Shown piece by piece: positions 1 through 64,000 of a DNA stretch of 64,000 bases. A program made the translations under genes and the position numbers. Positions within the stretch are counted from its first letter, which is position 1; each line of letters begins with the position of its first letter. This stretch comes from Acidimicrobiaceae bacterium (lineage in GTDB: Bacteria > Actinomycetota > Acidimicrobiia > Acidimicrobiales > RAAP-2): the NCBI GenBank assembly GCA_003169675.1, contig PNAT01000054.1, forward strand, positions 1-64,000. Reading direction: 5' to 3'. Under the pieces are notes generated by a model. The model searched no databases and was not told the DNA's origin. It saw nothing but the letters and a program-made list of their open reading frames with translations.

Positions 1-14
1 AAGAAGCGCGTGGT

Positions 15-365
15 GTGACGGGCCGTGTAGATTCCCACCTGGATGTTCACGTCGCCGCTGCGCTCGATCCGCTGGGGACATTGCTCGGATCAGAGCCCTT
101 TGCCACCACGCCCGCCGGCTACAAGGAACTGGTGGCCTGGCTCGAAGGGTTCGGCGACGTCGCCAAGGTTGGCGTGGAGGGCGCGGGTTCCTATGGTGCT
201 GGACTGGCACGGTTCCTTCGTTGTCGAGGGGTCCAGGTCATTGAAGTCGATCGGCCCAACCGAGCGGCCCGACGCCGAAGTGGCAAGTCCGACCCCCTCG
301 ACGCCATCGAAGCGGCCCGGGCTGCACTGGGTGGTCGAGCCCTCCTATTTCTTCTGTTCCGTTAA
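15..365 (+). pseudogene. IS110-family transposase, N-terminal fragment
   Basis: The first 105 or so codons read as the N-terminal DEDD catalytic domain of an IS110-type transposase: a DSHLDVHVAAALD start, the GVEGAGSYGAGL segment with the conserved Glu, and KSDPLDA with the conserved Asp. Similarity stops abruptly after AALGGRA, near base 340, and the frame then runs into unrelated residues and a stop. Full-length family members are about 350-420 aa and have a C-terminal transposase_20 domain that is missing here. This is a dead remnant next to the integrase/attachment scar. The upstream end of the element may lie outside the window. Confidence 0.85.
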
Positions 366-601
366 CAGTTTCGACCCATTTTCGGAAGCTCGGGAAATGG
401 CTGGTTTGGTCCACCACTGAATTGTGCCAGACAGGAGTTCGAGCATCTCTGCGAGGAGGAGATGGCCAGAGTGTCTCCGTACACGCCGGAACTGTGGGGC
501 ACTATCGCCGTCCGCTGTGGGTCTCCTATCTCCATTTTCAGTGCTTTTCATTACCTCGCAATTTCTAACTTCGAGGATGACTACTCCATGACTCGAGTGA
601 C

Positions 602-739
602 TTTGGGGAGCCAAATGGGGAGCCACGCAGATCGGACGCCTGCGAACCCGTGCGAACGCCTGCGAACGGCAAGTCCAGCGTGAGGGCCCAATTTCGGACG
701 CCTGCGAACCCGTGCGAACGCCGAATAATGACTCCGCAG
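602..739 (+). repeat. Scar copy A: integrase-tail-like repeat with TGCGAAC iterons
   Basis: A TGGGGAGCCAAATGGGGAG tract at about 604-622 is followed by TGCGAAC heptamers starting at 641, 651 and 661, each 10 bp apart, and again at 703 and 713. The block ends in CGAATAATGACTCCGCAG at about 722-739. The same order recurs at 8240-8313 with few differences, in the same orientation, but without the extra iteron segment at about 660-694. A further iteron pair lies at 767 and 777. The tract looks like the 3' end of a site-specific recombinase gene plus arm-type sites; that reading is inference. Confidence 0.65.
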
Positions 740-794
740 AGATTGGGGTCAGCTCGGGCGGACCCGTGCGAACGCCTGCGAACACCTTTTCTTT

Positions 795-832
795 ACCCTG
801 CAGTTTTCGGGTTCGAATCTCTGCTCCGCCGA
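795..832 (+). repeat. tRNA-3'-end-like sequence, candidate attachment remnant A
   Basis: The segment contains a T-loop-like GGTTCGAATC preceded by GCAGTTTTC, matching the equivalent place in scar B (GCAGGTTTCAGGTTCGAATC), then CTCTGCTCCGCC where an acceptor strand would lie. The T-stem pairs poorly and there is no CCA. No tRNA 5' half is present. It could be a degenerate att core or a coincidence supported only by the shared context. Confidence 0.4.
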
Positions 833-1089
833 GCATCCGCGATGAGGGTCAACTTCCATTGTATTCACAGTGCTCTGAGTCTGCCGGGGCAAGACTCATT
901 CGCTAGTAGTGACCTGGTCCCCTTGAAATAGTCCGGTTGACCTGGTCCACTATTCAGGGCAGAGGTCAACACAATTTCCGGATCAGTTCCTGGTTCGGTC
1001 CTGTCGCAACGACGTGAAGACACTTTGAGGCAAGAGGGCGGGTGCGAGATGATGCGGACAACCGACAGCAGCATCAGTGAGGAGACGGT

Positions 1090-2976
1090 GTGACCGAGCC
1101 CCCTCAAAGACTCGCCGGTGGGCTCGGTGATGCCGATCGGGCATTCCGCTCGGCGGAGCAGGGCGGGACCGGAAAGGACTTCGACCCAGCGGCCGTCCGG
1201 GCCAAGTACCTCGAAGAGCGGGACAAGAGGATCGTTGTGGGTCGAGCGGACATCCGGGAGCTCGATACAGACGTCCAATTCGCTGACTTCCGTAAGGACC
1301 CGTTCAACCCCGTCGAAGATCGGGAACCTGTCGTCAACGAGGTCGATGCGGTGATCGTGGGTGGAGGCATCGCCGGTGTCCTCGCAGGTGCCAACCTCCG
1401 CAAGGCCGGCGTCCAGCGGATCCGGATCATCGACGAAGCGGGTGGCATCGGGGGTACCTGGTATTGGAACCGGTATCCCGGGGTGATGTGTGACGTCGAG
1501 TCCTACATCTACATGCCAATGCTCGAGGAACTCGATTTCATGCCGTCGCAGCGCTACGCGGTCGGGGAGGAGATTCGGGGCCACCTCGACGCCGTGGCCC
1601 AGCGATTCGACCTGAACGGCGATGCGCTCTTCCACACGCGCGTCATGTGCACCGAGTGGCTTGAGGATCGATCTCGATGGAGCGTTCGTACAGACAGAGG
1701 CGACGTGATCGCCTGCCGATGGTATGTCTTGGCCACCGGCATCTTGAATCTGATGAAGCTCCCGACGATTGAGGGCATGGAGTCGTTCACCGGACCATCG
1801 TTCCACACGGCACGATGGGACTACGAGTACACAGGTGGCTCTCCTTCTGAGCCACTTGACCGCTTGTCGGACAAAACCGTGGCATTGATCGGAACTGGGG
1901 CCTCGGGAATCCAGTGCCTGGCGCCGCTTGCCGAATCAGCCAAGCACGTTTACGTCTTTCAGCGCACGCCATCGGCTGTGGGGGTGCGGGACAACCGTCC
2001 GACCGAACCCGGTTTTGCCGAACGTCTCGAGCCCAACTGGCAACAGGATCGAATGGACAATTTTCAAGCAACCATTCTGGGCGTGCCTGTCGGCGCTGAC
2101 CTCGTCGATGACGGGTGGACCCACCACTATGCGTTAGTGCGCAACCCGCCCAGACCCGAGGGCATGGCCGCGCCCGAATACGCTCGAAGCGCCGAAGAGG
2201 TCGACTTCCGGATCATGGAGACACATCGCCAACGCGTTGCGGACACCGTCTTGGATGCCGCGACTGCCGAAATCCTCAAACCCCAATACCGGTACCTCTG
2301 CAAGAGACCGTGCTTCCACGATGAATTCCTGCCGGCGTTCAACAATCCCAATGTCACGCTGATCGATTGCCCAGCTGGAATCGAGCGGATCACACCGAGC
2401 GGACTCGTCGTCAACGGTGAGAAGTTCGACGTTGATTGCATCATCTATGGCACGGGGTTTGAAGCGGAGATGACGTCCCTGCCTCGACGCGCCCACCACG
2501 TCATTGTCGGGCGGGACAATCTCGACCTCGCGACGAAATGGTCAGGGGGAGCCTCCACCCTCTTCGGCATGCTCATTCGCGGCTTCCCCAACATGTTCGT
2601 CATGCCGGCCCCAGGTCAACAAGCAGTCATCACCGTGAATTACACCCAACTCGCGGTTCTCGGTGCGGAATTTGTTGGAAGAATGGTTTCCATTCTTGAA
2701 GAGCGTGGCGCTGACGTTTTCGAGGTGAGCGCGAAAGGTGAGGAGTCGTGGACGCGTCAGATCGTCGAATCGACCGTAGATGCCAGCGGCTTCATGTCAG
2801 CCTGTACGCCCTCCCGTCTCAACTTCGAAGGCCATCCTGAGCAGGCGAACCCGCGAAACGGCAACTACGGGGGTGGTGTAGGTGACTGGTTCGGGTATCG
2901 CGAGTTGTTGGACCGGTGGCTCAAGGCAGAGTCATTCGACGGCCTAGAGCTCACGATGCGGTCCAATTCGATATGA
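1090..2976 (+). CDS. Baeyer-Villiger / flavin-containing monooxygenase
   Basis: This 628-aa protein is a class B flavoprotein monooxygenase that should insert oxygen next to a ketone using FAD, NADPH and O2. It has an N-terminal extension of about 85 residues, an FAD Rossmann motif (VGGGIAG, about residues 90-96), the Baeyer-Villiger fingerprint FTGPSFHTARW (FxGxxxHxxxW, about 233-243) and a second nucleotide motif IGTGASG near 267. Length and N-terminal extension fit steroid or cyclopentadecanone monooxygenase-like members. GTG start after GAGGAG. Its stop overlaps the next start as ATGA, so it is translationally coupled to the SDR at 2973. The substrate is presumably a cyclic or side-chain ketone (inference). 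Confidence 0.9.
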   Translation: MTEPPQRLAGGLGDADRAFRSAEQGGTGKDFDPAAVRAKYLEERDKRIVVGRADIRELDTDVQFADFRKDPFNPVEDREPVVNEVDAVIVGGGIAGVLAGANLRKAGVQRIRIIDEAGGIGGTWYWNRYPGVMCDVESYIYMPMLEELDFMPSQRYAVGEEIRGHLDAVAQRFDLNGDALFHTRVMCTEWLEDRSRWSVRTDRGDVIACRWYVLATGILNLMKLPTIEGMESFTGPSFHTARWDYEYTGGSPSEPLDRLSDKTVALIGTGASGIQCLAPLAESAKHVYVFQRTPSAVGVRDNRPTEPGFAERLEPNWQQDRMDNFQATILGVPVGADLVDDGWTHHYALVRNPPRPEGMAAPEYARSAEEVDFRIMETHRQRVADTVLDAATAEILKPQYRYLCKRPCFHDEFLPAFNNPNVTLIDCPAGIERITPSGLVVNGEKFDVDCIIYGTGFEAEMTSLPRRAHHVIVGRDNLDLATKWSGGASTLFGMLIRGFPNMFVMPAPGQQAVITVNYTQLAVLGAEFVGRMVSILEERGADVFEVSAKGEESWTRQIVESTVDASGFMSACTPSRLNFEGHPEQANPRNGNYGGGVGDWFGYRELLDRWLKAESFDGLELTMRSNSI

Positions 2977-4622
2977 AGGCCCGGCAGCGGGTCGGAGTCG
3001 TGACCGGGGGCGGCGGTGGGATCGGCGCAGCGATCGCCGAGGAGATGGGTCGCTCGGGTTGGTTCGTGGTGACCGTTGACCCGCTCGTCACCCTCGACGG
3101 GACGGACAGAGTCCCCGCGCCCGAAGAGACGACCGCGGATCGGATCGTGGCTGGTGGCGGAGCGGCGATGGCTTCATCGGTATCTGTCACCGATCGAGGA
3201 GCGTTGGACGCTCTCTTTTCCGACCTGGCCAAGGACCACGGGCCCCTTGATGTGGTCGTCAACGTCGCCGGAATCACGAGGCAGACGGGTTTCGCCCATG
3301 GGTCCGCAGATGACTGGCGCGCGGTCCTTGACGTCCACCTCCAGGGATTCCTGAACATCTTGGGCGCGGCGCTCCCTCACATGACGGAACAAGGTCACGG
3401 CGCCATCTTGGGAGTCACGTCGGGCTCTGGCTGGCGGGCCGCCAACGCCGGGGCGTACAGCTGCGCCAAACGGGCCATCGCCTCACTCGTCTGGCACATT
3501 GGTCGGCAGACGCCATCTGGCGTCACCGTCAATGCCATCTCGCCCATCGCGGCAACTCGCATGGTTGCGGCCGCCGCCGAACGTGCGCGCAAGGCCGGGA
3601 CCGACGGGGGGGGCGGCGGTCTCTCCCTCTTCGACTCCATGCCTCAACCCGGGGATCTCGCACCGCTTGGCACGCGTCTGGTTGGTGACACGTTCAGGTG
3701 GTGCTCGGGTCGAGTGATCTTTGCTGGCGGTTCAGAGGTTGCCGTGGTCGATGAGCCGAGGCTTCTCGAAGTGGTGCGCACCGATGGTGCGGTGCCCGTC
3801 TCCCAGGTTCTGGGAGCCGCGGTGCCCCGAGCTCTGGCTCCGGCCGAAGCGCACCAGGCAAGCGAAGGAGGCGGGAACCCCCGATTTGGCGCTCTGTTCG
3901 ATCAGCCGATCGACGCCACGACGCCGCCCGCCCACATCGGTTCGTGTGTTCTGGTCAGCAACAGGCACGTACTGACCGGCAGTATCAAAGCGGCCTTAGA
4001 GGCGCGGTCGATCGTGTGCCATCACGTACCCGTCACGAGCGGCTTCACAGAAGCGGCCGATGCCCTCAAGCGCGTCTTGGAGACAAACGGGTCGGTCGAC
4101 GCGATCGTGCTCGCACCAGATGGATCCGTGCCCAGCTCCCTACATGGTGGCTGGGAGCGAACTCTTGAGGAACACGTGGGCCTTGCCCGGCAGATCGAAG
4201 ACGACGCTGGCTGGGCTCGGGCGGCATCGGATTACGGAGCGACAACGGGGCGAACGGTTCGGCTGCTCACGCTTGTCGACGCAGTCGATTCAGGCGGGCG
4301 AAGTCGCGCCCAAGCTTCGGCTCAACTTTCGCGCGCGGCAAGGGATGTGACAGATGGCAGGGTTGTGGCCTTCACCATAAGCCTCGAAGACCCCGACCGA
4401 CTCCTCGAAGGCACGCTCGGCGAAATCGTCGCCTTCCTCCTTGGTGATTCGGAGACGACCGCGCTTGCCGGCGCCGAACTCGTGCTCCGCGCCGGATGGT
4501 TTGGGATTCGCAGTCATCCTCGGCCGATTGGGAGCATCACCTACGGTGGTCCGGCCCTGCCCGAGTGGTTCGATGAAACCATCGAGGAGATTCTCCGTGC
4601 CAGCGAGATTCAGGGGGCTTGA
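2973..4622 (+). CDS. Two-module short-chain dehydrogenase/reductase-like protein
   Basis: I start this 549-aa protein at the ATG inside the ATGA overlap; the frame is open further upstream. Residues 1-260 are a classical SDR: TGGGGGIG cofactor loop, VNVAG, and a Ser-Tyr-Lys set in TSGSGW...AYSCAKR. From about residue 320 a second Rossmann-like unit follows (GSCVLVSNRHVL, VDAIVLAPDG, TLEEHVG), with SDR-like order but no TGxxxGxG and no YxxxK. It resembles a duplicated SDR whose second half has lost catalysis. Usual SDRs are about 250 aa. The likely role is oxidising or reducing an alcohol/ketone before or after the Baeyer-Villiger step. The function of the second half is unknown. Confidence 0.8.
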   Translation: MKARQRVGVVTGGGGGIGAAIAEEMGRSGWFVVTVDPLVTLDGTDRVPAPEETTADRIVAGGGAAMASSVSVTDRGALDALFSDLAKDHGPLDVVVNVAGITRQTGFAHGSADDWRAVLDVHLQGFLNILGAALPHMTEQGHGAILGVTSGSGWRAANAGAYSCAKRAIASLVWHIGRQTPSGVTVNAISPIAATRMVAAAAERARKAGTDGGGGGLSLFDSMPQPGDLAPLGTRLVGDTFRWCSGRVIFAGGSEVAVVDEPRLLEVVRTDGAVPVSQVLGAAVPRALAPAEAHQASEGGGNPRFGALFDQPIDATTPPAHIGSCVLVSNRHVLTGSIKAALEARSIVCHHVPVTSGFTEAADALKRVLETNGSVDAIVLAPDGSVPSSLHGGWERTLEEHVGLARQIEDDAGWARAASDYGATTGRTVRLLTLVDAVDSGGRSRAQASAQLSRAARDVTDGRVVAFTISLEDPDRLLEGTLGEIVAFLLGDSETTALAGAELVLRAGWFGIRSHPRPIGSITYGGPALPEWFDETIEEILRASEIQGA

Positions 4623-4626
4623 GGGC

Positions 4627-5493
4627 GTGACGGACCAAGTGAGCCGGGTCGTGGACGCCCATATCCATCTGTGGGACCCAGCGAACTCTACGTGGTATCC
4701 CTATCTGTCCCATCCCCCCGATGACAGCGAGGGTGATCCCTCAAGAATGTTTCGGCCGTTCGATGTCGCGACATATCGCTCAGAGAGCGCTCATTGGAAT
4801 GTCGAGAAGTTTGTCAACGTTGCCGCCGCCACCGGCCGACACTCCGTTGACGAATCGATCGAACTCGACCGAACAGCCGCTGCGAATGGCGGTCCGCACG
4901 CCATAATCGGCGGCTTGCCGCCAACCGACACCATCGCTGAAGCGGTCCACCTTCTAGACCAGCAGATGGCCGCACCTCTCTTTCGAGGTGTACGACCGAT
5001 GGGCGGGAATCGGGAGCCCGTCCCGCCTCAGGAGATTCTGCATGCCCTCAAAGACAGAAACCTTGTCTTCGAACTCATGGCGCGCGGCGATGAACTCTTG
5101 CCAGCAGCCCTGCAACTTGCCCGAATTGATAGAGGTTGCATCGTCATTGAGCACACCGGGTGGCCTCGTTCGGGTTCCGATGACGAGTTCGCCATGTGGA
5201 AACTGGGCATCCAGGCCTTGGCGGACCTCGGGCCAGAGGTCGTCTGCAAGCTGTCCGGACTCGCCATGCCGCTGAAGAGTACGGAGCGAGACAAGCTCGC
5301 CCCCTGGCTCGAGTATGCGATTGACATTTTTGGCGTTGAACGATGCATGTTCGCGAGCAATTTCCCCGTCGACGCGACGTTTGGGTCCTTCGATGATTTA
5401 TACGAGACTTTCAGCGCTGTGACGGCGGGACTTGACGCACTCTCGCGGGAGAAGCTTTTCGCGGCGACGGCGGAACGCGTTTACCGACTCTAG
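4627..5493 (+). CDS. Amidohydrolase_2 family lactonase/hydrolase
   Basis: This 288-aa TIM-barrel metal hydrolase (PF04909 type) has the N-terminal metal motif DAHIHLWDP, followed by WYPYL as in fuconolactone and pyrone-dicarboxylate lactonases, a C-terminal CMFASNFPVD (the metal-site D region) and a closing helix AERVYRL. The GTG at 4627 follows GAGGGC and lies 4 bases after the SDR stop; the frame is open further upstream but overlaps the SDR. Third gene of the monooxygenase operon. Because Baeyer-Villiger enzymes make lactones or esters, a lactonase role is attractive, though unproven. Confidence 0.85.
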   Translation: MTDQVSRVVDAHIHLWDPANSTWYPYLSHPPDDSEGDPSRMFRPFDVATYRSESAHWNVEKFVNVAAATGRHSVDESIELDRTAAANGGPHAIIGGLPPTDTIAEAVHLLDQQMAAPLFRGVRPMGGNREPVPPQEILHALKDRNLVFELMARGDELLPAALQLARIDRGCIVIEHTGWPRSGSDDEFAMWKLGIQALADLGPEVVCKLSGLAMPLKSTERDKLAPWLEYAIDIFGVERCMFASNFPVDATFGSFDDLYETFSAVTAGLDALSREKLFAATAERVYRL

Positions 5494-5764
5494 GCGAGCC
5501 GACTTCTGATCTGAAAGTTCGGAACATTGAAAATTTGGGGCCTCTGGATCGTCCAATCAACAACCGCGATCCAACCGGCCGGCACATCGATCACCACTGC
5601 GTCGAACCAATACTGACTCGCTCACGCTGAGAACAGCGATGACGGATCAGGTCGCCGGCTTGGGGTCGACTTCTTGCCCAATTCCGGACTGCCCAGGAAG
5701 GCCGAGTTGAGGACGTTCCCCGTGGACTCCAGACTGTTCAGATCGGCGCTGCGAGACCGCGCTG

Positions 5765-6136
5765 GTGAACGACGCGTTGAGCATGGCGAATGAGTCCCGA
5801 GCCATCGACGCGAAGTCAGTTATTCATTCGGACCACGGAAGTCAGTTCACGTCGTGGGGCTTCAGTGAGCTGGTCCGCAAACATCGCCTCTTGGGCTCGA
5901 TGGGCACCATTGGCGATTGCTACGACAACGCCCCCATGGAGTCCTTCTGGGGCTCGATGCAGATCGAACTGCTCAACCGAAAGAAGTGGCGGACCAAGAT
6001 CGAGCTGTCGATCGCCATCGCCGAGTGGATCGAGCACTTCTACAACCCCGAGCGCCTCCACAGTTCGCTCGGCTACGTCCCTCCAGAGGAATTAGAGGCC
6101 CTACACTTGGCCACAGCAGCATCCATCCAGGCCTAA
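5765..6136 (+). pseudogene. IS3-family transposase, C-terminal fragment
   Basis: The 123 codons match the end of an IS3 OrfB integrase core: VIHSDHGSQFTSW (second catalytic Asp), GDCYDNAPMESFWGS (catalytic Glu), and the family ending FYNPERLHSSLGY. The first catalytic Asp and everything N-terminal are missing; the 270 bases upstream hold no matching frame. Downstream, GGTCCGGAAAACAGGGTCA near 6151-6169 resembles an IS3 terminal repeat, but I find no partner copy on the left. An inactive remnant. Confidence 0.88.
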
Positions 6137-6494
6137 CTCTTACAACGGCGGTCCGGAAAACAGGGTCAAGGTCAAAAAGCCCATTTCAGAGGCTTGAAAG
6201 TGGACTTCCGGCGGGTCCAAAAAGGTCGATTGAGCGCTATATCGGGTTTGAAGAGGTCGTGATACGTCGCAGCCGAGCCGGGGACTTTCAATTCTCCGCG
6301 ACCCATCAGCTACCGAAAGCGGATCGCATGGCGCGGAACTTCGCTGCCGCCTCCGCCGCCTCTGCGTCGGGATCTGAGTCCGCCACGGTCCCGCCACCAA
6401 TCCCGGTCGGACTGTGGCGGCTCCACTACAGCCGCTCATGGCCAACCTCTCCTCCAGAGTTGCGACGAGTCTCGGCATCCATGGCCGAGGGTGG
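6137..6494. other. Non-coding stretch after IS3 remnant
   Basis: Holds the possible right terminus of the IS3 remnant (about 6151-6169) and the 3' flank of the lipoprotein gene. Open frames on both strands are short, arginine/serine-rich and family-free. I see no terminator hairpin. Confidence 0.5.
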
Positions 6495-7847
6495 TTAGCT
6501 GAGCTTGACGGTAATCACGCCGTAGAATGGGAGGGCCTGACCGGCGTCCACTCGGATCTGCTGACCACTCGGCGCGGACGTGACACCCGGTCCAGCAAGC
6601 GCATCGGCGCAGGTCGTTGAAGGGTCCCGGTCGACTATGGCTCGCGCCGAAGGCGCAGACACGAATTTCTCGATCAGTCCTCGCAGATCGACGCTCGTGC
6701 CGTAGGTGGCCTGAGCGACCTGCGACAGGTACGACCAGGGCAGCACGCACTGGCGTAGTTGGGCGTCCAGCGCCCGATAGTTCGGCCCGAGCACGGTGGA
6801 GACTGTGGCGCAGGGGGCGGAGGTCTCTGGGGTCACCGTCACCTGGACTCCCGGACGGGTCACGATGTCGTAGTGCACTTGCAGATTGCTGCCCGACGTT
6901 CCGGACGGCGCGCACACCTGCCATGGCACGGGAGAAGTGTGCGTCGCCTTGACGAGCTCGGGGGCGCTCAGGTGGTCGATCGTTCCGTTGACGGCCGCCA
7001 GCACCTGCGCGACGAGATAGGGCGGAAACGCCTTCGCGCCGGCGAATCGGCCGGCGTCGTCGACCTTGCCGAGCACCGAGGTGACCGTGCTGTAGGCCTC
7101 GGTGTCCTGGTAGGGGTTGTAGTACGTGTGGTCGACGGTGGTGGCGCCCTGGGTGTGGGTCCAGGACAAGAAGGACATCGGGTGCAATTCGGTCCCGTAA
7201 TTCGAGTGCCCGCAGTCGATGATCCAGCGGCCCATGATCAGGATGCGGTCGCCGACGGCGGGCATGGCGAAACCGGGCTGAAAGCCCTGCAAGTTGAAGG
7301 CGGCCAGCTGGTCCCAGGTCTGGGTGGACGAGGCCTGTGAAGTCCTGGCAACGTGGGGAATCAACCCGGACGAGATCTCTACGTGCATATGGTCGGCTGC
7401 CTCGGCGGGCGTGCCCAGCTGCTTGCTGAACGCCAGGAATTGCGGGTCCGACGCCACGTCCATCGACAGGTCGTAGCCGTAGGGGTGCGAAATGGGAAGG
7501 TCGTACGGGCCGAGGTGCGTCGTGGACACCGATCCGCTGATCAGGACCTGCTTGCCCCCCGGGACGATGTCGGACCATTCGTGGAGCACCTTCGCCTGGA
7601 GCGGGTTCCCGCCGTTGACCAGCTCTGACAGGTAGGTGGCCGAGTCCGACCCGCAGACGCCCGCGGCGGTGTAGGTGGGAGGGGTGCCGTTGGCCGCCTC
7701 GGCTTGTCCTTGCGCCCAGCTGACCGATTTACCACTGGCGTGCAGCGTGCTCACACCGGCGCTACAGGCCGCTACCAGGGAGGCCGTCGCCAGTAGGGAC
7801 GCTCCCGCAATGACCCCTCTCGTTCGCAGGGGTCTCATCGTGATCAT
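6495..7847 (-). CDS. Secreted lipoprotein of unknown function
   Basis: This 450-aa protein begins with a lipoprotein signal peptide: basic start, hydrophobic core, and lipobox LVAAC with the Cys near residue 28. The mature part has no family I recognise. It contains a GRWIIDCGH segment followed by TELHP, paired cysteines, and a YYNPY tract, consistent with an extracytoplasmic folded domain with possible metal or ligand binding (inference). ATG at 7847 is preceded by GGAGGT at about 9 nt. Isolated between mobile-element scars, with no co-transcribed neighbour. The +1 and antisense frames over it are long but are GC-driven shadows. Confidence 0.75.
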   Translation of the reverse strand: MITMRPLRTRGVIAGASLLATASLVAACSAGVSTLHASGKSVSWAQGQAEAANGTPPTYTAAGVCGSDSATYLSELVNGGNPLQAKVLHEWSDIVPGGKQVLISGSVSTTHLGPYDLPISHPYGYDLSMDVASDPQFLAFSKQLGTPAEAADHMHVEISSGLIPHVARTSQASSTQTWDQLAAFNLQGFQPGFAMPAVGDRILIMGRWIIDCGHSNYGTELHPMSFLSWTHTQGATTVDHTYYNPYQDTEAYSTVTSVLGKVDDAGRFAGAKAFPPYLVAQVLAAVNGTIDHLSAPELVKATHTSPVPWQVCAPSGTSGSNLQVHYDIVTRPGVQVTVTPETSAPCATVSTVLGPNYRALDAQLRQCVLPWSYLSQVAQATYGTSVDLRGLIEKFVSAPSARAIVDRDPSTTCADALAGPGVTSAPSGQQIRVDAGQALPFYGVITVKLS

Positions 7848-8239
7848 TCAAACAGACCTCCGACCTCTTCGCTCGGTCGCGGGCCAGACACTGCCTGATC
7901 GCTGCTACCGAACCAACCCCATGCAAGCTTCTGTTCCCGGAATCGAAAGATCTTGTCGGCAGCTTCGCCATAGCCGGCCTGGTAATGAGAATGGAGACTG
8001 TCTGCGGCGATCCACGCTCCAATAGATGTGTGGACGGCGCCGATGATTGTCACCTTCGTTCTCCTTGCCAGATGACGGAACTCGATTGACGGCTTTTCCG
8101 GACGGTATCAACGAATTCGGGCCACGGCATGTATAGAAAGGGGGGAGCCCAGGGTCTTGTTGTAGAAGACCATCGGAGCGTCGATCCGAATGCGTTTCAG
8201 TGCTTTCTACAGCTCCACGAAACTGACTTTGCATGACTC

Positions 8240-8313
8240 TGGGGAGCCAAATGGGGAGCCACACAGAGCGGACGCCTGCGAACCCGTGCGAACGCCGAAT
8301 AACGACTCCGCAG
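8240..8313 (+). repeat. Scar copy B: integrase-tail-like repeat with TGCGAAC iterons
   Basis: TGGGGAGCCAAATGGGGAG, then CGGACGCC and two TGCGAAC heptamers (8277 and 8287, 10 bp apart), then CGAATAACGACTCCGCAG. It is nearly identical to copy A at 602-739 and in the same direction, about 7.6 kb away. Upstream similarity extends weakly to a shared TTTCAGTGCTTT (copy B about 8195). The arrangement suggests the terminal part of a tyrosine-recombinase gene plus arm sites. Confidence 0.65.
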
Positions 8314-8344
8314 GTTTCAGGTTCGAATCCCGAGGGGCGCACCA
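8314..8344 (+). repeat. tRNA 3'-end remnant with CCA, candidate attachment core B
   Basis: Read as a tRNA 3' end: T-stem TCAGG, T-loop TTCGAAT, T-stem CCCGA (4 of 5 pairs), acceptor strand GGGGCGC, discriminator A and encoded CCA. No 5' half with the complementary GCGCCCC lies upstream, so it is not a functional tRNA. A tRNA 3' end next to recombinase-tail and iteron sequence is the usual structure of an integrated-element boundary. Confidence 0.6.
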
Positions 8345-8487
8345 GGCGCCACCAGACGTCTTCACATTTGACGTCTTCTCATCTTCACATTTGGTAGTGA
8401 CCGGCTGGTGGATGCCACCATTATTGTCAATGGCTGGGCCAGGGGGCACGCTCAACTCGTCGCCATAGGCGCGAAGGAGGGAAAGTG

Positions 8488-9270
8488 TTATCGCCCCTTC
8501 CAGTCCGGGGACCGCTTCTCCATGAAGGCCATCGCCCCTTCCCGGGCATCTTCGCTCTGAAAAACGTTGGAGATCTCCTCCATGGAGGCCCATCCACTCC
8601 CGGGATGCTCGGTCACCGCCCGGCGCATGAGCACTTTAGTGGTACGGACGGCGAGGGGCCCGTTGGCCGCCACCGCTGTGGCCAGCTCGAGGGCTGAATC
8701 CATGAGTTCGCTGGCCGGTACCACCCTGTTGACCAGTCCCCACTGCTCGGCGCGCCGCGCGTCAACCAATTGCCCCGTCAGCGCCACCTCCATCGCCAGC
8801 GCCAGCGGGATCCGCGTGCCGAGCAATGTGCCGCCACCGCCGGCCACAAGGCCGCGCCGCACTTCAGGCATGCCGATACGGGCTCCTTCTGCCGCCACCG
8901 CCATGTCGCAAGACAACACCAGCTCAAATCCACCGCCGACGGCCGCCCCGTTGACAGCCGCCACAATCGGCTTGGTGCAGGTGTGCTGGAACAGGTCGAG
9001 CTCGCTGCGGCCGCCGGAGGTGCTTGAAGCGATCTCTTCGTGGCTCTCCCCAGCTTGCGCTTGACTAAATGCCCCCAAATCCATGCCGGCACAGAAATGC
9101 CGCTCGCCGGCTCCGGTGAGGACGGCCACTCGCACCCCGTCGTCATGTTCAATTTCCTCAAACGCCGCGTTCAGGTCGTGCAGTAATTGGGGGTCCAGCG
9201 CATTGGCCGACTCTGGTCGGTTCAAGGTCAGGATCTCAATGAAGTCGTGCCGTTCACGCAACAGGTCCAT
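8488..9270 (-). CDS. Enoyl-CoA hydratase/isomerase (crotonase)
   Basis: This 260-aa crotonase-fold protein has the oxyanion-hole region HFCAGMDLG, and both glutamates used by hydratases at the expected places: VGGGFEL (Glu144-equivalent) and GMPEVRRG (Glu164-equivalent). It should therefore be able to hydrate enoyl-CoA. It lies 30 bp downstream of the phosphotransferase gene, on the same strand, so a two-gene transcript is likely. In an ACAD10/11-type 4-hydroxyacyl-CoA route it would act on the enoyl-CoA released by the kinase/dehydrogenase pair (inference). Confidence 0.9.
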   Translation of the reverse strand: MDLLRERHDFIEILTLNRPESANALDPQLLHDLNAAFEEIEHDDGVRVAVLTGAGERHFCAGMDLGAFSQAQAGESHEEIASSTSGGRSELDLFQHTCTKPIVAAVNGAAVGGGFELVLSCDMAVAAEGARIGMPEVRRGLVAGGGGTLLGTRIPLALAMEVALTGQLVDARRAEQWGLVNRVVPASELMDSALELATAVAANGPLAVRTTKVLMRRAVTEHPGSGWASMEEISNVFQSEDAREGAMAFMEKRSPDWKGR

Positions 9271-9300
9271 GTGACGTTCCCCCTCGCAGTCTTCCCAGGC

Positions 9301-10362
9301 TCACCGCCCGAGCTTCGTGGTCGAGGCCAGCTCCGCCGCCCCCAACATGGAGTCGAGGACAACCGGGCCATAGGCGGCCATGCCTGGATTATCGGACGTA
9401 CCTGACACGACGCGCGCATAGCCGCCCTCGAGCACGATGGCCAGCTTGAACCGGGCCAGGATCACGTAGTAGTCGATCTCCTCGACCGAGCGTCCGCTGA
9501 CCGTGGCGTAGTGGTCCAACATCTGGTCGGCGCTCGGCATTCCTGTCAGGTCCACGTAACCCTTGGTTCGATCCTCGCCCGGATTGGTCCACCCGTTCAT
9601 GACCCATCCCAGATCAAGGAGTGGGTCTCCGACCGTGGACATCTCCCAGTCGACCATGGCGGCCAGCCGGGCCGGCGCCCCGTGATTGAACATGGCGTTG
9701 GCGAACTGGTAGTCACCGTGAATGATGCCGGGCTCCCAGTGGGAGGGTTTGTGGTTGCGTAACCAATCCGACGCTTCCTCCAGTCCCGGCAACTCACGGA
9801 ATTTGAACGCGTCCAGGTGGGCCAGCCAGCGGTCCACCTGCCGGTCGTGGAAATTGTCTGGCTTCCCGAATCCCTCCAACCCGCGAGCCCGCCAGTCGAC
9901 GCGGGACAGACGGGCGGGGCCGTCCACCAGCTGGATCCCGAGGCCGAATCGGGCGTCAAGGTCCGTGTCAAACGGGGCGGGCCAACCGTCGGTGTTCATG
10001 GGCGACCAACCGTCGATTTCGCTCATCAGGTAGAAAGCGGCCCCCAGAACATTGAGTTCGTCACACACGGCATAGGCCTCAGGGTGCGGCACATCGGTCC
10101 CGTTGAGCGCATTCAACACGCGGTACTCCCGCAGCATCGTCTCGTTGCGGCCCGTCGGGACCTTCACGGGTGGACGGCGTAGGACGGAGACGAAGTCGCC
10201 CCTCTGAATCCGAAAGATCACGTTGGATGTTCCGCCACTGATGAAGCTGCAGGTCACAGGTTGGCCCCGCCCGGGGAGATCCTGAGTGTCCATCCAGCGG
10301 CCCAGCCGTTCGGGGTTCACGGCGTCGTCGGTCGTGTCCACCGTTGCGCCCTGGTCACTCAT
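9301..10362 (-). CDS. APH-fold phosphotransferase (ACAD10/11 kinase-domain or LvaA-like)
   Basis: This 353-aa aminoglycoside-phosphotransferase-fold kinase has the catalytic loop HGDYQFANAMF (HxDxxxxN) and the Mg-binding VDWEMSTVGDP. I start at ATG 10362 (MSDQG); an upstream in-frame TTG is less likely. The WEMSTVGDPLLDLGW tail is typical of the kinase domain fused to acyl-CoA dehydrogenase in vertebrate ACAD10/11 and of LvaA in Pseudomonas levulinate degradation, where 4-hydroxyacyl-CoA is phosphorylated. Its divergent neighbour is a TetR gene followed by an ACAD11-like dehydrogenase, so the two halves of that fusion appear here as separate genes. An antibiotic-resistance role is unlikely. 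Confidence 0.85.
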   Translation of the reverse strand: MSDQGATVDTTDDAVNPERLGRWMDTQDLPGRGQPVTCSFISGGTSNVIFRIQRGDFVSVLRRPPVKVPTGRNETMLREYRVLNALNGTDVPHPEAYAVCDELNVLGAAFYLMSEIDGWSPMNTDGWPAPFDTDLDARFGLGIQLVDGPARLSRVDWRARGLEGFGKPDNFHDRQVDRWLAHLDAFKFRELPGLEEASDWLRNHKPSHWEPGIIHGDYQFANAMFNHGAPARLAAMVDWEMSTVGDPLLDLGWVMNGWTNPGEDRTKGYVDLTGMPSADQMLDHYATVSGRSVEEIDYYVILARFKLAIVLEGGYARVVSGTSDNPGMAAYGPVVLDSMLGAAELASTTKLGR

Positions 10363-10425
10363 CCCCTGCCACCTTCCTAAGGCTGCGGTCAACCCGTCGG
10401 TGGGTCAACACTCGACATACAGAGT

Positions 10426-10453
10426 GTATCTTAGATACCATGTGTATCACATG
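10426..10453. promoter_or_regulatory. Twin abutting palindromes, probable TetR operators
   Basis: In the divergent interval between the phosphotransferase (10362) and TetR (10474) genes, GTATCTTAGATAC (10426-10438, 6-bp arms, 1-nt centre) directly abuts CATGTGTATCACATG (10439-10453, 6-bp arms, 3-nt centre). Both dyads are perfect and GTGTATC recurs 18 bp apart across them. Placement fits autoregulation by the adjacent TetR and control of both directions. Confidence 0.7.
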
Positions 10454-10473
10454 ACCGGGACGAGGGAGCAAGC

Positions 10474-11157
10474 GTGACATCAAGGTCAGCGGCGCACGTG
10501 GAGGACACCCGGCATGCGCTCATCACTGCTGCACGGGCCCTCTTCGCCACTGAGGGCTTCCAAGCCACGCTCACCGAAGAGATCGTCCGCAACGCCGGCC
10601 TCACCCGCGGGGCGCTGTACCACCACTTCCGCGACAAAGAGGACCTCTTCTATGCCGTCTTCGAGGAGGTGGCGGACGAAGTGGAGCAGTCGCTTGTCCA
10701 CCGGTCGGCGGGTCCCAATCCCACCAACGCCTGGGAACTCTTCCAGGCCAACAGCGAGGTCCATTTGGATGCGGCCACCAAGAATGCGGCCTACCGTCAG
10801 ATTGTGTTGATCGACGGTCCGGCCGTCTTGGGTTGGGAAGCCTGGTCGGCGCGCCGGGGCGGCCCATTGGCCAAGATCGCCGAATACCTCCGCGACGCCG
10901 AGAGGGAAGGGGCCCTGGAGCCCCTCCCTGCTGAAGCGATGGCACACCTCCTCGGCGCCATCGGCACCGGAGCCGTCATGTACGTGGCCCAGGCCGACGA
11001 TCATGTGCGAGCACGGCGGGACATTGAGGTCTGCAACGAGCGACTCTTCCTTGGCCTGGTATCCCATAGAGGAGCTGCGCCCTCTCCACCGCGCCCGTCC
11101 TCACCGAAGAAATCCGATCCAAAGAAGCGACACACGACAAAGCAAGGAGGGCACTGA
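10474..11157 (+). CDS. TetR-family transcriptional regulator
   Basis: This 227-aa protein has an N-terminal TetR helix-turn-helix (about residues 12-58: ALITAARALF, then LTRGALYHHFRDKEDLF) and a ligand domain lacking a known signature. The tail after residue 200 is basic and proline-rich (PPRPSSPKKSDPKKR), unlike most family members, and may be disordered. GTG start. The stop overlaps the next ATG as TGATG, after an AAGGAGG, so it is co-expressed with the acyl-CoA dehydrogenase. It probably binds the two dyads just upstream; the ligand may be an acyl-CoA. Confidence 0.9.
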   Translation: MTSRSAAHVEDTRHALITAARALFATEGFQATLTEEIVRNAGLTRGALYHHFRDKEDLFYAVFEEVADEVEQSLVHRSAGPNPTNAWELFQANSEVHLDAATKNAAYRQIVLIDGPAVLGWEAWSARRGGPLAKIAEYLRDAEREGALEPLPAEAMAHLLGAIGTGAVMYVAQADDHVRARRDIEVCNERLFLGLVSHRGAAPSPPRPSSPKKSDPKKRHTTKQGGH

Positions 11158-12458
11158 TGCCCTGGGACTTCTCCACCGAGCCAGAATTCCAATCGAAGCT
11201 GGACTGGGCATTCGAGTTCGTGCACGAAAAGATCGAACCGCTCGACATCCTCTACCCCCACCGGCAATTCCATCCACTCGACGACGAGCTGCGACCGATC
11301 GTGGACCCGATGAAGCAGGCAGTGCGCGACGCCGGCCTGTGGGCGACTCACCTGGGCCCCGAGCTCGGCGGTGTCGGCTACGGGCAAGTCAAACTCGCCC
11401 TGTTGAACGAGATATTGGGCGTGTCGCAGTGGGCCCCCATCATCTTCGGGACTCAAGCCCCTGACACCGGCAACGCGGAGATTATCGCCCACTACGGGAC
11501 CGACGAGCAGAAGGAGAAGTACCTTCAACCGCTCTTGAACGGCGAATGCTTCTCGAGTTACTCCATGACCGAGCCGCAAGCGGGATCTGATCCGCAGCAG
11601 TTCACCACCCGGGCGGTCAAGGACGGCGACGAATGGGTCATCAATGGCTGGAAGTACTTCTCTTCCAACGCCCGCACTTCCGCGTTTCTCATTGTGATGG
11701 CTATCACTGATCCCGATGTGAAGGTCTACAAGGGCGCGTCCATGTTCCTCGTGCCCACCGACACTCCCGGGGTCGAAATGGTGCGTCACATCGGACTCGG
11801 TGCGGAGTCAGAGGGCGAGGGCATGCATGCCCTCATTCACTACAACGACGTGCGGCTTCCGGCCGACAGCCTCCTGGGCGGCGAGGGCGAGGCCTTTGCG
11901 ATCGCCCAGACCCGTCTCGGCGGCGGCCGGGTGCATCACGCTATGCGCACCGTCGCCGTCTGCCAATACGCGCTTGACATGCTCTGCGAGCGCGTATTGA
12001 GCAGGGAGACCCAGGGCAGCCTGCTGGCTCAAAAGCAATTCATTCAGGGGGACATCGCCGATTCCTACGCCGAGCTCCAGCAGTTCCGCTTGCTCGTCCT
12101 TTACACGGCCTGGGAGATCGACCAGTCGCACGACTACCGGCAGACCCGCAAGAACATCGCCGCCATAAAGGTGCTCACGCCCAAGGTCCTCCACGATGCC
12201 GTGTGGCGGTCCATGCATGCACACGGCGCGCTCGGGGTCTCGAATGAGATGCCGTTCAGCATGTTGTGGTCGATGGCCCCTGTGATGAGCGTGGTCGATG
12301 GGCCAACCGAAGTGCACAAGGTGACGGTGGCCCGCGAGGTGCTCAAGGGTTACGAGCCTTCGGACGGGCTGTGGCCCTCGAACCATCTCCCGGCGAAGCG
12401 GGAAGAAGCCTTGAGGAAGCTGGCGATCCACGTCGAGCACAGCGTCGGCAACGCCTGA
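11157..12458 (+). CDS. Acyl-CoA dehydrogenase, ACAD10/11 (LvaC-like) type
   Basis: This 433-aa flavoprotein has the FAD/substrate motif YSMTEPQAGSDP, the WKYFSSNA strand, and the late VVDGPTEVHK motif in which the usual YEGT glutamate region is replaced by DGPxEVH, as in ACAD10/11. ACAD11-type enzymes convert phosphorylated 4-hydroxyacyl-CoA to enoyl-CoA with their kinase domain; here the kinase would be the separate product of 9301-10362. Coupled to TetR by TGATG. Next gene downstream after 10 bp. The assignment to 4-hydroxy acid metabolism rests on motif and neighbourhood and would need biochemical proof. Confidence 0.87.
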   Translation: MPWDFSTEPEFQSKLDWAFEFVHEKIEPLDILYPHRQFHPLDDELRPIVDPMKQAVRDAGLWATHLGPELGGVGYGQVKLALLNEILGVSQWAPIIFGTQAPDTGNAEIIAHYGTDEQKEKYLQPLLNGECFSSYSMTEPQAGSDPQQFTTRAVKDGDEWVINGWKYFSSNARTSAFLIVMAITDPDVKVYKGASMFLVPTDTPGVEMVRHIGLGAESEGEGMHALIHYNDVRLPADSLLGGEGEAFAIAQTRLGGGRVHHAMRTVAVCQYALDMLCERVLSRETQGSLLAQKQFIQGDIADSYAELQQFRLLVLYTAWEIDQSHDYRQTRKNIAAIKVLTPKVLHDAVWRSMHAHGALGVSNEMPFSMLWSMAPVMSVVDGPTEVHKVTVAREVLKGYEPSDGLWPSNHLPAKREEALRKLAIHVEHSVGNA

Positions 12459-12468
12459 TCAGCCGTCC

Positions 12469-13446
12469 ATGCTCGCTGCCCGATGCCATACATATGGCCT
12501 GCCCGATGTCGTGGAGATCGAAGAAATACCGGACCCGGTAGCCGGGGAAGGTCAGGTGGTGGTCGACGTGGCGGCCGCCGCTGTCAACTTCCCCGACGTC
12601 CTGTTGCTGGCCGACAAGTATCAGATCTCGGTGCCGCTCCCCTTCATTCCGGGCAGCGAACTGGCCGGCACAGTACGCTCGCTCGGCCCCGGCGTGACCG
12701 CGCTGGCTATCGGCGACCGGGTGATGGGAGCTTCAATGGTCGGCGCCTTCGCCCAGCAGATCGCCCTCCCCGAAACGTCTCTGATGCCGGTCCCTGACTC
12801 AGTCGAACTCGATGTGGCGGCCGCGGCCGGCGTGGCGCACCGCACCGCCTACCACGCGCTACGCACGATGGGCGGGGTCAGCCCCGGCGACCATGTCGTG
12901 GTGCTCGGAGCGGCCGGAGGGGTGGGATTGGCCGCAGTGGAATTGGCCTTGGTGCTCGGTGCCCACGTCACCGCCGTGGCTTCGAGTGAGAGCAAGCGAG
13001 CCCTGTGCTTGGCCAAGGGGGCACATACCGCCGTCGACTCGGCGTCTCCGGACCTCAAGGAGCAGCTGCGCTCGGCCACCGATGGTGGGTCCGACGTGGT
13101 GGTCGACCCGGTGGGGGGTCCCTACGCTGAAGAGGCTCTGCGGGCCATGCACTGGGGCGGGCGCTTTGTCTCGGTCGGTTTCGCCTCCGGTGAGATTCCG
13201 AGGATCCCGCTCAATCTCGTGCTCCTCAAGGGCGTGCATGTGACCGGGTTCACCATGGCGGGCATCGCCGCCAACCAACCGGCGGAGACAGCACGGGACA
13301 ACGCCGAATTGGCCGAGCTCCTGGCCGCCGGCACGGTGGTCCCCCACGTCTCCGCCCGCTACCCCCTGGCCCAGACGGCGCTGGCGCTGGCCGACCTGGC
13401 CGAGCGCCGGGCTACCGGCAAGGTGCTGGTCCTGCCCTACGCATGA
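12469..13446 (+). CDS. Zinc-free MDR oxidoreductase (NADPH:quinone reductase-like)
   Basis: This 325-aa medium-chain dehydrogenase/reductase belongs to the quinone oxidoreductase branch: N-terminal GroES-like part with AVNFPDVLLL, GSELAGTV and GDRVMG, then a Rossmann half with VLGAAGGVGLAAV. Residues that bind structural or catalytic zinc in alcohol dehydrogenases are absent. It likely reduces an enoyl or quinone-type double bond with NADPH. It follows the ACAD11-like gene by 10 bp on the same strand, so it is probably the third gene of the TetR transcript. Confidence 0.87.
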   Translation: MLAARCHTYGLPDVVEIEEIPDPVAGEGQVVVDVAAAAVNFPDVLLLADKYQISVPLPFIPGSELAGTVRSLGPGVTALAIGDRVMGASMVGAFAQQIALPETSLMPVPDSVELDVAAAAGVAHRTAYHALRTMGGVSPGDHVVVLGAAGGVGLAAVELALVLGAHVTAVASSESKRALCLAKGAHTAVDSASPDLKEQLRSATDGGSDVVVDPVGGPYAEEALRAMHWGGRFVSVGFASGEIPRIPLNLVLLKGVHVTGFTMAGIAANQPAETARDNAELAELLAAGTVVPHVSARYPLAQTALALADLAERRATGKVLVLPYA

Positions 13447-13966
13447 GTTCCGGGGGTGACTCACCGCGATCGATGGTCAGCGGCCTAATGGCGCACCTTC
13501 AGGCAGCCGTGGAGGCCGGCAACTCCAAGGGGTGGAATCCCACTCGCTCGATGTGCGGCCCAAGTACCTGGAAGTTGAAGCCTTAGAGCTCAGCCGCATT
13601 CTCGTAAAGGATCTTGCCCGCCAACGTGTCATCCACAACGGGAATCCGATTGTCGATGGCGATCCCTGATCCCCCGCACCTCGAAACTCGGGCGTGAACT
13701 GTACCGAGGTAGATGTCGTTCTGCCCCTTCACAATGGGGCCATCGCACACCGTCGCACACCGTTGAGGGAGGTCCCAGAATTGCCAAGAAGGCAAGCAGG
13801 GCGAACTGGGAAATGCCCTTCTGCGCCAATCAGTCGAGTGTTACCATTCACGCTGGATTGAATCGAGAGGATCCGGAGACATGCTGCGTTTCACCAGGCC
13901 CGTAACGTGCCCCCGCCGAGGCAGTGTCGATCGTCTCGTGGCCCGTCGATCCGGCGTCCCTGTTTC
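13447..13966. other. Intergenic stretch with a decayed amidohydrolase end
   Basis: Apart from the small amidohydrolase-like tail at 13583-13675 (minus strand, listed separately) I see no gene. Upstream in-frame codons of the crotonase at 13967 are possible from GTG 13907, but the residues (PPPRQCRSSRGPSIRR) look non-coding. Confidence 0.5.
13583..13675 (-). pseudogene. C-terminal remnant of an amidohydrolase_2-like gene
   Basis: The minus frame ends IPVVDDTLAGKILYENAAEL then stop. Amidohydrolase_2 proteins close with a comparable helix (a KIL-ENAxRLY pattern), so these roughly 30 codons look like the tail of such a gene. The codons upstream in this frame have no family resemblance. It may be a leftover of recombination or decay. 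Short length makes this tentative. Confidence 0.4.
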
Positions 13967-14770
13967 ATGACTGTCTACGACGTACCCGATGTACTTCAGG
14001 TCCTGCTCGACGGTCCCGTGAGGGTGGTCCGTCTCAACCGTCCGGACGAGCTCAATGCGACGAACCACGAGCTGCACCAGGGCCTGGCGGGTCTCTTTCC
14101 CCAGATTGACGCCGACGATGAGGCTAGGGCGGTCGTTCTGACCGGAAACGGGCGGGCGTTCTCTGCGGGCGGAGACTTCACCTATCTGGACGAGCTCAGT
14201 CGTGACCCGATACTCCGAAAGCAAACCCTCGTCGATGGCCGCCAAATCGTGATGGGAATGGCACGGTGTCGGGTGCCGATTGTGGCCGCCGTGAACGGCC
14301 CTGCTGTGGGACTGGGCTGCAGCCTCGTTGCGCTATCCGACATCGTCTACATGGCGACGAGCACGCATCTCGCTGACCCTCACGTCCTCATGGGGCTCGT
14401 CGCGGCCGACGGTGGCCCGGTCACGTGGCCATTGATGATCAGCTTGCAACTCGCCAAGGAATACGCACTGACCGGTGATCGCATTCCAGCGAAGAGAGCG
14501 GCGGAGATTGGCCTGGTGAATCATGTCTGTCCCGACGACGAGGTGTTTGAGCAGGCGACGGCCTGTGCTCACCGGATTGCGAAGCTTCCCCAGAGGGCCG
14601 TCGAGGACACCAAACGCGTGATCAATATGCACCTCGAGCGAGCGATTCTCGCCACCCTCGACTTTGCGCTGAGCGCCGAAGATCGGTCATTCGTCTCTCC
14701 CGAACTGCGGGAGAACCTCGATCGACTCAAGATGCAAAGCGGCGAGCGGAAGAAGAAGCAGGGCGAGTAG
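13967..14770 (+). CDS. Crotonase-family protein lacking both hydratase glutamates
   Basis: A 267-aa crotonase fold starting at ATG 13967 (MTVYDVPDV); an upstream GTG extension looks non-coding. The CoA/oxyanion part is RAFSAGGDF. At the positions of the two catalytic glutamates it has Ser (LGCSLVAL) and His (ADPHVLMG). The DPHVxxG variant occurs in a recognisable crotonase subgroup, so catalysis probably differs from simple hydration (isomerase, hydrolase or lyase). The C-terminus is lysine-rich (GERKKKQGE). It is separated by about 230 bp from the TetR gene that follows. Confidence 0.85.
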   Translation: MTVYDVPDVLQVLLDGPVRVVRLNRPDELNATNHELHQGLAGLFPQIDADDEARAVVLTGNGRAFSAGGDFTYLDELSRDPILRKQTLVDGRQIVMGMARCRVPIVAAVNGPAVGLGCSLVALSDIVYMATSTHLADPHVLMGLVAADGGPVTWPLMISLQLAKEYALTGDRIPAKRAAEIGLVNHVCPDDEVFEQATACAHRIAKLPQRAVEDTKRVINMHLERAILATLDFALSAEDRSFVSPELRENLDRLKMQSGERKKKQGE

Positions 14771-14913
14771 CACCGACGGGTCCCGGATCCTTCCGCTCAA
14801 CCGGCGACACCAGATCGGGTCTCTTTCATCCTGGCCAATTTTCTCAAATGCCGTGTTAGCAGAGGATTGACCCAGTCTGAACGACGGGGCACGAGTCCCT
14901 TCGACATACTCTG

Positions 14914-14926
14914 AGAACTAGATTCT
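14914..14926. promoter_or_regulatory. AGAA-N5-TTCT dyad upstream of TetR gene 1
   Basis: AGAACTAGATTCT, followed by TGTC, lies 72 nt before the GTG start at 14998. The paralogous TetR gene at 32726 has AGAATTGCATTCT at exactly the same 72-nt distance, extended there to a perfect 21-nt palindrome. Both also carry GAGATCC ending 35 nt before the start. This is a conserved promoter/operator block, likely for autoregulation. Confidence 0.65.
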
Positions 14927-14997
14927 TGTCAGATGAAGCACCTGTAACTACACAAAGAGATCCATCATATTTCCAATCATCCGTTAGACTCTCCTTG

Positions 14998-15708
14998 GTG
15001 AAGAACACGCAATTGCCAGCTGATCGGTCTGAGGTGAACGGGCGTAGTCGGCGTGAGCAGGCGGTCGCCCGGTCGCTCGATTCCGCCCGCCTGAGGGCCG
15101 AGGTTCGGGTCCAGCGGTTCCTTGATGCCGCGGTCGAACTCTTCAATTCAAACTCCGGCAAGGAGTTCACTGTCCAAGAGGTCGTTGAACGTTCCGGCCA
15201 GTCTCTTCGGAGCTTCTATCAATACTTCGGTGGGAAACACGATCTCCTGCTGGCCTTGTTCGAAGAGTCGGTCCAGTCCACTGCCGGCCATCTCCAAACG
15301 TGTGTCGACCGCGAAGAGGATCCGACTGAACGCCTGCGATGCTTCGTAGTGGAGTACTACCGCATGTGCCAGCCGCCTCTTGAGGGTGAGGGGACCTCGA
15401 ATGCACGTGTGCCCTTCATGGCCGAATTCGCACAGCAGCTCCTTACCACTCATCCCAAGGAGGCGGCACGGGTCTTCACGCCCGTGGTCTCGCTCTTCGA
15501 AGAGCTCCTTCACGAGGCCGCGGCAGCGGGCGCCATCCGAACCGGGCTCCGCGAAGGTCCGATCGTCGGGTTCGTACTCGAAGCGATCATGTTCCACTCG
15601 TTCTCATCGACGATCGGCGGCCCGTCTGTCCGGCCCCGTGATGGCAGCTCAGCAGAGTATCTGTGGGACCTCATTGTCAATGGCATCGGGACTGGTGCGG
15701 CAGCCTGA
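14998..15708 (+). CDS. TetR-family regulator, paralogue 1
   Basis: This 236-aa regulator is very close to the product of 32016-32726: shared SLDSAR, VQRFLDAA and GKEFTVQEVVERSGQSL, then FYQYFGGKH in the recognition helix, and GEGPIVG/REGPIVG near the end. The frame is open upstream to 14926, but alignment with the paralogue, equal length, and the shared CCTTGGTGA/CCCTGGTGA context place the start at GTG 14998. Nearly identical recognition helices suggest both bind the same operator. The ligand is unknown. The downstream acyl-CoA dehydrogenase genes are convergent. Confidence 0.9.
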   Translation: MKNTQLPADRSEVNGRSRREQAVARSLDSARLRAEVRVQRFLDAAVELFNSNSGKEFTVQEVVERSGQSLRSFYQYFGGKHDLLLALFEESVQSTAGHLQTCVDREEDPTERLRCFVVEYYRMCQPPLEGEGTSNARVPFMAEFAQQLLTTHPKEAARVFTPVVSLFEELLHEAAAAGAIRTGLREGPIVGFVLEAIMFHSFSSTIGGPSVRPRDGSSAEYLWDLIVNGIGTGAAA

Positions 15709-15830
15709 TCGACAGCCCATCTGACGGCACTACCCTCCCGCCCTTATGGGACAGGGCTGAACCGTTGAGCCAGCATCGATCTACTCCGATTGGCACTCGA
15801 CATGGAACTTTCGGGGCCCAATTCAGGAGG

Positions 15831-16961
15831 TCACGATGAGGGCAATCCGAGAATGCGCCCGGCCACTAGGTTTCTCTGAATCTGCGATGTGCCCCCCATG
15901 ACGCTCTGGGCCCGACTGTAGAGGTACGTATTCAATGCCGTGTCGTCCCCGCCACCGTGGGCGATGCCACCAATGGAGAGGGCGGCATGTCCGAGTGACT
16001 GCTCCGTCCAAGTCATCAGCAACTTGTCAACTGATCCCTCGGGGCCGTGGGAGATCCCGTTGAGTCGGTCGGAAAGCCGCCGGCGGACATGCAACCGCAG
16101 CATCTCGACCTCCACGATCGCCCACCCCAGGTCTCGGACCTGATCTTCACGGAAGCCACTTGGGTTGACCCGCACTCGGCGGGTGAGCTCATTGACCACC
16201 TTGGTGTAGCGGGCCACATAACCGAGCTCGCCGGGCTCCCTCTCGTGACTGACAATGGTCATGGCCAGGCGCCAACCCTCACCGGGACCACCGATCATGT
16301 TCACCGCCGGGACCCGTGCCTCATTGAAGGCGACCTCGCCGAACTCCTTCGTCATCCCGTTGATCATGCGCAATGGTCTTTGCTCAATCCCGGGCTGGTG
16401 CATCGGCACCACGAAGGCAGAAATGCCGCGATGCTTGGCCACCTCCTGGTCGGTCCGGGCCAACACAAGGCACCACTCGGCATCATCGGAGTAGCTGGTC
16501 CACACCTTGTGGCCCGTGATCACATAGTCGTCACCCTGGCGGTCCGCTCGTGTCCGCAATGAGGCAAGGTCGGAGCCTGCGTCAGGCTCGCTGAACCCCT
16601 GGCACCACCGCTCGCGACCACTGATGATGCCGGGTAGGAATCGTGCCTGAATGTCCTCGTTGCCGTGCTCAAGGATCCCCTGGACGAGGTAACCCAGACT
16701 TGGGCGAGGTGGCGCCCCCGAGGCCGCAAGCTCCTCGTCGACGATGACGTCATAGACCGATGGCAGCCCCTGACCGCCAATTGCCGTCGGCCAGGACATC
16801 CCGAAGAAGCCGGCACCGAAGAGGGACCGGTGCCAGGCCGCAGCCCCCTTCCAGTAGTCATCGTCAGTCGACGAGGTCGGGAGACCGGGGTTGTTCCCCT
16901 GAAGCCATCCGCGTAGTCGCAGTCGGAACTCCGACTCTTCCGGCGAGTCACCAAAGTCCAC
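15831..16961 (-). CDS. Acyl-CoA dehydrogenase, paired subunit (non-Glu)
   Basis: This 376-aa FadE-type flavoprotein carries the QGFSEPDAGSDLASL motif of the FAD/substrate site and the KVWTSYSDDAEW strand. At the usual catalytic-Glu motif (YEGTxxIQ) it has MGGTSQIQ, so Glu is replaced by Gly. Adjacent genes for such a subunit and a shorter partner are typical of the heterotetrameric alpha2beta2 enzymes of mycobacterial steroid catabolism (for example FadE26-FadE27), where the base sits elsewhere. Its start directly follows the stop of the partner at 16962 (zero gap). Confidence 0.88.
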   Translation of the reverse strand: MDFGDSPEESEFRLRLRGWLQGNNPGLPTSSTDDDYWKGAAAWHRSLFGAGFFGMSWPTAIGGQGLPSVYDVIVDEELAASGAPPRPSLGYLVQGILEHGNEDIQARFLPGIISGRERWCQGFSEPDAGSDLASLRTRADRQGDDYVITGHKVWTSYSDDAEWCLVLARTDQEVAKHRGISAFVVPMHQPGIEQRPLRMINGMTKEFGEVAFNEARVPAVNMIGGPGEGWRLAMTIVSHEREPGELGYVARYTKVVNELTRRVRVNPSGFREDQVRDLGWAIVEVEMLRLHVRRRLSDRLNGISHGPEGSVDKLLMTWTEQSLGHAALSIGGIAHGGGDDTALNTYLYSRAQSVMGGTSQIQRNLVAGRILGLPSS

Positions 16962-17978
16962 TTACGCCCCGATTCCGTAGTGCTGGAGCACCCGGTCCAG
17001 GGAATTGCCGGCGCCACCGAAGATATCCGAAGAGAGGAGCGCTCGCCGCAGGTAGACATGCGCCAGGCATTCCCACGTGTTTCCAATTCCTCCGTGCACC
17101 TGGATCGCCGTCTCACACACATCGCGCGCAGCTCGAGCGCAGTAGGCCTTGGCGACCGAGGCGGCCCCCACCGCATCTCTGGGGTGAAGTGCATCCACCG
17201 CCCAGGCGGCATGGAGAGTGACGCTGCGCGATCCCTCCATCATCACGAAGGCATCCGCCAGCATGTGCTGCATGGCCTGGAAGGAGCCGATGGGTGCTCC
17301 GTATTGGCGACGCTGGGAGGCGTAGTCGGTGGAAAGCTGCACTGCGCCCTGCATGATCCCGACGAGGTCGGCGCAGGTGAGCGAGAGGCCAAGGGCGGTC
17401 CAACGCATGAGGTCGTCATCACTGATCGACCGTCCAGACGGCTCGAGAGATGCCGGTGAGCCCAGTGTGCTTGAGGGACGGGTCAGATCGAGCCCCACCT
17501 CGTCGGAAGCCACATCGACCTCGGCGAGGAAGTTGCCGTCAGATCGCGCTGCCAGAAGGAGGGCCCGTGAGCAACCCGACGCGTCAATAGCCACAAAGGA
17601 CGACAGCTGGCCATCGGCTGCGATGGCGATTGACGAAAGGTCGGACGTAAAGGCCACAGTTTCCGCCGACTCACTTTGTGCGGCACCGGCCAACCTCCTG
17701 AGCTCTGCTGCCATGGTCGGCCCGAGGAACGACACGTCGGCCAGCCCCCGGCCGAACTCTTCGGCGATGATGCCGGCTTCCACTCCCGTTGCCAGCGGGT
17801 CTCCTTGGTCATCGCCCAACCGAAGCTCCCGCCAGCCAGATGACGCGACGGCGGCGTCAAGCTTGGATGTCCGCTCAGCGTTGCCAATCTCTCCGACGGC
17901 GTGGGGGGCCAGTTGGTCAACCACACGGGCCACTGATTCCCGAAGTGCCTGTTGCTCGGTCGAAAGCCGAACATCCAT
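16962..17978 (-). CDS. Acyl-CoA dehydrogenase, paired partner subunit
   Basis: This 338-aa protein is an acyl-CoA dehydrogenase with reduced N-terminal and beta domains, keeping the C-terminal helical part: YASQRRQYGAPIGSFQAMQHMLAD and VHGGIGNTWE. The ATG at 17978 overlaps the stop of the upstream ligase as TAATG; an upstream extension is possible in frame but would overlap the ligase further. Expected to form a heterotetramer with the product of 15831-16961 and oxidise the CoA ester made by the ligase of the same operon. Confidence 0.87.
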   Translation of the reverse strand: MDVRLSTEQQALRESVARVVDQLAPHAVGEIGNAERTSKLDAAVASSGWRELRLGDDQGDPLATGVEAGIIAEEFGRGLADVSFLGPTMAAELRRLAGAAQSESAETVAFTSDLSSIAIAADGQLSSFVAIDASGCSRALLLAARSDGNFLAEVDVASDEVGLDLTRPSSTLGSPASLEPSGRSISDDDLMRWTALGLSLTCADLVGIMQGAVQLSTDYASQRRQYGAPIGSFQAMQHMLADAFVMMEGSRSVTLHAAWAVDALHPRDAVGAASVAKAYCARAARDVCETAIQVHGGIGNTWECLAHVYLRRALLSSDIFGGAGNSLDRVLQHYGIGA

Positions 17979-19504
17979 TACGTGTCCTGCCCGGGCTCGG
18001 CGTGCGACGCCATCCACTCGTCCCGAAGCACTCGCCGCAGAACCTTCCCGGACGGGAGTCGTGGGATGACGTCGACAATGACGACATCGTGGAGACGCTT
18101 GTAGGTAGCCAACGACTCCATCACGATTCCCTGAATCTCACCATCCGCTATCGGCAGCGCCGGATCGAGCTGTACGGCGGCCACCGGCACCTCGCCGGCA
18201 CGCTCATCGGCGACCCCGAAAACTGCACAGTCGAGCACAGCCGGGTGGCCGTGCAGCACCGCTTCAATTTCAGCCGGCGCCACCTGGAAACCGCTGACCT
18301 TGATCATCTCCTTCGACCGGTCGGTCAGATGCACCCAACCTTCGGGCTCAAGCCACCCGACGTCGCCCGTCCTATACCAGCCCTCCACCATCACTTCAGC
18401 GGTTGCATCCTCCGGGAGGTAGCCGGCCATGACCGACGGACTCAGAACTTGGATCTCGCCGATCTCCCCGGACGGGAGGATCTCACCGGTGTCGAGGTCG
18501 GCGATCCGGAGCGACACTCCAGCGGGTGGCAATCCAGCGGAATCCAAGCGCCACGCATCCGGGCGCTGGACGGGATTGGCGGTGATCACCGGCAACTCGC
18601 TGGCGCCGTAGGCAGGGAGCCAGCGCACCCCGGTTCGTTTGGTCACGATCTCGGCGACACTCACGGTGACCGGCGTCGCTCCCCACATGATGTAGCGCAG
18701 GGATGACAGGTCATACTCTTCCAGGCGCGGGTGATTGGCCATGGCCAACGCGATCGGCGCCACCGCCATCTCGAGCGTCATTCGATCCGTCTCTATCCGG
18801 TGGAGCACCTCATCAAGGTCGAATCGTCTGTGCAGGCGGACGCATGCGCCAGCTGATACTGCGGCGAGCAGATTGAGAAGACCGAGGATGTGCGAGGGAG
18901 GGGTGGCGACCTGGAATCTGTCGTTGGGACCGAGGCCGAGGACCATGCACCAATCTGCCGTGGCGTGGCCCATGGAGTCGTGGGTGTGACGCACCGCCTT
19001 GGGAAGCCCGGTCGTTCCCGAGCTGAAGACCAGGACCGACTCGGCTCCTGGCAGTAGGCCGTCCACTGAGAGTCGAGCACGGCTCAGCGAGAAAAGGTCG
19101 ATCGACCCATCGTCGAGATCGGTCACGTGGTCCGCCTTGAGGACGTCGGCCAGCAGGGCCGACGCGTCGCCATCAGCGACCCCATGCACCGGGTTGGTCA
19201 GGTCGACGGCGTGGCGGACCTCAGCCGCCTTCCAGGCCGGGCTCAGAAGGACCGCGGCGGCACCCAACTTGGCGATGGCATGGACGGCGATCACGAACTC
19301 CACCCGATTGGCCATCATCAGCACGACGCGATCGCCGAGTGTGACGCCCTGACCGGCCAGGTGACGCCCGAAGGAATTGCTGAGGTTGTCCAGCTCGCGG
19401 AACGACCAGGATTCGTCGCCACTGCGAATGGCGACCCGGTCCCCGAAGGTGTCGGCGGCTCGCTCGAGACATTCATGCATCAAGAGCGTCGCCATCGGAA
19501 ACAT
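17978..19504 (-). CDS. Acyl-CoA synthetase (AMP-forming)
   Basis: This 508-aa ANL-family ligase activates a carboxylic acid to its CoA thioester via an acyl-AMP. It shows the P-loop FSSGTTGLPKAVRHTH, the A5-like YGASELP, GWYRTGDVGWLEPEGWV with the hinge region, and the C-terminal lysine motif PSGKVLRR. First gene of the operon with the acyl-CoA dehydrogenase pair. Two start codons are possible: ATG 19504, with GAGAAG almost touching it, and ATG 19495 (MATLLMHE), better spaced from the same purine tract. Substrate not predictable from sequence. Confidence 0.88.
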   Translation of the reverse strand: MFPMATLLMHECLERAADTFGDRVAIRSGDESWSFRELDNLSNSFGRHLAGQGVTLGDRVVLMMANRVEFVIAVHAIAKLGAAAVLLSPAWKAAEVRHAVDLTNPVHGVADGDASALLADVLKADHVTDLDDGSIDLFSLSRARLSVDGLLPGAESVLVFSSGTTGLPKAVRHTHDSMGHATADWCMVLGLGPNDRFQVATPPSHILGLLNLLAAVSAGACVRLHRRFDLDEVLHRIETDRMTLEMAVAPIALAMANHPRLEEYDLSSLRYIMWGATPVTVSVAEIVTKRTGVRWLPAYGASELPVITANPVQRPDAWRLDSAGLPPAGVSLRIADLDTGEILPSGEIGEIQVLSPSVMAGYLPEDATAEVMVEGWYRTGDVGWLEPEGWVHLTDRSKEMIKVSGFQVAPAEIEAVLHGHPAVLDCAVFGVADERAGEVPVAAVQLDPALPIADGEIQGIVMESLATYKRLHDVVIVDVIPRLPSGKVLRRVLRDEWMASHAEPGQDT

Positions 19505-19527
19505 TCTTCTCTAAATTGAGATCAACC

Positions 19528-19540
19528 GTCAACAATTGAC
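19528..19540. promoter_or_regulatory. GTCAA-N3-TTGAC dyad in divergent promoter
   Basis: GTCAACAATTGAC is a perfect dyad with 5-bp arms in the 78-bp gap between the divergent ligase (19504) and acyl-CoA dehydrogenase (19583) genes. The gap is AT-rich compared with its surroundings. A regulator site controlling both directions is likely; which protein binds is unknown. Confidence 0.5.
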
Positions 19541-19582
19541 AGATGTATGCTTCTCTTCTATGCAGATTAAGGAAATGGGCAG

Positions 19583-20740
19583 ATGACGACCGACGCCGAC
19601 GTGCGCGCCGAGATCATCGACACGGTCCGTCGGTTCGTGGCTCGCGAGGTCATCCCGCATGCGTCTGAGCTGGAGCATCAGGACCGCTTCCCCACCGCCA
19701 TGGTCGAGCAGATGCGCGAGCTGGGATTGTTCGGCGTCACCATCCCCGAGGAATACGGGGGTCTCGGTCTCGACCTCCTGACCTATATCGGCGTGATCGA
19801 GGAACTCGCCTACGGGTGGATGAGCCTGACCGGGGTGGTCAACACCCACACGATGGCGGCCACGCTGATCATCCACCATGGAACCGAGGCACAAAGACAA
19901 CGCTGGTTGCCAATCATGGCCTCCGGTGAGCGGCGAGGGGCCCTCTCCCTGTCCGAACCTGACGCCGGGACCGACACCCGCAATATCTCCTGCCGGGCCC
20001 AACGGGACGGGGACGAATACGTCATCAACGGCACCAAGGCGTGGGTGACGAATGGTGAGACGGCCGGCATCGTCGCCCTGGCGGCGCGATCCGAGGAGGG
20101 CATCTCCGCCTTCATCGTCGAGAAGGAGCCCGGACCGCAATTCGAGGGGATCTCCGTCGCCAAGCGCGAGGGAAAGCTCGGCTACAAGGGCGTCGAAACG
20201 GTCCAGATGGCGTACACGGACCACCACATACCGGCGGGAAACCTCATCGGAGAGGCCGGCCGGGGTCTGCCCCAGATCCTCAGCGTGCTGGAGTTGGGCC
20301 GCATCAACATCGCGGCGCGGGCCGTGGGCGTGACCCGCGCCGCATTCGACGCGGGGCTGGCCTACGCCCAGCAGCGCACCACCATGGGCAAACCAATCGC
20401 CGAGCACCAGGCCATCCAACTGAAATTGGCGGACATGGCAACACGCCTGGAGGCATCTCGCCTACTGACGCGAAATGCCGCCGAGCGGAAGATGGCTGGA
20501 CTTCGCTGCGATGTTGAGGCCGGCATGGCCAAACTGTTCGCCAGCGAGACCGCTCTGGAAGTGTCCATGGACGCCATGCGCATCCATGGAGGTGTGGGGT
20601 ACACCACCGACCTCCCGGTGGAGCGCTACTACCGGGATGCGCCGCTGATGGTGATCGGAGAAGGAACCAACGAGATCCAGAGGATCGTCATCGCCCGAGG
20701 ACTGCTGGCTCGCGCCCTGGAACAGGGGACCGCCAGCTAG
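19583..20740 (+). CDS. Acyl-CoA dehydrogenase, classical type
   Basis: This 385-aa flavoprotein has [12 protein letters not shown] (FAD/substrate motif), [12 protein letters not shown], the [15 protein letters not shown] helix, [10 protein letters not shown], and the canonical catalytic [10 protein letters not shown] with Glu in place. It should work as a homotetramer that introduces a 2,3-double bond in a short or branched acyl-CoA. It is divergent from the ligase operon and ends 3 bases past the end of the convergent CoA-transferase gene (20737), so the two 3' ends overlap by 4 bp. The start is ATG 19583 after AAGGAAATGGGCAG. Confidence 0.92.
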
Positions 20741-21936
20741 GAGTTGCCCACTCGCCCAGCCAACTCGGACAGCACCTCCTCGGTGTGCTGCCCGAGTGCC
20801 GGCACCGGGGCGCAGCGCCCTGCGGCGAGACCGGAGAACGTCACCGGGCCGTTGACGGATCGCTGCACAATGCCGGCGCTACCGCCGTCGATCTCGACGA
20901 TGCCGTGGTTGGCCAGCAGCTGAGCGTCGGTCACGACCTCAGCCGGCGCTTGCGCCGGAGCCCACCACACACCCTCCTCTTCGAACCGCTCGGCCCACAC
21001 CTCGAGAGGTTCCTTGGCCACGATCTCGTCCAGAATGGCGATGACCTCGGTACGGTTGCGCCGAATAGCACCGGCGTCGGCGAAGCGGGGGTCGTCCAAC
21101 AATTCGGGGTGCCCGAGCGCGCGGCACACGGCCCCGATATGGCGCGCCGCCTCGAGACCGGTGAAGAAGAACCAGCGGCCGTCGCTCGCCTGGTACGGAT
21201 TCATGAGTGGTGCCTGGTTCTTGTCTCTCGATTCCGCCCGAGCGACCTTCCCGAGGGTCATCTGCAGCCCGAGATCCCACCCCAGGACATAGGCGCCGGT
21301 TCGGAGCAGCGACACCTCGACGACTCTCCCTTTGCCGGTGGCGCGCTGCTCCATGACGGCCGCCAGCAGGCCGGCCAGCGCGGCCAGGCCGGTGATGTGG
21401 TCACCGATGCCGCCGCGGGCGTTCAGCGGATTGCCTTCCCCGTCGGCCATCTGCATGGAGAGTCCGGACCGGGCCCAGAAGGCACCAATGTCGTAGGTAG
21501 GGCGGTTCCGATCGTCGCCACGGAGCCCGTAGCCACTGATGCTGCAGTACACCAGGCGCGGATGGCGGGCCACGGTGGTGGCCGCCTCCAAGTCGAGCCC
21601 GTCGAGGGAGTCCGGACGTAGATTGGAGATGAAAACATCGGCGGTGGCCAGCAGATCCTCGAGGTGCTGCCTGTCTGCCGGCTGGCGCAGGTTGAGCGTG
21701 ATACTGCGCTTACCCCGGTTGTCCAGCGCGAAAGCTGGGTTGGGCATGTCGCTCTCAATGCCGAGCGACCCAAAGACCTGGCGCATGGGATCGCCCACCG
21801 GAGGCTCGACCTTGATGACATCAGCGCCCCAATCCGCCAGGAGAGCGGCCGCCGAGGGAGCGGCGACCCACACGCCCAATTCAATGACCCGGAAGCCGGC
21901 GAAGCTCGAGAGTCCTTCTGCGACGTCAGCGGTCAC
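20737..21936 (-). CDS. CaiB/BaiF family III CoA-transferase
   Basis: This 399-aa protein has the family III fold signatures: an early [28 protein letters not shown], the nucleotide-proximal [11 protein letters not shown], and [11 protein letters not shown] carrying the conserved catalytic Asp. It would move CoA between carboxylic acids. GTG 21936 overlaps the ligase stop as GTGA, giving translational coupling. Third gene of the amidohydrolase/ligase/CoA-transferase operon. Alternative roles in the family (racemase, e.g. alpha-methylacyl-CoA racemase) are less likely on length and motif grounds. Confidence 0.9.
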
Positions 21937-23528
21937 GTGGCGCTGTCCACGTGACCTCGAGCGGCCCGTTCTCGCAGGGTGTCCTTCACCACCTTGCCGG
22001 TCGCATTGATGGGCAGTTCGTCGACGACCTCCACCACCCTGGGGACCTTGTAGTTCGCCATCTGATCCCGGCACCATTCGACCAGGTCTGGGACGGAACC
22101 TGCCCCCGATCGGGTGACCACGAAAGCCATGCCGACCTCACCGAGCCGCTCGTCGGGGATCCCGATGACCGCGGCCTGCGCGATGTCAGGATGGCGCAAG
22201 AGGGAGTTCTCGATCTCGGCCGGGTACGCATTGAAGCCGCCAACGATGAACATGTCCTTGAGGCGACCGACGATCCGCAGATTGTTGGCTCCATCCACCA
22301 CGCCGATATCACCCGTGCGCAACCAACCTTCGGGCGAAAGGGTGACTGCCGTCGCCTCGGGATCATTGAGGTACCCAGCCATGACGCTGCCCCCACGAAG
22401 GACCACCTCACCGGGCTCTCCGGCCGGCATGTCATGGCCATCGTTGACGATGCGCAGCTCGAATCCGGGCCGTGGCCTTCCGACGGTGGTGGCGATGGTC
22501 TCCACGTCGTCCCCCGGCATGGTGGCGACCGCCGTTCCCGCCTCGGTGAGCCCGTATCCGGTAATGATGGTGGAGAACGGAAGTTCGTCGTCGACGCGGC
22601 GGATCAGCTCGACCGGGATATCGGCCGCTCCGGTCACCGCTACTCGCAAGGAGGACAATTTGAATGTGTCCCGCGCCGGGTGGTCGAGCATGGCCTGATA
22701 GAGGGTCGGTGGTCCGGGCAGGACCGTCACTTCGTCAGTACCCACGCGAGCCAGTATCCGATCGATATCGAACACCGCTTCGGGAAGCATGGTGGCCCCG
22801 CTGGCCAGGCAGGCCAGTATCCCCGCCTTCAAGCCGAACATGTGGAAGTACGGATTCACCATCAGGTAGCGATCCTCGGCGCAGAGTCCCGTCATCTCCA
22901 CCCAGTCGGTGGCCACGCACAAGGTCCGGCCATGGGTCATGAGGACGCCCTTGGGCTGCCCGGTGGTGCCCGAGGTGAACAAAATGTCGGATAGATCATC
23001 CGGGCCAAGGTGCATCCACCGGCGCTCGACCGCGACCCGTTCGGCATCGGTGGCCCGACCGAGGAACCGGTCCCACGAATCTGCCTGGGGCGGCACATCC
23101 CCGCTGGCCACAATGATCGTGTTGAGGTCCGGGAGCGGGACGTCCGTGCCTCCAAGCATGGCCACGTAGTCAGTCCCGAGGAAATCAGTCATGGTGACCA
23201 GTGCCTTGGCGCGAGTTCGCCAGAGAAGATCGGCCGCTTCCCTGCCTTTGAAGCGCGTGTTGATCGGGACGAGGACCGCACCCGACATCGATATGCCGAG
23301 AAGGGCGATCACCCACTGGGCGCTGTTGAACGCCCATATGCCCACCCGGTCTCCCGGTTCCACTCCGACTGAGCCGAGCGCGGCGCCGAAGGTGCGGGCC
23401 TGCTGGAAGAGTTCCGCGTAGTTGAGCCGGGTCGTCCCGTCCTCAAGGGCGAGGTGGTTGGCGAATCGGTCGGCCGCGGCGGCGGACATCTCGGGGATGC
23501 TCCTCCACGCGGCGACCCGCGGGGTCAT
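21933..23528 (-). CDS. FadD3-like acyl-CoA synthetase
   Basis: This 531-aa AMP-forming ligase has LFTSGTTGQPKGVLMTHG, NPYFHMFGLKAGILACL, TVLPGPPTLYQ, YGLTEAGTAVA, GWLRTGDIGV, GGFNAYPAEIE and the final NATGKVVKD. The NPxFHxFGxKAGILACL and TVLPGPPTxYQxxLDHPAR stretches closely resemble mycobacterial FadD3, the ligase that activates the steroid C/D-ring acid HIP. The resemblance is my recall of the family and does not prove the same substrate. ATG 23528 overlaps the stop of the upstream amidohydrolase by 4 bases. Confidence 0.88.
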   Translation of the reverse strand: MTPRVAAWRSIPEMSAAAADRFANHLALEDGTTRLNYAELFQQARTFGAALGSVGVEPGDRVGIWAFNSAQWVIALLGISMSGAVLVPINTRFKGREAADLLWRTRAKALVTMTDFLGTDYVAMLGGTDVPLPDLNTIIVASGDVPPQADSWDRFLGRATDAERVAVERRWMHLGPDDLSDILFTSGTTGQPKGVLMTHGRTLCVATDWVEMTGLCAEDRYLMVNPYFHMFGLKAGILACLASGATMLPEAVFDIDRILARVGTDEVTVLPGPPTLYQAMLDHPARDTFKLSSLRVAVTGAADIPVELIRRVDDELPFSTIITGYGLTEAGTAVATMPGDDVETIATTVGRPRPGFELRIVNDGHDMPAGEPGEVVLRGGSVMAGYLNDPEATAVTLSPEGWLRTGDIGVVDGANNLRIVGRLKDMFIVGGFNAYPAEIENSLLRHPDIAQAAVIGIPDERLGEVGMAFVVTRSGAGSVPDLVEWCRDQMANYKVPRVVEVVDELPINATGKVVKDTLRERAARGHVDSAT

Positions 23529-24721
23529 CGAACGACTGCGTCGTCGACGTTCATAAGTCTGGCCAGGTTTCCACCCATGATCTTTCGTACGTCCTCGGGG
23601 TTGAGCCCCTTGAGCTCGTCGATGTAGCTCGCCGGGTCGGCCAAGCCCTCCGGGTGGGGGTAGTCCGAGCCGAACAGGACGTGGTCCACACCGATCAGCT
23701 CGGCCAGTTCACCGAGGTCCTCCTCCCAGAACGGGCTGATGTAGATGTTGCGCTTGATCACTTCAACCGGGTTCTCCAGGAATTCCTGGGGCATCTTCTT
23801 GTAGACGTCGGCCATGTTCTTCAGTAGTGGCTCGACCCAGCTGCTGCCGTTCTCAATCACCGCCACCTTGAGCTCGGGGAAGCGAGACAGCGCACCGTGG
23901 CACACCAGAGCCGACACGGAATCCTCAATGGGTCGCCAGCCCGACAGCATCCGGAACGCCTGCGGCTGGAAGGGCAGCATCTCGCTGTCGTTGCCCATCC
24001 AATCATTGGTGTAGCGCTCGTACCCACTGTCCGACGAATGCATGGCGACCAGCACGTCGTTCTCAACGACCTTCTTCCAGAAGGGGTCGAACTCCGGGAG
24101 GCCGAACGAGCGAGGTCCCCGGAAGCCCGACACGGGGGCCGGACGGATGAGCACCACTTTGGCGCCCCGCTCCAGCACCCAATCAAGCTCCTCAATAGCA
24201 CGCTCGACAATGGGCAGCGTGATCACCGGGGTAGCGAAGATCCGGCCCTCATAATTGAAGGTCCAGGTCTCATGCAGCCATTGGTTCAGGGCGTGGATCG
24301 CCGCATGCGTGAGCTCAGGGTCGTCCCGCATGCGCTCCTCGACCAGGCTGGCCAGAGTGGGAAACATGAGAGCCCGATCGATCCCCTGCTCGTTCATGAG
24401 TTCCAAGCGGGCGGCGGGCCCGCGGAAGGCGGGGATGGACTTCATCGGCTCGCCGAAGATCTCCCTTCTGTTCTTACCTTCAGGGTTGCCGATACGGAAA
24501 TAGTCCTCCTGCGCCCCGGGACGCGCCACCACTTCGAATGTGGGGTTCGGAATAAAATCGCTGATCTTGCCCCGGATGACGATCTTTTTCCGGCCGCGGA
24601 CTTCGATGTAGTCGATCGCACCGCGGTAGTGGTCGGGTAGGTACTTCGTCAACGCGTCCTCGGTCTCGTAGAGGTGGTTGTCGGCATCAAACATCGGGAT
24701 GCTGAGCGCTGCTGTGGTCAT
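23525..24721 (-). CDS. Amidohydrolase_2 family metal-dependent hydrolase
   Basis: This 398-aa TIM-barrel protein begins FDADNHLYE (a DxDxH variant of the metal motif), contains ALMFPTLASLVEERM, VENDVLVAMHSSDSGYE with a metal-site His, and ends with HVLFGSDYPHPEGLADP, the conserved metal-binding Asp and His. This subgroup is abundant in actinobacterial lipid and steroid catabolic clusters. First gene of a coupled operon with the FadD3-like ligase and the CoA-transferase. It may hydrolyse or decarboxylate a ring-opened intermediate (inference). Confidence 0.88.
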   Translation of the reverse strand: MTTAALSIPMFDADNHLYETEDALTKYLPDHYRGAIDYIEVRGRKKIVIRGKISDFIPNPTFEVVARPGAQEDYFRIGNPEGKNRREIFGEPMKSIPAFRGPAARLELMNEQGIDRALMFPTLASLVEERMRDDPELTHAAIHALNQWLHETWTFNYEGRIFATPVITLPIVERAIEELDWVLERGAKVVLIRPAPVSGFRGPRSFGLPEFDPFWKKVVENDVLVAMHSSDSGYERYTNDWMGNDSEMLPFQPQAFRMLSGWRPIEDSVSALVCHGALSRFPELKVAVIENGSSWVEPLLKNMADVYKKMPQEFLENPVEVIKRNIYISPFWEEDLGELAELIGVDHVLFGSDYPHPEGLADPASYIDELKGLNPEDVRKIMGGNLARLMNVDDAVVR

Positions 24722-24772
24722 GGCTTTCTCCTTGGTACCTTGAGGGGAGAATGGGATTCCGTAGCAGTAAGA

Positions 24773-24787
24773 ATACTGTTTCTGGAC
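24773..24787. promoter_or_regulatory. ATACTGTTTYTGGAC box, copy 1
   Basis: ATACTGTTTCTGGAC, 52 nt upstream of the amidohydrolase start at 24721. An ATACTGTTTTTGGAC copy differing at one base lies at 30682, upstream of the other amidohydrolase gene (30731). Overlapping it is CAGTA-AGAA-TACTG (24765-24778), a perfect 5-bp-arm dyad. A shared promoter element or operator is likely. Confidence 0.45.
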
Positions 24788-24815
24788 GGATTGCGCCAGT
24801 GCACGGCATACACGT

Positions 24816-25185
24816 TCAGTGGTGGGCGTCGATGTGGAGGTGCACCGCCCGGCCTATGCCGGCACAGGCGATCAGTAGGCGCAGAGGGCAGCGCGGCACT
24901 CCACCGCACGGAGCCAGAGAAGGCGAAGGCCAGGGCGGCCACGCCGTTGGCCAGGGCGGAGAGGAGGTGCTTGAGGGCGGAGGACAATGGCCAGCGAGGC
25001 CGGCCCGATCAACCACGGAACGGTGAGGGCGAATTGGCGGGACGCGGTGGCAAGGTGCGAGCCCGCCAGGTGCCGCGCCCGCTCTCGCCTTCCGAGCAAT
25101 TCGAGACGCGAACATGAGATGGAGCCGATGCTGCTGACCACCAATGAGACGGTGTTCGTCACGTTGGCGGCGACGGCCGGCCAGC
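24816..25185 (-). pseudogene. TauE/SafE sulfite-exporter-type permease, frameshifted remnant
   Basis: In three minus frames the pieces line up with the second half of a TauE/SafE permease: NVTNTVSLVV then RLELLGRRER in one frame, LPWLIGP-like hydrophobic stretch, then LLSALANGVAALAFAFSGSV and RWSAAL in a second frame, and LLIACAGIGRAVHLHIDAHH in a third. The TNTV motif and the order are typical of the family. The N-terminal half and the start are absent and at least two frameshifts are needed, so it is dead. Confidence 0.6.
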
Positions 25186-25309
25186 ACCAGCCAGAGGGGA
25201 TGCAGTCCCTTCATCCTGGGTGCCGTGTCATCGGGAGTGGATGGGGCAGGACGGGAACCCTCGCCACACCTCGTCTGGTTTCGTCGCCTCTCACCACCAG
25301 AATTTAGAG

Positions 25310-25322
25310 AGAACGTGCTTCT
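25310..25322. promoter_or_regulatory. AGAA-N5-TTCT dyad upstream of P450
   Basis: AGAACGTGCTTCT lies about 210 nt upstream of the P450 start and matches the pattern AGAAYNNNMTTCT seen at 14914, 32798, 43195 and 57184. It sits at an AT-rich patch (TTTATTTTGTGCAATGATCG) that may hold the promoter. Confidence 0.45.
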
Positions 25323-25529
25323 TTATTTTGTGCAATGATCGTTATGATCGCCAATGAGCGGCGAGGATGGGAAGAGCAAAGGACGGGCAACGAGGGACAT
25401 GGATCGGGCACCGAGCACGGGCAGCTGCTCCATTCCCCCGGGCCGGTTGGCCGAGCGCCCCACCGAACCGCACAGTGAAGTTGTGATCCGGCAGCAGCAC
25501 GACCTAGACGTCACAGACGGGGGCCGAAG

Positions 25530-26735
25530 ATGACCACGATGGAATCCGACATCTATTACGACCCATACGACTTCGAGATCGACACCGATCCCTACCCGGT
25601 CTGGAAGCGGCTACGAGACGAGCGGCCTCTCTACTACAACGAGAAATACGACTTCTATGCCGTAAGCCGGTTCGAGGACGTCGCTCGGTGCTCAATGGAC
25701 TGGGAGACCTACATCTCCAGCAAGGGCACGGTCCTTGAGTTGATCAGAAGCAATGTGGAAATTCCTCCCGGCTCGATCATCTTCGAGGATCCTCCAACCC
25801 ACCACATACATCGCCGTCTCTTGTCGCGTGTCTTCACTCCGAGAGCCATCAGTGATCTCGAGCCGAAGATTCGAGGTTTCTGTGCCCGCACGCTCGATCC
25901 CCTGGTGGGAACCGGTGGGTTCGACTTCATTGGTGACCTCGGCGCGCAGATGCCAATGCGCACCATCGGCATGTTGCTCGGAATCCCCGAGTCCGACCAG
26001 GAAGCCATCCGCAACCGTATTGACGAGGGCCTTCGCCTCACCGAGGACAGCATGCCTGATTTCGACGCCAAATTCGGCGATGGAATTCAACCGGCAGACG
26101 GGTTCGCGGAATACATCGAGTGGCGGGCGACGCACCCCTCCGACGATCTCATGACGAATCTCCTCCAGGCCGAATTCGAGGATGAGACCGGTGCCCTACG
26201 GCGCCTGTCGCGTCAAGAATTGCTGAGCTACGTCAATCTCCTGGCGGGCGCCGGGAATGAGACCACGACGCGATTGATCGGATGGACGGGCAAGGTGCTG
26301 GCCGACCATCCCGACCAGCGCCGACAAATACTTGAGCAACGCGAGCTCCTGCCGCAGGCAATTGAGGAATTGCTTCGATTTGAGTCACCCTCACCCGTCC
26401 AAGCCCGCTTTGTCACCAGGGACGTCGAGCACTACGGCCAGGCAGTTCCGGCCGGGAGTGTGATGCTCGTGCTCACCGCGTCGGGGAACCGCGATGAGCG
26501 ACACTTCGAAAACGCTGACCAGTTCGACATTCATCGCAAAATCGACCATCACCTGGCTTTCGGCTACGGCATCCATTTCTGCCTCGGGGCGGCCTTGGCC
26601 AGGCTGGAGGGCCGTGTGGCCCTCGACGAGGTCCTGCAGCGATTCCCCACCTGGGAGGTCGATTGGGAAAACGCGGTCCAAGCGCGGACGTCGACCGTGC
26701 GGGGCTGGGACCGCCTGCCGGTTGTCACTCCCTGA
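25530..26735 (+). CDS. Cytochrome P450
   Basis: This 401-aa soluble bacterial P450 has the I-helix oxygen-activation motif AGAGNETT (about residues 240-247), ExxR in EELLRFE (near 281) and the haem loop FGYGIHFCLG with the cysteine ligand near 351. Bacterial class I enzymes of this length need a separate ferredoxin and reductase; no ferredoxin gene is next to it, although a reductase lies at 38530. It is likely to hydroxylate a hydrophobic alicyclic or fatty substrate. An SDR gene follows after 39 bp on the same strand and could oxidise the alcohol formed. Confidence 0.93.
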   Translation: MTTMESDIYYDPYDFEIDTDPYPVWKRLRDERPLYYNEKYDFYAVSRFEDVARCSMDWETYISSKGTVLELIRSNVEIPPGSIIFEDPPTHHIHRRLLSRVFTPRAISDLEPKIRGFCARTLDPLVGTGGFDFIGDLGAQMPMRTIGMLLGIPESDQEAIRNRIDEGLRLTEDSMPDFDAKFGDGIQPADGFAEYIEWRATHPSDDLMTNLLQAEFEDETGALRRLSRQELLSYVNLLAGAGNETTTRLIGWTGKVLADHPDQRRQILEQRELLPQAIEELLRFESPSPVQARFVTRDVEHYGQAVPAGSVMLVLTASGNRDERHFENADQFDIHRKIDHHLAFGYGIHFCLGAALARLEGRVALDEVLQRFPTWEVDWENAVQARTSTVRGWDRLPVVTP

Positions 26736-26774
26736 GCTGAGCGCCCGATGCAATCGCACCAGGAGAACCAATCC

Positions 26775-27521
26775 ATGAGAACGGTCGTTGTCGGCGCCTC
26801 CAGCGGTCTGGGCCGCTGCATCGCGATTGGCCTGGGCCAGCGCGGGGCCAGCGTGGCCTTGCTGGCCAGGCGACTCGATCGCCTGGTGGACGCAGCCAAA
26901 GAAGCAGGCCCGGGCGCGCTCGCCATCGAATGTGACGTCACCGATGCCACGTCATGCCACGCGGCGATCGACGAGGCGGCGAAGGGATTGGGTGGGATTG
27001 ACGCCCTCGTCTACACGCCCGGAGTTGGCCCCCTCGGGCGGCTGATCGACACTGGTGCAGAGGCTTGGCGCGACACGTTTGACACCAACGTGATCGGTGC
27101 TGCGCTCGTCACCAACGCCGCCATTGCGCATCTCACCGACTCTGGTGGCGTGGCGGCGTATCTCTCCTCGGTGGCCGGCTCGCTCACTCCCCCGTGGCCT
27201 GGCCTTGGTGCCTACGCCACCAGCAAAGCCGCCCTGAACACCCTTATTGAGGCCTACCAAATCGAACATCCGACCGTCGGCTTCACCCGGGTCATCGTGG
27301 GCGATTGCGCCGGCGGCGAAGGAGCGTCCATGACGGAATTCCCGTCCAAATGGGATATGGATGTCCTCATGGATTTCCATCCGCTCTGGCAAGCGGGAAA
27401 CTACCTGAGCGGATCGCTCATGGAGGTCGAAGAACTGGTGCAAGTCGTCGACACCGTGCTGCGGTGCGGCGCCAGCGCCAGCATTCCGACCGTGGCGGTC
27501 GTGCCCCGACGACCCGCCTAA
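26775..27521 (+). CDS. Short-chain dehydrogenase/reductase
   Basis: This 248-aa classical SDR starts at ATG 26775, which has AGGAGAA 7 nt upstream; the in-frame ATG at 26748 lacks one. It shows the GASSGLGR cofactor loop, a Rossmann DVTD motif, YTPG replacing NNAG, and the SSVAGS...YATSK catalytic Ser-Tyr-Lys. Probably co-transcribed with the P450. Its TAA overlaps the stop of the convergent SDR gene (shared CTAA at 27518-27521). Confidence 0.88.
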   Translation: MRTVVVGASSGLGRCIAIGLGQRGASVALLARRLDRLVDAAKEAGPGALAIECDVTDATSCHAAIDEAAKGLGGIDALVYTPGVGPLGRLIDTGAEAWRDTFDTNVIGAALVTNAAIAHLTDSGGVAAYLSSVAGSLTPPWPGLGAYATSKAALNTLIEAYQIEHPTVGFTRVIVGDCAGGEGASMTEFPSKWDMDVLMDFHPLWQAGNYLSGSLMEVEELVQVVDTVLRCGASASIPTVAVVPRRPA

Positions 27522-28342
27522 CGAAAGAGCAGCATATTGGCGATGGCCGTCGCCCCGGGGAATGAGCCGGTGACGCCCGCACTCATGTAGCCGACATCGG
27601 TCACCAAGGTGATGCCGGCGATCGCTGCCGCCGCATCGCTGCAGAGGAACAGGAGCGGGTACGCCTGCTCAAGTGGCGTGGAAGGCTCAGTCCCGATTTC
27701 GGCACGGTAGTCGGAGCCGAACCCCAGCCACATGTCCTTGTTGGCCAGGGCAAGTGGGGTCTCCGTCGGGCCTGGGCAGATGGCGTTGATGCGGATCCCA
27801 AGTTTTAGGAGCGGGAAGGCCTGGCTGGCGATGTAGGCGCAAATGATCTGCTTGGTGGACATGTAGTCCGCCCGGCCGTTCTCCTCGAACCACCGCACGG
27901 CGCTGTCGAAGTCCGGGGTGGCCAGGACCTCTTCGATCCACTCCATGTTGGCTTCCCACCCGAGGCCGGCCGCCGACGAGATGAACCCGATGGCTGAGCC
28001 GCGTCCGAGCATGCCGCCGTCCATGAGGCGCCCGATCAGGTGCCGGTGCCCGACGAAGTTGATCCTCTCGATGCCCGGCGTCCCATCCGCCACGCCGGCG
28101 CACGACATCAGGACGTCCACCGGACCCCCACACTCCCCCACGGCAGCGTCGATCGATTCCTTTTCGGCCAGATTGACATGGATGGCCTTGGCACCGGCCA
28201 GTGTCACCTCCGCGAAGTCCATCACCACGACCTCGGCTCCGGCGTCCAGCGCCAACTCGGCCGCCGCCGCACCCATACCGGTGGCGCCACCCACCACGAG
28301 GACTCGCTTCCCGTCATAACGGAACGCATCGAAACTTCCCAT
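27518..28342 (-). CDS. Short-chain dehydrogenase, hydroxysteroid-dehydrogenase-like
   Basis: This 274-aa SDR starts at ATG 28342 (MGSFDAF) with AGGAG upstream. It has GGATGMG in the cofactor loop, SCAGVAD for NNAG, FISSAAG with the catalytic Ser, and YMSTKQ carrying Tyr and Lys. About 40 residues (WEANMEWIEEVL to GRADY) separate Ser from Tyr, more than the roughly 13 of classical SDRs, similar to 3alpha-hydroxysteroid/carbonyl reductase types with a substrate lid. It lies 31 bp after the CoA-transferase gene on the same strand. Confidence 0.87.
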   Translation of the reverse strand: MGSFDAFRYDGKRVLVVGGATGMGAAAAELALDAGAEVVVMDFAEVTLAGAKAIHVNLAEKESIDAAVGECGGPVDVLMSCAGVADGTPGIERINFVGHRHLIGRLMDGGMLGRGSAIGFISSAAGLGWEANMEWIEEVLATPDFDSAVRWFEENGRADYMSTKQIICAYIASQAFPLLKLGIRINAICPGPTETPLALANKDMWLGFGSDYRAEIGTEPSTPLEQAYPLLFLCSDAAAAIAGITLVTDVGYMSAGVTGSFPGATAIANMLLFR

Positions 28343-28373
28343 GTCATGTTCTCCTGTTGTTATGGAGGCGCCG

Positions 28374-29591
28374 TCAGGCGACAACGCCGCGGATTTTGAG
28401 GTCGAGGATGGCCTCAGGGTCGAGTCCCAGATCGGCCAGGATGATATCGCCGTGCTCGTTGAACTCGGGGGCGCGCTTCGGCACCGACGGTGCCTCGTCG
28501 TACTGGACGGGAGCCGCTACCAGATGAAACGGTTTCCCGTCCGCCGTGTGGCACTCCTGAAGGTAGCCGTTGGCCACGGTCTGGGGGTCGGACGCCGCTT
28601 CGAGGGTGTCCTGCACGACGGCCCATTGCCCGGTGAACGGAGCGAGGCGGTCCCGCCACTCGTCGAGCGTGGCCGAGGCAAACACTTCGTCCATTTCGGC
28701 GATGGCGGCACCGCTGTTGGCCATGAGCGACGCGTGGTCCCCGAAACGGGGGTCCTGGACCAGATCCGCACGGCCCACCACTTCACACAGGTTCGGCCAG
28801 TACCTCGCGGCCTGGAGGCAGGTGAAGGCGAGGACGCGTCCATCCTTGGTGGTGTAGTTCCGTGTCAGTGGGTTGGTGCTCGGCCGATCCGCCCCTGGTG
28901 CGGTCCAGGGCACGCCCAACGCGAGCGACAACGCCACGGCCTGGCCCATGGCCCACAATCCCACCCCGAGCAGCGAGACATCGACGATGGTGGCTTCGCC
29001 GGTCCGCTCGCGGTGGTAGAGGGCTCCCATGATCCCGCCGGCAATGGTCATCGCTCCGATCGAATCCCCGAATCCGGGAGCCGGGGGCACGGGCATGAGG
29101 TCGTACTCGGGGCGCTTGGCCCCCACCGCGACGCCGGACCGAGCCCAAAACGCCAGCGAATCGTACGATCCCTTATCGGCGTCCGGACCACGCTCGCCCT
29201 GCCCGGTCCCGCGGACGTAGATAATCCGGGGATTGTGGGCTCGGATCTCGTCGACGCCGATCGTCAGCTTGTTGCGGACACTAGGGAGCTTGTTGGTGAT
29301 GAAGACGTCCGATGAGGCCACGAGCTTGTGGAGGACTTCGAGGCCATCCGCCGACGTCAGGTCGAGACCCAAGCTTTGCTTGCCCCGGTTGGAGTGCTCC
29401 AGCAGCACATGCACATCGGTGGGCACGATCCCCACGCCCGTGGACATGAGGCCTCGCATGGCGTCGCCCCGCTCCACATGCTCGATCTTGATGACCTCGG
29501 CACCCCAATCGGACAACAGTGCAGAAGCTGCGGGAACAAACGTGTGCTCGGCCACTTCAAGCACTCTGACGCCTTGCAGTACAGCGGTCAC
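28374..29591 (-). CDS. CaiB/BaiF family III CoA-transferase
   Basis: This 405-aa protein starts at GTG 29591, preceded by GGAGG at 6 nt; the longer open frame upstream is non-coding in look. Motifs: VLEVAEHTFVPAASALLSDWGAEVIKIE near the start, NRGKQSLGLDL, and YDSLAFWARSG with the catalytic Asp. It should load CoA onto a carboxylic acid from a donor acyl-CoA. Downstream, the SDR at 28342 is likely in the same transcript. Confidence 0.89.
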   Translation of the reverse strand: MTAVLQGVRVLEVAEHTFVPAASALLSDWGAEVIKIEHVERGDAMRGLMSTGVGIVPTDVHVLLEHSNRGKQSLGLDLTSADGLEVLHKLVASSDVFITNKLPSVRNKLTIGVDEIRAHNPRIIYVRGTGQGERGPDADKGSYDSLAFWARSGVAVGAKRPEYDLMPVPPAPGFGDSIGAMTIAGGIMGALYHRERTGEATIVDVSLLGVGLWAMGQAVALSLALGVPWTAPGADRPSTNPLTRNYTTKDGRVLAFTCLQAARYWPNLCEVVGRADLVQDPRFGDHASLMANSGAAIAEMDEVFASATLDEWRDRLAPFTGQWAVVQDTLEAASDPQTVANGYLQECHTADGKPFHLVAAPVQYDEAPSVPKRAPEFNEHGDIILADLGLDPEAILDLKIRGVVA

Positions 29592-29712
29592 ATCAATCCT
29601 CCGACGATCTCCGTAGGGCAGGGGACGCCATCGTTGGGGCCCCCACTCGCGTCCAACCAATTGGCCCACACCCGCACGGGCCGACCAAATGGCATCGACA
29701 ACGGCGATTCTA

Positions 29713-29725
29713 ACTCTGCCAGAGT
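29713..29725. promoter_or_regulatory. ACTCTG-C-CAGAGT dyad
   Basis: ACTCTGCCAGAGT is a 13-nt perfect dyad (6-bp arms) in the 234-bp gap between the crotonase (stop 29826) and the CoA-transferase start (29591), flanked on both sides by ATTCT. It may be an operator for the CoA-transferase/SDR transcript. It is too short to act as a terminator. Confidence 0.35.
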
Positions 29726-29825
29726 GGCATTCTCAAATGCGGCGAGGTCCACCGGGCGTGTTGGAGTCCCGGCCGCGCACCCTCACGTGAGCATTGGATG
29801 AGTTGGTACGCGGAGCCTCTCCCCC

Positions 29826-30605
29826 TCACGAATCCAGGCCCGGCGGCACCCAATTCGGCAGTCGTTTCTCCATGAATGCCCTCATCCCCTCGCGAGGTTC
29901 GTCGGAATGGGCCAAGGAGCCGAACATGGTCTGGTAATCGATCAAGCCGTACCGTTCGTTGAGCATGCGTTTGACGTGGGCCCGCGCCTCGGGCGCCGTC
30001 TGGAGGATCTGATGGGCGGCTTCCGTGGCGGCCTCCCGCAGCTGATCGTGGGGCACGACACGGGAGATCACTCCGAGCCGCTGAGCCTCGGCCGCGTCGA
30101 ACGGCCGGGCGGACAACAACAGGTCACGTGCCACGGCCACTCCGACGTGGGCGGGCAGCGCGGCGGCGTAGGTCGCATCCGGGATGCCGCGCAGGAGTTC
30201 GGGCACCCGGAATGTGGCACGGTCGCTGGCCACGGCGATGTCGGCCATCATGGCAATGAGGAGGCCTCCCGCCTGGCAGATTCCGTTCACCGCCGCGATC
30301 ACCGGAGCCCGGCTGTCCCGAATGGTCAAGAACGGGAGGACGTCGTTGCCAATGTGGGGCGGGAGTTGCTCCCCCGGTTCCGAGCGCCCTCCGAGATCCC
30401 CGCCCGGGGCAAACACATCCCCCACCCCCGTAATGATCAGTGCTGCCAGATCGGGGTCATGATTCGTCAGGTGGACGGCGCGTTTCAGGCCGAAATACAT
30501 GGCGGGCGTCAGCGCGTTTCTTGCGGCTGGGCGATCAATTACACACCAGGCGATCGACCCCTCTCGCTCCAGGCGCAGCATCGGTGTACCCAGCTCGTCT
30601 TCCAT
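29826..30605 (-). CDS. Crotonase-family enoyl-CoA hydratase/isomerase
   Basis: This 259-aa crotonase fold has an oxyanion region DVFAPGGDLGG (Pro in place of the more usual Ala/Ser) and RVPELLRG, which keeps the second catalytic Glu. The first Glu position is Leu (AGGLLIAM). One-glutamate crotonases are usually isomerases or have altered chemistry. The C-terminus FMEKRLPNWVPP is very like that of the crotonase at 8488 (FMEKRSPDWKGR), so the two share a recent common background. Transcribed toward the CoA-transferase gene. Confidence 0.88.
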   Translation of the reverse strand: MEDELGTPMLRLEREGSIAWCVIDRPAARNALTPAMYFGLKRAVHLTNHDPDLAALIITGVGDVFAPGGDLGGRSEPGEQLPPHIGNDVLPFLTIRDSRAPVIAAVNGICQAGGLLIAMMADIAVASDRATFRVPELLRGIPDATYAAALPAHVGVAVARDLLLSARPFDAAEAQRLGVISRVVPHDQLREAATEAAHQILQTAPEARAHVKRMLNERYGLIDYQTMFGSLAHSDEPREGMRAFMEKRLPNWVPPGLDS

Positions 30606-30681
30606 TCGACCTCACCAATTCCCCGGCGACGGCAATCGCCGGCTTGCTACGATATTGGGGTTCTTCAATTATCGCAACGAC

Positions 30682-30696
30682 ATACTGTTTTTGGAC
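30682..30696. promoter_or_regulatory. ATACTGTTTYTGGAC box, copy 2
   Basis: ATACTGTTTTTGGAC starts 49 nt before the amidohydrolase ATG at 30731 and differs by one base from the copy at 24773. TACTGT may serve as a -10-like hexamer. It sits between divergent genes. Confidence 0.45.
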
Positions 30697-30730
30697 AATC
30701 CCGTTTCATCCCGAGTCGAAGGAGCGCACC

Positions 30731-31987
30731 ATGGCCCGTCCTCATACGCCGAAGCTCTACCGCCTGCGGAGTGCCCGGATGCTCGATGTCGTGAGTGGCG
30801 AATTCGTCACCCCAGGCAGCCTCCTGATTGAAGGTGACCGCATCATCGAAGTTGCCCCGACCACAGTGCCGGACGGCGCCGAGAACATCGATCTTGGTGC
30901 GTTGACCCTCCTCCCGGGTCTTATGGACATGGAGGTCAACCTCCTTCTCGGCGGGCCCGACCATCGCAGCGCCCTCAACGCCGTTCAGGACGACCCCGCC
31001 GTCCGCACGTTGCGAGCCGTGGCCAACGCCCGGCGCACCCTGCAAGCCGGTTTCACGACGGTGCGGAACCTGGGGCTCTTCATTCAGACCGGAGGGCTCT
31101 TGCTCGACGTGGCCCTCAAGAAGGCCATCGACTTCGGATGGATCGATGGACCTCGCATCGTCCCCGCCGGCCATGCCATCACACCGACCGGTGGGCACCT
31201 TGATCCGACGATGTTCCAGGCGTTTGCACCGCACATCATGCCCCTCACGATTGAAGAGGGCATCGCCAACGGCATCAGTGAGGTTCGCAAGGCCGTCCGC
31301 TACCAGATAAAGCATGGTGCGCAAGTGATTAAGGTGTGCGCATCGGGAGGCGTGATGTCCCACACCGGCCCGGCCGGATGCCAGCAATACTCCGACGAAG
31401 AGTTGAGAGCGATCGTCGACGAGGCTCACCGCGCCGGGCTCAGGGTCGCCGCACACGCTCACGGGGATCAGGGCATCCGTGCTGCTCTCGAGGCAGGCAT
31501 TGACTGCATCGAACACGGCTCGCTGATGACCGACGAAACGCTTGACCGCTTCATCGAACTCAAGCGGTTCTTGGTGCCCACCACCTACCTGGCCGACGGC
31601 ATGGATGTCTCACACGCGGCACCTGAGTTGCAGGCCAAGGCGGCCGAAGTCTTCCCACGGGCCAAGGAAACCGTCAGCAAAGCCATTGCTCGTGGAGCTC
31701 GCATCGCCTGCGGGACCGATGCGCCGGCCATCCCCCACGGGAAGAATGCCAAGGAGCTGATTGCTCTGGTCGACCGGGGAATGACCCCGCTCCAGGCGAT
31801 CCGAGCGGCAACGCTGGTTGCGGCTGAGCTGATCGACGTCGACGACCGAGGTCGCCTGGAGGCCGGACTGTTCGCCGACATCATTGCCGTGCCAGGAGAT
31901 CCCCTGGCTGATATCGGGGTGACCGAGCAGGTCCAATTTGTCATGAAGGGCGGTCAGGTCTACCGCCACGAGGGGTCCGCCGCCTGA
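30731..31987 (+). CDS. Amidohydrolase_1-type protein with altered HxH site
   Basis: This 418-aa cyclic-amidohydrolase (PF01979-like) starts at ATG 30731 (MARPHTPKL); the frame is open far upstream but antisense to the crotonase gene. It keeps VIKVCASGG (bridging Lys), HAHGDQG, EHGSLM and GTDAPAIPHG (metal-site Asp). However, the N-terminal HxH expected after LLPG is MEVNLLLG, with Glu and Asn at the metal-ligand positions. Relatives with this replacement may form an actinobacterial subgroup (from memory). A single-metal or altered catalytic centre is plausible. Confidence 0.87.
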   Translation: MARPHTPKLYRLRSARMLDVVSGEFVTPGSLLIEGDRIIEVAPTTVPDGAENIDLGALTLLPGLMDMEVNLLLGGPDHRSALNAVQDDPAVRTLRAVANARRTLQAGFTTVRNLGLFIQTGGLLLDVALKKAIDFGWIDGPRIVPAGHAITPTGGHLDPTMFQAFAPHIMPLTIEEGIANGISEVRKAVRYQIKHGAQVIKVCASGGVMSHTGPAGCQQYSDEELRAIVDEAHRAGLRVAAHAHGDQGIRAALEAGIDCIEHGSLMTDETLDRFIELKRFLVPTTYLADGMDVSHAAPELQAKAAEVFPRAKETVSKAIARGARIACGTDAPAIPHGKNAKELIALVDRGMTPLQAIRAATLVAAELIDVDDRGRLEAGLFADIIAVPGDPLADIGVTEQVQFVMKGGQVYRHEGSAA

Positions 31988-32015
31988 GCCGCTCGCGGTC
32001 GCTGCTATCGGGAGG

Positions 32016-32726
32016 TCAGGACTCGGAACCGGTCCCGATGCCGTGGACAATGAGATCCCATAGGTATTCCGCCGAATCACCGGCATGGGGTCGTGCCGAC
32101 AAACCGCCAATGGTCGAAGAGAACGTGTTGAACATGATCGCCTCGAGCACTATGCCGACAATCGGGCCCTCACCAAGGCCAGATCTGACGGCTCCTGCCG
32201 CTGCCGCGCCCTGAAGGACATCCTCGAACAGCGACACAACGGGAGCGAAGACCCGGGCCGCCTCTTTGGGATGGGCCGTGAGTAGTTGTTGCGCGAATTC
32301 GGCCATGAAGGGCGCCCGCCCGTTCGCACTGGCTTCGAGCATGTAGGGCGGCCGGCAGATTCGGTAGTACTCAACGACGAAGGAGTGCAGGCGCTCCAGC
32401 GGGTCGTCTTCATCGGCCAGGCGTTCTCCGAGACGCTCCGCTGCGGACTGCACCGACTCTTCAAACAGCGCTAGGAGCAGCTCGTGTTTCCCCCCGAAGT
32501 ACTGATAGAAGCTGTGCAGGGACTGGCCAGATCGCTCAACGACCTCTTGGACCGTGAACTCCTTGCCGGAGTTGGAATTGAAGAGCTCGGTGGCGGCGTC
32601 CAAGAACCGCTGCACCCGCACTTCGGCCCGGGTCCGGGCCGAATCGAGCGATCGCGTCACCGCCTGCTCCCGCCAACTGTGCCCGTCGGACTCGGAAGCA
32701 TCACTTGCCAATTGGCTCTCTGTCAC
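32016..32726 (-). CDS. TetR-family regulator, paralogue 2
   Basis: A 236-aa regulator, the same length as and very close to the product of 14998-15708, including an almost identical helix-turn-helix (VVERSGQSLHSFYQYF against VVERSGQSLRSFYQYF). The ligand domain differs mainly at RLGERLADEDDP and MLEASANG. GTG 32726 has the same context as the paralogue. The palindrome at 32794-32814 and GAGATCC at 32761 are shared with the paralogue promoter. It probably regulates nearby catabolic genes together with paralogue 1, possibly sensing a different acyl-CoA. Confidence 0.91.
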   Translation of the reverse strand: MTESQLASDASESDGHSWREQAVTRSLDSARTRAEVRVQRFLDAATELFNSNSGKEFTVQEVVERSGQSLHSFYQYFGGKHELLLALFEESVQSAAERLGERLADEDDPLERLHSFVVEYYRICRPPYMLEASANGRAPFMAEFAQQLLTAHPKEAARVFAPVVSLFEDVLQGAAAAGAVRSGLGEGPIVGIVLEAIMFNTFSSTIGGLSARPHAGDSAEYLWDLIVHGIGTGSES

Positions 32727-32793
32727 CAGGGAAAGCTTACCCGACGACCAGGGGCAATGCGGATCTCTCGATGTGCTGGCCTATGGCTCAGTC

Positions 32794-32814
32794 GACAAGA
32801 ATTGCATTCTTGTC
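32794..32814. promoter_or_regulatory. 21-nt perfect palindrome, probable TetR operator
   Basis: GACAAGAAT and ATTCTTGTC form 9-bp arms around TGC. Its inner part, AGAATTGCATTCT, is the best copy of the AGAA-N5-TTCT pattern found at four other intergenic places. It lies 68-88 nt upstream of TetR gene 2 and on the other side is close to the end of the 108-aa gene at 32878. The symmetrical size fits a TetR dimer site. Confidence 0.7.
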
Positions 32815-32877
32815 CGGTCCGGCCGCACACCGGCCAACGGCATCGCGTCCTCGACCACGAACGCGACGAGACCGTGC

Positions 32878-33204
32878 TCAGACTGCCGGCTCAATCAACA
32901 TGTCCATGCTGGCCGCACCACTGTCCGGGACCCTGGGCTGACGCCACACCTCCACCGGGAACGAGGCGTTCACGAGGGAATAGAGGAGCCAGAGCAACCG
33001 CGTGGCATCTGGGGGAAGTGCGTTCAGGTCGAACTTGTTGAGGTACTCGATGGCCTCCTCAAGTCGGGGGAATGCAGTGTCGTAGAACGACTGCAGTTCG
33101 TCCATCGTGCTGGAAAGGCGCTTGGCGTACCGCTCGGCCTCGGTCTCGAGTGACCAGTCGGCGAATAGCTCCAGCTCTCCAAATTCGGTGGGCAGGGTAG
33201 GCAT
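32878..33204 (-). CDS. Small conserved protein downstream of Rieske oxygenase
   Basis: This 108-aa acidic protein has no signal peptide or membrane segment and is predicted helical, with a WRQPRVPDSGAASMD stretch near the C-terminus. I recall similar small proteins next to Rieske oxygenase genes in actinobacteria, without a known function. It follows the Rieske alpha-subunit gene by 17 bp on the same strand, suggesting a role with that oxygenase, for example as a small subunit, chaperone or regulator (inference). No homology to the usual NTF2-like beta subunit is visible. Confidence 0.75.
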   Translation of the reverse strand: MPTLPTEFGELELFADWSLETEAERYAKRLSSTMDELQSFYDTAFPRLEEAIEYLNKFDLNALPPDATRLLWLLYSLVNASFPVEVWRQPRVPDSGAASMDMLIEPAV

Positions 33205-33221
33205 GGCAGTGGTCTCCTTAC

Positions 33222-34517
33222 TCAGGACGCGGCCGAAATCTTGACTGGTGTCGCCGCGCTCTTTTCATAGTCGGCCACGTGCTCACGGGCCGTCGTGTGC
33301 AGGTGCCGGAGCAGGATCTCCTGGTCGTTCAAGGGAAAAAGGGTGACGGCCCGTGACTCGAGCATCGTCTGCGTCGCTTCGAGCGTATTGCCGTCCTGGA
33401 GTGCGTACTCCTTGAACGTGACAGCGGCCAACTCTTGGCGCAGTCGCTCCTCGGCATTCTTCGCCGGCACGAAGTAGAGCGTTCCCTCGAAGATGTGCGT
33501 GTTGTACGAAGTCGGCCAGTAGTGGTACGTGAGGTACCACCCCGGTTCCCACACCAGGAGCATGAAGTTGGGGAAGAACACGAACGAGTCGATACCCCAG
33601 GCCTTGTGCTGCGCCGGGTTCAGCGCAGGCGGCAGGTTGTCGAGGCCCTCGATGTCAGGGTGGTCCCATGGCCCAAACAGCCCACTGCGCAGGATCCGCT
33701 CAATCGGCTTGACCATGTCGAGGTCCTTCGGTGGTGACATGCCTCCCCAGGACGAGACCATGCTGTGGGGCCCATTGATCTTGTAGGCCAGTGCTTCGAA
33801 CCCGACCTCGGAGAGTTTGCGCGATTCGTCGGCCGTCGCTTGCTTCGCGTGGAGGATCGGCGCGTGGTAAAACTCCGCGAACGCGTCGATGAATAGCTTC
33901 CAGTTGCTGCCGACGTTGGCCCGGTACTTGTAGACCTCCGTCATTTTGTCGAAGGGGTAGCCTGCCAGCTCCGCACCGAATTCTCCGAGGTATTCGTCCA
34001 GTGACGTGGTGTTCTCGGGATTGAGGTTCACGAAGATGAACCCCTGCCACGTCTGGAGCTTGACCGAAGCCAGCCCGTAGTCACCCTTGTCGAGGTTGAA
34101 GAACTCCGACTCCTGCTGGACAAATGTCAGCTCGCCATCGGTTCCATAGCGCCACCCGTGGTACTTGCAGGTGAACTGACGGCACGTGCCGCTGGTCTCC
34201 TCGCCGGGGAAGTCATTCCAAACCAACTTGTTGCCGCGGTGCCGGCAGATGTTGTGAAAGGCCCGCACCTCGCCGTCCGTGCCCTTGACGACGATGATCG
34301 ACGTCCCTGCGGCTGCGATCTCCTTGGTGAAGTAGCTCCCCGCTCGGGGCAATTGCTCCACTCGACCCACGTTGAGCCAGGTCCGGGAAAAGATGGCCTT
34401 GCGTTCGAGTTCGTAGTGCTCCGGCGAGATGGAGTCCTCATAGGACACCGGCCCGGTCCCGAGCTCAGGGTATTGCTCGGTCCAGCTGCCTTCAGCTGGC
34501 TTGGCGAAATGTGGCAC
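33222..34517 (-). CDS. Rieske [2Fe-2S] oxygenase, alpha subunit
   Basis: A 431-aa aromatic-ring-hydroxylating-type oxygenase. I start at GTG 34517 (VPHFAKP), preceded by GGAGG at 6 nt. The Rieske domain shows CRHRGN (about residues 92-97) and CKYHGW (about 116-121), 23 residues apart between His and Cys, somewhat longer than common. The mononuclear iron motif is DAFAEFYHAPILH near 208-220, with Asp where many have Asn. Electrons may come from the ferredoxin reductase at 38530. It should hydroxylate a ring or demethylate a substrate; the related KshA type acts on steroids. Confidence 0.92.
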   Translation of the reverse strand: MPHFAKPAEGSWTEQYPELGTGPVSYEDSISPEHYELERKAIFSRTWLNVGRVEQLPRAGSYFTKEIAAAGTSIIVVKGTDGEVRAFHNICRHRGNKLVWNDFPGEETSGTCRQFTCKYHGWRYGTDGELTFVQQESEFFNLDKGDYGLASVKLQTWQGFIFVNLNPENTTSLDEYLGEFGAELAGYPFDKMTEVYKYRANVGSNWKLFIDAFAEFYHAPILHAKQATADESRKLSEVGFEALAYKINGPHSMVSSWGGMSPPKDLDMVKPIERILRSGLFGPWDHPDIEGLDNLPPALNPAQHKAWGIDSFVFFPNFMLLVWEPGWYLTYHYWPTSYNTHIFEGTLYFVPAKNAEERLRQELAAVTFKEYALQDGNTLEATQTMLESRAVTLFPLNDQEILLRHLHTTAREHVADYEKSAATPVKISAAS

Positions 34518-34580
34518 GTCGATCCTCCAAATGGGGTTGGGACACATAAGTCATAGCATCAATCTGCCAAATACAGAAGC

Positions 34581-35156
34581 TCATTTCCGTTTCAGGTCAT
34601 CGTCGAGTTCGATCCCGAAAGACTTGAAGGCCATGGCGAGAATCTCGTAGGCGCCGACGGTGAAAACCAGGTCCATGAGCTGGCGTTCTTCAAGGTCGCC
34701 CGCCAGGACCTGCCACGTCGATTCCGCCACCATGCCGTCTTGGACGAGTTCGTCCACTGCGCTCAACATCGCCCTCTCCAGTGGGGACCAACCGGGCGCA
34801 TCGGGACCCACGGCGATCCGTTCAATCTCCTCGGGACCGAGTCCGACGTCACCGGCAAGAACGGCATGCTGCTCCCACTCATAGGGCGACTGCCGGACGG
34901 TGGCCACGCGAAGCACCAACATCTCTCGCTGGCGGGGTGACAGGGTCGACGCGAAGAGGATGTAGCCGTTGAACGTGTGAAACGCCTGCGTGAGCAGTGG
35001 GTGGCGGGCCAGCGTGCCCAATGCATTGAGGGCCTTCGGACGATCCTTCTGCTCGGGAAACGGATGGCGAGAATTGGCTGGTCGCAACGCGGCCAGCGCC
35101 GCCCTCATCTCCTCCGGCCACTCTTTCGGCGGAAGAGGCGAGATCCGTGGCGTCAC
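34581..35156 (-). CDS. Carboxymuconolactone decarboxylase-family protein
   Basis: This 191-aa helical protein has the CMD/AhpD-like core LSPRQREMLVLRVATV then YEWEQHAVLAGDVGLGPEEIERIA, with the EWxxH variant and no CxxC, so it is not an AhpD-type peroxidase. GTG 35156 overlaps the SDR stop as GTGA. Members often sit in aromatic or steroid catabolic operons and are assigned as decarboxylases or binding proteins without proof. Middle of the TauD / SDR / CMD / Rieske gene order. Confidence 0.85.
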   Translation of the reverse strand: MTPRISPLPPKEWPEEMRAALAALRPANSRHPFPEQKDRPKALNALGTLARHPLLTQAFHTFNGYILFASTLSPRQREMLVLRVATVRQSPYEWEQHAVLAGDVGLGPEEIERIAVGPDAPGWSPLERAMLSAVDELVQDGMVAESTWQVLAGDLEERQLMDLVFTVGAYEILAMAFKSFGIELDDDLKRK

Positions 35157-35905
35157 GTATTTCTCCCACCGTTGACGCCGATGACCTGCCCTGTGATGTA
35201 GCTAGCCTCGTCGCGCACCAAGAAGGAGCAGGCGGCTGCAATGTCCTCGGGACGACCCACCCGACGCACCGGGGTGAGGGAGGCATGATGCTCTACTCCT
35301 TCGCCCAATAGGCCCTTCTTTTCGGAGCCGCGCAACATGGGGGTGTCGATGAACCCGGGCGGGATCGTATTGACCGTGATGCCCTTGGGTCCGAGTTCCA
35401 AGGCCAGGGCCTTCGTGAAGCCGATCACTCCGGCCTTGGACGCCACATAATGCGTCATGATGGGTTGGCCGCTCTGCGCGCTCGAGGACGAGATGTTCAC
35501 GATTCGACCCCACTGCTCCGCGATCATGTCCGGCACGACAGCCTGGCAGCAGTCGAAGGTGCCCGTGAGGTTCACCGCGATGATTCGATTCCACTTCTCG
35601 GCGGTGATCTTCAGGAAGGGGTCGAAACCATCCAGGCCGGCGCTGTTCACCAGGATCGTGGGCCGACCGAGTTGCTCTCGAACCTCGACCACGGCGGCAT
35701 CGATACGGGCCCGATCCGTGACGTCAACGGTCAAGCCGAGAGCGGAACGTCCCGACGCCACGATCTTGTCGGCCGCCGCCTTGGCAGTGGCGCCGTCGAG
35801 ATCGAATACCGCGACGTCATTCCCATCAGAGGCCAGACGCTCGGCGATGGCGAGTCCGATCCCTGAACCTCCCCCGGTCACGATAGCGACACGGGTGTCC
35901 GTCAT
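35153..35905 (-). CDS. Short-chain dehydrogenase/reductase (FabG-like)
   Basis: This 250-aa classical SDR has TGGGSGIG, NSAGLDG, the ISSSSAQSGQPIMTHYVASK catalytic Ser-Tyr-Lys, and PPGFIDTPML after the active site. The ATG at 35905 overlaps the stop of the TauD-like gene as ATGA; a longer open frame upstream is antisense to nothing useful and lies inside the TauD gene. It probably oxidises a hydroxy-acyl or ring alcohol in the same operon. Confidence 0.9.
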   Translation of the reverse strand: MTDTRVAIVTGGGSGIGLAIAERLASDGNDVAVFDLDGATAKAAADKIVASGRSALGLTVDVTDRARIDAAVVEVREQLGRPTILVNSAGLDGFDPFLKITAEKWNRIIAVNLTGTFDCCQAVVPDMIAEQWGRIVNISSSSAQSGQPIMTHYVASKAGVIGFTKALALELGPKGITVNTIPPGFIDTPMLRGSEKKGLLGEGVEHHASLTPVRRVGRPEDIAAACSFLVRDEASYITGQVIGVNGGRNT

Positions 35906-36732
35906 TGAATCGGCTCGTCGCCGTGCAGTGTCGTGCGGTGCATGTCGCGGGGTGAACTCGGGTCGTAAGGGCAGGCACGGTGCAACACTCCCCGATTGTC
36001 CCAAATCACCATGTCACCCACGGCCCATTCGTGTCGGTAGATGCGGTCAGCTGTGGTCGATCGCGCCAGCAGTCCGTTCAGGAGCGTTCGGCCGGCCTCA
36101 GGCTCCATACCGACCACATGCGACGCCGTTGCTCCCAGCACGAGGGAACGCCGTCCTGATGCATGGGACCACACCAACGGGTGCTCCTTGGCGGGGCGTG
36201 TCCGCCACACTTCCAACTCTCGCGGTGACGGGTCGTTGTTCACCAGTCGTTGCGCGGCCTCAAATGTGTGGACAACTCGAAGGGTCAGGCACAGTTCCTT
36301 CTCTTCGTCGGTCAGTCCGTCGTAGGCCGCGTAGGTGCTGGCGAATTCGGTCTCACCGCCTGACACGGCAACCGCGTGGGCGCTGAGGACGGTCGCCATG
36401 ATGGGGATGTCATCGGTACATCCATCAATGTGCCAGTCGAATGTGCCGCGCAAATAAGACGCCATTGGGTTCTTCGCGGGATCCAGCGTGACTCGGAAAA
36501 TTTCGGGATGCACACCCTTGCCAAAGACCTCGACCTGGCCGAGCAACTTGGAGAAAGCGATCTGGACGGCATCATCGATGTGAAGGTCACGGAACACCAG
36601 GGCTCCGTGGGCCTCGAGCACCTCAAGAGTCCAGGCCGGGAGCGAGGAGTCATTCAGAAGCTGATCAAGCTCGACCCCTACGACCTGCGCGCCCACGTTT
36701 TCATTGAGCTTTTCTGTGGTGATCACTGGCAT
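35902..36732 (-). CDS. TauD/TfdA-family alpha-ketoglutarate dioxygenase
   Basis: A 276-aa non-haem iron dioxygenase. Fe-binding HxD appears in DWHIDGC near residue 100 and the distal His with the 2-oxoglutarate Arg in HRACPYDP and SPRDMHRTTLHGDEP near the C-terminus. TauD and TfdA cleave taurine or aryloxyacetates; the substrate here is unknown, and an ether- or side-chain hydroxylase is plausible. First gene of the operon reading through SDR and CMD toward the Rieske oxygenase. Confidence 0.9.
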   Translation of the reverse strand: MPVITTEKLNENVGAQVVGVELDQLLNDSSLPAWTLEVLEAHGALVFRDLHIDDAVQIAFSKLLGQVEVFGKGVHPEIFRVTLDPAKNPMASYLRGTFDWHIDGCTDDIPIMATVLSAHAVAVSGGETEFASTYAAYDGLTDEEKELCLTLRVVHTFEAAQRLVNNDPSPRELEVWRTRPAKEHPLVWSHASGRRSLVLGATASHVVGMEPEAGRTLLNGLLARSTTADRIYRHEWAVGDMVIWDNRGVLHRACPYDPSSPRDMHRTTLHGDEPIQ

Positions 36733-36774
36733 GGGTGTCCCCTCACGTTACGCAATACATAGAGTTACGTTTTT

Positions 36775-36787
36775 GTTCTAGCAGAAC
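36775..36787. promoter_or_regulatory. GTTCT-AGC-AGAAC dyad upstream of TauD-like gene
   Basis: GTTCTAGCAGAAC has perfect 5-bp arms, 43 nt upstream of the TauD-like start. A nearly identical ATTCTAGGAGAAC occurs at 38498, so the two copies bracket the ligase gene. The intervening GTTACG also occurs twice (about 36747 and 36764). Likely an operator or promoter element. Confidence 0.5.
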
Positions 36788-36793
36788 CACATT

Positions 36794-38434
36794 TCACTTT
36801 CTAGCAGGCTCCGTCTCGGTGCGGCTGAGTCCTTCCCGGAGCCGGAATTTCTGGATCTTGCCCGACGGGGTCCTCGGGAAATCGCGGACCTCATGGATCG
36901 ATTCAGGCCACTTCTGACGAGCGAGGCCGGCAGCGGCCAGATGTTGGCGCACGGATTCGAGCGTGGGTGCCGCCATTCCCTCCCGCACGCTGAGGACTGC
37001 GGCCGCATGCTCGCCGAGGCGGGCATCGGGCTCGGCGACGACCGCGACCTCGACGACGGCATCCATGCCCAGCAAGAGCTCTTCGACTTCCTGGGCGCTG
37101 ATGTTCTCGCCGCCGCGGATGATGATGTCGGAAATGCGGTCTGTGATCGTGAGGTAGCCATCGTCGTCGAGCACGCCGACGTCTCCGGTGTGGTACCAAC
37201 CGGACTCGTCGAAGGCACCGGCGGTCAATGCCTTGTCGGTGTAACCGAGACAGCAATCGGGCCCTCTGGTGATGATTTCGCCATGGCCGTCGAGTCTGAG
37301 CTCTACCCCCGGAAGTGGGCAACCGTCGGTCGTCAGGCGCTTCACTTCGGAGTCGTCGAGCAAGCTCCCGGTGATTGAAGGGTGCTCGGTGCTGCCGTAC
37401 GAGCGGAACACCTTTATCCCCAAGTCCGTCGCCCGCCGGGTCACCGCCACTGGGACGGCCGAACCGCCAAGGCCCGCGAAAGGCATCATGGCCAAGTGGT
37501 CAGGAGTGAAGTCGCGATGGTCCAGCAAACTTGTCAGGAAGTACGTGGCCCCGCCACCCACGCCGAGACCTTCGTCCCGCATCATGCGAAGGACCTCACC
37601 CGGGTCCCAGACGTCGAGCAGGTGGACGGGGCGCTCCCTGAGCAGGGGCATGAGGAACGCATTGAGCATCCCGATAAAGTGACCCACCGGTGCCCCGGTG
37701 ATCTGCGGCGGGCCACCCTTGGGGAAGAGGTAGTCGAGTTGGCGTGTCTCACACCCGATCGTGCGGTGTGAGTGCACGACTCCCTTCGGGTCGCGGGTCG
37801 TCCCCGAGGTGAAGCCGACAATTGTCGGTGAGTCGGGATCAGCCGCAAGGGGACCGGAGATGGGTTCGGCGGCCAGCATGGTCTCAAATGACGTCGCGGC
37901 CAACGGCAGGTCGTGGGCCGCCGTCTCGCCGACCACCAGCCACAAGGGCACCGGGTGGCGTGCCAGCAACTCGGAGTAGGTAGCCAGGTAGTCGCTATGC
38001 CCGAATCGATCGGCCGTCACCACCACATCGGGTGACGTCACGCGGATGATGTAGTCAACTTCCTTGGCACCATACGAGTGCACTATTGGAACGACGATTG
38101 CACCCAGATACGCGGCGGCCCAGAAGGTGACGCCTGCTTCGAGCCAATTGGGTAACTGGATCACGACGATGTCACCCGGGCCGACGCCTCTTGATTGAAG
38201 GGACCCGGCCAGGGCCCGCGCCGCTCGGTCGACGTCGGCGAATGTGCCGGCCCACGGTCGCACTTTCGAGTGCACGCGGAAGTCGAGGTTGGCCATCCTG
38301 GCCAGGCCATCCGCCACCATCGTCCCGAGCGTGCCGTCAGTCCACCAGCCTTGGGCGGCGTAGTGCGCGGCCAGGTCGCGTGGCACGGTCCGAAGGCCCC
38401 AGCGGTCCTCCACGCTCGTTCTCAACTCCCCCAC
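36794..38434 (-). CDS. Acyl-CoA synthetase (AMP-forming)
   Basis: A 546-aa ANL ligase starting at GTG 38434 (VGELRTSV), preceded by AAGGAGG. Motifs: FTSGTTRDPKGVVHSH (P-loop), FRSYGSTEHPS (A5), GWYHTGDVGVLDDDG, DIIIRGGENISAQEVE and PSGKIQKF with the C-terminal lysine. The GGENISAQEVE and GSTEHPS features are reminiscent of cyclohexanecarboxylate-CoA ligase-type enzymes, so an alicyclic acid is possible (inference). It is divergent from the ferredoxin reductase gene. Confidence 0.88.
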   Translation of the reverse strand: MGELRTSVEDRWGLRTVPRDLAAHYAAQGWWTDGTLGTMVADGLARMANLDFRVHSKVRPWAGTFADVDRAARALAGSLQSRGVGPGDIVVIQLPNWLEAGVTFWAAAYLGAIVVPIVHSYGAKEVDYIIRVTSPDVVVTADRFGHSDYLATYSELLARHPVPLWLVVGETAAHDLPLAATSFETMLAAEPISGPLAADPDSPTIVGFTSGTTRDPKGVVHSHRTIGCETRQLDYLFPKGGPPQITGAPVGHFIGMLNAFLMPLLRERPVHLLDVWDPGEVLRMMRDEGLGVGGGATYFLTSLLDHRDFTPDHLAMMPFAGLGGSAVPVAVTRRATDLGIKVFRSYGSTEHPSITGSLLDDSEVKRLTTDGCPLPGVELRLDGHGEIITRGPDCCLGYTDKALTAGAFDESGWYHTGDVGVLDDDGYLTITDRISDIIIRGGENISAQEVEELLLGMDAVVEVAVVAEPDARLGEHAAAVLSVREGMAAPTLESVRQHLAAAGLARQKWPESIHEVRDFPRTPSGKIQKFRLREGLSRTETEPARK

Positions 38435-38497
38435 AGGGCCTCCTTCGGTTTCCTGACACTCTTCCACTGTTGGGCGACCAATCCAAAGTACATTGCC

Positions 38498-38510
38498 ATT
38501 CTAGGAGAAC
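38498..38510. promoter_or_regulatory. ATTCT-AGG-AGAAC dyad in divergent promoter
   Basis: ATTCTAGGAGAAC, 20 nt upstream of the ferredoxin reductase ATG (38530) and 64 nt from the ligase GTG (38434). It matches the site at 36775 in 11 of 13 bases. The AT-rich bases just downstream (TTCGTTATCATTTGTCAAT) may form part of the promoter or the translation-initiation region. Confidence 0.5.
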
Positions 38511-38529
38511 TTCGTTATCATTTGTCAAT

Positions 38530-39588
38530 ATGCCACTCTTGGAACCTGCCACGGACGCGACCGATGTCGTGCATGACCACGGGTTTCACCAGGTACGAGT
38601 GAGGCGCATCGTTCGGGAGACCGCCGACGCCAGTTCGTTCGTGCTCGACGTGCCCTCAAACCTGCGTTCCGACTTCGCCTATGAGGCCGGACAATTCTGC
38701 AACTTCAGGGTGTGGCTGGACGGCCAACCTCATATCCGCTGCTACTCCATGTCGTCATCACCTGCCGTAGACGACGAATTGCGGGTCACGGTGAAGCGGA
38801 CGACGGACGGTGTGGTCTCCAATTGGATGAACGACAATCTTGCCCCGGGTGATCTCATCGAAGTGACCCGGCCGGCCGGATTCTTTCAACTGGGCGCGCA
38901 TGAGGGTGACCTTGTTGCCTTCAGTGCCGGCAGTGGGATCACTCCCGTACTCTCGCTCCTGAAGACGGCGTTGGCGACCACTTCCCGGCAGGTCCGACTC
39001 CTCTACGCCAACCGTGATCACGAATCGATAATTTTCCGATCTGAGCTCGATTCCCTGTGCGCTGACCACACCGAGCGATTCACCGTGTTGCACCACCTCG
39101 ACGTCGAACTGGGACTCATCGGGCCGGCCGACATTCAGTCATTCGCCGGCGGGTCCTCTGACACTCAGTTCTATATCTGCGGTCCGGGACCGTTCATGGA
39201 AGTGGTCGAGCAGGCTTTGCACACCAACGGCGTCGACAAAGGTCGGATACACATTGAGCGATTCACCGCAGCTGACCCATTCCCGGCCCTTGACCTGCCG
39301 CTCGGGACTCTCACCGCCACACGAGTCACGATTGAACTCAACGGCAAGACTGACGTCACCGATCATCACCCCGGAACCACGATCCTGCAGACGGCCCGCC
39401 AAATGGGGATGTCGCCGCCCTTCTCATGTGAAATGGGGAGCTGTGCAACCTGCATGGCTATTCTTCGAGAGGGCTCAGCCACGATGCACGTCAACAATGC
39501 GCTCACTGCCGAAGAGGTGGCCGAAGGCTGGGTGCTCACGTGCCAGGCCGAACCGACGAGTCCCTCAATACATGTTGTCTACGAGTAA
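38530..39588 (+). CDS. Ferredoxin reductase with FAD, NAD and [2Fe-2S] domains
   Basis: This 352-aa protein is a class I Rieske-oxygenase reductase: FAD motif RCYSMSSSP (about residues 66-74), NAD motif GSGITPVLSLLK near 137, CGPGPFM near 217, and a C-terminal plant-type ferredoxin with CEMGSCATC and a later Cys in LTCQAE. Length and order match KshB and related proteins that feed 3-ketosteroid 9alpha-hydroxylase. A likely partner of the Rieske oxygenase at 33222. The start is ATG 38530 (MPLLEP); a long upstream frame is antisense to the ligase. Confidence 0.91.
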   Translation: MPLLEPATDATDVVHDHGFHQVRVRRIVRETADASSFVLDVPSNLRSDFAYEAGQFCNFRVWLDGQPHIRCYSMSSSPAVDDELRVTVKRTTDGVVSNWMNDNLAPGDLIEVTRPAGFFQLGAHEGDLVAFSAGSGITPVLSLLKTALATTSRQVRLLYANRDHESIIFRSELDSLCADHTERFTVLHHLDVELGLIGPADIQSFAGGSSDTQFYICGPGPFMEVVEQALHTNGVDKGRIHIERFTAADPFPALDLPLGTLTATRVTIELNGKTDVTDHHPGTTILQTARQMGMSPPFSCEMGSCATCMAILREGSATMHVNNALTAEEVAEGWVLTCQAEPTSPSIHVVYE

Positions 39589-39599
39589 GAGGAGAGGTG

Positions 39600-40031
39600 A
39601 TGAAGAAGCTCGTCGTTGACGACGTCATCGAACTCCAGCAGCTGCTGGCGCGTTATGCCGTCGGCATGACCAAGGGCGACATTGAAGCCGTAATGGACGT
39701 GTTCACTTCTGATGGCACCTATAGCGCCTTCGGGGACATCTATCCACTCCAAGATTTCCCCACGCTCGTGGCGGCGGCTCCCAAAGGGCTCTTCCTTGTG
39801 GGGCCTCCAGCGTTCGAGCTTGACGGGGATACCGGGCATGGCCAGCAAACTTTGTGCTTCGTCGAACAGACGACCCACGACATGCGTATCGGGTACTACT
39901 CCGACACGTATTGCCGAACGACCGATGGTTGGCGGTTGCAGACACGGTCGATGACGTTCCTACGCAAGAGCGGCGCCCAGGACGCCGGACGACCGCACGA
40001 CCCCACTCGGCCGGCTCCGACTGGTCGCTGA
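39600..40031 (+). CDS. SnoaL/NTF2-like protein
   Basis: This 143-aa NTF2-fold protein starts with VVDDVIELQQLLARYAVGMTKGD, with DVFTSDGTYS then TYCRTTDGWRL, the usual pattern of cone-shaped SnoaL-like dehydratases, isomerases or small ring-hydroxylase subunits. ATG 39600 follows AGGAGAGG and lies 11 bp after the reductase gene. Its TGA overlaps the following ATG (TGATG). A ketosteroid-isomerase-like or hydratase role is plausible; the catalytic residues cannot be assigned with certainty. Confidence 0.85.
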   Translation: MKKLVVDDVIELQQLLARYAVGMTKGDIEAVMDVFTSDGTYSAFGDIYPLQDFPTLVAAAPKGLFLVGPPAFELDGDTGHGQQTLCFVEQTTHDMRIGYYSDTYCRTTDGWRLQTRSMTFLRKSGAQDAGRPHDPTRPAPTGR

Positions 40032-41161
40032 TGGAGCTCGATGAATATCGGGCTTCGCTGGACGACTGGCTGGAGAGGAACACCCACGTCCTGACGCCCG
40101 ACCATGACGGCATCGGGACGCTCGACGACCAGATGGCCCAGCTTTCCAAGGTCAAGCGGCTCGCTTTCGAAGCCGGATGGATGCGCTGGGGATGGCCAGA
40201 GCGCGTCGGAGGGCTCGGTGGCTCGATCCTCTTGCGCGCCTACCTGGGCGAGGCGCTGACATCTCGGGACCTCGTTGAGCCGGGCATCTATTCGATGACT
40301 GAAGTGCTGGCACCAACCATGATCGACTACGCACCACTTGACTTGGCGGCCAGCATGGTGCCCAAGCTCCTGAGCGGTGAGGAGACCTGGTGCCAGGGGT
40401 TCTCGGAACCCGCTACCGGCAGCAATCTCGCAGCGCTGTCCTGTCGCGCCACCAGAGACGGCGATGTGTGGCGTATCTCGGGACAAAAGGTCTGGACCAG
40501 CCTCGCTCAGTACGCGGACCGATGTGTGCTCCTCACGCGTACCGGCTCATCCGAATCCGCCCACACGGGCATCACCGCACTCTTCGTCGACATGGGCAGC
40601 CCAGGTATCACGGTTCGGCCGATCGAGACCATGCACGGTGTTCCAGAGTTCTCCGAGGTCTTCTTCGACGACGTTGCCGTTCCATTGGACCGCACATTGG
40701 GAGAGGAGGGCCAGGGCTGGTCGGTCGCCATGGACCTCCTCCCGTTTGAGCGGAGCACTGCGCTCTGGCATCGCGTCGCCTACCTGCACCGCAGACTGCA
40801 AAGCCTCCTCGACGTCGCCCCAGCTCACCTGCTCGACTCCGTCGCTCTGGGCGAGGTGACGCAACTCCTTTATGCCTTACGGGCCCGCTCGCGTGCGACG
40901 CAATATCGGGTCGCCGCGGGCGAGAAGCTGGGTCCCGAGACGTCGATCGACAAGGTGCTGGTGGCAAGTGCTGAGCAAGCAGTCTTCGACCTCGTCGGTG
41001 CTGGTCTGGGTGAGGAAGTGATCATGGGAGACGATCCCTCCAGCGACCGGTGGCGCCGGGAGTACCTCTACTCGCGAGCAGCGACGATCTATGGCGGGAC
41101 CGCGGAGATTCAGAGGAACATCATCGCCCGCCGACTACTCGACCTTGGTTCGGACCGATAG
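40031..41161 (+). CDS. Acyl-CoA dehydrogenase, paired subunit (non-Glu)
   Basis: This 376-aa FadE-type protein has QGFSEPATGSNLAAL and QKVWTSLAQYADR, and IYGGTAEIQRN where the classical YEGT glutamate is replaced by Gly. The same features occur in its counterpart at 15831. ATG 40031 overlaps the NTF2-like stop, and its TAG overlaps the partner GTG (TAGTG). Probably forms an alpha2beta2 enzyme with the next gene product. Confidence 0.9.
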   Translation: MELDEYRASLDDWLERNTHVLTPDHDGIGTLDDQMAQLSKVKRLAFEAGWMRWGWPERVGGLGGSILLRAYLGEALTSRDLVEPGIYSMTEVLAPTMIDYAPLDLAASMVPKLLSGEETWCQGFSEPATGSNLAALSCRATRDGDVWRISGQKVWTSLAQYADRCVLLTRTGSSESAHTGITALFVDMGSPGITVRPIETMHGVPEFSEVFFDDVAVPLDRTLGEEGQGWSVAMDLLPFERSTALWHRVAYLHRRLQSLLDVAPAHLLDSVALGEVTQLLYALRARSRATQYRVAAGEKLGPETSIDKVLVASAEQAVFDLVGAGLGEEVIMGDDPSSDRWRREYLYSRAATIYGGTAEIQRNIIARRLLDLGSDR

Positions 41162-42123
41162 TGGACGCTGCTGATCGGGAGATCTTCAAGGCCAGCCTTC
41201 TTCACGCCGTTCGGGGTCACACCGGCTCTGCGCTCGATGCGGCCCTCGACGACCTCGGATGGCATGAAGCACTGACGCTGGATGCAGAGACGGCAGTTTC
41301 GCTCCTCTTCGAAGTGCAGGGCACCGCGAGTGCAAGTTCCTCGGCCATCGGCGAGGTGCTCCGTTTCGCACTTGGCTTGGACGGTCACCACAAGAGCGAT
41401 GTCGTGTTGCCGGCCTTCGGCCGATGGGAGACGCCGGGAAAGATCGTGGATGGAAGTCTCAGCGTTCGCGGGCTGGGAATCGTCAGCATGGGTGACCGAC
41501 CGCGCACGCTCATTGCGGCCACGGTCAATGACATGGTCGCGGTGCTCGACGTGATGGCGGCCGACCTCGTTCTCCGTCACGTGGGCGGGGTGGATCCGCG
41601 GCTCGGCCTGGTCCAGGTGGTCGGCGACGGGGTTCCCTTCAACGTGCTCACCGAGCTAGAACCCACCGGCTGGTCGACGGCGGTTGGCGTCTCCCAGCTC
41701 GCCCTCGGACACGAGCTCGTCGGTGCGGCGAGGACCATGCTGGAGCTGGCCCGCCAGCATGCCTTGGCGCGTATACAATTCGGGAAGCCGATCAGCGCAT
41801 TCCAGTCCATCAGGCATCGACTTGCCGACACCCTGGTAGGCATCGAAACCGCCGAATCCATGTTGCGGGCCGCGTGGGTGGATCAGTCCCCCGTGACAGC
41901 AGGCATGGCCAAGGCGCTCGCTGGGCGTGGCGCTCGTGCCGCCGCCCGCCACTGCCAACAGGTGTTGGCCGGCATCGGCTTCACTACAGAGCACTCGTTC
42001 CACCACTATGTCAGGCGCGTCTTCGTGCTCGACCAGCTCTTCGGCACCGCCTCTGCCTTGACCGGGGAGCTGGGCAATCAGCTTCTCAGTTCCCGTCAGC
42101 TCATGGCTATGCCGCCGCTGTGA
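41161..42123 (+). CDS. Acyl-CoA dehydrogenase, paired partner subunit
   Basis: This 320-aa partner starts with GTG 41161 inside TAGTG. It retains the C-terminal helical region (RIQFGKPISAFQSIRHRLAD, then GRGARAAARHCQQVLAGIGFT) and lacks a convincing N-terminal FAD/substrate domain, as expected for the shorter subunit of heterotetrameric FadE enzymes. It is the last gene of the reductase / NTF2-like / FadE / FadE transcript; an 80-bp gap separates it from the convergent luciferase-like gene. Confidence 0.87.
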   Translation: MDAADREIFKASLLHAVRGHTGSALDAALDDLGWHEALTLDAETAVSLLFEVQGTASASSSAIGEVLRFALGLDGHHKSDVVLPAFGRWETPGKIVDGSLSVRGLGIVSMGDRPRTLIAATVNDMVAVLDVMAADLVLRHVGGVDPRLGLVQVVGDGVPFNVLTELEPTGWSTAVGVSQLALGHELVGAARTMLELARQHALARIQFGKPISAFQSIRHRLADTLVGIETAESMLRAAWVDQSPVTAGMAKALAGRGARAAARHCQQVLAGIGFTTEHSFHHYVRRVFVLDQLFGTASALTGELGNQLLSSRQLMAMPPL

Positions 42124-42203
42124 TCGGCCGGAAGAGCCAGGATCATTCGATATGTCCGAGTGACGAGCCTGTGCGACCAACCGCTGACGAGTAGGACCAA
42201 CGG

Positions 42204-43157
42204 TCAGGATGAAGCGACCAGCGAGGCCAGGAGTTCGCGCGTGCGCTTGGAGGACGCAATGAGGTCCTCCCGAGACTCGCCAATCGGCACGACCCGGACC
42301 GAAATATCAGTCACGCCGGCATCGGCGAATCCGCCCAAGCGACGTTCGATGGTCGACTCGCTGCCGGCGATCAGGATGTCGCCAACACTTCGCGCGTCAC
42401 CGTGCTCCAGCAGTTTCTGATAGTTCGGAGACACTTCGGCCTCGGAAAGAATGCGGTTCGTGCGGGCTACGGCGACGTCGATTTCGGCGTCGCTGCAGAG
42501 GCAGACCGGCACGCCAGCAACGACTCGCGGCGCCGGCCGGCCAGCCTCCGCCGCGGCACGGGTCAAGTTGGGAACGACGTGCGAACCGATCGCCCGCTCG
42601 TCAGCCATCCAGAGAATGGTGCCATCGGCCCGCTCGCCGCACAGTTTCAGCATGAGTGGTCCCAGCGCGGCAATAAGTATTGGCGTCGGCGTGACGTCCG
42701 TGATGTCGAGCGGATTGTGCACCCGGAAATACTCGTTTTCCACATCGACGGTGCCCGGGCCGCTGAGGGCCTGGTCGAGCACGTCGAGGTAGGCTCGCAT
42801 GGTCGGGACCGGACGCTCGTAGGGCAATCCGAGCATTTCGTCAATCACCCAATGGTGTGACACACCCAGGCCAACGGAAAGACGACCCTCACAGACGGCC
42901 TGCACGGACAGGATCTGCTGGGCCAGCGCAATCGGGTGCCGTGGCTGGACCGGCACCACGGCAGTGCCGATCTCGATCCGAGTGGTCTCCGTACCGACGA
43001 GGACTGCGGCGGTGAGCGCATCGAATTCGTCGGGAATCTGCGGGATCCAAACCGTGTCGAGTCCAGCACCTTCCGCCCAGCGGGCGTCGGCCTGGAGCCG
43101 TTCCACTTTGGTCCGGTAGCGGCCGCGCTCCGGGCCGATCATCAAGCCGATTCGCAT
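42204..43157 (-). CDS. LLM-class F420/FMN-dependent oxidoreductase
   Basis: A 317-aa luciferase-like TIM-barrel protein: MRIGLMIGPERGRY, LDTVWIPQIPDEFDAL, RIEIGTAVVPVQPRHP, GRLSVGLGVSHHWV and VAGVPVCLCSD are all typical of F420-dependent LLM proteins of actinobacteria. I start at ATG 43157, about 9 nt after GGAAGG. It is likely to reduce or oxidise a carbonyl or ring using F420 or FMN. It has its own promoter region with an AGAA-N5-TTCT dyad 38 nt upstream. Confidence 0.87.
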   Translation of the reverse strand: MRIGLMIGPERGRYRTKVERLQADARWAEGAGLDTVWIPQIPDEFDALTAAVLVGTETTRIEIGTAVVPVQPRHPIALAQQILSVQAVCEGRLSVGLGVSHHWVIDEMLGLPYERPVPTMRAYLDVLDQALSGPGTVDVENEYFRVHNPLDITDVTPTPILIAALGPLMLKLCGERADGTILWMADERAIGSHVVPNLTRAAAEAGRPAPRVVAGVPVCLCSDAEIDVAVARTNRILSEAEVSPNYQKLLEHGDARSVGDILIAGSESTIERRLGGFADAGVTDISVRVVPIGESREDLIASSKRTRELLASLVASS

Positions 43158-43514
43158 GCCGCGGCTTCCTTCCAATATTGGGGATCGTAATATGAGAACA
43201 CACTTCTCCTCTATCTGCATTGATAATTCTGTTCCTGGGTGAATTCTCGGCGGCACTTGGGAGGTCCAAAGGTGTCACGGAAAGGGTTATTCCCAGATGG
43301 AGGGACATCTTGAGGTCAATGCGGTCTCCGTCGCACCCTTCAGACTTCTCTCCAGGTCCATGTCACGGCGGCAAGGAACACACGCCCATGAGGTACACCG
43401 ATCCATGATTTCGGGTGCTGATCCGGAGTGCCGATGGCGCAAGCGCGACCATTCCCACGTCATGATTGGTGTCACCAGCCTTCGATGCCTCCGAAATTGG
43501 AGGACATCCACGGA
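43158..43514. other. Intergenic region with dyad, no gene seen
   Basis: Holds the dyad at 43195 and an AT-rich patch (TGCATTGATAATTCTG) near 43218. Small open frames on both strands have no family resemblance. No terminator hairpin is evident for the SDR gene ending at 43515. Confidence 0.5.
43195..43207. promoter_or_regulatory. AGAA-N5-TTCT dyad upstream of LLM oxidoreductase
   Basis: AGAACACACTTCT, extended by one more pair (G on the left, C on the right) to GAGAA/TTCTC arms, lies 38 nt before the start at 43157. Fourth member of the pattern listed at 14914, 25310, 32798 and 57184. Confidence 0.5.
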
Positions 43515-44285
43515 CTACTTCGCGGTGAACCTCAAGGCACCGTCGAGGCGAATGTTCTCCCCGTTCAGGTATGGATTCGAGATGATCGACTCCACCAGGA
43601 TCGCGTACTCCTCTGGATAACCCATGCGCTTCGGAAATACCACTCCCGCCGCAGGATCCTCCTTGAGGTGCTCCAAGGCGCCAAGCATCAGAGGAGTACC
43701 GATCACGCCCGGCGCGATGGCGCACACTCGGATTCCCATTGGCGCCAGGTCCCGCGCCATTGGCAGCGTCATGCCGAGAATTGCCGCCTTGGCCGCTCCG
43801 TACGCGACTTGTCCGCTCTTTCCTTCCATCCCGGCGATCGATGCGGTGTTCACGACCACGCCTCGCTGCCCATTTTCATCGGGCTCGTTCTCGCCGATTG
43901 CCGCCGCGACGAGGCGCGTGACGTTGAACGTGCCGGTCGCATTCATTTCCATGGTCAGAACGAAGGAGTCCTTGTCGTGCGGGACTCCGCCCCGGCCAAC
44001 GGTCCGCCCGCCACCAACTCCCCCGCCGGCCACGTTGACCAATATTGAAAGTGGGCCGAAAAGCCGCGCCGCCTCGATGGCCGCTCTCACGTCGTCGTCA
44101 TTGTTCACGTCTCCGCCTACAGCGGCGGCGGCGTCTCCCAGCTCCTTCGCCAGATCGCCGGCGCGAAGTGCATCCCGGTCAAAGATCGCTACGCGCACAC
44201 CGTTTTCGACCAGCCTCCTCACAGTTGCTGCACCGAGTCCACCGGCACCTCCGGTGACGATGGCGGACCGTCCCTGCATATTCAT
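43515..44285 (-). CDS. SDR of the 3-hydroxyacyl-CoA dehydrogenase (HSD17B10-like) type
   Basis: A 256-aa classical SDR with MQGRSAIVTGGAGGLG, NVAGGGVGGGRT, NTASIAGMEGKSGQVAYGAAKAAI (catalytic Ser, Tyr, Lys) and APGVIGTPLM. The N-terminus and GxxGQVAYxAxKA stretch resemble type II 3-hydroxyacyl-CoA or 3-hydroxy-2-methylbutyryl-CoA dehydrogenases. AAGGGAACTG precedes the ATG. It may perform the third step of beta-oxidation in this island. The nearest same-strand gene is 356 bp downstream, so it may be monocistronic. Confidence 0.87.
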   Translation of the reverse strand: MNMQGRSAIVTGGAGGLGAATVRRLVENGVRVAIFDRDALRAGDLAKELGDAAAAVGGDVNNDDDVRAAIEAARLFGPLSILVNVAGGGVGGGRTVGRGGVPHDKDSFVLTMEMNATGTFNVTRLVAAAIGENEPDENGQRGVVVNTASIAGMEGKSGQVAYGAAKAAILGMTLPMARDLAPMGIRVCAIAPGVIGTPLMLGALEHLKEDPAAGVVFPKRMGYPEEYAILVESIISNPYLNGENIRLDGALRFTAK

Positions 44286-44709
44286 AAATCAGTTCCCTTC
44301 TCCTCAAGCGAACGAACCACCCGAAGGCGCCCCCTAACGGGAATCGGACCAATCGGCGTCACCTGGGTACTGCACCTCTTTCCATAACTGCGGTCAAGAA
44401 AGCCTCACGGCAACAGAAACCTGCCCTCATGTGGCAAGACTTCATGCACACCCGAGATTGAATGGTAATTAGGATCTGTTTATTTCGCAATAAGAGTATC
44501 CCTACAGCGCTTTGGGGCATCGGAGTAGGCGGAACGATATAATCAACCCCGCAGGGAGCCGGGGAGATCAGGTTTGAAATGATGCGATGCCTCTGACACC
44601 GAGCAGACGTTGACGGCAGGGCTTCACCGACCACCGGACCCTGCGGGGAAGCGTTCACGAGAACAACAGATGCACGATCGGTGGGCAACGGTGCCCATGG
44701 AGGAGAACA
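44286..44709. other. 424-bp intergenic region between divergent genes
   Basis: Divergent promoters for the SDR (minus) and aldehyde dehydrogenase (plus). AT-rich bases at about 44458-44510 (TGGTAATTAGGATCTG, then TTATTTCGCAATAAG) are the likely promoter core. The long minus frame covering 44359-45600 is an antisense shadow of the aldehyde dehydrogenase gene. No other gene is seen. Confidence 0.55.
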
Positions 44710-46197
44710 GTGATTGTGGCTGATGTACCGCAGGTGAGCCCTGAAACGAGGATGTTGATCGACGGGAAGCTCGTCGACGCCAGTCAGGGAAAGACCTTCG
44801 CCAACGTGAACCCGGCGACAGAAGAGGTCCTCGGTCATGTCGCCAACGCGTCGGCTGACGATATGGAGCGCGCCATTTCCGCCGCCCGACGCGCTTTCGA
44901 TGACACGGACTGGTCGACGAATCGGCCTTTCAGGCAGCGTTGTCTCGAGCAGCTCACGGACGCCCTTCAGACTGAGAGAGAGGAATTGAGAGAACAGCTC
45001 ATTCTCGAAGTCGGCTGCCCCCGAATGCTCACGTACGGGCCGCAACTTGATGCCCCGCTGGATCACGCCATCAGCTATCCGGCCAAACTTATTGACGACT
45101 ACGCGTGGGAGACCGACCTGGGCGACGCCGTGAACATGCGAGGGGGTATCGACTCGCGACGCGTCGTCAAAGAGCCAGTCGGCGTGGTCGGGGCCATCGT
45201 GCCGTGGAATTACCCTTTCGAGGTATCGATTACGAAGGTGGCGCAGGCTCTCGCCACTGGTAACACGGCTGTCCTCAAGCCGGCCCCCGATACGCCGTGG
45301 AATGCTACCTGCATCGGTCGCATCGTTGCCGAACACACCGACATTCCCCCTGGCGTCCTCAACATTGTCACTTCGTCCGATCACCAAGTGGGCGAGCAGC
45401 TCACGCTGTCGCCCCACGTCGATCTCATTTCCTTCACGGGCTCGACTGTGGTGGGAAAGCGGATCATGGAGAAGGGTGCCGCCACACTCAAACGCCTGTT
45501 CCTTGAGCTCGGTGGCAAGTCTGCGACGATCGTCCTCGAAGACGCCGACTTCCCGACGGCCATGATGTCCGGACTGGCCGTGTGCTCCCACGCAGGTCAA
45601 GGGTGCGCCATCCCAACTCGAATGCTCATCCCCCGAAGTCGCTACGCCGAAGGTGTTGAGATCCTTCGAGCAACTATGTCGGGCGTGCCCTACGGAGACC
45701 CGCAGCGACCGGACGTCATCATGGGCCCCCTGATCTCCGAGAAGCAGCGCTCTCGGGTACTGGGCTACATCGAACGCGGTGTGGCCGATGGGGCCACATT
45801 GGCACTCGGTGGGCGGCGCCCGGAGGAGTTGGACAAGGGCTGGTACGTCCAGCCCACATTGTTCACCGAGGTGGACAACTCAATGGCCATTGCCCGAGAG
45901 GAGATTTTTGGTCCGGTCCTCGTCGTTATCCCATTCGAAGACGATGATGACGCTGTGAGGATCGCCAATGACAGCAATTACGGGCTCGGTGGTGCGGTCA
46001 TTTCAGCCTCGCTTGAGCGCTCACTCGCCGTGGCACGCCGAGTCCGCACGGGGATCGTCAGCGTGAATGGCGGGATGCCCTACGGAGCCGACCTCCCATT
46101 TGGAGGCTTCAAGGACAGCGGAATCGGCCGACAGAACGGGATTGCGGGGTTCGACCAGTACCTTGAGATCAAGTCGATGGCCTGGCCTGCTGGCTGA
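44710..46197 (+). CDS. NAD(P)-dependent aldehyde dehydrogenase
   Basis: A 495-aa ALDH superfamily enzyme with the nucleotide loop VPWNYPFE, catalytic base in LELGGKSAT (Glu near residue 265), FTGSTVVGK and nucleophile Cys in AGQGCAIPTR (near 299), plus EEIFGPVLVV. The GTG start lies 4 nt after GGAGGAG. It converts an aldehyde, for example one formed by side-chain or ring cleavage, to the acid that a ligase could activate. It lies upstream of the third acyl-CoA dehydrogenase pair but with a 110-bp gap. Confidence 0.93.
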   Translation: MIVADVPQVSPETRMLIDGKLVDASQGKTFANVNPATEEVLGHVANASADDMERAISAARRAFDDTDWSTNRPFRQRCLEQLTDALQTEREELREQLILEVGCPRMLTYGPQLDAPLDHAISYPAKLIDDYAWETDLGDAVNMRGGIDSRRVVKEPVGVVGAIVPWNYPFEVSITKVAQALATGNTAVLKPAPDTPWNATCIGRIVAEHTDIPPGVLNIVTSSDHQVGEQLTLSPHVDLISFTGSTVVGKRIMEKGAATLKRLFLELGGKSATIVLEDADFPTAMMSGLAVCSHAGQGCAIPTRMLIPRSRYAEGVEILRATMSGVPYGDPQRPDVIMGPLISEKQRSRVLGYIERGVADGATLALGGRRPEELDKGWYVQPTLFTEVDNSMAIAREEIFGPVLVVIPFEDDDDAVRIANDSNYGLGGAVISASLERSLAVARRVRTGIVSVNGGMPYGADLPFGGFKDSGIGRQNGIAGFDQYLEIKSMAWPAG

Positions 46198-46307
46198 ATT
46201 CGGTCTGATGCGAAGATTGGTTCACATGACCACGCCTGTAGCTGTATCGACCGTCTGATGCCCGTGAATGCCGCAAGGTCCTCGTGCTTCGAGACGGAAG
46301 GCAATTC

Positions 46308-47447
46308 ATGTTGTTAGCGCTGACCGATGACCAGGAGCTCTTCCGAGAAACAACGTCCAAGCTCCTCGGTGAATTCGTCCCGGCCGAAGTCCTTCGCAGC
46401 CTGCAGGACGACGCAATCGGCTTCGAGGCTGAATACTGGCGTCGTGGTGCGGACCTCGGGTGGACCTCACTCCTGGTGGGCGAGGAGCACGGAGGCGGCT
46501 CTCTCAGTGGCCAGGGCCTCGTCGACCTCACCCTGGTGGCTCATGAGTTCGGCCGACATGCCGCTCCGGGTCCGCTGGCTGTCACCAATGTCGTCGCGGC
46601 GACGTTGAGCGAAGCGGGAGGCAGTCAAAGCAACGGGGTGATCGGCGATCTGCTGACCGGTAGGTCAATTGCCACATGGTGCTTCAGTGAGCCACGGCCC
46701 CACGATCGACTCGACAACGGCTGCTTGGACATCCGTGTGAACGGTGACGAAGTCGTCCTCAATGGAGTGAAGCGACCCGTCGAGTCTGGCCATGGAGCCA
46801 GCCACCTCTTGGTGTCCGGTCGCACGGGGGCCGGATACTCACAGGTGCTAGTACCCGCTGGTGCCAGCGGCATGACCTTGGCGACCATGCAAAGCGTTGA
46901 TCTGACACGCCGATTCTCTGTGGTCACTTTTGATGACGTCAGGCTTCCCTCCTCCACCGTCATCGGTGAAATCGGGTGCGCTGGTGAGCAGGTCACGAGG
47001 CAACTCCGGCGTGTCATCGCCATTTTGTGTGCAGAATCCGTCGGGACCATGCAGGCGGCCTTCGACATGACGGTCGAATGGGCCTTCGATCGCTATTCGT
47101 TTGGCCGTCCATTGGCGTCGTACCAGGAGCTCAAACATAGATTTGCCGATATGAAGACCTGGCTGGAAGCGAGTCACGCGGTGAGCGATGCCGCCACTCT
47201 GGCCGTGGCGCTTGGGGAGCCCGACGCCGACGAGCTCCTCAGCAGTGCAAAGGCATTCATTGGCGACTTCGGATCCGAACTAATTCAGGACTGTGTCCAG
47301 ATCCATGGAGGTATTGGAGTGACCTTCGATCACGATCTCCACCTCTTCCTTCGCCGTCACACCTTGAATCGCGGGCTCTACGGGACTCCCGAAGAGCACC
47401 GCCAGCGCCTGGCAGACCTTGTCACCATGACGGAGAGTGCAACATGA
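46308..47447 (+). CDS. Acyl-CoA dehydrogenase, paired partner subunit
   Basis: A 379-aa protein starting at ATG 46308 (MLLALTDDQ); the ATG 24 bases earlier is less plausible. It has the C-terminal helical motif FDRYSFGRPLASYQELKHRFADM and VQIHGGIGVTFDHD. In the first half the usual CxxSEPxAGSD site is replaced by WCFSEPRPHDRL, so the FAD/substrate loop is unusual. Its stop overlaps the next ATG (ATGA). Partner of the non-Glu subunit at 47444. Confidence 0.87.
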   Translation: MLLALTDDQELFRETTSKLLGEFVPAEVLRSLQDDAIGFEAEYWRRGADLGWTSLLVGEEHGGGSLSGQGLVDLTLVAHEFGRHAAPGPLAVTNVVAATLSEAGGSQSNGVIGDLLTGRSIATWCFSEPRPHDRLDNGCLDIRVNGDEVVLNGVKRPVESGHGASHLLVSGRTGAGYSQVLVPAGASGMTLATMQSVDLTRRFSVVTFDDVRLPSSTVIGEIGCAGEQVTRQLRRVIAILCAESVGTMQAAFDMTVEWAFDRYSFGRPLASYQELKHRFADMKTWLEASHAVSDAATLAVALGEPDADELLSSAKAFIGDFGSELIQDCVQIHGGIGVTFDHDLHLFLRRHTLNRGLYGTPEEHRQRLADLVTMTESAT

Positions 47448-48712
47448 GCAACGTCGAACAAGAAGATGTCGAAACCTTCAGGCAGAGGGCTCGCTCCTTC
47501 ATCCGAAACAATCTCCAGCCGATCTCTTCGGATGCCTTGGTATTCCCACTACGAAATGTTCGGAACGACGACGAAGAGTTGACGGCCGTGGCCCGGGAGC
47601 GGGAAGTCCAGCGGATGCTGTTCGATGCCGGGTTGGCTGGCATCTGCTTCCCTCGGAAATACGGTGGCCAGGAGCTGACTCCGGCACATCAACGGGCACT
47701 CAATGAGGAATTCGACGGCTACGAATACCCCTCGCGCCTGCAAGCACCGACACTCTCCCCGTGCGCAGCAGTTCTCCTCGACTTCGGTTCTGAAGAGCAG
47801 AAACTTCGGCACATACCGGCCATCCTCAATGGTGAGGAAATCTGGATGCAATTCCTCTCCGAGCCCAGCGGGGGCTCTGACGTCGCAGGCGCGCAGATGA
47901 GCGCTATCCGCGATGGTGATGAATGGGTGCTGAACGGCTCGAAGATATGGACAACTGGGGCCTGGTGGTCCGATTGGGGCCTCTGCCTCACTCGCACGAA
48001 TTGGGACGTCCCCAAACACCGCGGTCTCTCGGTCTTCATACTCCCCATTCATCAGCCGGGCCTCGAGGTTCACCGCATCGAAATGCTGAATGGTTCGAAG
48101 GAGTTCTGCCAAGAATTTCTCACTGATGTCCGGGTGCCAGACTCTGACCGCATTGGTGGCGTTGATGATGGTTGGACTGTCGGGACCCGCTGGATGTTTC
48201 ACGAGCGCATGCTCACCAATTCTCCGTTGGTTACCATGCCTACCGGCGCCGGACGCACTAGCGTGGGTGCCACATTTGTGCACGCTGTCGCTCAAGAAGC
48301 TGGCCGCGCCTCTGAGCCCCATATCCGCGACTACATCGGGGAGACCCTCATGCTCGACATCGTCGAACGCGAGCTCCAGCGTCGCATCGGCGATGGACTC
48401 GCAACGGGAACGATGGCAGACCAGGCCGCGGCAGTTGGTCGTTTGTTCTCGGGCGTTGCCGCAACCCGGATCCGCACGATCGCATTCGAGATCGCCGGCG
48501 GCGCCGGTGCGGCATGGACCGATGACGATGGGGAGCTGGCCTTCAGCGGCTCAGACTTCCTCATGCGGCAGGTGTCCTGCATAGGTGGTGGCACGACCGA
48601 AATGGCGCGCAACGTGATCAGCGAGCGCGTCCTTGGGATGCCTCGGGAGCGGACCCTCGACAAGGACATCCCCTACCGCGACGTGCCGCGCAGCGCGTCG
48701 TCACGCACCTAG
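47444..48712 (+). CDS. Acyl-CoA dehydrogenase, paired subunit (non-Glu)
   Basis: This 422-aa flavoprotein has MQFLSEPSGGSDVAG (FAD/substrate motif) and SKIWTTGAWWSDWG. At the catalytic-Glu motif it reads CIGGGTTEMARN, with Gly in place of Glu, like the other two non-Glu subunits in the window. It starts with ATG 47444 overlapping the partner stop by 4 bases, giving 1:1 translation. Thus the third heteromeric acyl-CoA dehydrogenase of the island. Convergent with the thiolase gene, separated by 121 bp. Confidence 0.9.
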   Translation: MSNVEQEDVETFRQRARSFIRNNLQPISSDALVFPLRNVRNDDEELTAVAREREVQRMLFDAGLAGICFPRKYGGQELTPAHQRALNEEFDGYEYPSRLQAPTLSPCAAVLLDFGSEEQKLRHIPAILNGEEIWMQFLSEPSGGSDVAGAQMSAIRDGDEWVLNGSKIWTTGAWWSDWGLCLTRTNWDVPKHRGLSVFILPIHQPGLEVHRIEMLNGSKEFCQEFLTDVRVPDSDRIGGVDDGWTVGTRWMFHERMLTNSPLVTMPTGAGRTSVGATFVHAVAQEAGRASEPHIRDYIGETLMLDIVERELQRRIGDGLATGTMADQAAAVGRLFSGVAATRIRTIAFEIAGGAGAAWTDDDGELAFSGSDFLMRQVSCIGGGTTEMARNVISERVLGMPRERTLDKDIPYRDVPRSASSRT

Positions 48713-48833
48713 GGACTTCGGTCAGCTACGGTTCTCTGCTCCGCGCATGCATCACCCACTGGAGGTGTGGAGCAGGCCCGGTCCGGACGAGATCCAAAAA
48801 GGTGGGGTGCACTCCCATGGGACAATCACGCCA

Positions 48834-50462
48834 TCAGACGTCGTTGCGTTGAAGGAGGAGCACCCCTGAAGGTGTACCGCCTCCGGAAGTCACGACAGCA
48901 GTCGCGGCATCGGAAACTTGTCGAGCCTCAGCTTCATGACGAAGTTGGATGACAGCCTCATAAAGAAAGCCGAAGCCGTGCGTACGTCCCTCGGAGAGTT
49001 GCCCACCGTGAGGATTCACCGGGAGCTCTCCGTCGAGGGCAATACGGCGACCGCCGTCCAACCACTCCTGGGCCTCACCGAACCTGCAGAATCCGAGGGC
49101 CTCCAACCAGGAGATGGCATTGAACGTGAAGCCGTCGTAGAGCAGGGCGACGTCGACGTCGGACGGCTGGAGACTGGTTCGTGACCAGAGGTGCGCGGAC
49201 TGGCCGATCACTTGAGGCTCGTGAGTGATCGTGTCCTGATCCCACGAGACTCGCTCGGTAATCTGAGTTCCGACCGCTTCAATGCGGATGCCCATTCGAG
49301 GAAGGTCTGACACCACCGACGCGTCCGAGACGATGACGGCGATCGATCCATCACATGGAATATCACAGTCATACAACCCGAACGGAGAGGTAATGGGTCG
49401 GGCCGACATGTAGTCGTCCATGGTCATTGGGTCCCTGTAGATGGCCGCCGGGTTACGTGACGCATTCATTCGGCCATTGAGGGCGATCATTCCAAGCATT
49501 TCGCGGGTGGCGCCATAGCGATGGAGATATTGATTGGCGTTCATGGCGATCCAGTTGGAAGCCGACATGGCGCCGAAGGGCATCCGCCAGGCCGATGGTC
49601 CCGACGAGCGCCCACCACCGGAGCCACCGAGGCGAAGCGTGGCATACGTAGATTCCCACACCGTGCGGAAGCACAAGACATGACGACAGAGACCGGATGC
49701 GACTGCCAGCATGGCGGCGATGACAGAGCCACCTGGACCTGGAAGGTCTCCGCCGCCATTGGTCCAAGTGGGGTGGAGCCGGAGCGCCTCCTCAACAGCC
49801 GTGATCCCCCCTTCGCTCATACCCATTCCCGCATAACCCGGATAGGTTGAAAGTCCGTCGATGTCTTCGAGTTGCAAACCAGCATCAGCAACGGCCTTGA
49901 GGCAGGCATCGATGGTCAGCGAGAGGGGATCAACCATCAACCGCCGGCCGAGCGTCGATCGACCCACACCCGAAAGGACGGAACGGTGTTCGAAACGATC
50001 GTCACTCAAGGGTGCCCGTGCAACCGGGCGCCGGGGTTCTGGAACAACGTCCGCTTCCGACTCCTGGCCCGTGAGCTCAAAAAGAGGTATCCAGATGTCC
50101 TCTTCGTTGGTGAACCTGACGACGACCTGCTGACCGATGTGGACCTCCTCGGGGTCACAATTGACGATGTTGGTAGTGAGCCGGACCCCTGGTTCTTCAG
50201 CCAGCGCCACCACGGCGATGACATATGGAGGTGTGAAGTCCGGATGCCATTGGTGTTGATTCACGGTGTATCCGATGATCGTGCCACGACCAGAAACAAT
50301 GGTCGGTTCATACTCTCGACTCCGACACACCGGACAGATCGGCACGGGAGGATGAACGAGGGTGCCACATTGCGTACAGCCTTGGATGCGAAGCTGTCCG
50401 TCAACACCGGATGTCCAGAACCACTCGGTGGCCGGTGTCAGTTCGGGAAGGGGCCTCATCAC
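48834..50462 (-). CDS. DUF35 (Zn-ribbon/OB-fold) fused to Ltp2-like thiolase
   Basis: A 542-aa fusion. Residues 1-145 are a DUF35 unit: rubredoxin-like zinc ribbon CTQCG and CPVCRSRE, then an OB-fold. From about residue 165 a thiolase fold follows (SGVGRSTLGRR, YDCDIPCDGSIAVIVSD, YDGFTFNAISWLEALGFC, then NPHGGQLSEGRTHG). The final catalytic Cys of ordinary thiolases is missing (SGGGTPSG). In mycobacterial steroid side-chain cleavage, Ltp2 is a retro-aldolase that needs a separate ChsH2 DUF35 domain, so this protein may combine both parts. ATG 50462 overlaps the preceding stop. Confidence 0.87.
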   Translation of the reverse strand: MMRPLPELTPATEWFWTSGVDGQLRIQGCTQCGTLVHPPVPICPVCRSREYEPTIVSGRGTIIGYTVNQHQWHPDFTPPYVIAVVALAEEPGVRLTTNIVNCDPEEVHIGQQVVVRFTNEEDIWIPLFELTGQESEADVVPEPRRPVARAPLSDDRFEHRSVLSGVGRSTLGRRLMVDPLSLTIDACLKAVADAGLQLEDIDGLSTYPGYAGMGMSEGGITAVEEALRLHPTWTNGGGDLPGPGGSVIAAMLAVASGLCRHVLCFRTVWESTYATLRLGGSGGGRSSGPSAWRMPFGAMSASNWIAMNANQYLHRYGATREMLGMIALNGRMNASRNPAAIYRDPMTMDDYMSARPITSPFGLYDCDIPCDGSIAVIVSDASVVSDLPRMGIRIEAVGTQITERVSWDQDTITHEPQVIGQSAHLWSRTSLQPSDVDVALLYDGFTFNAISWLEALGFCRFGEAQEWLDGGRRIALDGELPVNPHGGQLSEGRTHGFGFLYEAVIQLRHEAEARQVSDAATAVVTSGGGTPSGVLLLQRNDV

Positions 50463-51511
50463 CCCTCGCTTAGGTTGGCAACAATCTGGGGCAAATCGAG
50501 AGTCGTCCGGATGCCTGGATCAGCCATACAGACGAAAGGCACCGCGTTGAGGGCTCGGTTGGCTGTGTAACCCGGCGACGCCTCACCCATCTGCTCAAGC
50601 GTGACGGCGAGGCGCATCTCAATCTCCAGCGGCGCATCTCCCGCTACCGAAAGACGCCAACCTGTCGGGCGAACATCCCATGGCGGATCGAGGTCGGTGG
50701 TGCAGTACCACATGGCCGAGAAACTCAAGAGTGTCGTGCCCGACCGGACTCCAGCTACATGCAGTCGTTGCGCGGCCACCGTGCCGGCCTCAATCGTTCC
50801 GGCCGCAATCACAGTTGTACGTGCGGCCACGGCAACTTCCCCACTTGCCTCCACTGAGTCGAGCGGGAGCGAGAGCGCCTCGGCCACAAGGCGAAGTGAT
50901 GGACCAAATCCCTCGGCGCCATGGCTCCATCGACTCGGCTCGAATTCTGCCGGATCTTTGCCGAATCCCATCAATTCGAACAACAGGTCTGGCGAGTCTC
51001 GTTGGGAGAGATCGGCAAATTCCTCAATCGAAAGATGGTCGAGCCTCCGTTGTATCGAAGTCAGCACCAACGGGATGGCTTCGGAGATGAACCCCGGGCT
51101 GACACCGGTGCTGTGAATTGAGGTGCCGCCGCTCTGGCATGCTGCCTCGACTCTCTTGCGCCATTGGGGATCCATGCTCGGGGGATGGTGGAATTCGCCC
51201 CGTGTGGTCACTATGTTCAATCCCGATTCCAAGAGTCGACACACGTCATCGAAATTGCACTCTCGAGGCATGTAGAGCACGCAGTCGGCGTCGAGATCAA
51301 GGATCTCTTCGATGTTCATGGTGGCCAATATCCCGGTGGTCCCGGTTCCACAGAGATCACCGGCGTCTGCCCCAACCTTGTCGGTGGAAAACACATAAAG
51401 GCCGACCAATGCCATGTGTGGATGCTCAATCGCACCCCGTAAGGACCGTGTCCCTATGTTCCCGGTCGCCCATTGAACCACTCGGTACGGCTTTGATCCC
51501 CAGATGCTCAC
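50459..51511 (-). CDS. Dihydrodipicolinate reductase-like NAD(P)-binding protein
   Basis: This 350-aa protein starts at GTG 51511 (VSIWGSKP), preceded by AAAGGTG. The Rossmann start YRVVQWATGNIG, VGLYVFSTDKVG and DCVLYMP match a family annotated as dihydrodipicolinate reductase-like or amine dehydrogenase-like and common in mycobacterial lipid clusters. Real lysine-pathway DapB is shorter (about 250 aa), so a housekeeping role is unlikely. Its substrate is unknown. It is coupled to the DUF35-thiolase gene through an ATGA overlap. Confidence 0.82.
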   Translation of the reverse strand: MSIWGSKPYRVVQWATGNIGTRSLRGAIEHPHMALVGLYVFSTDKVGADAGDLCGTGTTGILATMNIEEILDLDADCVLYMPRECNFDDVCRLLESGLNIVTTRGEFHHPPSMDPQWRKRVEAACQSGGTSIHSTGVSPGFISEAIPLVLTSIQRRLDHLSIEEFADLSQRDSPDLLFELMGFGKDPAEFEPSRWSHGAEGFGPSLRLVAEALSLPLDSVEASGEVAVAARTTVIAAGTIEAGTVAAQRLHVAGVRSGTTLLSFSAMWYCTTDLDPPWDVRPTGWRLSVAGDAPLEIEMRLAVTLEQMGEASPGYTANRALNAVPFVCMADPGIRTTLDLPQIVANLSEG

Positions 51512-51630
51512 GTTTTCACCTTTCTTGCCATTGACCGCGTCTCGGCCCGTAAAGATCCCATGTCCTCGATCACCGAATCGGGCAATGCGGAGAACGGGCT
51601 CCACCGTTGGGCACAGCGCTCAGACCGTGA

Positions 51631-52569
51631 TCATTGCTCCGACCCACCACCGTCTGCCAATGAGGCCTTGTAGAGCACGTTGGCGGCCAAGCGCATATGA
51701 GCCGCGTCGACCAGTTTGCCGTCGCGCCCGATTGCCCCCACGCCCGCCTCTTCTGAGCTGCGATACGCCTCCATGGATTCGCGCGCATCAGCGATCTCCT
51801 GAGCAGTCGGGGAAAACACTTCGTGGGCGATCGCAACTTGATCAGGGTGAATGGCCCATTTCCCGTCGAAGCCCAAGAGGCTGGCGTGCATGGCCGAACG
51901 CCGGTATCCCTCGGGATCCCTATACGCAGGAAAGGGCGCATCAATGGCATCAATGCCGGCGCCCCTCGCGGCGGACAGGACCTGGACCCGGGCGTAGTGC
52001 CAGAAGTCGCCCGGGTACTCGCCGATGGGGTCGAAATTGCCGTCAACCCGTGCCCGCAACGAGGCAGAAAGGTCACCGGCCCCGAATATGATCGCCTCCA
52101 GCCGATCGCTGGCCTGCGCAATTCCAGCAGCATTGGAGAGGCCTTCTGCCTCTTCAATGAGCACCTCGAGCCCGATCCGCTTGGAGAGCTTCAGCTTGGT
52201 TTCAAGCTGCGTGAGCAGCACATCGACCCACCACACGTCGCGGGCCGTTCGCGCCTTTGGAATGATGAGCACGTCGAGCGCCTCCCGAGCACCCGTCACG
52301 ACTTCAATGATGTCGTCGTGACACCACTTGGTCTCCAGGCCATTCACCCTGACGGCCCGGACGATACGACCCCAATCGCAGCCCGTCAGTGCGCCGACCG
52401 CGATCCCTCTCGCCTCTTCCTTCATGGCCGGCGCACAGGCGTCTTCGAGATCGAGAAAGACGAGATCGGCGCCTGAGTTCGCTGCCTTCTCGCACATACG
52501 CTCGCTGCTGGCCGGTGTGGCCAGTTCGGAACGCCGGGCTCGTGGATCTCTCAACACAGGTACCTCCAT
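51631..52569 (-). CDS. HpcH/HpaI aldolase / citrate-lyase beta (CitE)-like
   Basis: A 312-aa TIM-barrel lyase: LVFLDLEDACAPAMK near the N-terminus, RAVRVNGLET with the CoA-site Arg, VLIEEAEG (metal-binding Glu) and FGAGDLSASL (metal-binding Asp), then GKWAIHPDQV. It probably cleaves or forms malyl-, beta-methylmalyl- or citramalyl-type CoA esters. Same strand as the CoA-transferase gene, 10 bp upstream of this gene, and the reductase-like gene downstream after 119 bp. Confidence 0.88.
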   Translation of the reverse strand: MEVPVLRDPRARRSELATPASSERMCEKAANSGADLVFLDLEDACAPAMKEEARGIAVGALTGCDWGRIVRAVRVNGLETKWCHDDIIEVVTGAREALDVLIIPKARTARDVWWVDVLLTQLETKLKLSKRIGLEVLIEEAEGLSNAAGIAQASDRLEAIIFGAGDLSASLRARVDGNFDPIGEYPGDFWHYARVQVLSAARGAGIDAIDAPFPAYRDPEGYRRSAMHASLLGFDGKWAIHPDQVAIAHEVFSPTAQEIADARESMEAYRSSEEAGVGAIGRDGKLVDAAHMRLAANVLYKASLADGGGSEQ

Positions 52570-52579
52570 GAACTGGGGG

Positions 52580-53782
52580 TCAGATGGCGCCGGCCGCTCG
52601 GAGGGCAGCCAGGCGGGCGGGATCTACGTTGAGCAACTCTCCGAAGACTGCATCACTGTCAGCTCCCAGATCCCGGCCCAAAAAGTCGATGCGCCCCGGC
52701 GTCTCGGTCAGCTGTGCGACGGGGGCCTGTACCGTCATCGGCCCGAGGTCAGGGTCGTCGATCGAGACGAAGAAGCCCCTGGCCCGTAAGTGTTCGTCTT
52801 CCAGGAGCTGTTTGGCATCGTAAATCCGCGCTGCGGTGACCTGTTCTCGTTCGAACACCTTCATGGCCTCGTCGAGCGTCCGGTTGGCCACCCAATCGGC
52901 GACAAGTTTGTCCACTTCGTGTGCCTTCTCTTGACGATGAACCGGATCCACATAGCCGGGATTGGTGGCAAGGTCGGGACGATCGATGGCCACATAGACC
53001 CGCTGGGCAATCGTCGGGGACGCGCTTGAGATCGCGATCCATTTGCCATCACTGGTCCGGTAGGCGTTCCGGGGAGCACTGGCATCGAGACGATTTCCCA
53101 CGCGACCCGGAATCGTCTCCAGCTGGTCATAGACCAGCGTCGACGACTCAATAAGCCGGGCCAGCGGCTCTATGAGATTGACATCGACGAGCTGGCCGGG
53201 CCCTCCGTTGACGTCTCGGTGGTACAGGGCCATCATCACGGCGTAGGTGGCGGCGAGCGAGGCGACGCCGTCAGCCAGCATGAACGGAGGGAGGGTCGGC
53301 GGGCCTTCTGGTTGCCCGACCACATGGGCAAATCCGCTCATGGCCTCGGCCAGCGTGCCGTAGCCGGGGAAATCGCTCTTCGGACCCCCTCTGCCGTAGC
53401 CGCTCACGTGGAGCATCACGATGTGCGGGTGGCGCTTGTGCACAGCTTCATAGTCGATCCCCCAGCGCAGAAGGGCGCTTGGACGGTTGCCGACGATGAG
53501 GACGTCGCTGACCTCAAGCAGTTCGTGGAAGAGCTCCTGACCTTCGATTTTGCGTAAATCAAGGGTCACGCAACGCTTATTTCGGCTGACGCTTTTCCAG
53601 ACCAGACCGATGCCGTTCTTACGAGTGCCCCACGTTCGCATCGGGTCGCCCGCTGAGGGTGGTTCAACTTTGATGATCTCTGCGCCGAACTCGCCGAGAG
53701 CGGTCCCGACCATTGGGCCGGCCGCCAATGTAGCCGCCTCGACCACCCGGATGCCGCTGAGTGCGGCACCTGGCTCACTCAT
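52580..53782 (-). CDS. CaiB/BaiF family III CoA-transferase, variant active site
   Basis: A 400-aa family III protein beginning at ATG 53782 (MSEPGAAL), overlapping the stop of the upstream luciferase-like gene by 8 bases. It has VVEAATLAAGPMVGTALGEFGAEIIKVE and NKRCVTLDL. At the active-site motif (YD...A.SG) it reads PGYGTLAEAMSGF, so the Asp that carries the acyl anhydride in other members is Gly or Thr. This variant occurs in several CaiB-like proteins. Either another residue acts or the protein is not a transferase. Followed by the CitE-like gene. Confidence 0.87.
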   Translation of the reverse strand: MSEPGAALSGIRVVEAATLAAGPMVGTALGEFGAEIIKVEPPSAGDPMRTWGTRKNGIGLVWKSVSRNKRCVTLDLRKIEGQELFHELLEVSDVLIVGNRPSALLRWGIDYEAVHKRHPHIVMLHVSGYGRGGPKSDFPGYGTLAEAMSGFAHVVGQPEGPPTLPPFMLADGVASLAATYAVMMALYHRDVNGGPGQLVDVNLIEPLARLIESSTLVYDQLETIPGRVGNRLDASAPRNAYRTSDGKWIAISSASPTIAQRVYVAIDRPDLATNPGYVDPVHRQEKAHEVDKLVADWVANRTLDEAMKVFEREQVTAARIYDAKQLLEDEHLRARGFFVSIDDPDLGPMTVQAPVAQLTETPGRIDFLGRDLGADSDAVFGELLNVDPARLAALRAAGAI

Positions 53783-55124
53783 GGAGAGACCCGCCTGGGC
53801 GAGCGAGGCCGAGAGTCTCACGAAGCGTGTGACCGGTGTAGTGGTCACGGAAGACGCCTCGGCGTTGAAGCTCGGGAACGACGAGCCGAACCACATCCTC
53901 GTACGCACCCGGAGTGTGCGTGGCGGCAATGACGAACCCGTCGCAAGCGTCGGTTTCAATCCACTCTTCCATCTGGTCAGCCACCTCGGGACCCGTGCCG
54001 ACGAAGCGAGGGCCCTGGAGCAACGTCGCACGATGGCCGGCCAAGTCGGCCAGCGTGACGGTATCTCCGCCAATGTGCTTGCGAAGATTCTGGACGAGCC
54101 CGCGGATTCCCGAAACTGACTCGATCAATTCGTCGGTGATGGGGGAATCGAGCTCGAGTCCGGAGAAGTCGTAGTTCATCAATTCCGAAAGCAGGGTCAA
54201 CGACGCTTTGGGGTCCACGAGTTCGTTGAGAAACAGCTGCTCGCGCTCCTCGGCGTGCGCGTGAGACTCACCGACAACTGTGTAGACCATCGGCAGCATC
54301 TTCACCGATGCCGGATCACGACCGGCGGCTCCAATCGACTCCTTCTGATCTTTGTAATGCGCACGGGCGATGTCGATGTCGGGGTCGCCCGAGAAGATCA
54401 ACTCGGCCCAGCGGGCAGCGAAATCCCGGCCACGTCCCGACGAACCGGCTTGGAGCAAGACTGGTCGACCCTGCGGCGACCTTGGTACGGTGAGCGGACC
54501 ACGCACGCTGAACCACTTACCTTCGTAGTTGAGCTCGTGGACCTTGTCGGGGTCAGCAAAGTAACCGTTCTCCCGATCCAGCACGAGGGCATTGTCTTCC
54601 CACGTGTCCCACAGCCCGGTGGTCGCCTCGAGAAACTCGTCGGCCCTGTCATAGCGGGCATCATGGGCAAGATGCTCCTTGAGCCCGTAGTTCTGGGCCT
54701 CGCTGTCGTTGACCGACGTGACCACGTTCCATGCCGCTCGGCCACCGGACAGATGATCGAGCGTGGCAAACGTACGGGCAACGTGGAATGGTGAGTAATA
54801 GGTGGTCGAATACGTGGCGCCGAGGCCAATCCGCTGGGTCGCTCCGGCGCAGACACCGAGCACAATGCTCAGGTCCAGCTTGACGGGTCGCGCCCCCAGC
54901 CGTACGGCATCGGCCACCGATCCGCCGTAGATCCCGGGCATGGCCAGGCGATCGTCGAAGAACATCATGTCGAAACAGCCCTCTTCGAGGGTCCGGCCCA
55001 ACTTGGCGTAGTAGCTGGCATCGAGAAAGCCGTGTTCGGTGGCCGGATGACGCCAAGATCCGGCGTAGACCGTGGTGCTGCCGGCTTGCATGAAACCCAC
55101 CAGGGACATCTGGCGTTTTGCCAT
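53775..55124 (-). CDS. NtaA/SnaA/DszA-type FMNH2-dependent monooxygenase
   Basis: A 449-aa bacterial-luciferase-fold monooxygenase: LVGFMQAGSTTVYAGSWRHP, then LEEGCFDMMFFDDRLAMP, RTFATLDHLSGGRAAWNVVTS and QAGSSGRGRDFAARWAEL match the nitrilotriacetate/DszA/DmoA group. It should hydroxylate or cleave a C-N or C-S bond or perform a Baeyer-Villiger-type oxidation, with FMNH2 supplied by a separate reductase not seen here. ATG 55124; divergent from the GntR gene across a 59-bp gap. Confidence 0.9.
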   Translation of the reverse strand: MAKRQMSLVGFMQAGSTTVYAGSWRHPATEHGFLDASYYAKLGRTLEEGCFDMMFFDDRLAMPGIYGGSVADAVRLGARPVKLDLSIVLGVCAGATQRIGLGATYSTTYYSPFHVARTFATLDHLSGGRAAWNVVTSVNDSEAQNYGLKEHLAHDARYDRADEFLEATTGLWDTWEDNALVLDRENGYFADPDKVHELNYEGKWFSVRGPLTVPRSPQGRPVLLQAGSSGRGRDFAARWAELIFSGDPDIDIARAHYKDQKESIGAAGRDPASVKMLPMVYTVVGESHAHAEEREQLFLNELVDPKASLTLLSELMNYDFSGLELDSPITDELIESVSGIRGLVQNLRKHIGGDTVTLADLAGHRATLLQGPRFVGTGPEVADQMEEWIETDACDGFVIAATHTPGAYEDVVRLVVPELQRRGVFRDHYTGHTLRETLGLARPGGSLHE

Positions 55125-55176
55125 ATCTCTCAGCGTGCTCCTCTATATTGGCGCCGTTCGCCATTTGAAATGTAAT

Positions 55177-55192
55177 ATCTGATATGCCAGAT
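55177..55192. promoter_or_regulatory. ATCTG-N6-CAGAT dyad over the GntR start codon
   Basis: ATCTGATATGCCAGAT spans the GntR ATG at 55184 and has perfect 5-bp arms. No Shine-Dalgarno is visible upstream, so the transcript may be leaderless and the dyad would lie at the transcription start. In the other direction it is about 55 nt from the LLM monooxygenase start, so it could control both. Confidence 0.55.
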
Positions 55193-55825
55193 TTCAACTC
55201 GATCGGGGGCACGGTACGGGCCCGCGCCGCCAATGAGCTGCGGGACCGGGTTCTCACCGGCCGCCTGCAGCCAGGAACGCGGCTGGACCTCGACGAGATC
55301 ACGCGGGAGTTCGGCATCAGCCGCACACCGGTCCGAGAGGCGCTGCTCGAACTCTCCTATGAAGGCCTGGTCACCGTGACTCCTCGAAGCGGGATCACCG
55401 TCCTGGGGATCACGCCCGAGGATGCCGTCGACAATTTTGCCGTCTTGGCCACGCTCTCCGGCAAGGCGGCCGAGTGGGCGGCTACTCGCATCACCAAGGC
55501 GGAACTCGATCAGCTTCACGTGACCGCTGACGCCGTGGCCACCGCGGAGGATGTCGTGGCCGCCAATTGGCGCTTCCACCGTGCCGTCAACCTTGCCTCG
55601 GGGTCACGGCGCCTGCTGATCTATCTTCGCCAGGCAGTACGGGCGGTACCGGCGAGCTATTTCGAACTTTTCCCCGAGCAGGTCCGCAGGAGCCACGCTG
55701 ACCATGCCACCCTCCTTGACGCCATTGACCGCGGTGATGCCACGGCAGCTCGGTCGCTCGCCGAGAGTCACGTCCTCGATGCTGGAGCCGCGCTGGGTGA
55801 CTGGCTGCGGTTACACAAGTCGTAA
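55184..55825 (+). CDS. GntR-family regulator (FCD domain)
   Basis: A 213-aa regulator: GntR winged helix at about residues 6-75 (LQPGTRLDLDEITREFGISRTPVREALLELSYEGL) and an FCD ligand-binding helical domain with NWRFHRAVN and SHADHATLLDA, whose histidines typically bind a metal plus a carboxylate ligand. Divergent from the LLM monooxygenase / CoA-transferase / CitE operon, which it probably controls through the dyad at 55177. It ends 43 bp from the convergent amidohydrolase gene. Confidence 0.92.
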   Translation: MPDFNSIGGTVRARAANELRDRVLTGRLQPGTRLDLDEITREFGISRTPVREALLELSYEGLVTVTPRSGITVLGITPEDAVDNFAVLATLSGKAAEWAATRITKAELDQLHVTADAVATAEDVVAANWRFHRAVNLASGSRRLLIYLRQAVRAVPASYFELFPEQVRRSHADHATLLDAIDRGDATAARSLAESHVLDAGAALGDWLRLHKS

Positions 55826-55868
55826 CTCGAGAGGCCGGAGGAGCAGCCAACCGCCGTGGCACGGTGAC

Positions 55869-57170
55869 TCAACTCGACGCCGCGGCAACGGCGCGTTTGG
55901 CCCGGACTCGGTATCCCTCGAGCTTCTCGTCAGCAGTGCGCACTCTCGTGCTTCGTGACATGGTGGACACGTCGTGTCCGGCTGCTTTGGCTCGCAGGGC
56001 CCCCACGGTGGCCTGGTCCTTCGGGAGATGGACGAATGGGTCGAACGAAAACCAACGCATGGCGTTTTCATACGTCATTTTCCGAACATCGTCCTCCGGG
56101 ACGGCGTACTTGACGAACTCCGTTCCGAGCTCTTCGGGAGCGGAAGGCCACATTGAGTCGCTGTGCGGAAAGTCCGCCTCCCAGCAGATGTTGTCGATGC
56201 CAATGCGGTTGCGCATCTCGATTCCGACCGGGTCGCTGATGAAGCACGTCAGGAAGTGCTCCCTGAACACCTCACTGGGAACCCGTCCACCGAAGTCCTG
56301 GAGCGTCCAGGCGCGATGCATCTCATAGACCCGGTCGACGCGCTCAAGGAAGTACGGCACCCAGCCCGTTCCGCCTTCGGAAAGGGCAACCCGCAAGTCT
56401 GGATAGTTCTTGAGGACACGAGACCACAGCAAGTCAGCTGCTGCAGATTGAATGTTCATCGGCTGCAGTGACATCATGACGTCCGGCGGGGAATCGACCG
56501 CCGGGATCGACATCCGTCCCGAAGATCCAAGGTGGATGGAAAGCACGGTCCCGGTGTCGCAACATGCCCGCCAGACAGGATCCCAATAGTCATCATGGAA
56601 GCTGGGGTAACCCAGAGCGGCGGGGTTCTCAGTGAAACTTAGGGAATGACAACCCTTTTCGGACACCCTGCGAATTTCGTCGGCCGTCTGCTGCGCGTCC
56701 CAGATCACCGGCACTGCCATCGGGATGAACCGACCCGGGTACGCTCCGCACCACTCGTCAATGTGCCAGTCGTTGTAGGCCCGCACCAGGGCCTGGGACA
56801 GCTTCAGGTCATCGCTGACAAACGTGCGCGCCGTGAACGTGGGGAATGATGGAAAGTTCATGGAGGCCAGCACACCCCCGGCATCCATGTCCTTCACCCT
56901 TTCGTCCACGTCGTAGCAACCTGGACGAACCTCGTCGAGGCTCTGGGGCTCCATCCCGTACTCCTCCTTGGGGCGGCCGGCCACGGCATTGAGGGCGGCG
57001 GTCTCCATGACCAATTGGCCGAAGACCCAGACATCTGATCCCGCTTCATTACGGACCAGCTTGGGTGCGCGGTCAAGGTAGGAGGCGTCCAAATGGTGGA
57101 CGAAGAGATCAGGTGGCTCAATGATGTGATCGTCGACGCTGATCAGGATGAGGTCAGCAACCTCGGTCAT
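55869..57170 (-). CDS. Amidohydrolase_2 family metal-dependent hydrolase
   Basis: A 433-aa TIM-barrel hydrolase: ISVDDHIIEPPDLF carries an SVDDH variant of the metal motif, YNDWHIDEWCGAYPGRFIPMAV and TGTVLSIHLGSSG contain further metal-site residues, and IGIDNICWEADFPHSDSMWP has the conserved Asp and His. The C-terminal extension (LEGYRVRAKRAVAAASS) is basic. This length and N-terminus are common in actinobacterial catabolic islands. It has its own promoter with an AGAA-N5-TTCT dyad 14 nt upstream. Confidence 0.88.
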   Translation of the reverse strand: MTEVADLILISVDDHIIEPPDLFVHHLDASYLDRAPKLVRNEAGSDVWVFGQLVMETAALNAVAGRPKEEYGMEPQSLDEVRPGCYDVDERVKDMDAGGVLASMNFPSFPTFTARTFVSDDLKLSQALVRAYNDWHIDEWCGAYPGRFIPMAVPVIWDAQQTADEIRRVSEKGCHSLSFTENPAALGYPSFHDDYWDPVWRACCDTGTVLSIHLGSSGRMSIPAVDSPPDVMMSLQPMNIQSAAADLLWSRVLKNYPDLRVALSEGGTGWVPYFLERVDRVYEMHRAWTLQDFGGRVPSEVFREHFLTCFISDPVGIEMRNRIGIDNICWEADFPHSDSMWPSAPEELGTEFVKYAVPEDDVRKMTYENAMRWFSFDPFVHLPKDQATVGALRAKAAGHDVSTMSRSTRVRTADEKLEGYRVRAKRAVAAASS

Positions 57171-57183
57171 CGGGTTCCTCTCC

Positions 57184-57196
57184 AGAATGTTCTTCT
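57184..57196. promoter_or_regulatory. AGAA-N5-TTCT dyad upstream of amidohydrolase
   Basis: AGAATGTTCTTCT, 14 nt upstream of the ATG at 57170. Such a position would let a bound repressor block transcription start or ribosome access. Fifth copy of the pattern. Confidence 0.45.
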
Positions 57197-57221
57197 CATG
57201 GCAGCATAATGATCCTATACC

Positions 57222-57243
57222 GCCTACCCTCCATTTGGTAGGC
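57222..57243. promoter_or_regulatory. Inverted repeat GCCTACC / GGTAGGC
   Basis: Seven-base arms with an 8-nt loop (CTCCATTT). It lies 52 nt upstream of the amidohydrolase start and 304 nt beyond the end of the transporter operon. It could be an operator or a weak hairpin; the lack of a T-tract argues against a classical intrinsic terminator. Confidence 0.45.
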
Positions 57244-57546
57244 CCGTGATGACGTCAACACCTTCATCAATGCCGAGAACTGGCAATTCCCACTTGTACC
57301 CAGGGCGTATTGAGCGACCGTCGCGGCAAGATGTCGCCGATTCATTGAAATGGTCATATTCACTGGCACAGAACCTTTGTTTGAGATCCCTTCTTAGTGA
57401 CCCGCAGGGGGACACCACGAGGTTTCGGTGGAGGTCCGAATACGTCGTCCCATTCCGGCCGCTGGAGGCTTTCAGCATTCTCATCCGGAGGCGTCCAATC
57501 CTTCAATTATCCGCACGACCCGTTCCGCCACCACCTGAATCTGGAG

Positions 57547-60393
57547 CTATGGCGCGAGTGCTGGGCCAACACCCTTGGGAGCATCCTCGGGCATGGAGAT
57601 ACCCGACGTTGCGGCTCCGCTCCGATTGATTGCCCGCTCATCCGTTCCGAGATAGCTGGCGATCACCCGCGGGTTGTCACGGACTTCGGTGGGTGAGCCT
57701 TCGGCGATCACTGCTCCGGCTTCGAGGCAGTAAACCCGATCGCTGATGCTCATGATGAGGGGCATATCGTGCTCAATCAAGAGAACCGAAGCTCCGAGCT
57801 GGCGTTGCACCGTGACGATGAGTGGACCAAACGCCTCGGTCTCGCGCTGGGCCAGGCCGGCGGTGGGTTCGTCGAGGCACAGTACCTTGGCCTTGAGGGC
57901 GAGAAGTCCGGCCAGCTCCACCACCCGTCGGGTGCCAGTAGAAAGGTCGCCGATGTGATGGTCCCGCCAGTGAGTGAGACCGAGTAGTTCGACGAGTTCG
58001 GCCACCTCGGAACGTTCGCGCCGACTTCGGCGCGTCGCCCGTGGCAGGGCGACTGCCGTCGAAAAGACATCCGTCCACCCCCCCGCTTCCGAGAGCGCCA
58101 CCAGAAGGGTTTCGGTGACCGTCAATTCAGGGAAAAGGGTGGCCGTTTGAAACGTTCGACCAAGTCCAAGTGAAGCTCGATGGGCCGACGCCTTGTCCCC
58201 GACTTCCAGGCCTCCTAGGCGAATCGAGCCTGAGCTGGGAACGAATCCCCCCACCGCATTCATGAGTGTCGACTTGCCGGCTCCGTTGTTTCCGATCAGC
58301 CCAACGATCTCCCCGCTGCCCACGGCCAGGGTGACATGGTTCACCGCCGTGTTGCCACCGAAGGACACACGCAGATCGGACACAGCCAGAGCGGGAGTCG
58401 CTCTATCCATGGGTTCAGGCCCTGGTCGAATTGCCCGAGCAGGTTGTCGTGCCTGCTGAGGGGCAGAATCCTTGCCGAAGCGACCATCCGCCCAAGCCAA
58501 GAACGCGTCACGAACGTCGAAACTGATCTGATTGAGCCCGCGAGGGAAATACAGCAAGATCGCCAACAGTCCGATACTTGACGAGAGGAGTCCAAGTACT
58601 TGGTTGCTTGGAGCCAAGGCAGGGATCCCAATCACCCAAATCGCCCCGATGATTGCGGCGGTGACCGAGCCCATGCCGCCGATGACCACCATGGCCACAA
58701 GACCCAGCGAGCCGTCGACCAAGAAGAAACTTCCGGGCCCCGAGAAGGCAACATTGGCATAAGCTCCGCTGAGCAGAGCACCGCCCAGACCGGCGAGCGC
58801 ACCGGCGATTGAAAATGCCCGGATCTTCTCCCACGTCGGTCGCACCGTGAAAGCGGCCGCTGCGTTCTCGTTGTCGCGAACCGCCATTATCGAACGGCCC
58901 ACTCCGCTGTCCCTGAATCTGCTCATGACCAGGAGAACCACGGCCAAGACCACGAGCACCACGTAGTAGTAGGTGAGCTGTCCAGGGAACGACAATGAAA
59001 AAAGCTTCCCCGGTGCAAAAGGAAGGTTTGAACCGTCTGGCGACTGTCCGCTCAGGATGGGAAGGCCGAAGAAGTACTGCTGTGCGGCCAACGCAAACAC
59101 GAAGGTGACGACCGCAAGATTGAGACCGCGGACTCGCAGTGAGCCGAGACCGAGAATGGCAGCCAGCAAGGCCACCGCGATTGTCGTCAGGGCAATCGCA
59201 ATCCAAAATGGTACCCCGTCTTCCACCATGCGAGCGGCGAACAAGGCACCCAACCCAGCAAATGCCATCTGCCCCAAGGAAAGCTGTCCAAGCCACCCCG
59301 TGAGCACGGTGAGTGAAGTGGCACAGATCGCGAAGGCCAATACTTCGGTGAAGATCTGCTGCGTCGAGGGAAGTGTGAAGATGAGGGGGAGGACAATGGC
59401 GATCACTGCCAAAAACAGAACTCCACTCTTATTTGCATTGCGCGCCCACCGACGGGACTGGAGGCGCACCGGAATCGGGCGGGCCCTCGGAGTGAAGGCG
59501 AACACTTCCTGTTCGTCGCCCTTTTCGCGGTTGAATCCGACTGCAATGAGCACGGTGATCAGGAGTAACAGATTGATCAGTCCAGGAGTATTGATGAAGT
59601 TATAGGCCACCACGCTCTGGGCTATCCCGATTACGAGACTGGCAATGATCGCTCGGCGAAAAGATGTCATGCCCCCGATGACCGCCGCTACCAACGCCAG
59701 TGAGAGCGTCTGTGGTCCGAGGGTGGTCACGTCCCCCGCCGAACCCGACTGCCCGGCAATCAGCACGACCGATAGAGTCGAAAGAGCGGCCGCGAGCGCC
59801 CACACCAACGTCGAGACCACCTTGGGACTGATGCTGGAGAGGCGCGCCAGCTGTGGATTGCTGGCGCAGGCCTTGACGGTCTTTCCAAGCGTGGTTCCGT
59901 CCAGAAACCAGGTCAATCCAATGAGCGTGACCGGGACCAATATCACGATCGAAAGGTCAGATCCGCGGACCTGCACTCCGGCCAATGTCCATAACCCGCT
60001 GATGGCGCTCGGGTAGTGAAGACTGAGGTTGGTCGGTTGCGGAAGCTTGAATGCAATCGCCTCCGCAATCTGTGCAATACCAATCGTTGCGACCAGGACG
60101 ACGACCCGGGGCGACTTCCGCAATCGGCGAATCACCGTCATATCGACAATTGCCCCGAGCAAGAGTCCAGCACAGAGGGCGACGGAGAGTGCCACCCAGA
60201 ATGGCACGTGGTACTGCACGACCAGCAGCGATAGGAGCGTCGCGGCGACGACACCCATGTTTCCAACAGCGAAGTTGATGATCTTGGTCGCTCGGTACAC
60301 CAGGACCACACCTACGGTAATGACCGAAATGGCCAGCCCCTGGACGAGACCATCGAAGACCACTTGACTGTTGATCCACGTGACGCCGAGCAT
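57547..60393 (-). CDS. LivH-LivM-LivG fusion: two permeases and an ATPase in one chain
   Basis: A 948-aa protein with three parts. LivH-like permease (about 1-290): TKIINFAVGNMGVV, then MTVIRRLRKSPRVVVLVATIG. LivM-like permease (about 318-640): LTGWLGQLSLGQMAFAGLGA, SLRVRGLNLAVVTFVFAL and AAFTVRPTWEKIRAFSIAG. LivG-like ATPase (about 660-915): Walker A GNNGAGKST, QTATLFPELTVTETL, LSTGTRRVVELAG as signature, Walker B VLCLDEPTAGL and IEHDM. In most bacteria these are three genes. ATG overlaps the preceding stop (TAATG), so subunits are co-made with the MFS-LivF protein. Probably imports a branched-chain or bulky carboxylate substrate. Confidence 0.93.
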   Translation of the reverse strand: MLGVTWINSQVVFDGLVQGLAISVITVGVVLVYRATKIINFAVGNMGVVAATLLSLLVVQYHVPFWVALSVALCAGLLLGAIVDMTVIRRLRKSPRVVVLVATIGIAQIAEAIAFKLPQPTNLSLHYPSAISGLWTLAGVQVRGSDLSIVILVPVTLIGLTWFLDGTTLGKTVKACASNPQLARLSSISPKVVSTLVWALAAALSTLSVVLIAGQSGSAGDVTTLGPQTLSLALVAAVIGGMTSFRRAIIASLVIGIAQSVVAYNFINTPGLINLLLLITVLIAVGFNREKGDEQEVFAFTPRARPIPVRLQSRRWARNANKSGVLFLAVIAIVLPLIFTLPSTQQIFTEVLAFAICATSLTVLTGWLGQLSLGQMAFAGLGALFAARMVEDGVPFWIAIALTTIAVALLAAILGLGSLRVRGLNLAVVTFVFALAAQQYFFGLPILSGQSPDGSNLPFAPGKLFSLSFPGQLTYYYVVLVVLAVVLLVMSRFRDSGVGRSIMAVRDNENAAAAFTVRPTWEKIRAFSIAGALAGLGGALLSGAYANVAFSGPGSFFLVDGSLGLVAMVVIGGMGSVTAAIIGAIWVIGIPALAPSNQVLGLLSSSIGLLAILLYFPRGLNQISFDVRDAFLAWADGRFGKDSAPQQARQPARAIRPGPEPMDRATPALAVSDLRVSFGGNTAVNHVTLAVGSGEIVGLIGNNGAGKSTLMNAVGGFVPSSGSIRLGGLEVGDKASAHRASLGLGRTFQTATLFPELTVTETLLVALSEAGGWTDVFSTAVALPRATRRSRRERSEVAELVELLGLTHWRDHHIGDLSTGTRRVVELAGLLALKAKVLCLDEPTAGLAQRETEAFGPLIVTVQRQLGASVLLIEHDMPLIMSISDRVYCLEAGAVIAEGSPTEVRDNPRVIASYLGTDERAINRSGAATSGISMPEDAPKGVGPALAP

Positions 60394-62627
60394 TATTCGG
60401 GCTCCTGGCCCCCGAGAAACACGGCCCGCGCCAAGTCGTCACGTTCCATCAGGTCTCTGATCGGACCTTCGAAGCGCAGTTGACCCTTCTCAAGGAACAC
60501 CGCCCTGTCAGCGATCGCTGCAGCGACGTTGAGCGACTGTTCGACGATGATGAGCGTCACCCCTTCGGCCTTGAGTCCTTCCACCACTCCAATAAGTTCC
60601 TGGACGACGATTGGAGCAAGACCGAGTGACAGCTCGTCAATGATGAGCACTTGGGGATCATGAAGCATTACGATTGCCAGTGCGAGCATCTGTTGCTGTC
60701 CCCCAGAGAGCGCGTCAGCTCGCTCCTGCCGGCGATCCTTCAAGGCGGGAAACAGCCCGAATACTCGGTCTGTGCGACGGCGAAGCTCAGCGCGATTGGA
60801 GCGGTACATAAATCCACCCATCTCGAGATTCTCCGCAATCGTCATCTCACCGAATACGCCCTTACCTCCTGGAAGGAGATGGATACCAAGGCGGGATCGC
60901 TGTTCAGGGGTGGTGTACGTGATGTCCTGGCCATTGAGGCGCACCACTCCGCGGGACGCGGTTTCAAGGCCAGCGGCGACGCGCAATGCTGTCGACTTTC
61001 CGGCCCCGTTCGTCCCGAGGAGTGCCAGCACCTCTCCTCTCTTCACCTCGAAGCTCAGGCCAAAGAGAATCTGTACGTGACCGTAACTGAAGTCAATCGC
61101 ACTCAATTGCAAGACCGGAATGTCTTCGGGGGCTGCCTCCTGACGCTTGTGCTCCTCCATCTCCTCTTGAAGCTCCACCACCACCAGGGAGAGGTCATTG
61201 CGGATGAAGTGCGCGCTCCGGATGATGAAGAAGGCGCCGATCAAGATGGACGGAATCATGATGATAAGTACCGCAGTGCGCACGCCGAACACGCTGTCAA
61301 ACAAGGCAGCTAACACCGCTCCGCCTGTAGCTCCAACGAAGAAGACATACAGGCCTCCCACCGCAGTGACCATTCCGCGCAGGCGGTAAGGAGCTACCGA
61401 GGTGAGCACCGGACCGACCATTGAAAATGCAGTCAGTAAAAGCACCACGCTCGGGACGCTGAACACTGCCCATAAGACAGCAGTGGGCATGAAGTATTGG
61501 ATGGGAACCAGGAATGCGACCGGTAGGACGACCTTGCCAATCAGGGACAACGCCCGGGTGGGGTCCGTACGGTAGAGGCGGTCGTAGTAGCGCCCGACGA
61601 GCGGCAATGCGACCAAAACGCCGAGGCTGCCAATGGTGCCGATCAGACCGCGCTGGAAGGCGTCAAGATGGAAGCGTTGCTTTAGGTACAAGTTGCCCAG
61701 GACGGGAACCGTGAACAACCCGAATCCGATCGCGGAGAAGGCGATAAGGACCGTCTTGATGGTGCGAATGCGCAGGATCCGTTCAAACGCCGCTTCCATG
61801 GAAGGGGCGGCTGGCGGGGTATCTGTGATGACCTCACCCAGCACTCCTATCTTTTCGAATTGTCCACGTGGCGGTTCGTGGATTCTAAATGTGATGAAGG
61901 CCACGAACACCACAGGTGCCGCCAAGAGGTAGAAGGCCCACCTCCATCCATTTGGGCCGCCCACCGATGTGGCAATGAGGCCGACCAGGATTGGGCTGAG
62001 CGCCGTCGCGGCGCCGGCGCCAATTCCCATGGCCGCACCGATCCGCCCGCGCAGGGTGATCGGATACGTGTCAGCCAGGAGCGATCCATGGACCGTGGCC
62101 GTGCTCGCTTGGGATATCCCGGCCCCGAAACGAGCTAGGAAGAACAAGAAGATGTTGGTGGCCAGCCCTGTGCAAAAGACCATCACTCCGAAAACGAACG
62201 TGGCAACACCAATGATCGGTGCCCGCCGAAGGCGGTCGGCCAGCCAGCCCATCGGCACGATACCCAAGACCAGAAATCCGCCGGAGATCCCGGTCACGAA
62301 CACGATGGCGCCCGTGGTCACGTGGTAAGAGGCCTGGATATTGGGGGCGAGGACGGCAAGACCCGAGCTCTGCAGGTTGTCAAGCGTGACGATGATGGCC
62401 AGGATGAAAAATGTTCGGGTTCCGGCGCTCCGCAGGCCCTCTCGCAACGACATTTGCTCTTCGCTCGACCCCGGCAGCATGTCCTGGGGAAGCAGTACAT
62501 CTTGCGCCAACTCGGCAGCTTGTTGTTGCTCAGCTGTCGGATCGGCGACCAGGTGCGCCAGGTCGGCCGGAGTCAGGGAGCTGGTTGGGCCCGAATCAGA
62601 GGGTCCAGCCACCGTCGGATCACTCAA
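60393..62627 (-). CDS. MFS transporter fused to a LivF-type ATPase
   Basis: From TTG 62627 the protein has 744 aa; an ATG at 62774 would run into the binding-protein gene, and GTG 62612 is another option. Residues 1-57 are acidic and soluble. Then come 12 predicted membrane segments of a major facilitator (GFLVLGIVPMGWLADRLRR, LFFLARFGAGISQAS, LLIGAFF-type TM12 region). From about 505 a LivF-like ATPase follows: GTNGAGKST, LLPGGKGVF, LSGGQQQMLALA, LIIDELSLGLAP and VEQSLNVA. MFS and ABC domains belong to different transporter classes, so this is an unusual hybrid. It lies between the binding protein and the LivHMG fusion. Confidence 0.9.
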   Translation of the reverse strand: MSDPTVAGPSDSGPTSSLTPADLAHLVADPTAEQQQAAELAQDVLLPQDMLPGSSEEQMSLREGLRSAGTRTFFILAIIVTLDNLQSSGLAVLAPNIQASYHVTTGAIVFVTGISGGFLVLGIVPMGWLADRLRRAPIIGVATFVFGVMVFCTGLATNIFLFFLARFGAGISQASTATVHGSLLADTYPITLRGRIGAAMGIGAGAATALSPILVGLIATSVGGPNGWRWAFYLLAAPVVFVAFITFRIHEPPRGQFEKIGVLGEVITDTPPAAPSMEAAFERILRIRTIKTVLIAFSAIGFGLFTVPVLGNLYLKQRFHLDAFQRGLIGTIGSLGVLVALPLVGRYYDRLYRTDPTRALSLIGKVVLPVAFLVPIQYFMPTAVLWAVFSVPSVVLLLTAFSMVGPVLTSVAPYRLRGMVTAVGGLYVFFVGATGGAVLAALFDSVFGVRTAVLIIMIPSILIGAFFIIRSAHFIRNDLSLVVVELQEEMEEHKRQEAAPEDIPVLQLSAIDFSYGHVQILFGLSFEVKRGEVLALLGTNGAGKSTALRVAAGLETASRGVVRLNGQDITYTTPEQRSRLGIHLLPGGKGVFGEMTIAENLEMGGFMYRSNRAELRRRTDRVFGLFPALKDRRQERADALSGGQQQMLALAIVMLHDPQVLIIDELSLGLAPIVVQELIGVVEGLKAEGVTLIIVEQSLNVAAAIADRAVFLEKGQLRFEGPIRDLMERDDLARAVFLGGQEPE

Positions 62628-62712
62628 CCCAACCCCAATCTCCCCATCGTGTACCGCCCCACGACGCCGCAAGTGCCAACGCACCCGGACGTCGTGGGGC
62701 GGACTGATCGAG

Positions 62713-63993
62713 TCACTTCGTCGAGGAAGACGCAGGCACGAGGGTCTTGGATGTCGAAGAATAGGTGACCACATTCACTGGACCGACGGCGTACGGCTGA
62801 TTTGGTCCAAATGACACTGGCCCGCCCGATCCAGGGAAGCTCACGCTCCTCAGTCCATAACCCGCCTTGGCGAAGCTCGCCACCGTCAATTTCTTCCCCG
62901 CTGCATCGGCGATCTTTTGGAACATCGCGAGCTCCTGACAAGCCTGGATCACCGACACTGCAGTGGAGGGAACACTTGCTGCCGTCGGGCTGGTGGGATT
63001 CGGAGGCGGATTGATGGTGTCCGACGGATAGGCCTTGTGGACGATGGCGGCGCACTTCTGCATCGCCGGGTCCTTCCACATCTGGTAGTACGTCGGCTGC
63101 GGACTGGCGGCCAGCACGTTCTCCAGGTACGGGTTGCCTCCCTTGGCCGAGTTGACATACGAGAGGAGGGACGACTCGCTGGTGGTGATGTACTGGGGCT
63201 TATAGGTGCTCTGGTTGTCCAGCAACGCTCGAGGCCAGGTGGTCGAACCCGAACCTCCGACGCCCACCACCACGTTGACGCCGGCGCTCTGGAAGCGCTG
63301 GGCGATCGTCTTGACTTCCTGGTCGGACGCAACCGCATCGGTGGCCACCACGCTGTCTTCGGCCGTCAGGACAACGTTGACGTGCAGCTTCTTGAGTGCA
63401 GACTGCACGACAGCTACCTCGGGCTGGTCGGAGGCTGCGCCATAGAATACCCCGACCTTCTTGCCCTTGAACACCCCTCGCTTGTTGAAGTTGGCGAACA
63501 TCAAGGGATCGAAGGCGGCGCCGGGAGTCAACAGGGTGAAGTCGGGAGCCGCGCTGGCCGGCAAGGCACCGGGCAGGGATCCACCGATCACAAGGGTGTC
63601 GTGGATGGCCTGGTAGCAGTCAGGAAAGACCGGAGAGAAGGCCATGAAGATATGGTCATTCTCGGTCAACGTGGAACACGATGCTGTCGCATCTGCCGCA
63701 ATAGACGGGTTCATTTCGTCATACGTGACAACAACCTTTCGCCCGTCGAACCCGCCGTGCGTATTCATGTAGTTGGATATGGCGGTGTACGCGTCGGGAA
63801 AGCTGCCCTCGTCAATCGTCACACCCAGGCTACGCAGAGCGACGAAATTCACGTAGGGCACGCCAACGCTGATGGTTGTTGCCGTGACACCCTGGTCGGC
63901 AGGGCTCGATGCGGTGGCCGACGCCGGACTCGTCACCAGCATTGTCCCCAGCGCAGTGACCAGAGCTGCCGCGGCCGGAAGTGCCTTTCGCAT
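62713..63993 (-). CDS. LivK-type substrate-binding protein
   Basis: A 426-aa periplasmic-binding-protein-like protein (Peripla_BP_6 type) that captures the substrate for the downstream transporter. The Sec signal peptide is MRKALPAAAALVTALG and so on with a likely cut after SPASA near residue 27; there is no lipobox Cys, which is unusual for a cell-anchored binding protein. The mature part has ISVGVPYVNF, GGFDGRKVVVTYDEMNP, a FYGAASDQPEV lobe and VNVVVGVGGSGSTTWPRALL. It is the first gene of the operon; its upstream region lies beyond the window. Confidence 0.9.
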   Translation of the reverse strand: MRKALPAAAALVTALGTMLVTSPASATASSPADQGVTATTISVGVPYVNFVALRSLGVTIDEGSFPDAYTAISNYMNTHGGFDGRKVVVTYDEMNPSIAADATASCSTLTENDHIFMAFSPVFPDCYQAIHDTLVIGGSLPGALPASAAPDFTLLTPGAAFDPLMFANFNKRGVFKGKKVGVFYGAASDQPEVAVVQSALKKLHVNVVLTAEDSVVATDAVASDQEVKTIAQRFQSAGVNVVVGVGGSGSTTWPRALLDNQSTYKPQYITTSESSLLSYVNSAKGGNPYLENVLAASPQPTYYQMWKDPAMQKCAAIVHKAYPSDTINPPPNPTSPTAASVPSTAVSVIQACQELAMFQKIADAAGKKLTVASFAKAGYGLRSVSFPGSGGPVSFGPNQPYAVGPVNVVTYSSTSKTLVPASSSTK

Positions 63994-64000
63994 GCCTTCT

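Follow-up and report, generated by a model that had tools for sequence, protein, structure and literature searches.

The window, by which we mean the whole stretch of 64,000 nucleotides that was analysed, carries an operon of three genes encoding a type I Baeyer-Villiger monooxygenase (BVMO), an SDR built of two modules (hereafter its N half and C half), and a lactonase-like hydrolase, whose features are listed in Table 1. The first-pass annotation had placed the two-module SDR in this reading frame and described it as translationally coupled to the BVMO. The frame agrees with that description in start, stop and length, and the SDR ATG does overlap the TGA of the BVMO frame, an arrangement that would couple translation of the two genes. 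The GTG start of the hydrolase follows 4 nt past the SDR stop. Fragments of IS110-type and integrase-core transposases lie on either side of the operon, at window positions 15-365 and 5765-6136.

Table 1. Features of the three-gene operon, in positions of the window.
Feature	Position	Strand	Details
Type I Baeyer-Villiger monooxygenase (BVMO)	1090..2976	+	628 aa, GTG start
ATGA overlap of BVMO stop and SDR start	2973..2976	+	read from sequence
Two-module SDR ORF	2973..4622	+	549 aa; ATG 2973, stop 4620-4622
Catalytic SDR module, residues 1-262	2973..3758	+	adh_short E 1.1e-31 and invariant motifs
Linker, residues 263-317	3759..3923	+	lower conservation, 5/55 positions invariant
Probable degenerate SDR module, residues 318-549	3924..4619	+	profile comparison with SDRs and motif loss
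R443-S-R-A-Q447, approximate YxxxK position	4299..4313	+	profile alignment
Amidohydro_2 hydrolase, lactonase-like	4627..5493	+	288 aa, GTG start, PF04909

The product of gene 1 carries both type I BVMO fingerprints, FxGxxxHxxxW[PD] at 233 and [AG]GxWxxxx[FY]P[GM]xxxD at 121, along with two Rossmann motifs. Its closest NCBIfam model is PtlE (NF045818), against which it scores 632.7 bits, under the equivalog cut-off of 1100 for pentalenolactone D synthase, and its closest PDB chain is 5mq6, which we take to be PockeMO. The gene following the SDR, for which a lactonase-like product had been proposed, belongs to a family that contains lactonases: Amidohydro_2 (PF04909) matches at E 2e-23 with 84.0 bits against a gathering threshold of 26.4, while the L-fucono-1,5-lactonase model NF052480 reaches 69.8 bits against a cut-off of 400, which makes the protein a distant relative of that enzyme. 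These hydrolases have an invariant Asn where 4dlf has an Asp after beta-8, a difference that speaks against lactonase activity. Judged by its family, the third gene may encode a lactonase.

The same domain arrangement had been suggested as something to seek beside other BVMO genes, and the order BVMO, two-module SDR, hydrolase recurs across genomes in the neighbourhoods examined, which comprised 22 loci at the level of the window's order and 7 at the level of its class. The two-module SDR is inherited together with the BVMO and the hydrolase, with few exceptions: the BVMO lies directly upstream at all 28 loci whose contig reaches there, and the hydrolase directly downstream at 26 of the 27 that are readable, the exception being L093, which lacks a hydrolase. 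By start-codon assignment, the 4-nt overlap between BVMO and SDR is present in 18 of 21 order-level relatives. Paralogous BVMO loci, 13 in number, all lack both the two-module SDR and the hydrolase, and the BVMOs of the cassette form one clade (support 0.97) that takes in just one further sequence, the tandem copy from a cassette locus. Distances of the cassette parts correlate (r 0.87-0.94), as is also expected from shared ancestry alone. A separate search for the hydrolase subfamily in 118 of the order's genomes gave 13 strong hits, all in carriers of the C half. A weaker homologue, 41% identical (G090, L108:1218-2141), adjoins single-module SDRs with no BVMO on its 8 kb contig, and the wider hydrolase family is for this reason not BVMO-specific.

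Some loci vary on this plan. At L105:1393-4696, two BVMO copies stand in tandem ahead of the two-module SDR, and at L056, L059 and L060 a second, more distant BVMO adjoins the cassette. Five relatives have ORFs of roughly 1000 aa with the appearance of BVMO-SDR fusions; the upstream part of these ORFs is an out-of-frame read-through, the BVMO being encoded in another frame, and in the four ORFs scanned with Pfam the SDR was the sole match. The open-licence literature yielded no paper describing this cassette.

Of 298 genomes from the window's order, 26 carried the C half, as did 17 of 395 sampled from its class and 2 of 397 sampled from its phylum, both of the latter belonging to the window's order; these counts rest on sampled genomes, many of them drafts. 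Among the sampled genomes it was found only within the window's own taxonomic class, the window genome being the sole carrier in its own family, and no match to it was obtained on plasmid records at E 0.01. Its absence from the other sampled members of the family and the transposase fragments flanking the operon make horizontal gain of the operon possible.

Acyl-CoA ligases are found repeatedly next to the cassette, at 11 loci, as is a second amidohydrolase, at 7; enoyl-CoA hydratase and cytochrome P450 genes also recur there, and beta-oxidation genes lie near it. Beyond the operon, the window itself holds genes for acyl-CoA dehydrogenases, CoA ligases and oxygenases, for the most part identified by inspecting the ORFs. 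The CoA ligase, P450 and beta-oxidation genes fit a route in which a hydroxylated cyclic compound passes through ketone and lactone to a hydroxy acid that is then activated with CoA. Further along the window, three other ORFs were characterised by eye: positions 48834-50462 appear to combine a DUF35-type zinc/OB domain with a thiolase-like domain, a pairing known from some steroid side-chain pathways; a single ORF of 948 aa at 57547-60393 resembles branched-chain amino acid type permeases fused to an ATPase; and a single ORF of 793 aa at 60393-62774 resembles an MFS-type transporter with an ABC ATPase.

Within the two-module protein of 549 aa, the Pfam matches are to SDR families and cover residues 9-249; the remainder has none. 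The N half displays the TGxxxGxG and NxAG motifs of the SDR superfamily, as TGGGGGIG (T11-G-G-G-x-G-I-G18) and N97-V-A-G, and the Ser-Tyr-Lys triad (S150, Y162 and K166); apart from V98, which is nearly invariant, these key positions do not vary among the 21 aligned sequences. The claim that the first half has all SDR catalytic residues thus stands for the triad and fails for the tetrad Asn of helix E, which is replaced by an invariant His122. Asp36 suggests a preference for NAD. A search of the genome's contigs gave generic SDR matches only, and the closest PDB match of the N half is 2et6, an MFE-2 type SDR that also has His at the tetrad Asn. Because 2et6 is a (3R)-hydroxyacyl-CoA dehydrogenase sharing this His, and because beta-oxidation genes are close by, the SDR might have a hydroxyacyl-CoA as its substrate, or act at a step later than the BVMO and the hydrolase, in the manner of MFE-2 dehydrogenases, with the C half still serving as a structural partner. 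We nevertheless consider this unlikely, since sequence similarity among SDRs is a poor predictor of substrate and the strict linkage to the BVMO fits an alcohol-to-ketone step just ahead of that enzyme.

The SDR-like part of the second half starts near residue 318, and residues 318-549 match no Pfam or NCBIfam family at cut-off; weak Pfam matches (ACT and others) were dismissed as noise. Profile-profile comparison with hhalign aligned the C half to the N half with a probability of 78% (P 1.9e-5), which rises to 87% when 29 sequences are used (range 77-87%). Compared with 38 independent SDR sequences, the C half aligned over 201 collinear columns (P 2.1e-5) with a score of 41.7, against 26 for the best of 57 control families, which are what remains of 58 clusters of sequences from the retrieved loci once the one holding the SDRs themselves is set aside. 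The profile comparison also pairs W394 and H401 of the C half with W115 and H122 in the N half. SDRs account for four of the five weak PDB profile matches, none significant alone, and the PKS KR prefix model gave a sub-threshold match in the C halves of 5 of 21 relatives (best E 0.0052). The profile comparisons, the PDB profile hits and the W394/H401 alignment lead us to regard the C half as most likely a decayed, divergent SDR, an assignment that we make with moderate confidence and that is supported rather than proven; the 201 collinear columns agree with the original proposal of two modules of which the second is a degenerate SDR. That the C half is instead an unrelated alpha/beta domain merely resembling an SDR seems improbable to us. 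Its sequence identity to SDRs is only about 15%, and Foldseek ranked sugar-binding proteins first for a single-sequence AlphaFold model of alternating strands and helices, a ranking that is not interpretable at the low confidence of that model (mean pLDDT 49.9); the collinear match, far above all controls, and the predominance of SDRs among the PDB profile hits argue the other way.

The second half had been described as lacking the cofactor glycine motif and YxxxK, and this extends beyond the window copy: none of the 29 C-half homologues has TGxxxGxG or NxAG, and YxxxK is matched just once among them. At the YxxxK position most C halves read R-S-R-A-Q, with R445 kept in 29 of 29 and Q447 in 26 of 29. 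Having lost the motifs for the usual dinucleotide binding and acid-base chemistry, the C half is, as far as its motifs indicate, catalytically dead. Despite that loss, certain W, D, R, Q and H residues remain conserved. The first-pass annotation had named two outcomes that would speak against it, alignment of the second half to an unrelated family and lack of conservation among relatives; both were looked for and neither was seen. The C halves of relatives share 31-55% identity with the window copy, and 21 of their positions are invariant in the 21-sequence alignment, even though C halves differ from one another, on average, by 1.55 times the pairwise distance found for N halves.

Among the invariant positions are the polar residues R416, R445, Q451, R454 and H515, which might mark a regulatory module, in line with the suggestion of the first-pass annotation, or a ligand-binding one, or a donor of substrate-binding residues as Arg1164 of SDR4 is in malonyl-CoA reductase (PMC10470521). 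Such a role appears distinctly unlikely, given that curated-family searches matched the C half to no known sensor family and that conservation by itself does not separate ligand binding from structural roles such as packing. The C half might also be a docking module, tethering the SDR to the BVMO or the hydrolase and allowing intermediates to be handed over. This would suit a domain confined to loci with a BVMO, and also the residues of types W, D, R, Q and H that stayed conserved after the catalytic motifs were lost, but packing on the N half would be expected to conserve them equally and locus L093 has no hydrolase, and we hold this very unlikely.

We lean, with modest confidence, towards an SDR alcohol dehydrogenase with a pseudo-SDR structural half, feeding the BVMO and then the hydrolase. 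The N half (residues 1-262) would use NAD+ to oxidise a secondary alcohol, probably a cyclic or polycyclic one, to the ketone. The C half (residues 318-549) would be kept as its structural partner, a built-in half of a pseudo-dimer, and would serve to stabilise the catalytic module or to shape its pocket. The ketone would be handed to the co-translated BVMO, where insertion of oxygen would yield a lactone or ester, and the hydrolase encoded by the third gene would open this product to a hydroxy acid destined for CoA activation and beta-oxidation. In sum, the operon probably turns cyclic alcohols into ring-opened acids, the structural role of the C half, the order of the reactions and the class of substrate being what we infer. 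The first-pass reading is upheld in part, namely in its two modules, its degenerate SDR half, its coupling to the BVMO and its hydrolase from a lactonase-containing family, an arrangement that we find to recur across genomes. It would be a bolder step, and in our estimate a highly improbable one, to see in the pseudo-SDR half an undescribed, class-confined domain family that physically ties the dehydrogenase to the BVMO and the hydrolase in a channelled ring-opening unit.

As a recurrent, naturally linked set of genes for the conversion of alcohol to ketone, lactone and acid, the cassette offers a lead for biocatalysis. Its conserved pseudo-enzyme half can be removed, so that effects on stability, assembly or substrate range are directly testable.

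Inactive partner domains beside catalytic SDRs are already known, and by analogy with them a structural partner would have closer precedents than a regulatory role. In malonyl-CoA reductase, SDR2 and SDR4 are inactive and are termed auxiliary domains, with Arg1164 of SDR4 supplying substrate binding (PMC10470521). The SDR1-SDR2 half of that enzyme places a catalytic SDR ahead of a non-catalytic one in one chain, as here; in this comparison, made by description only, malonyl-CoA reductase has four tandem SDR domains and reduces malonyl-CoA, whereas the present protein has two modules in 549 aa and its gene adjoins a BVMO and a hydrolase. FabG4, a high molecular weight FabG, likewise combines an SDR domain with a non-catalytic, flavodoxin-type domain in one chain and is NADH specific via an Asp (PMC6008564), but its extra domain is N-terminal and not C-terminal. 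PKS ketoreductases pair a catalytic subdomain with a catalytically inactive Rossmann structural subdomain (PMC5331325) and thus share with our protein an inactive partner, as well as the sub-threshold KR prefix match seen in five relatives; their inactive part precedes the catalytic part and sits within a polyketide synthase, whereas the putatively dead half described here is C-terminal. The closest solved relative of the N half, 2et6, has two SDR domains per chain, both of which match the catalytic N half, whereas the second module here appears degenerate. The BVMOs PtlE/PntE and PockeMO belong to the same family as gene 1, which differs in scoring under the PtlE cut-off and in its catabolic context. 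What is distinctive of the present system is the C-terminal position of the presumed dead half, its occurrence as a single pair with the catalytic module, and the nearly constant presence of BVMO and hydrolase genes alongside.
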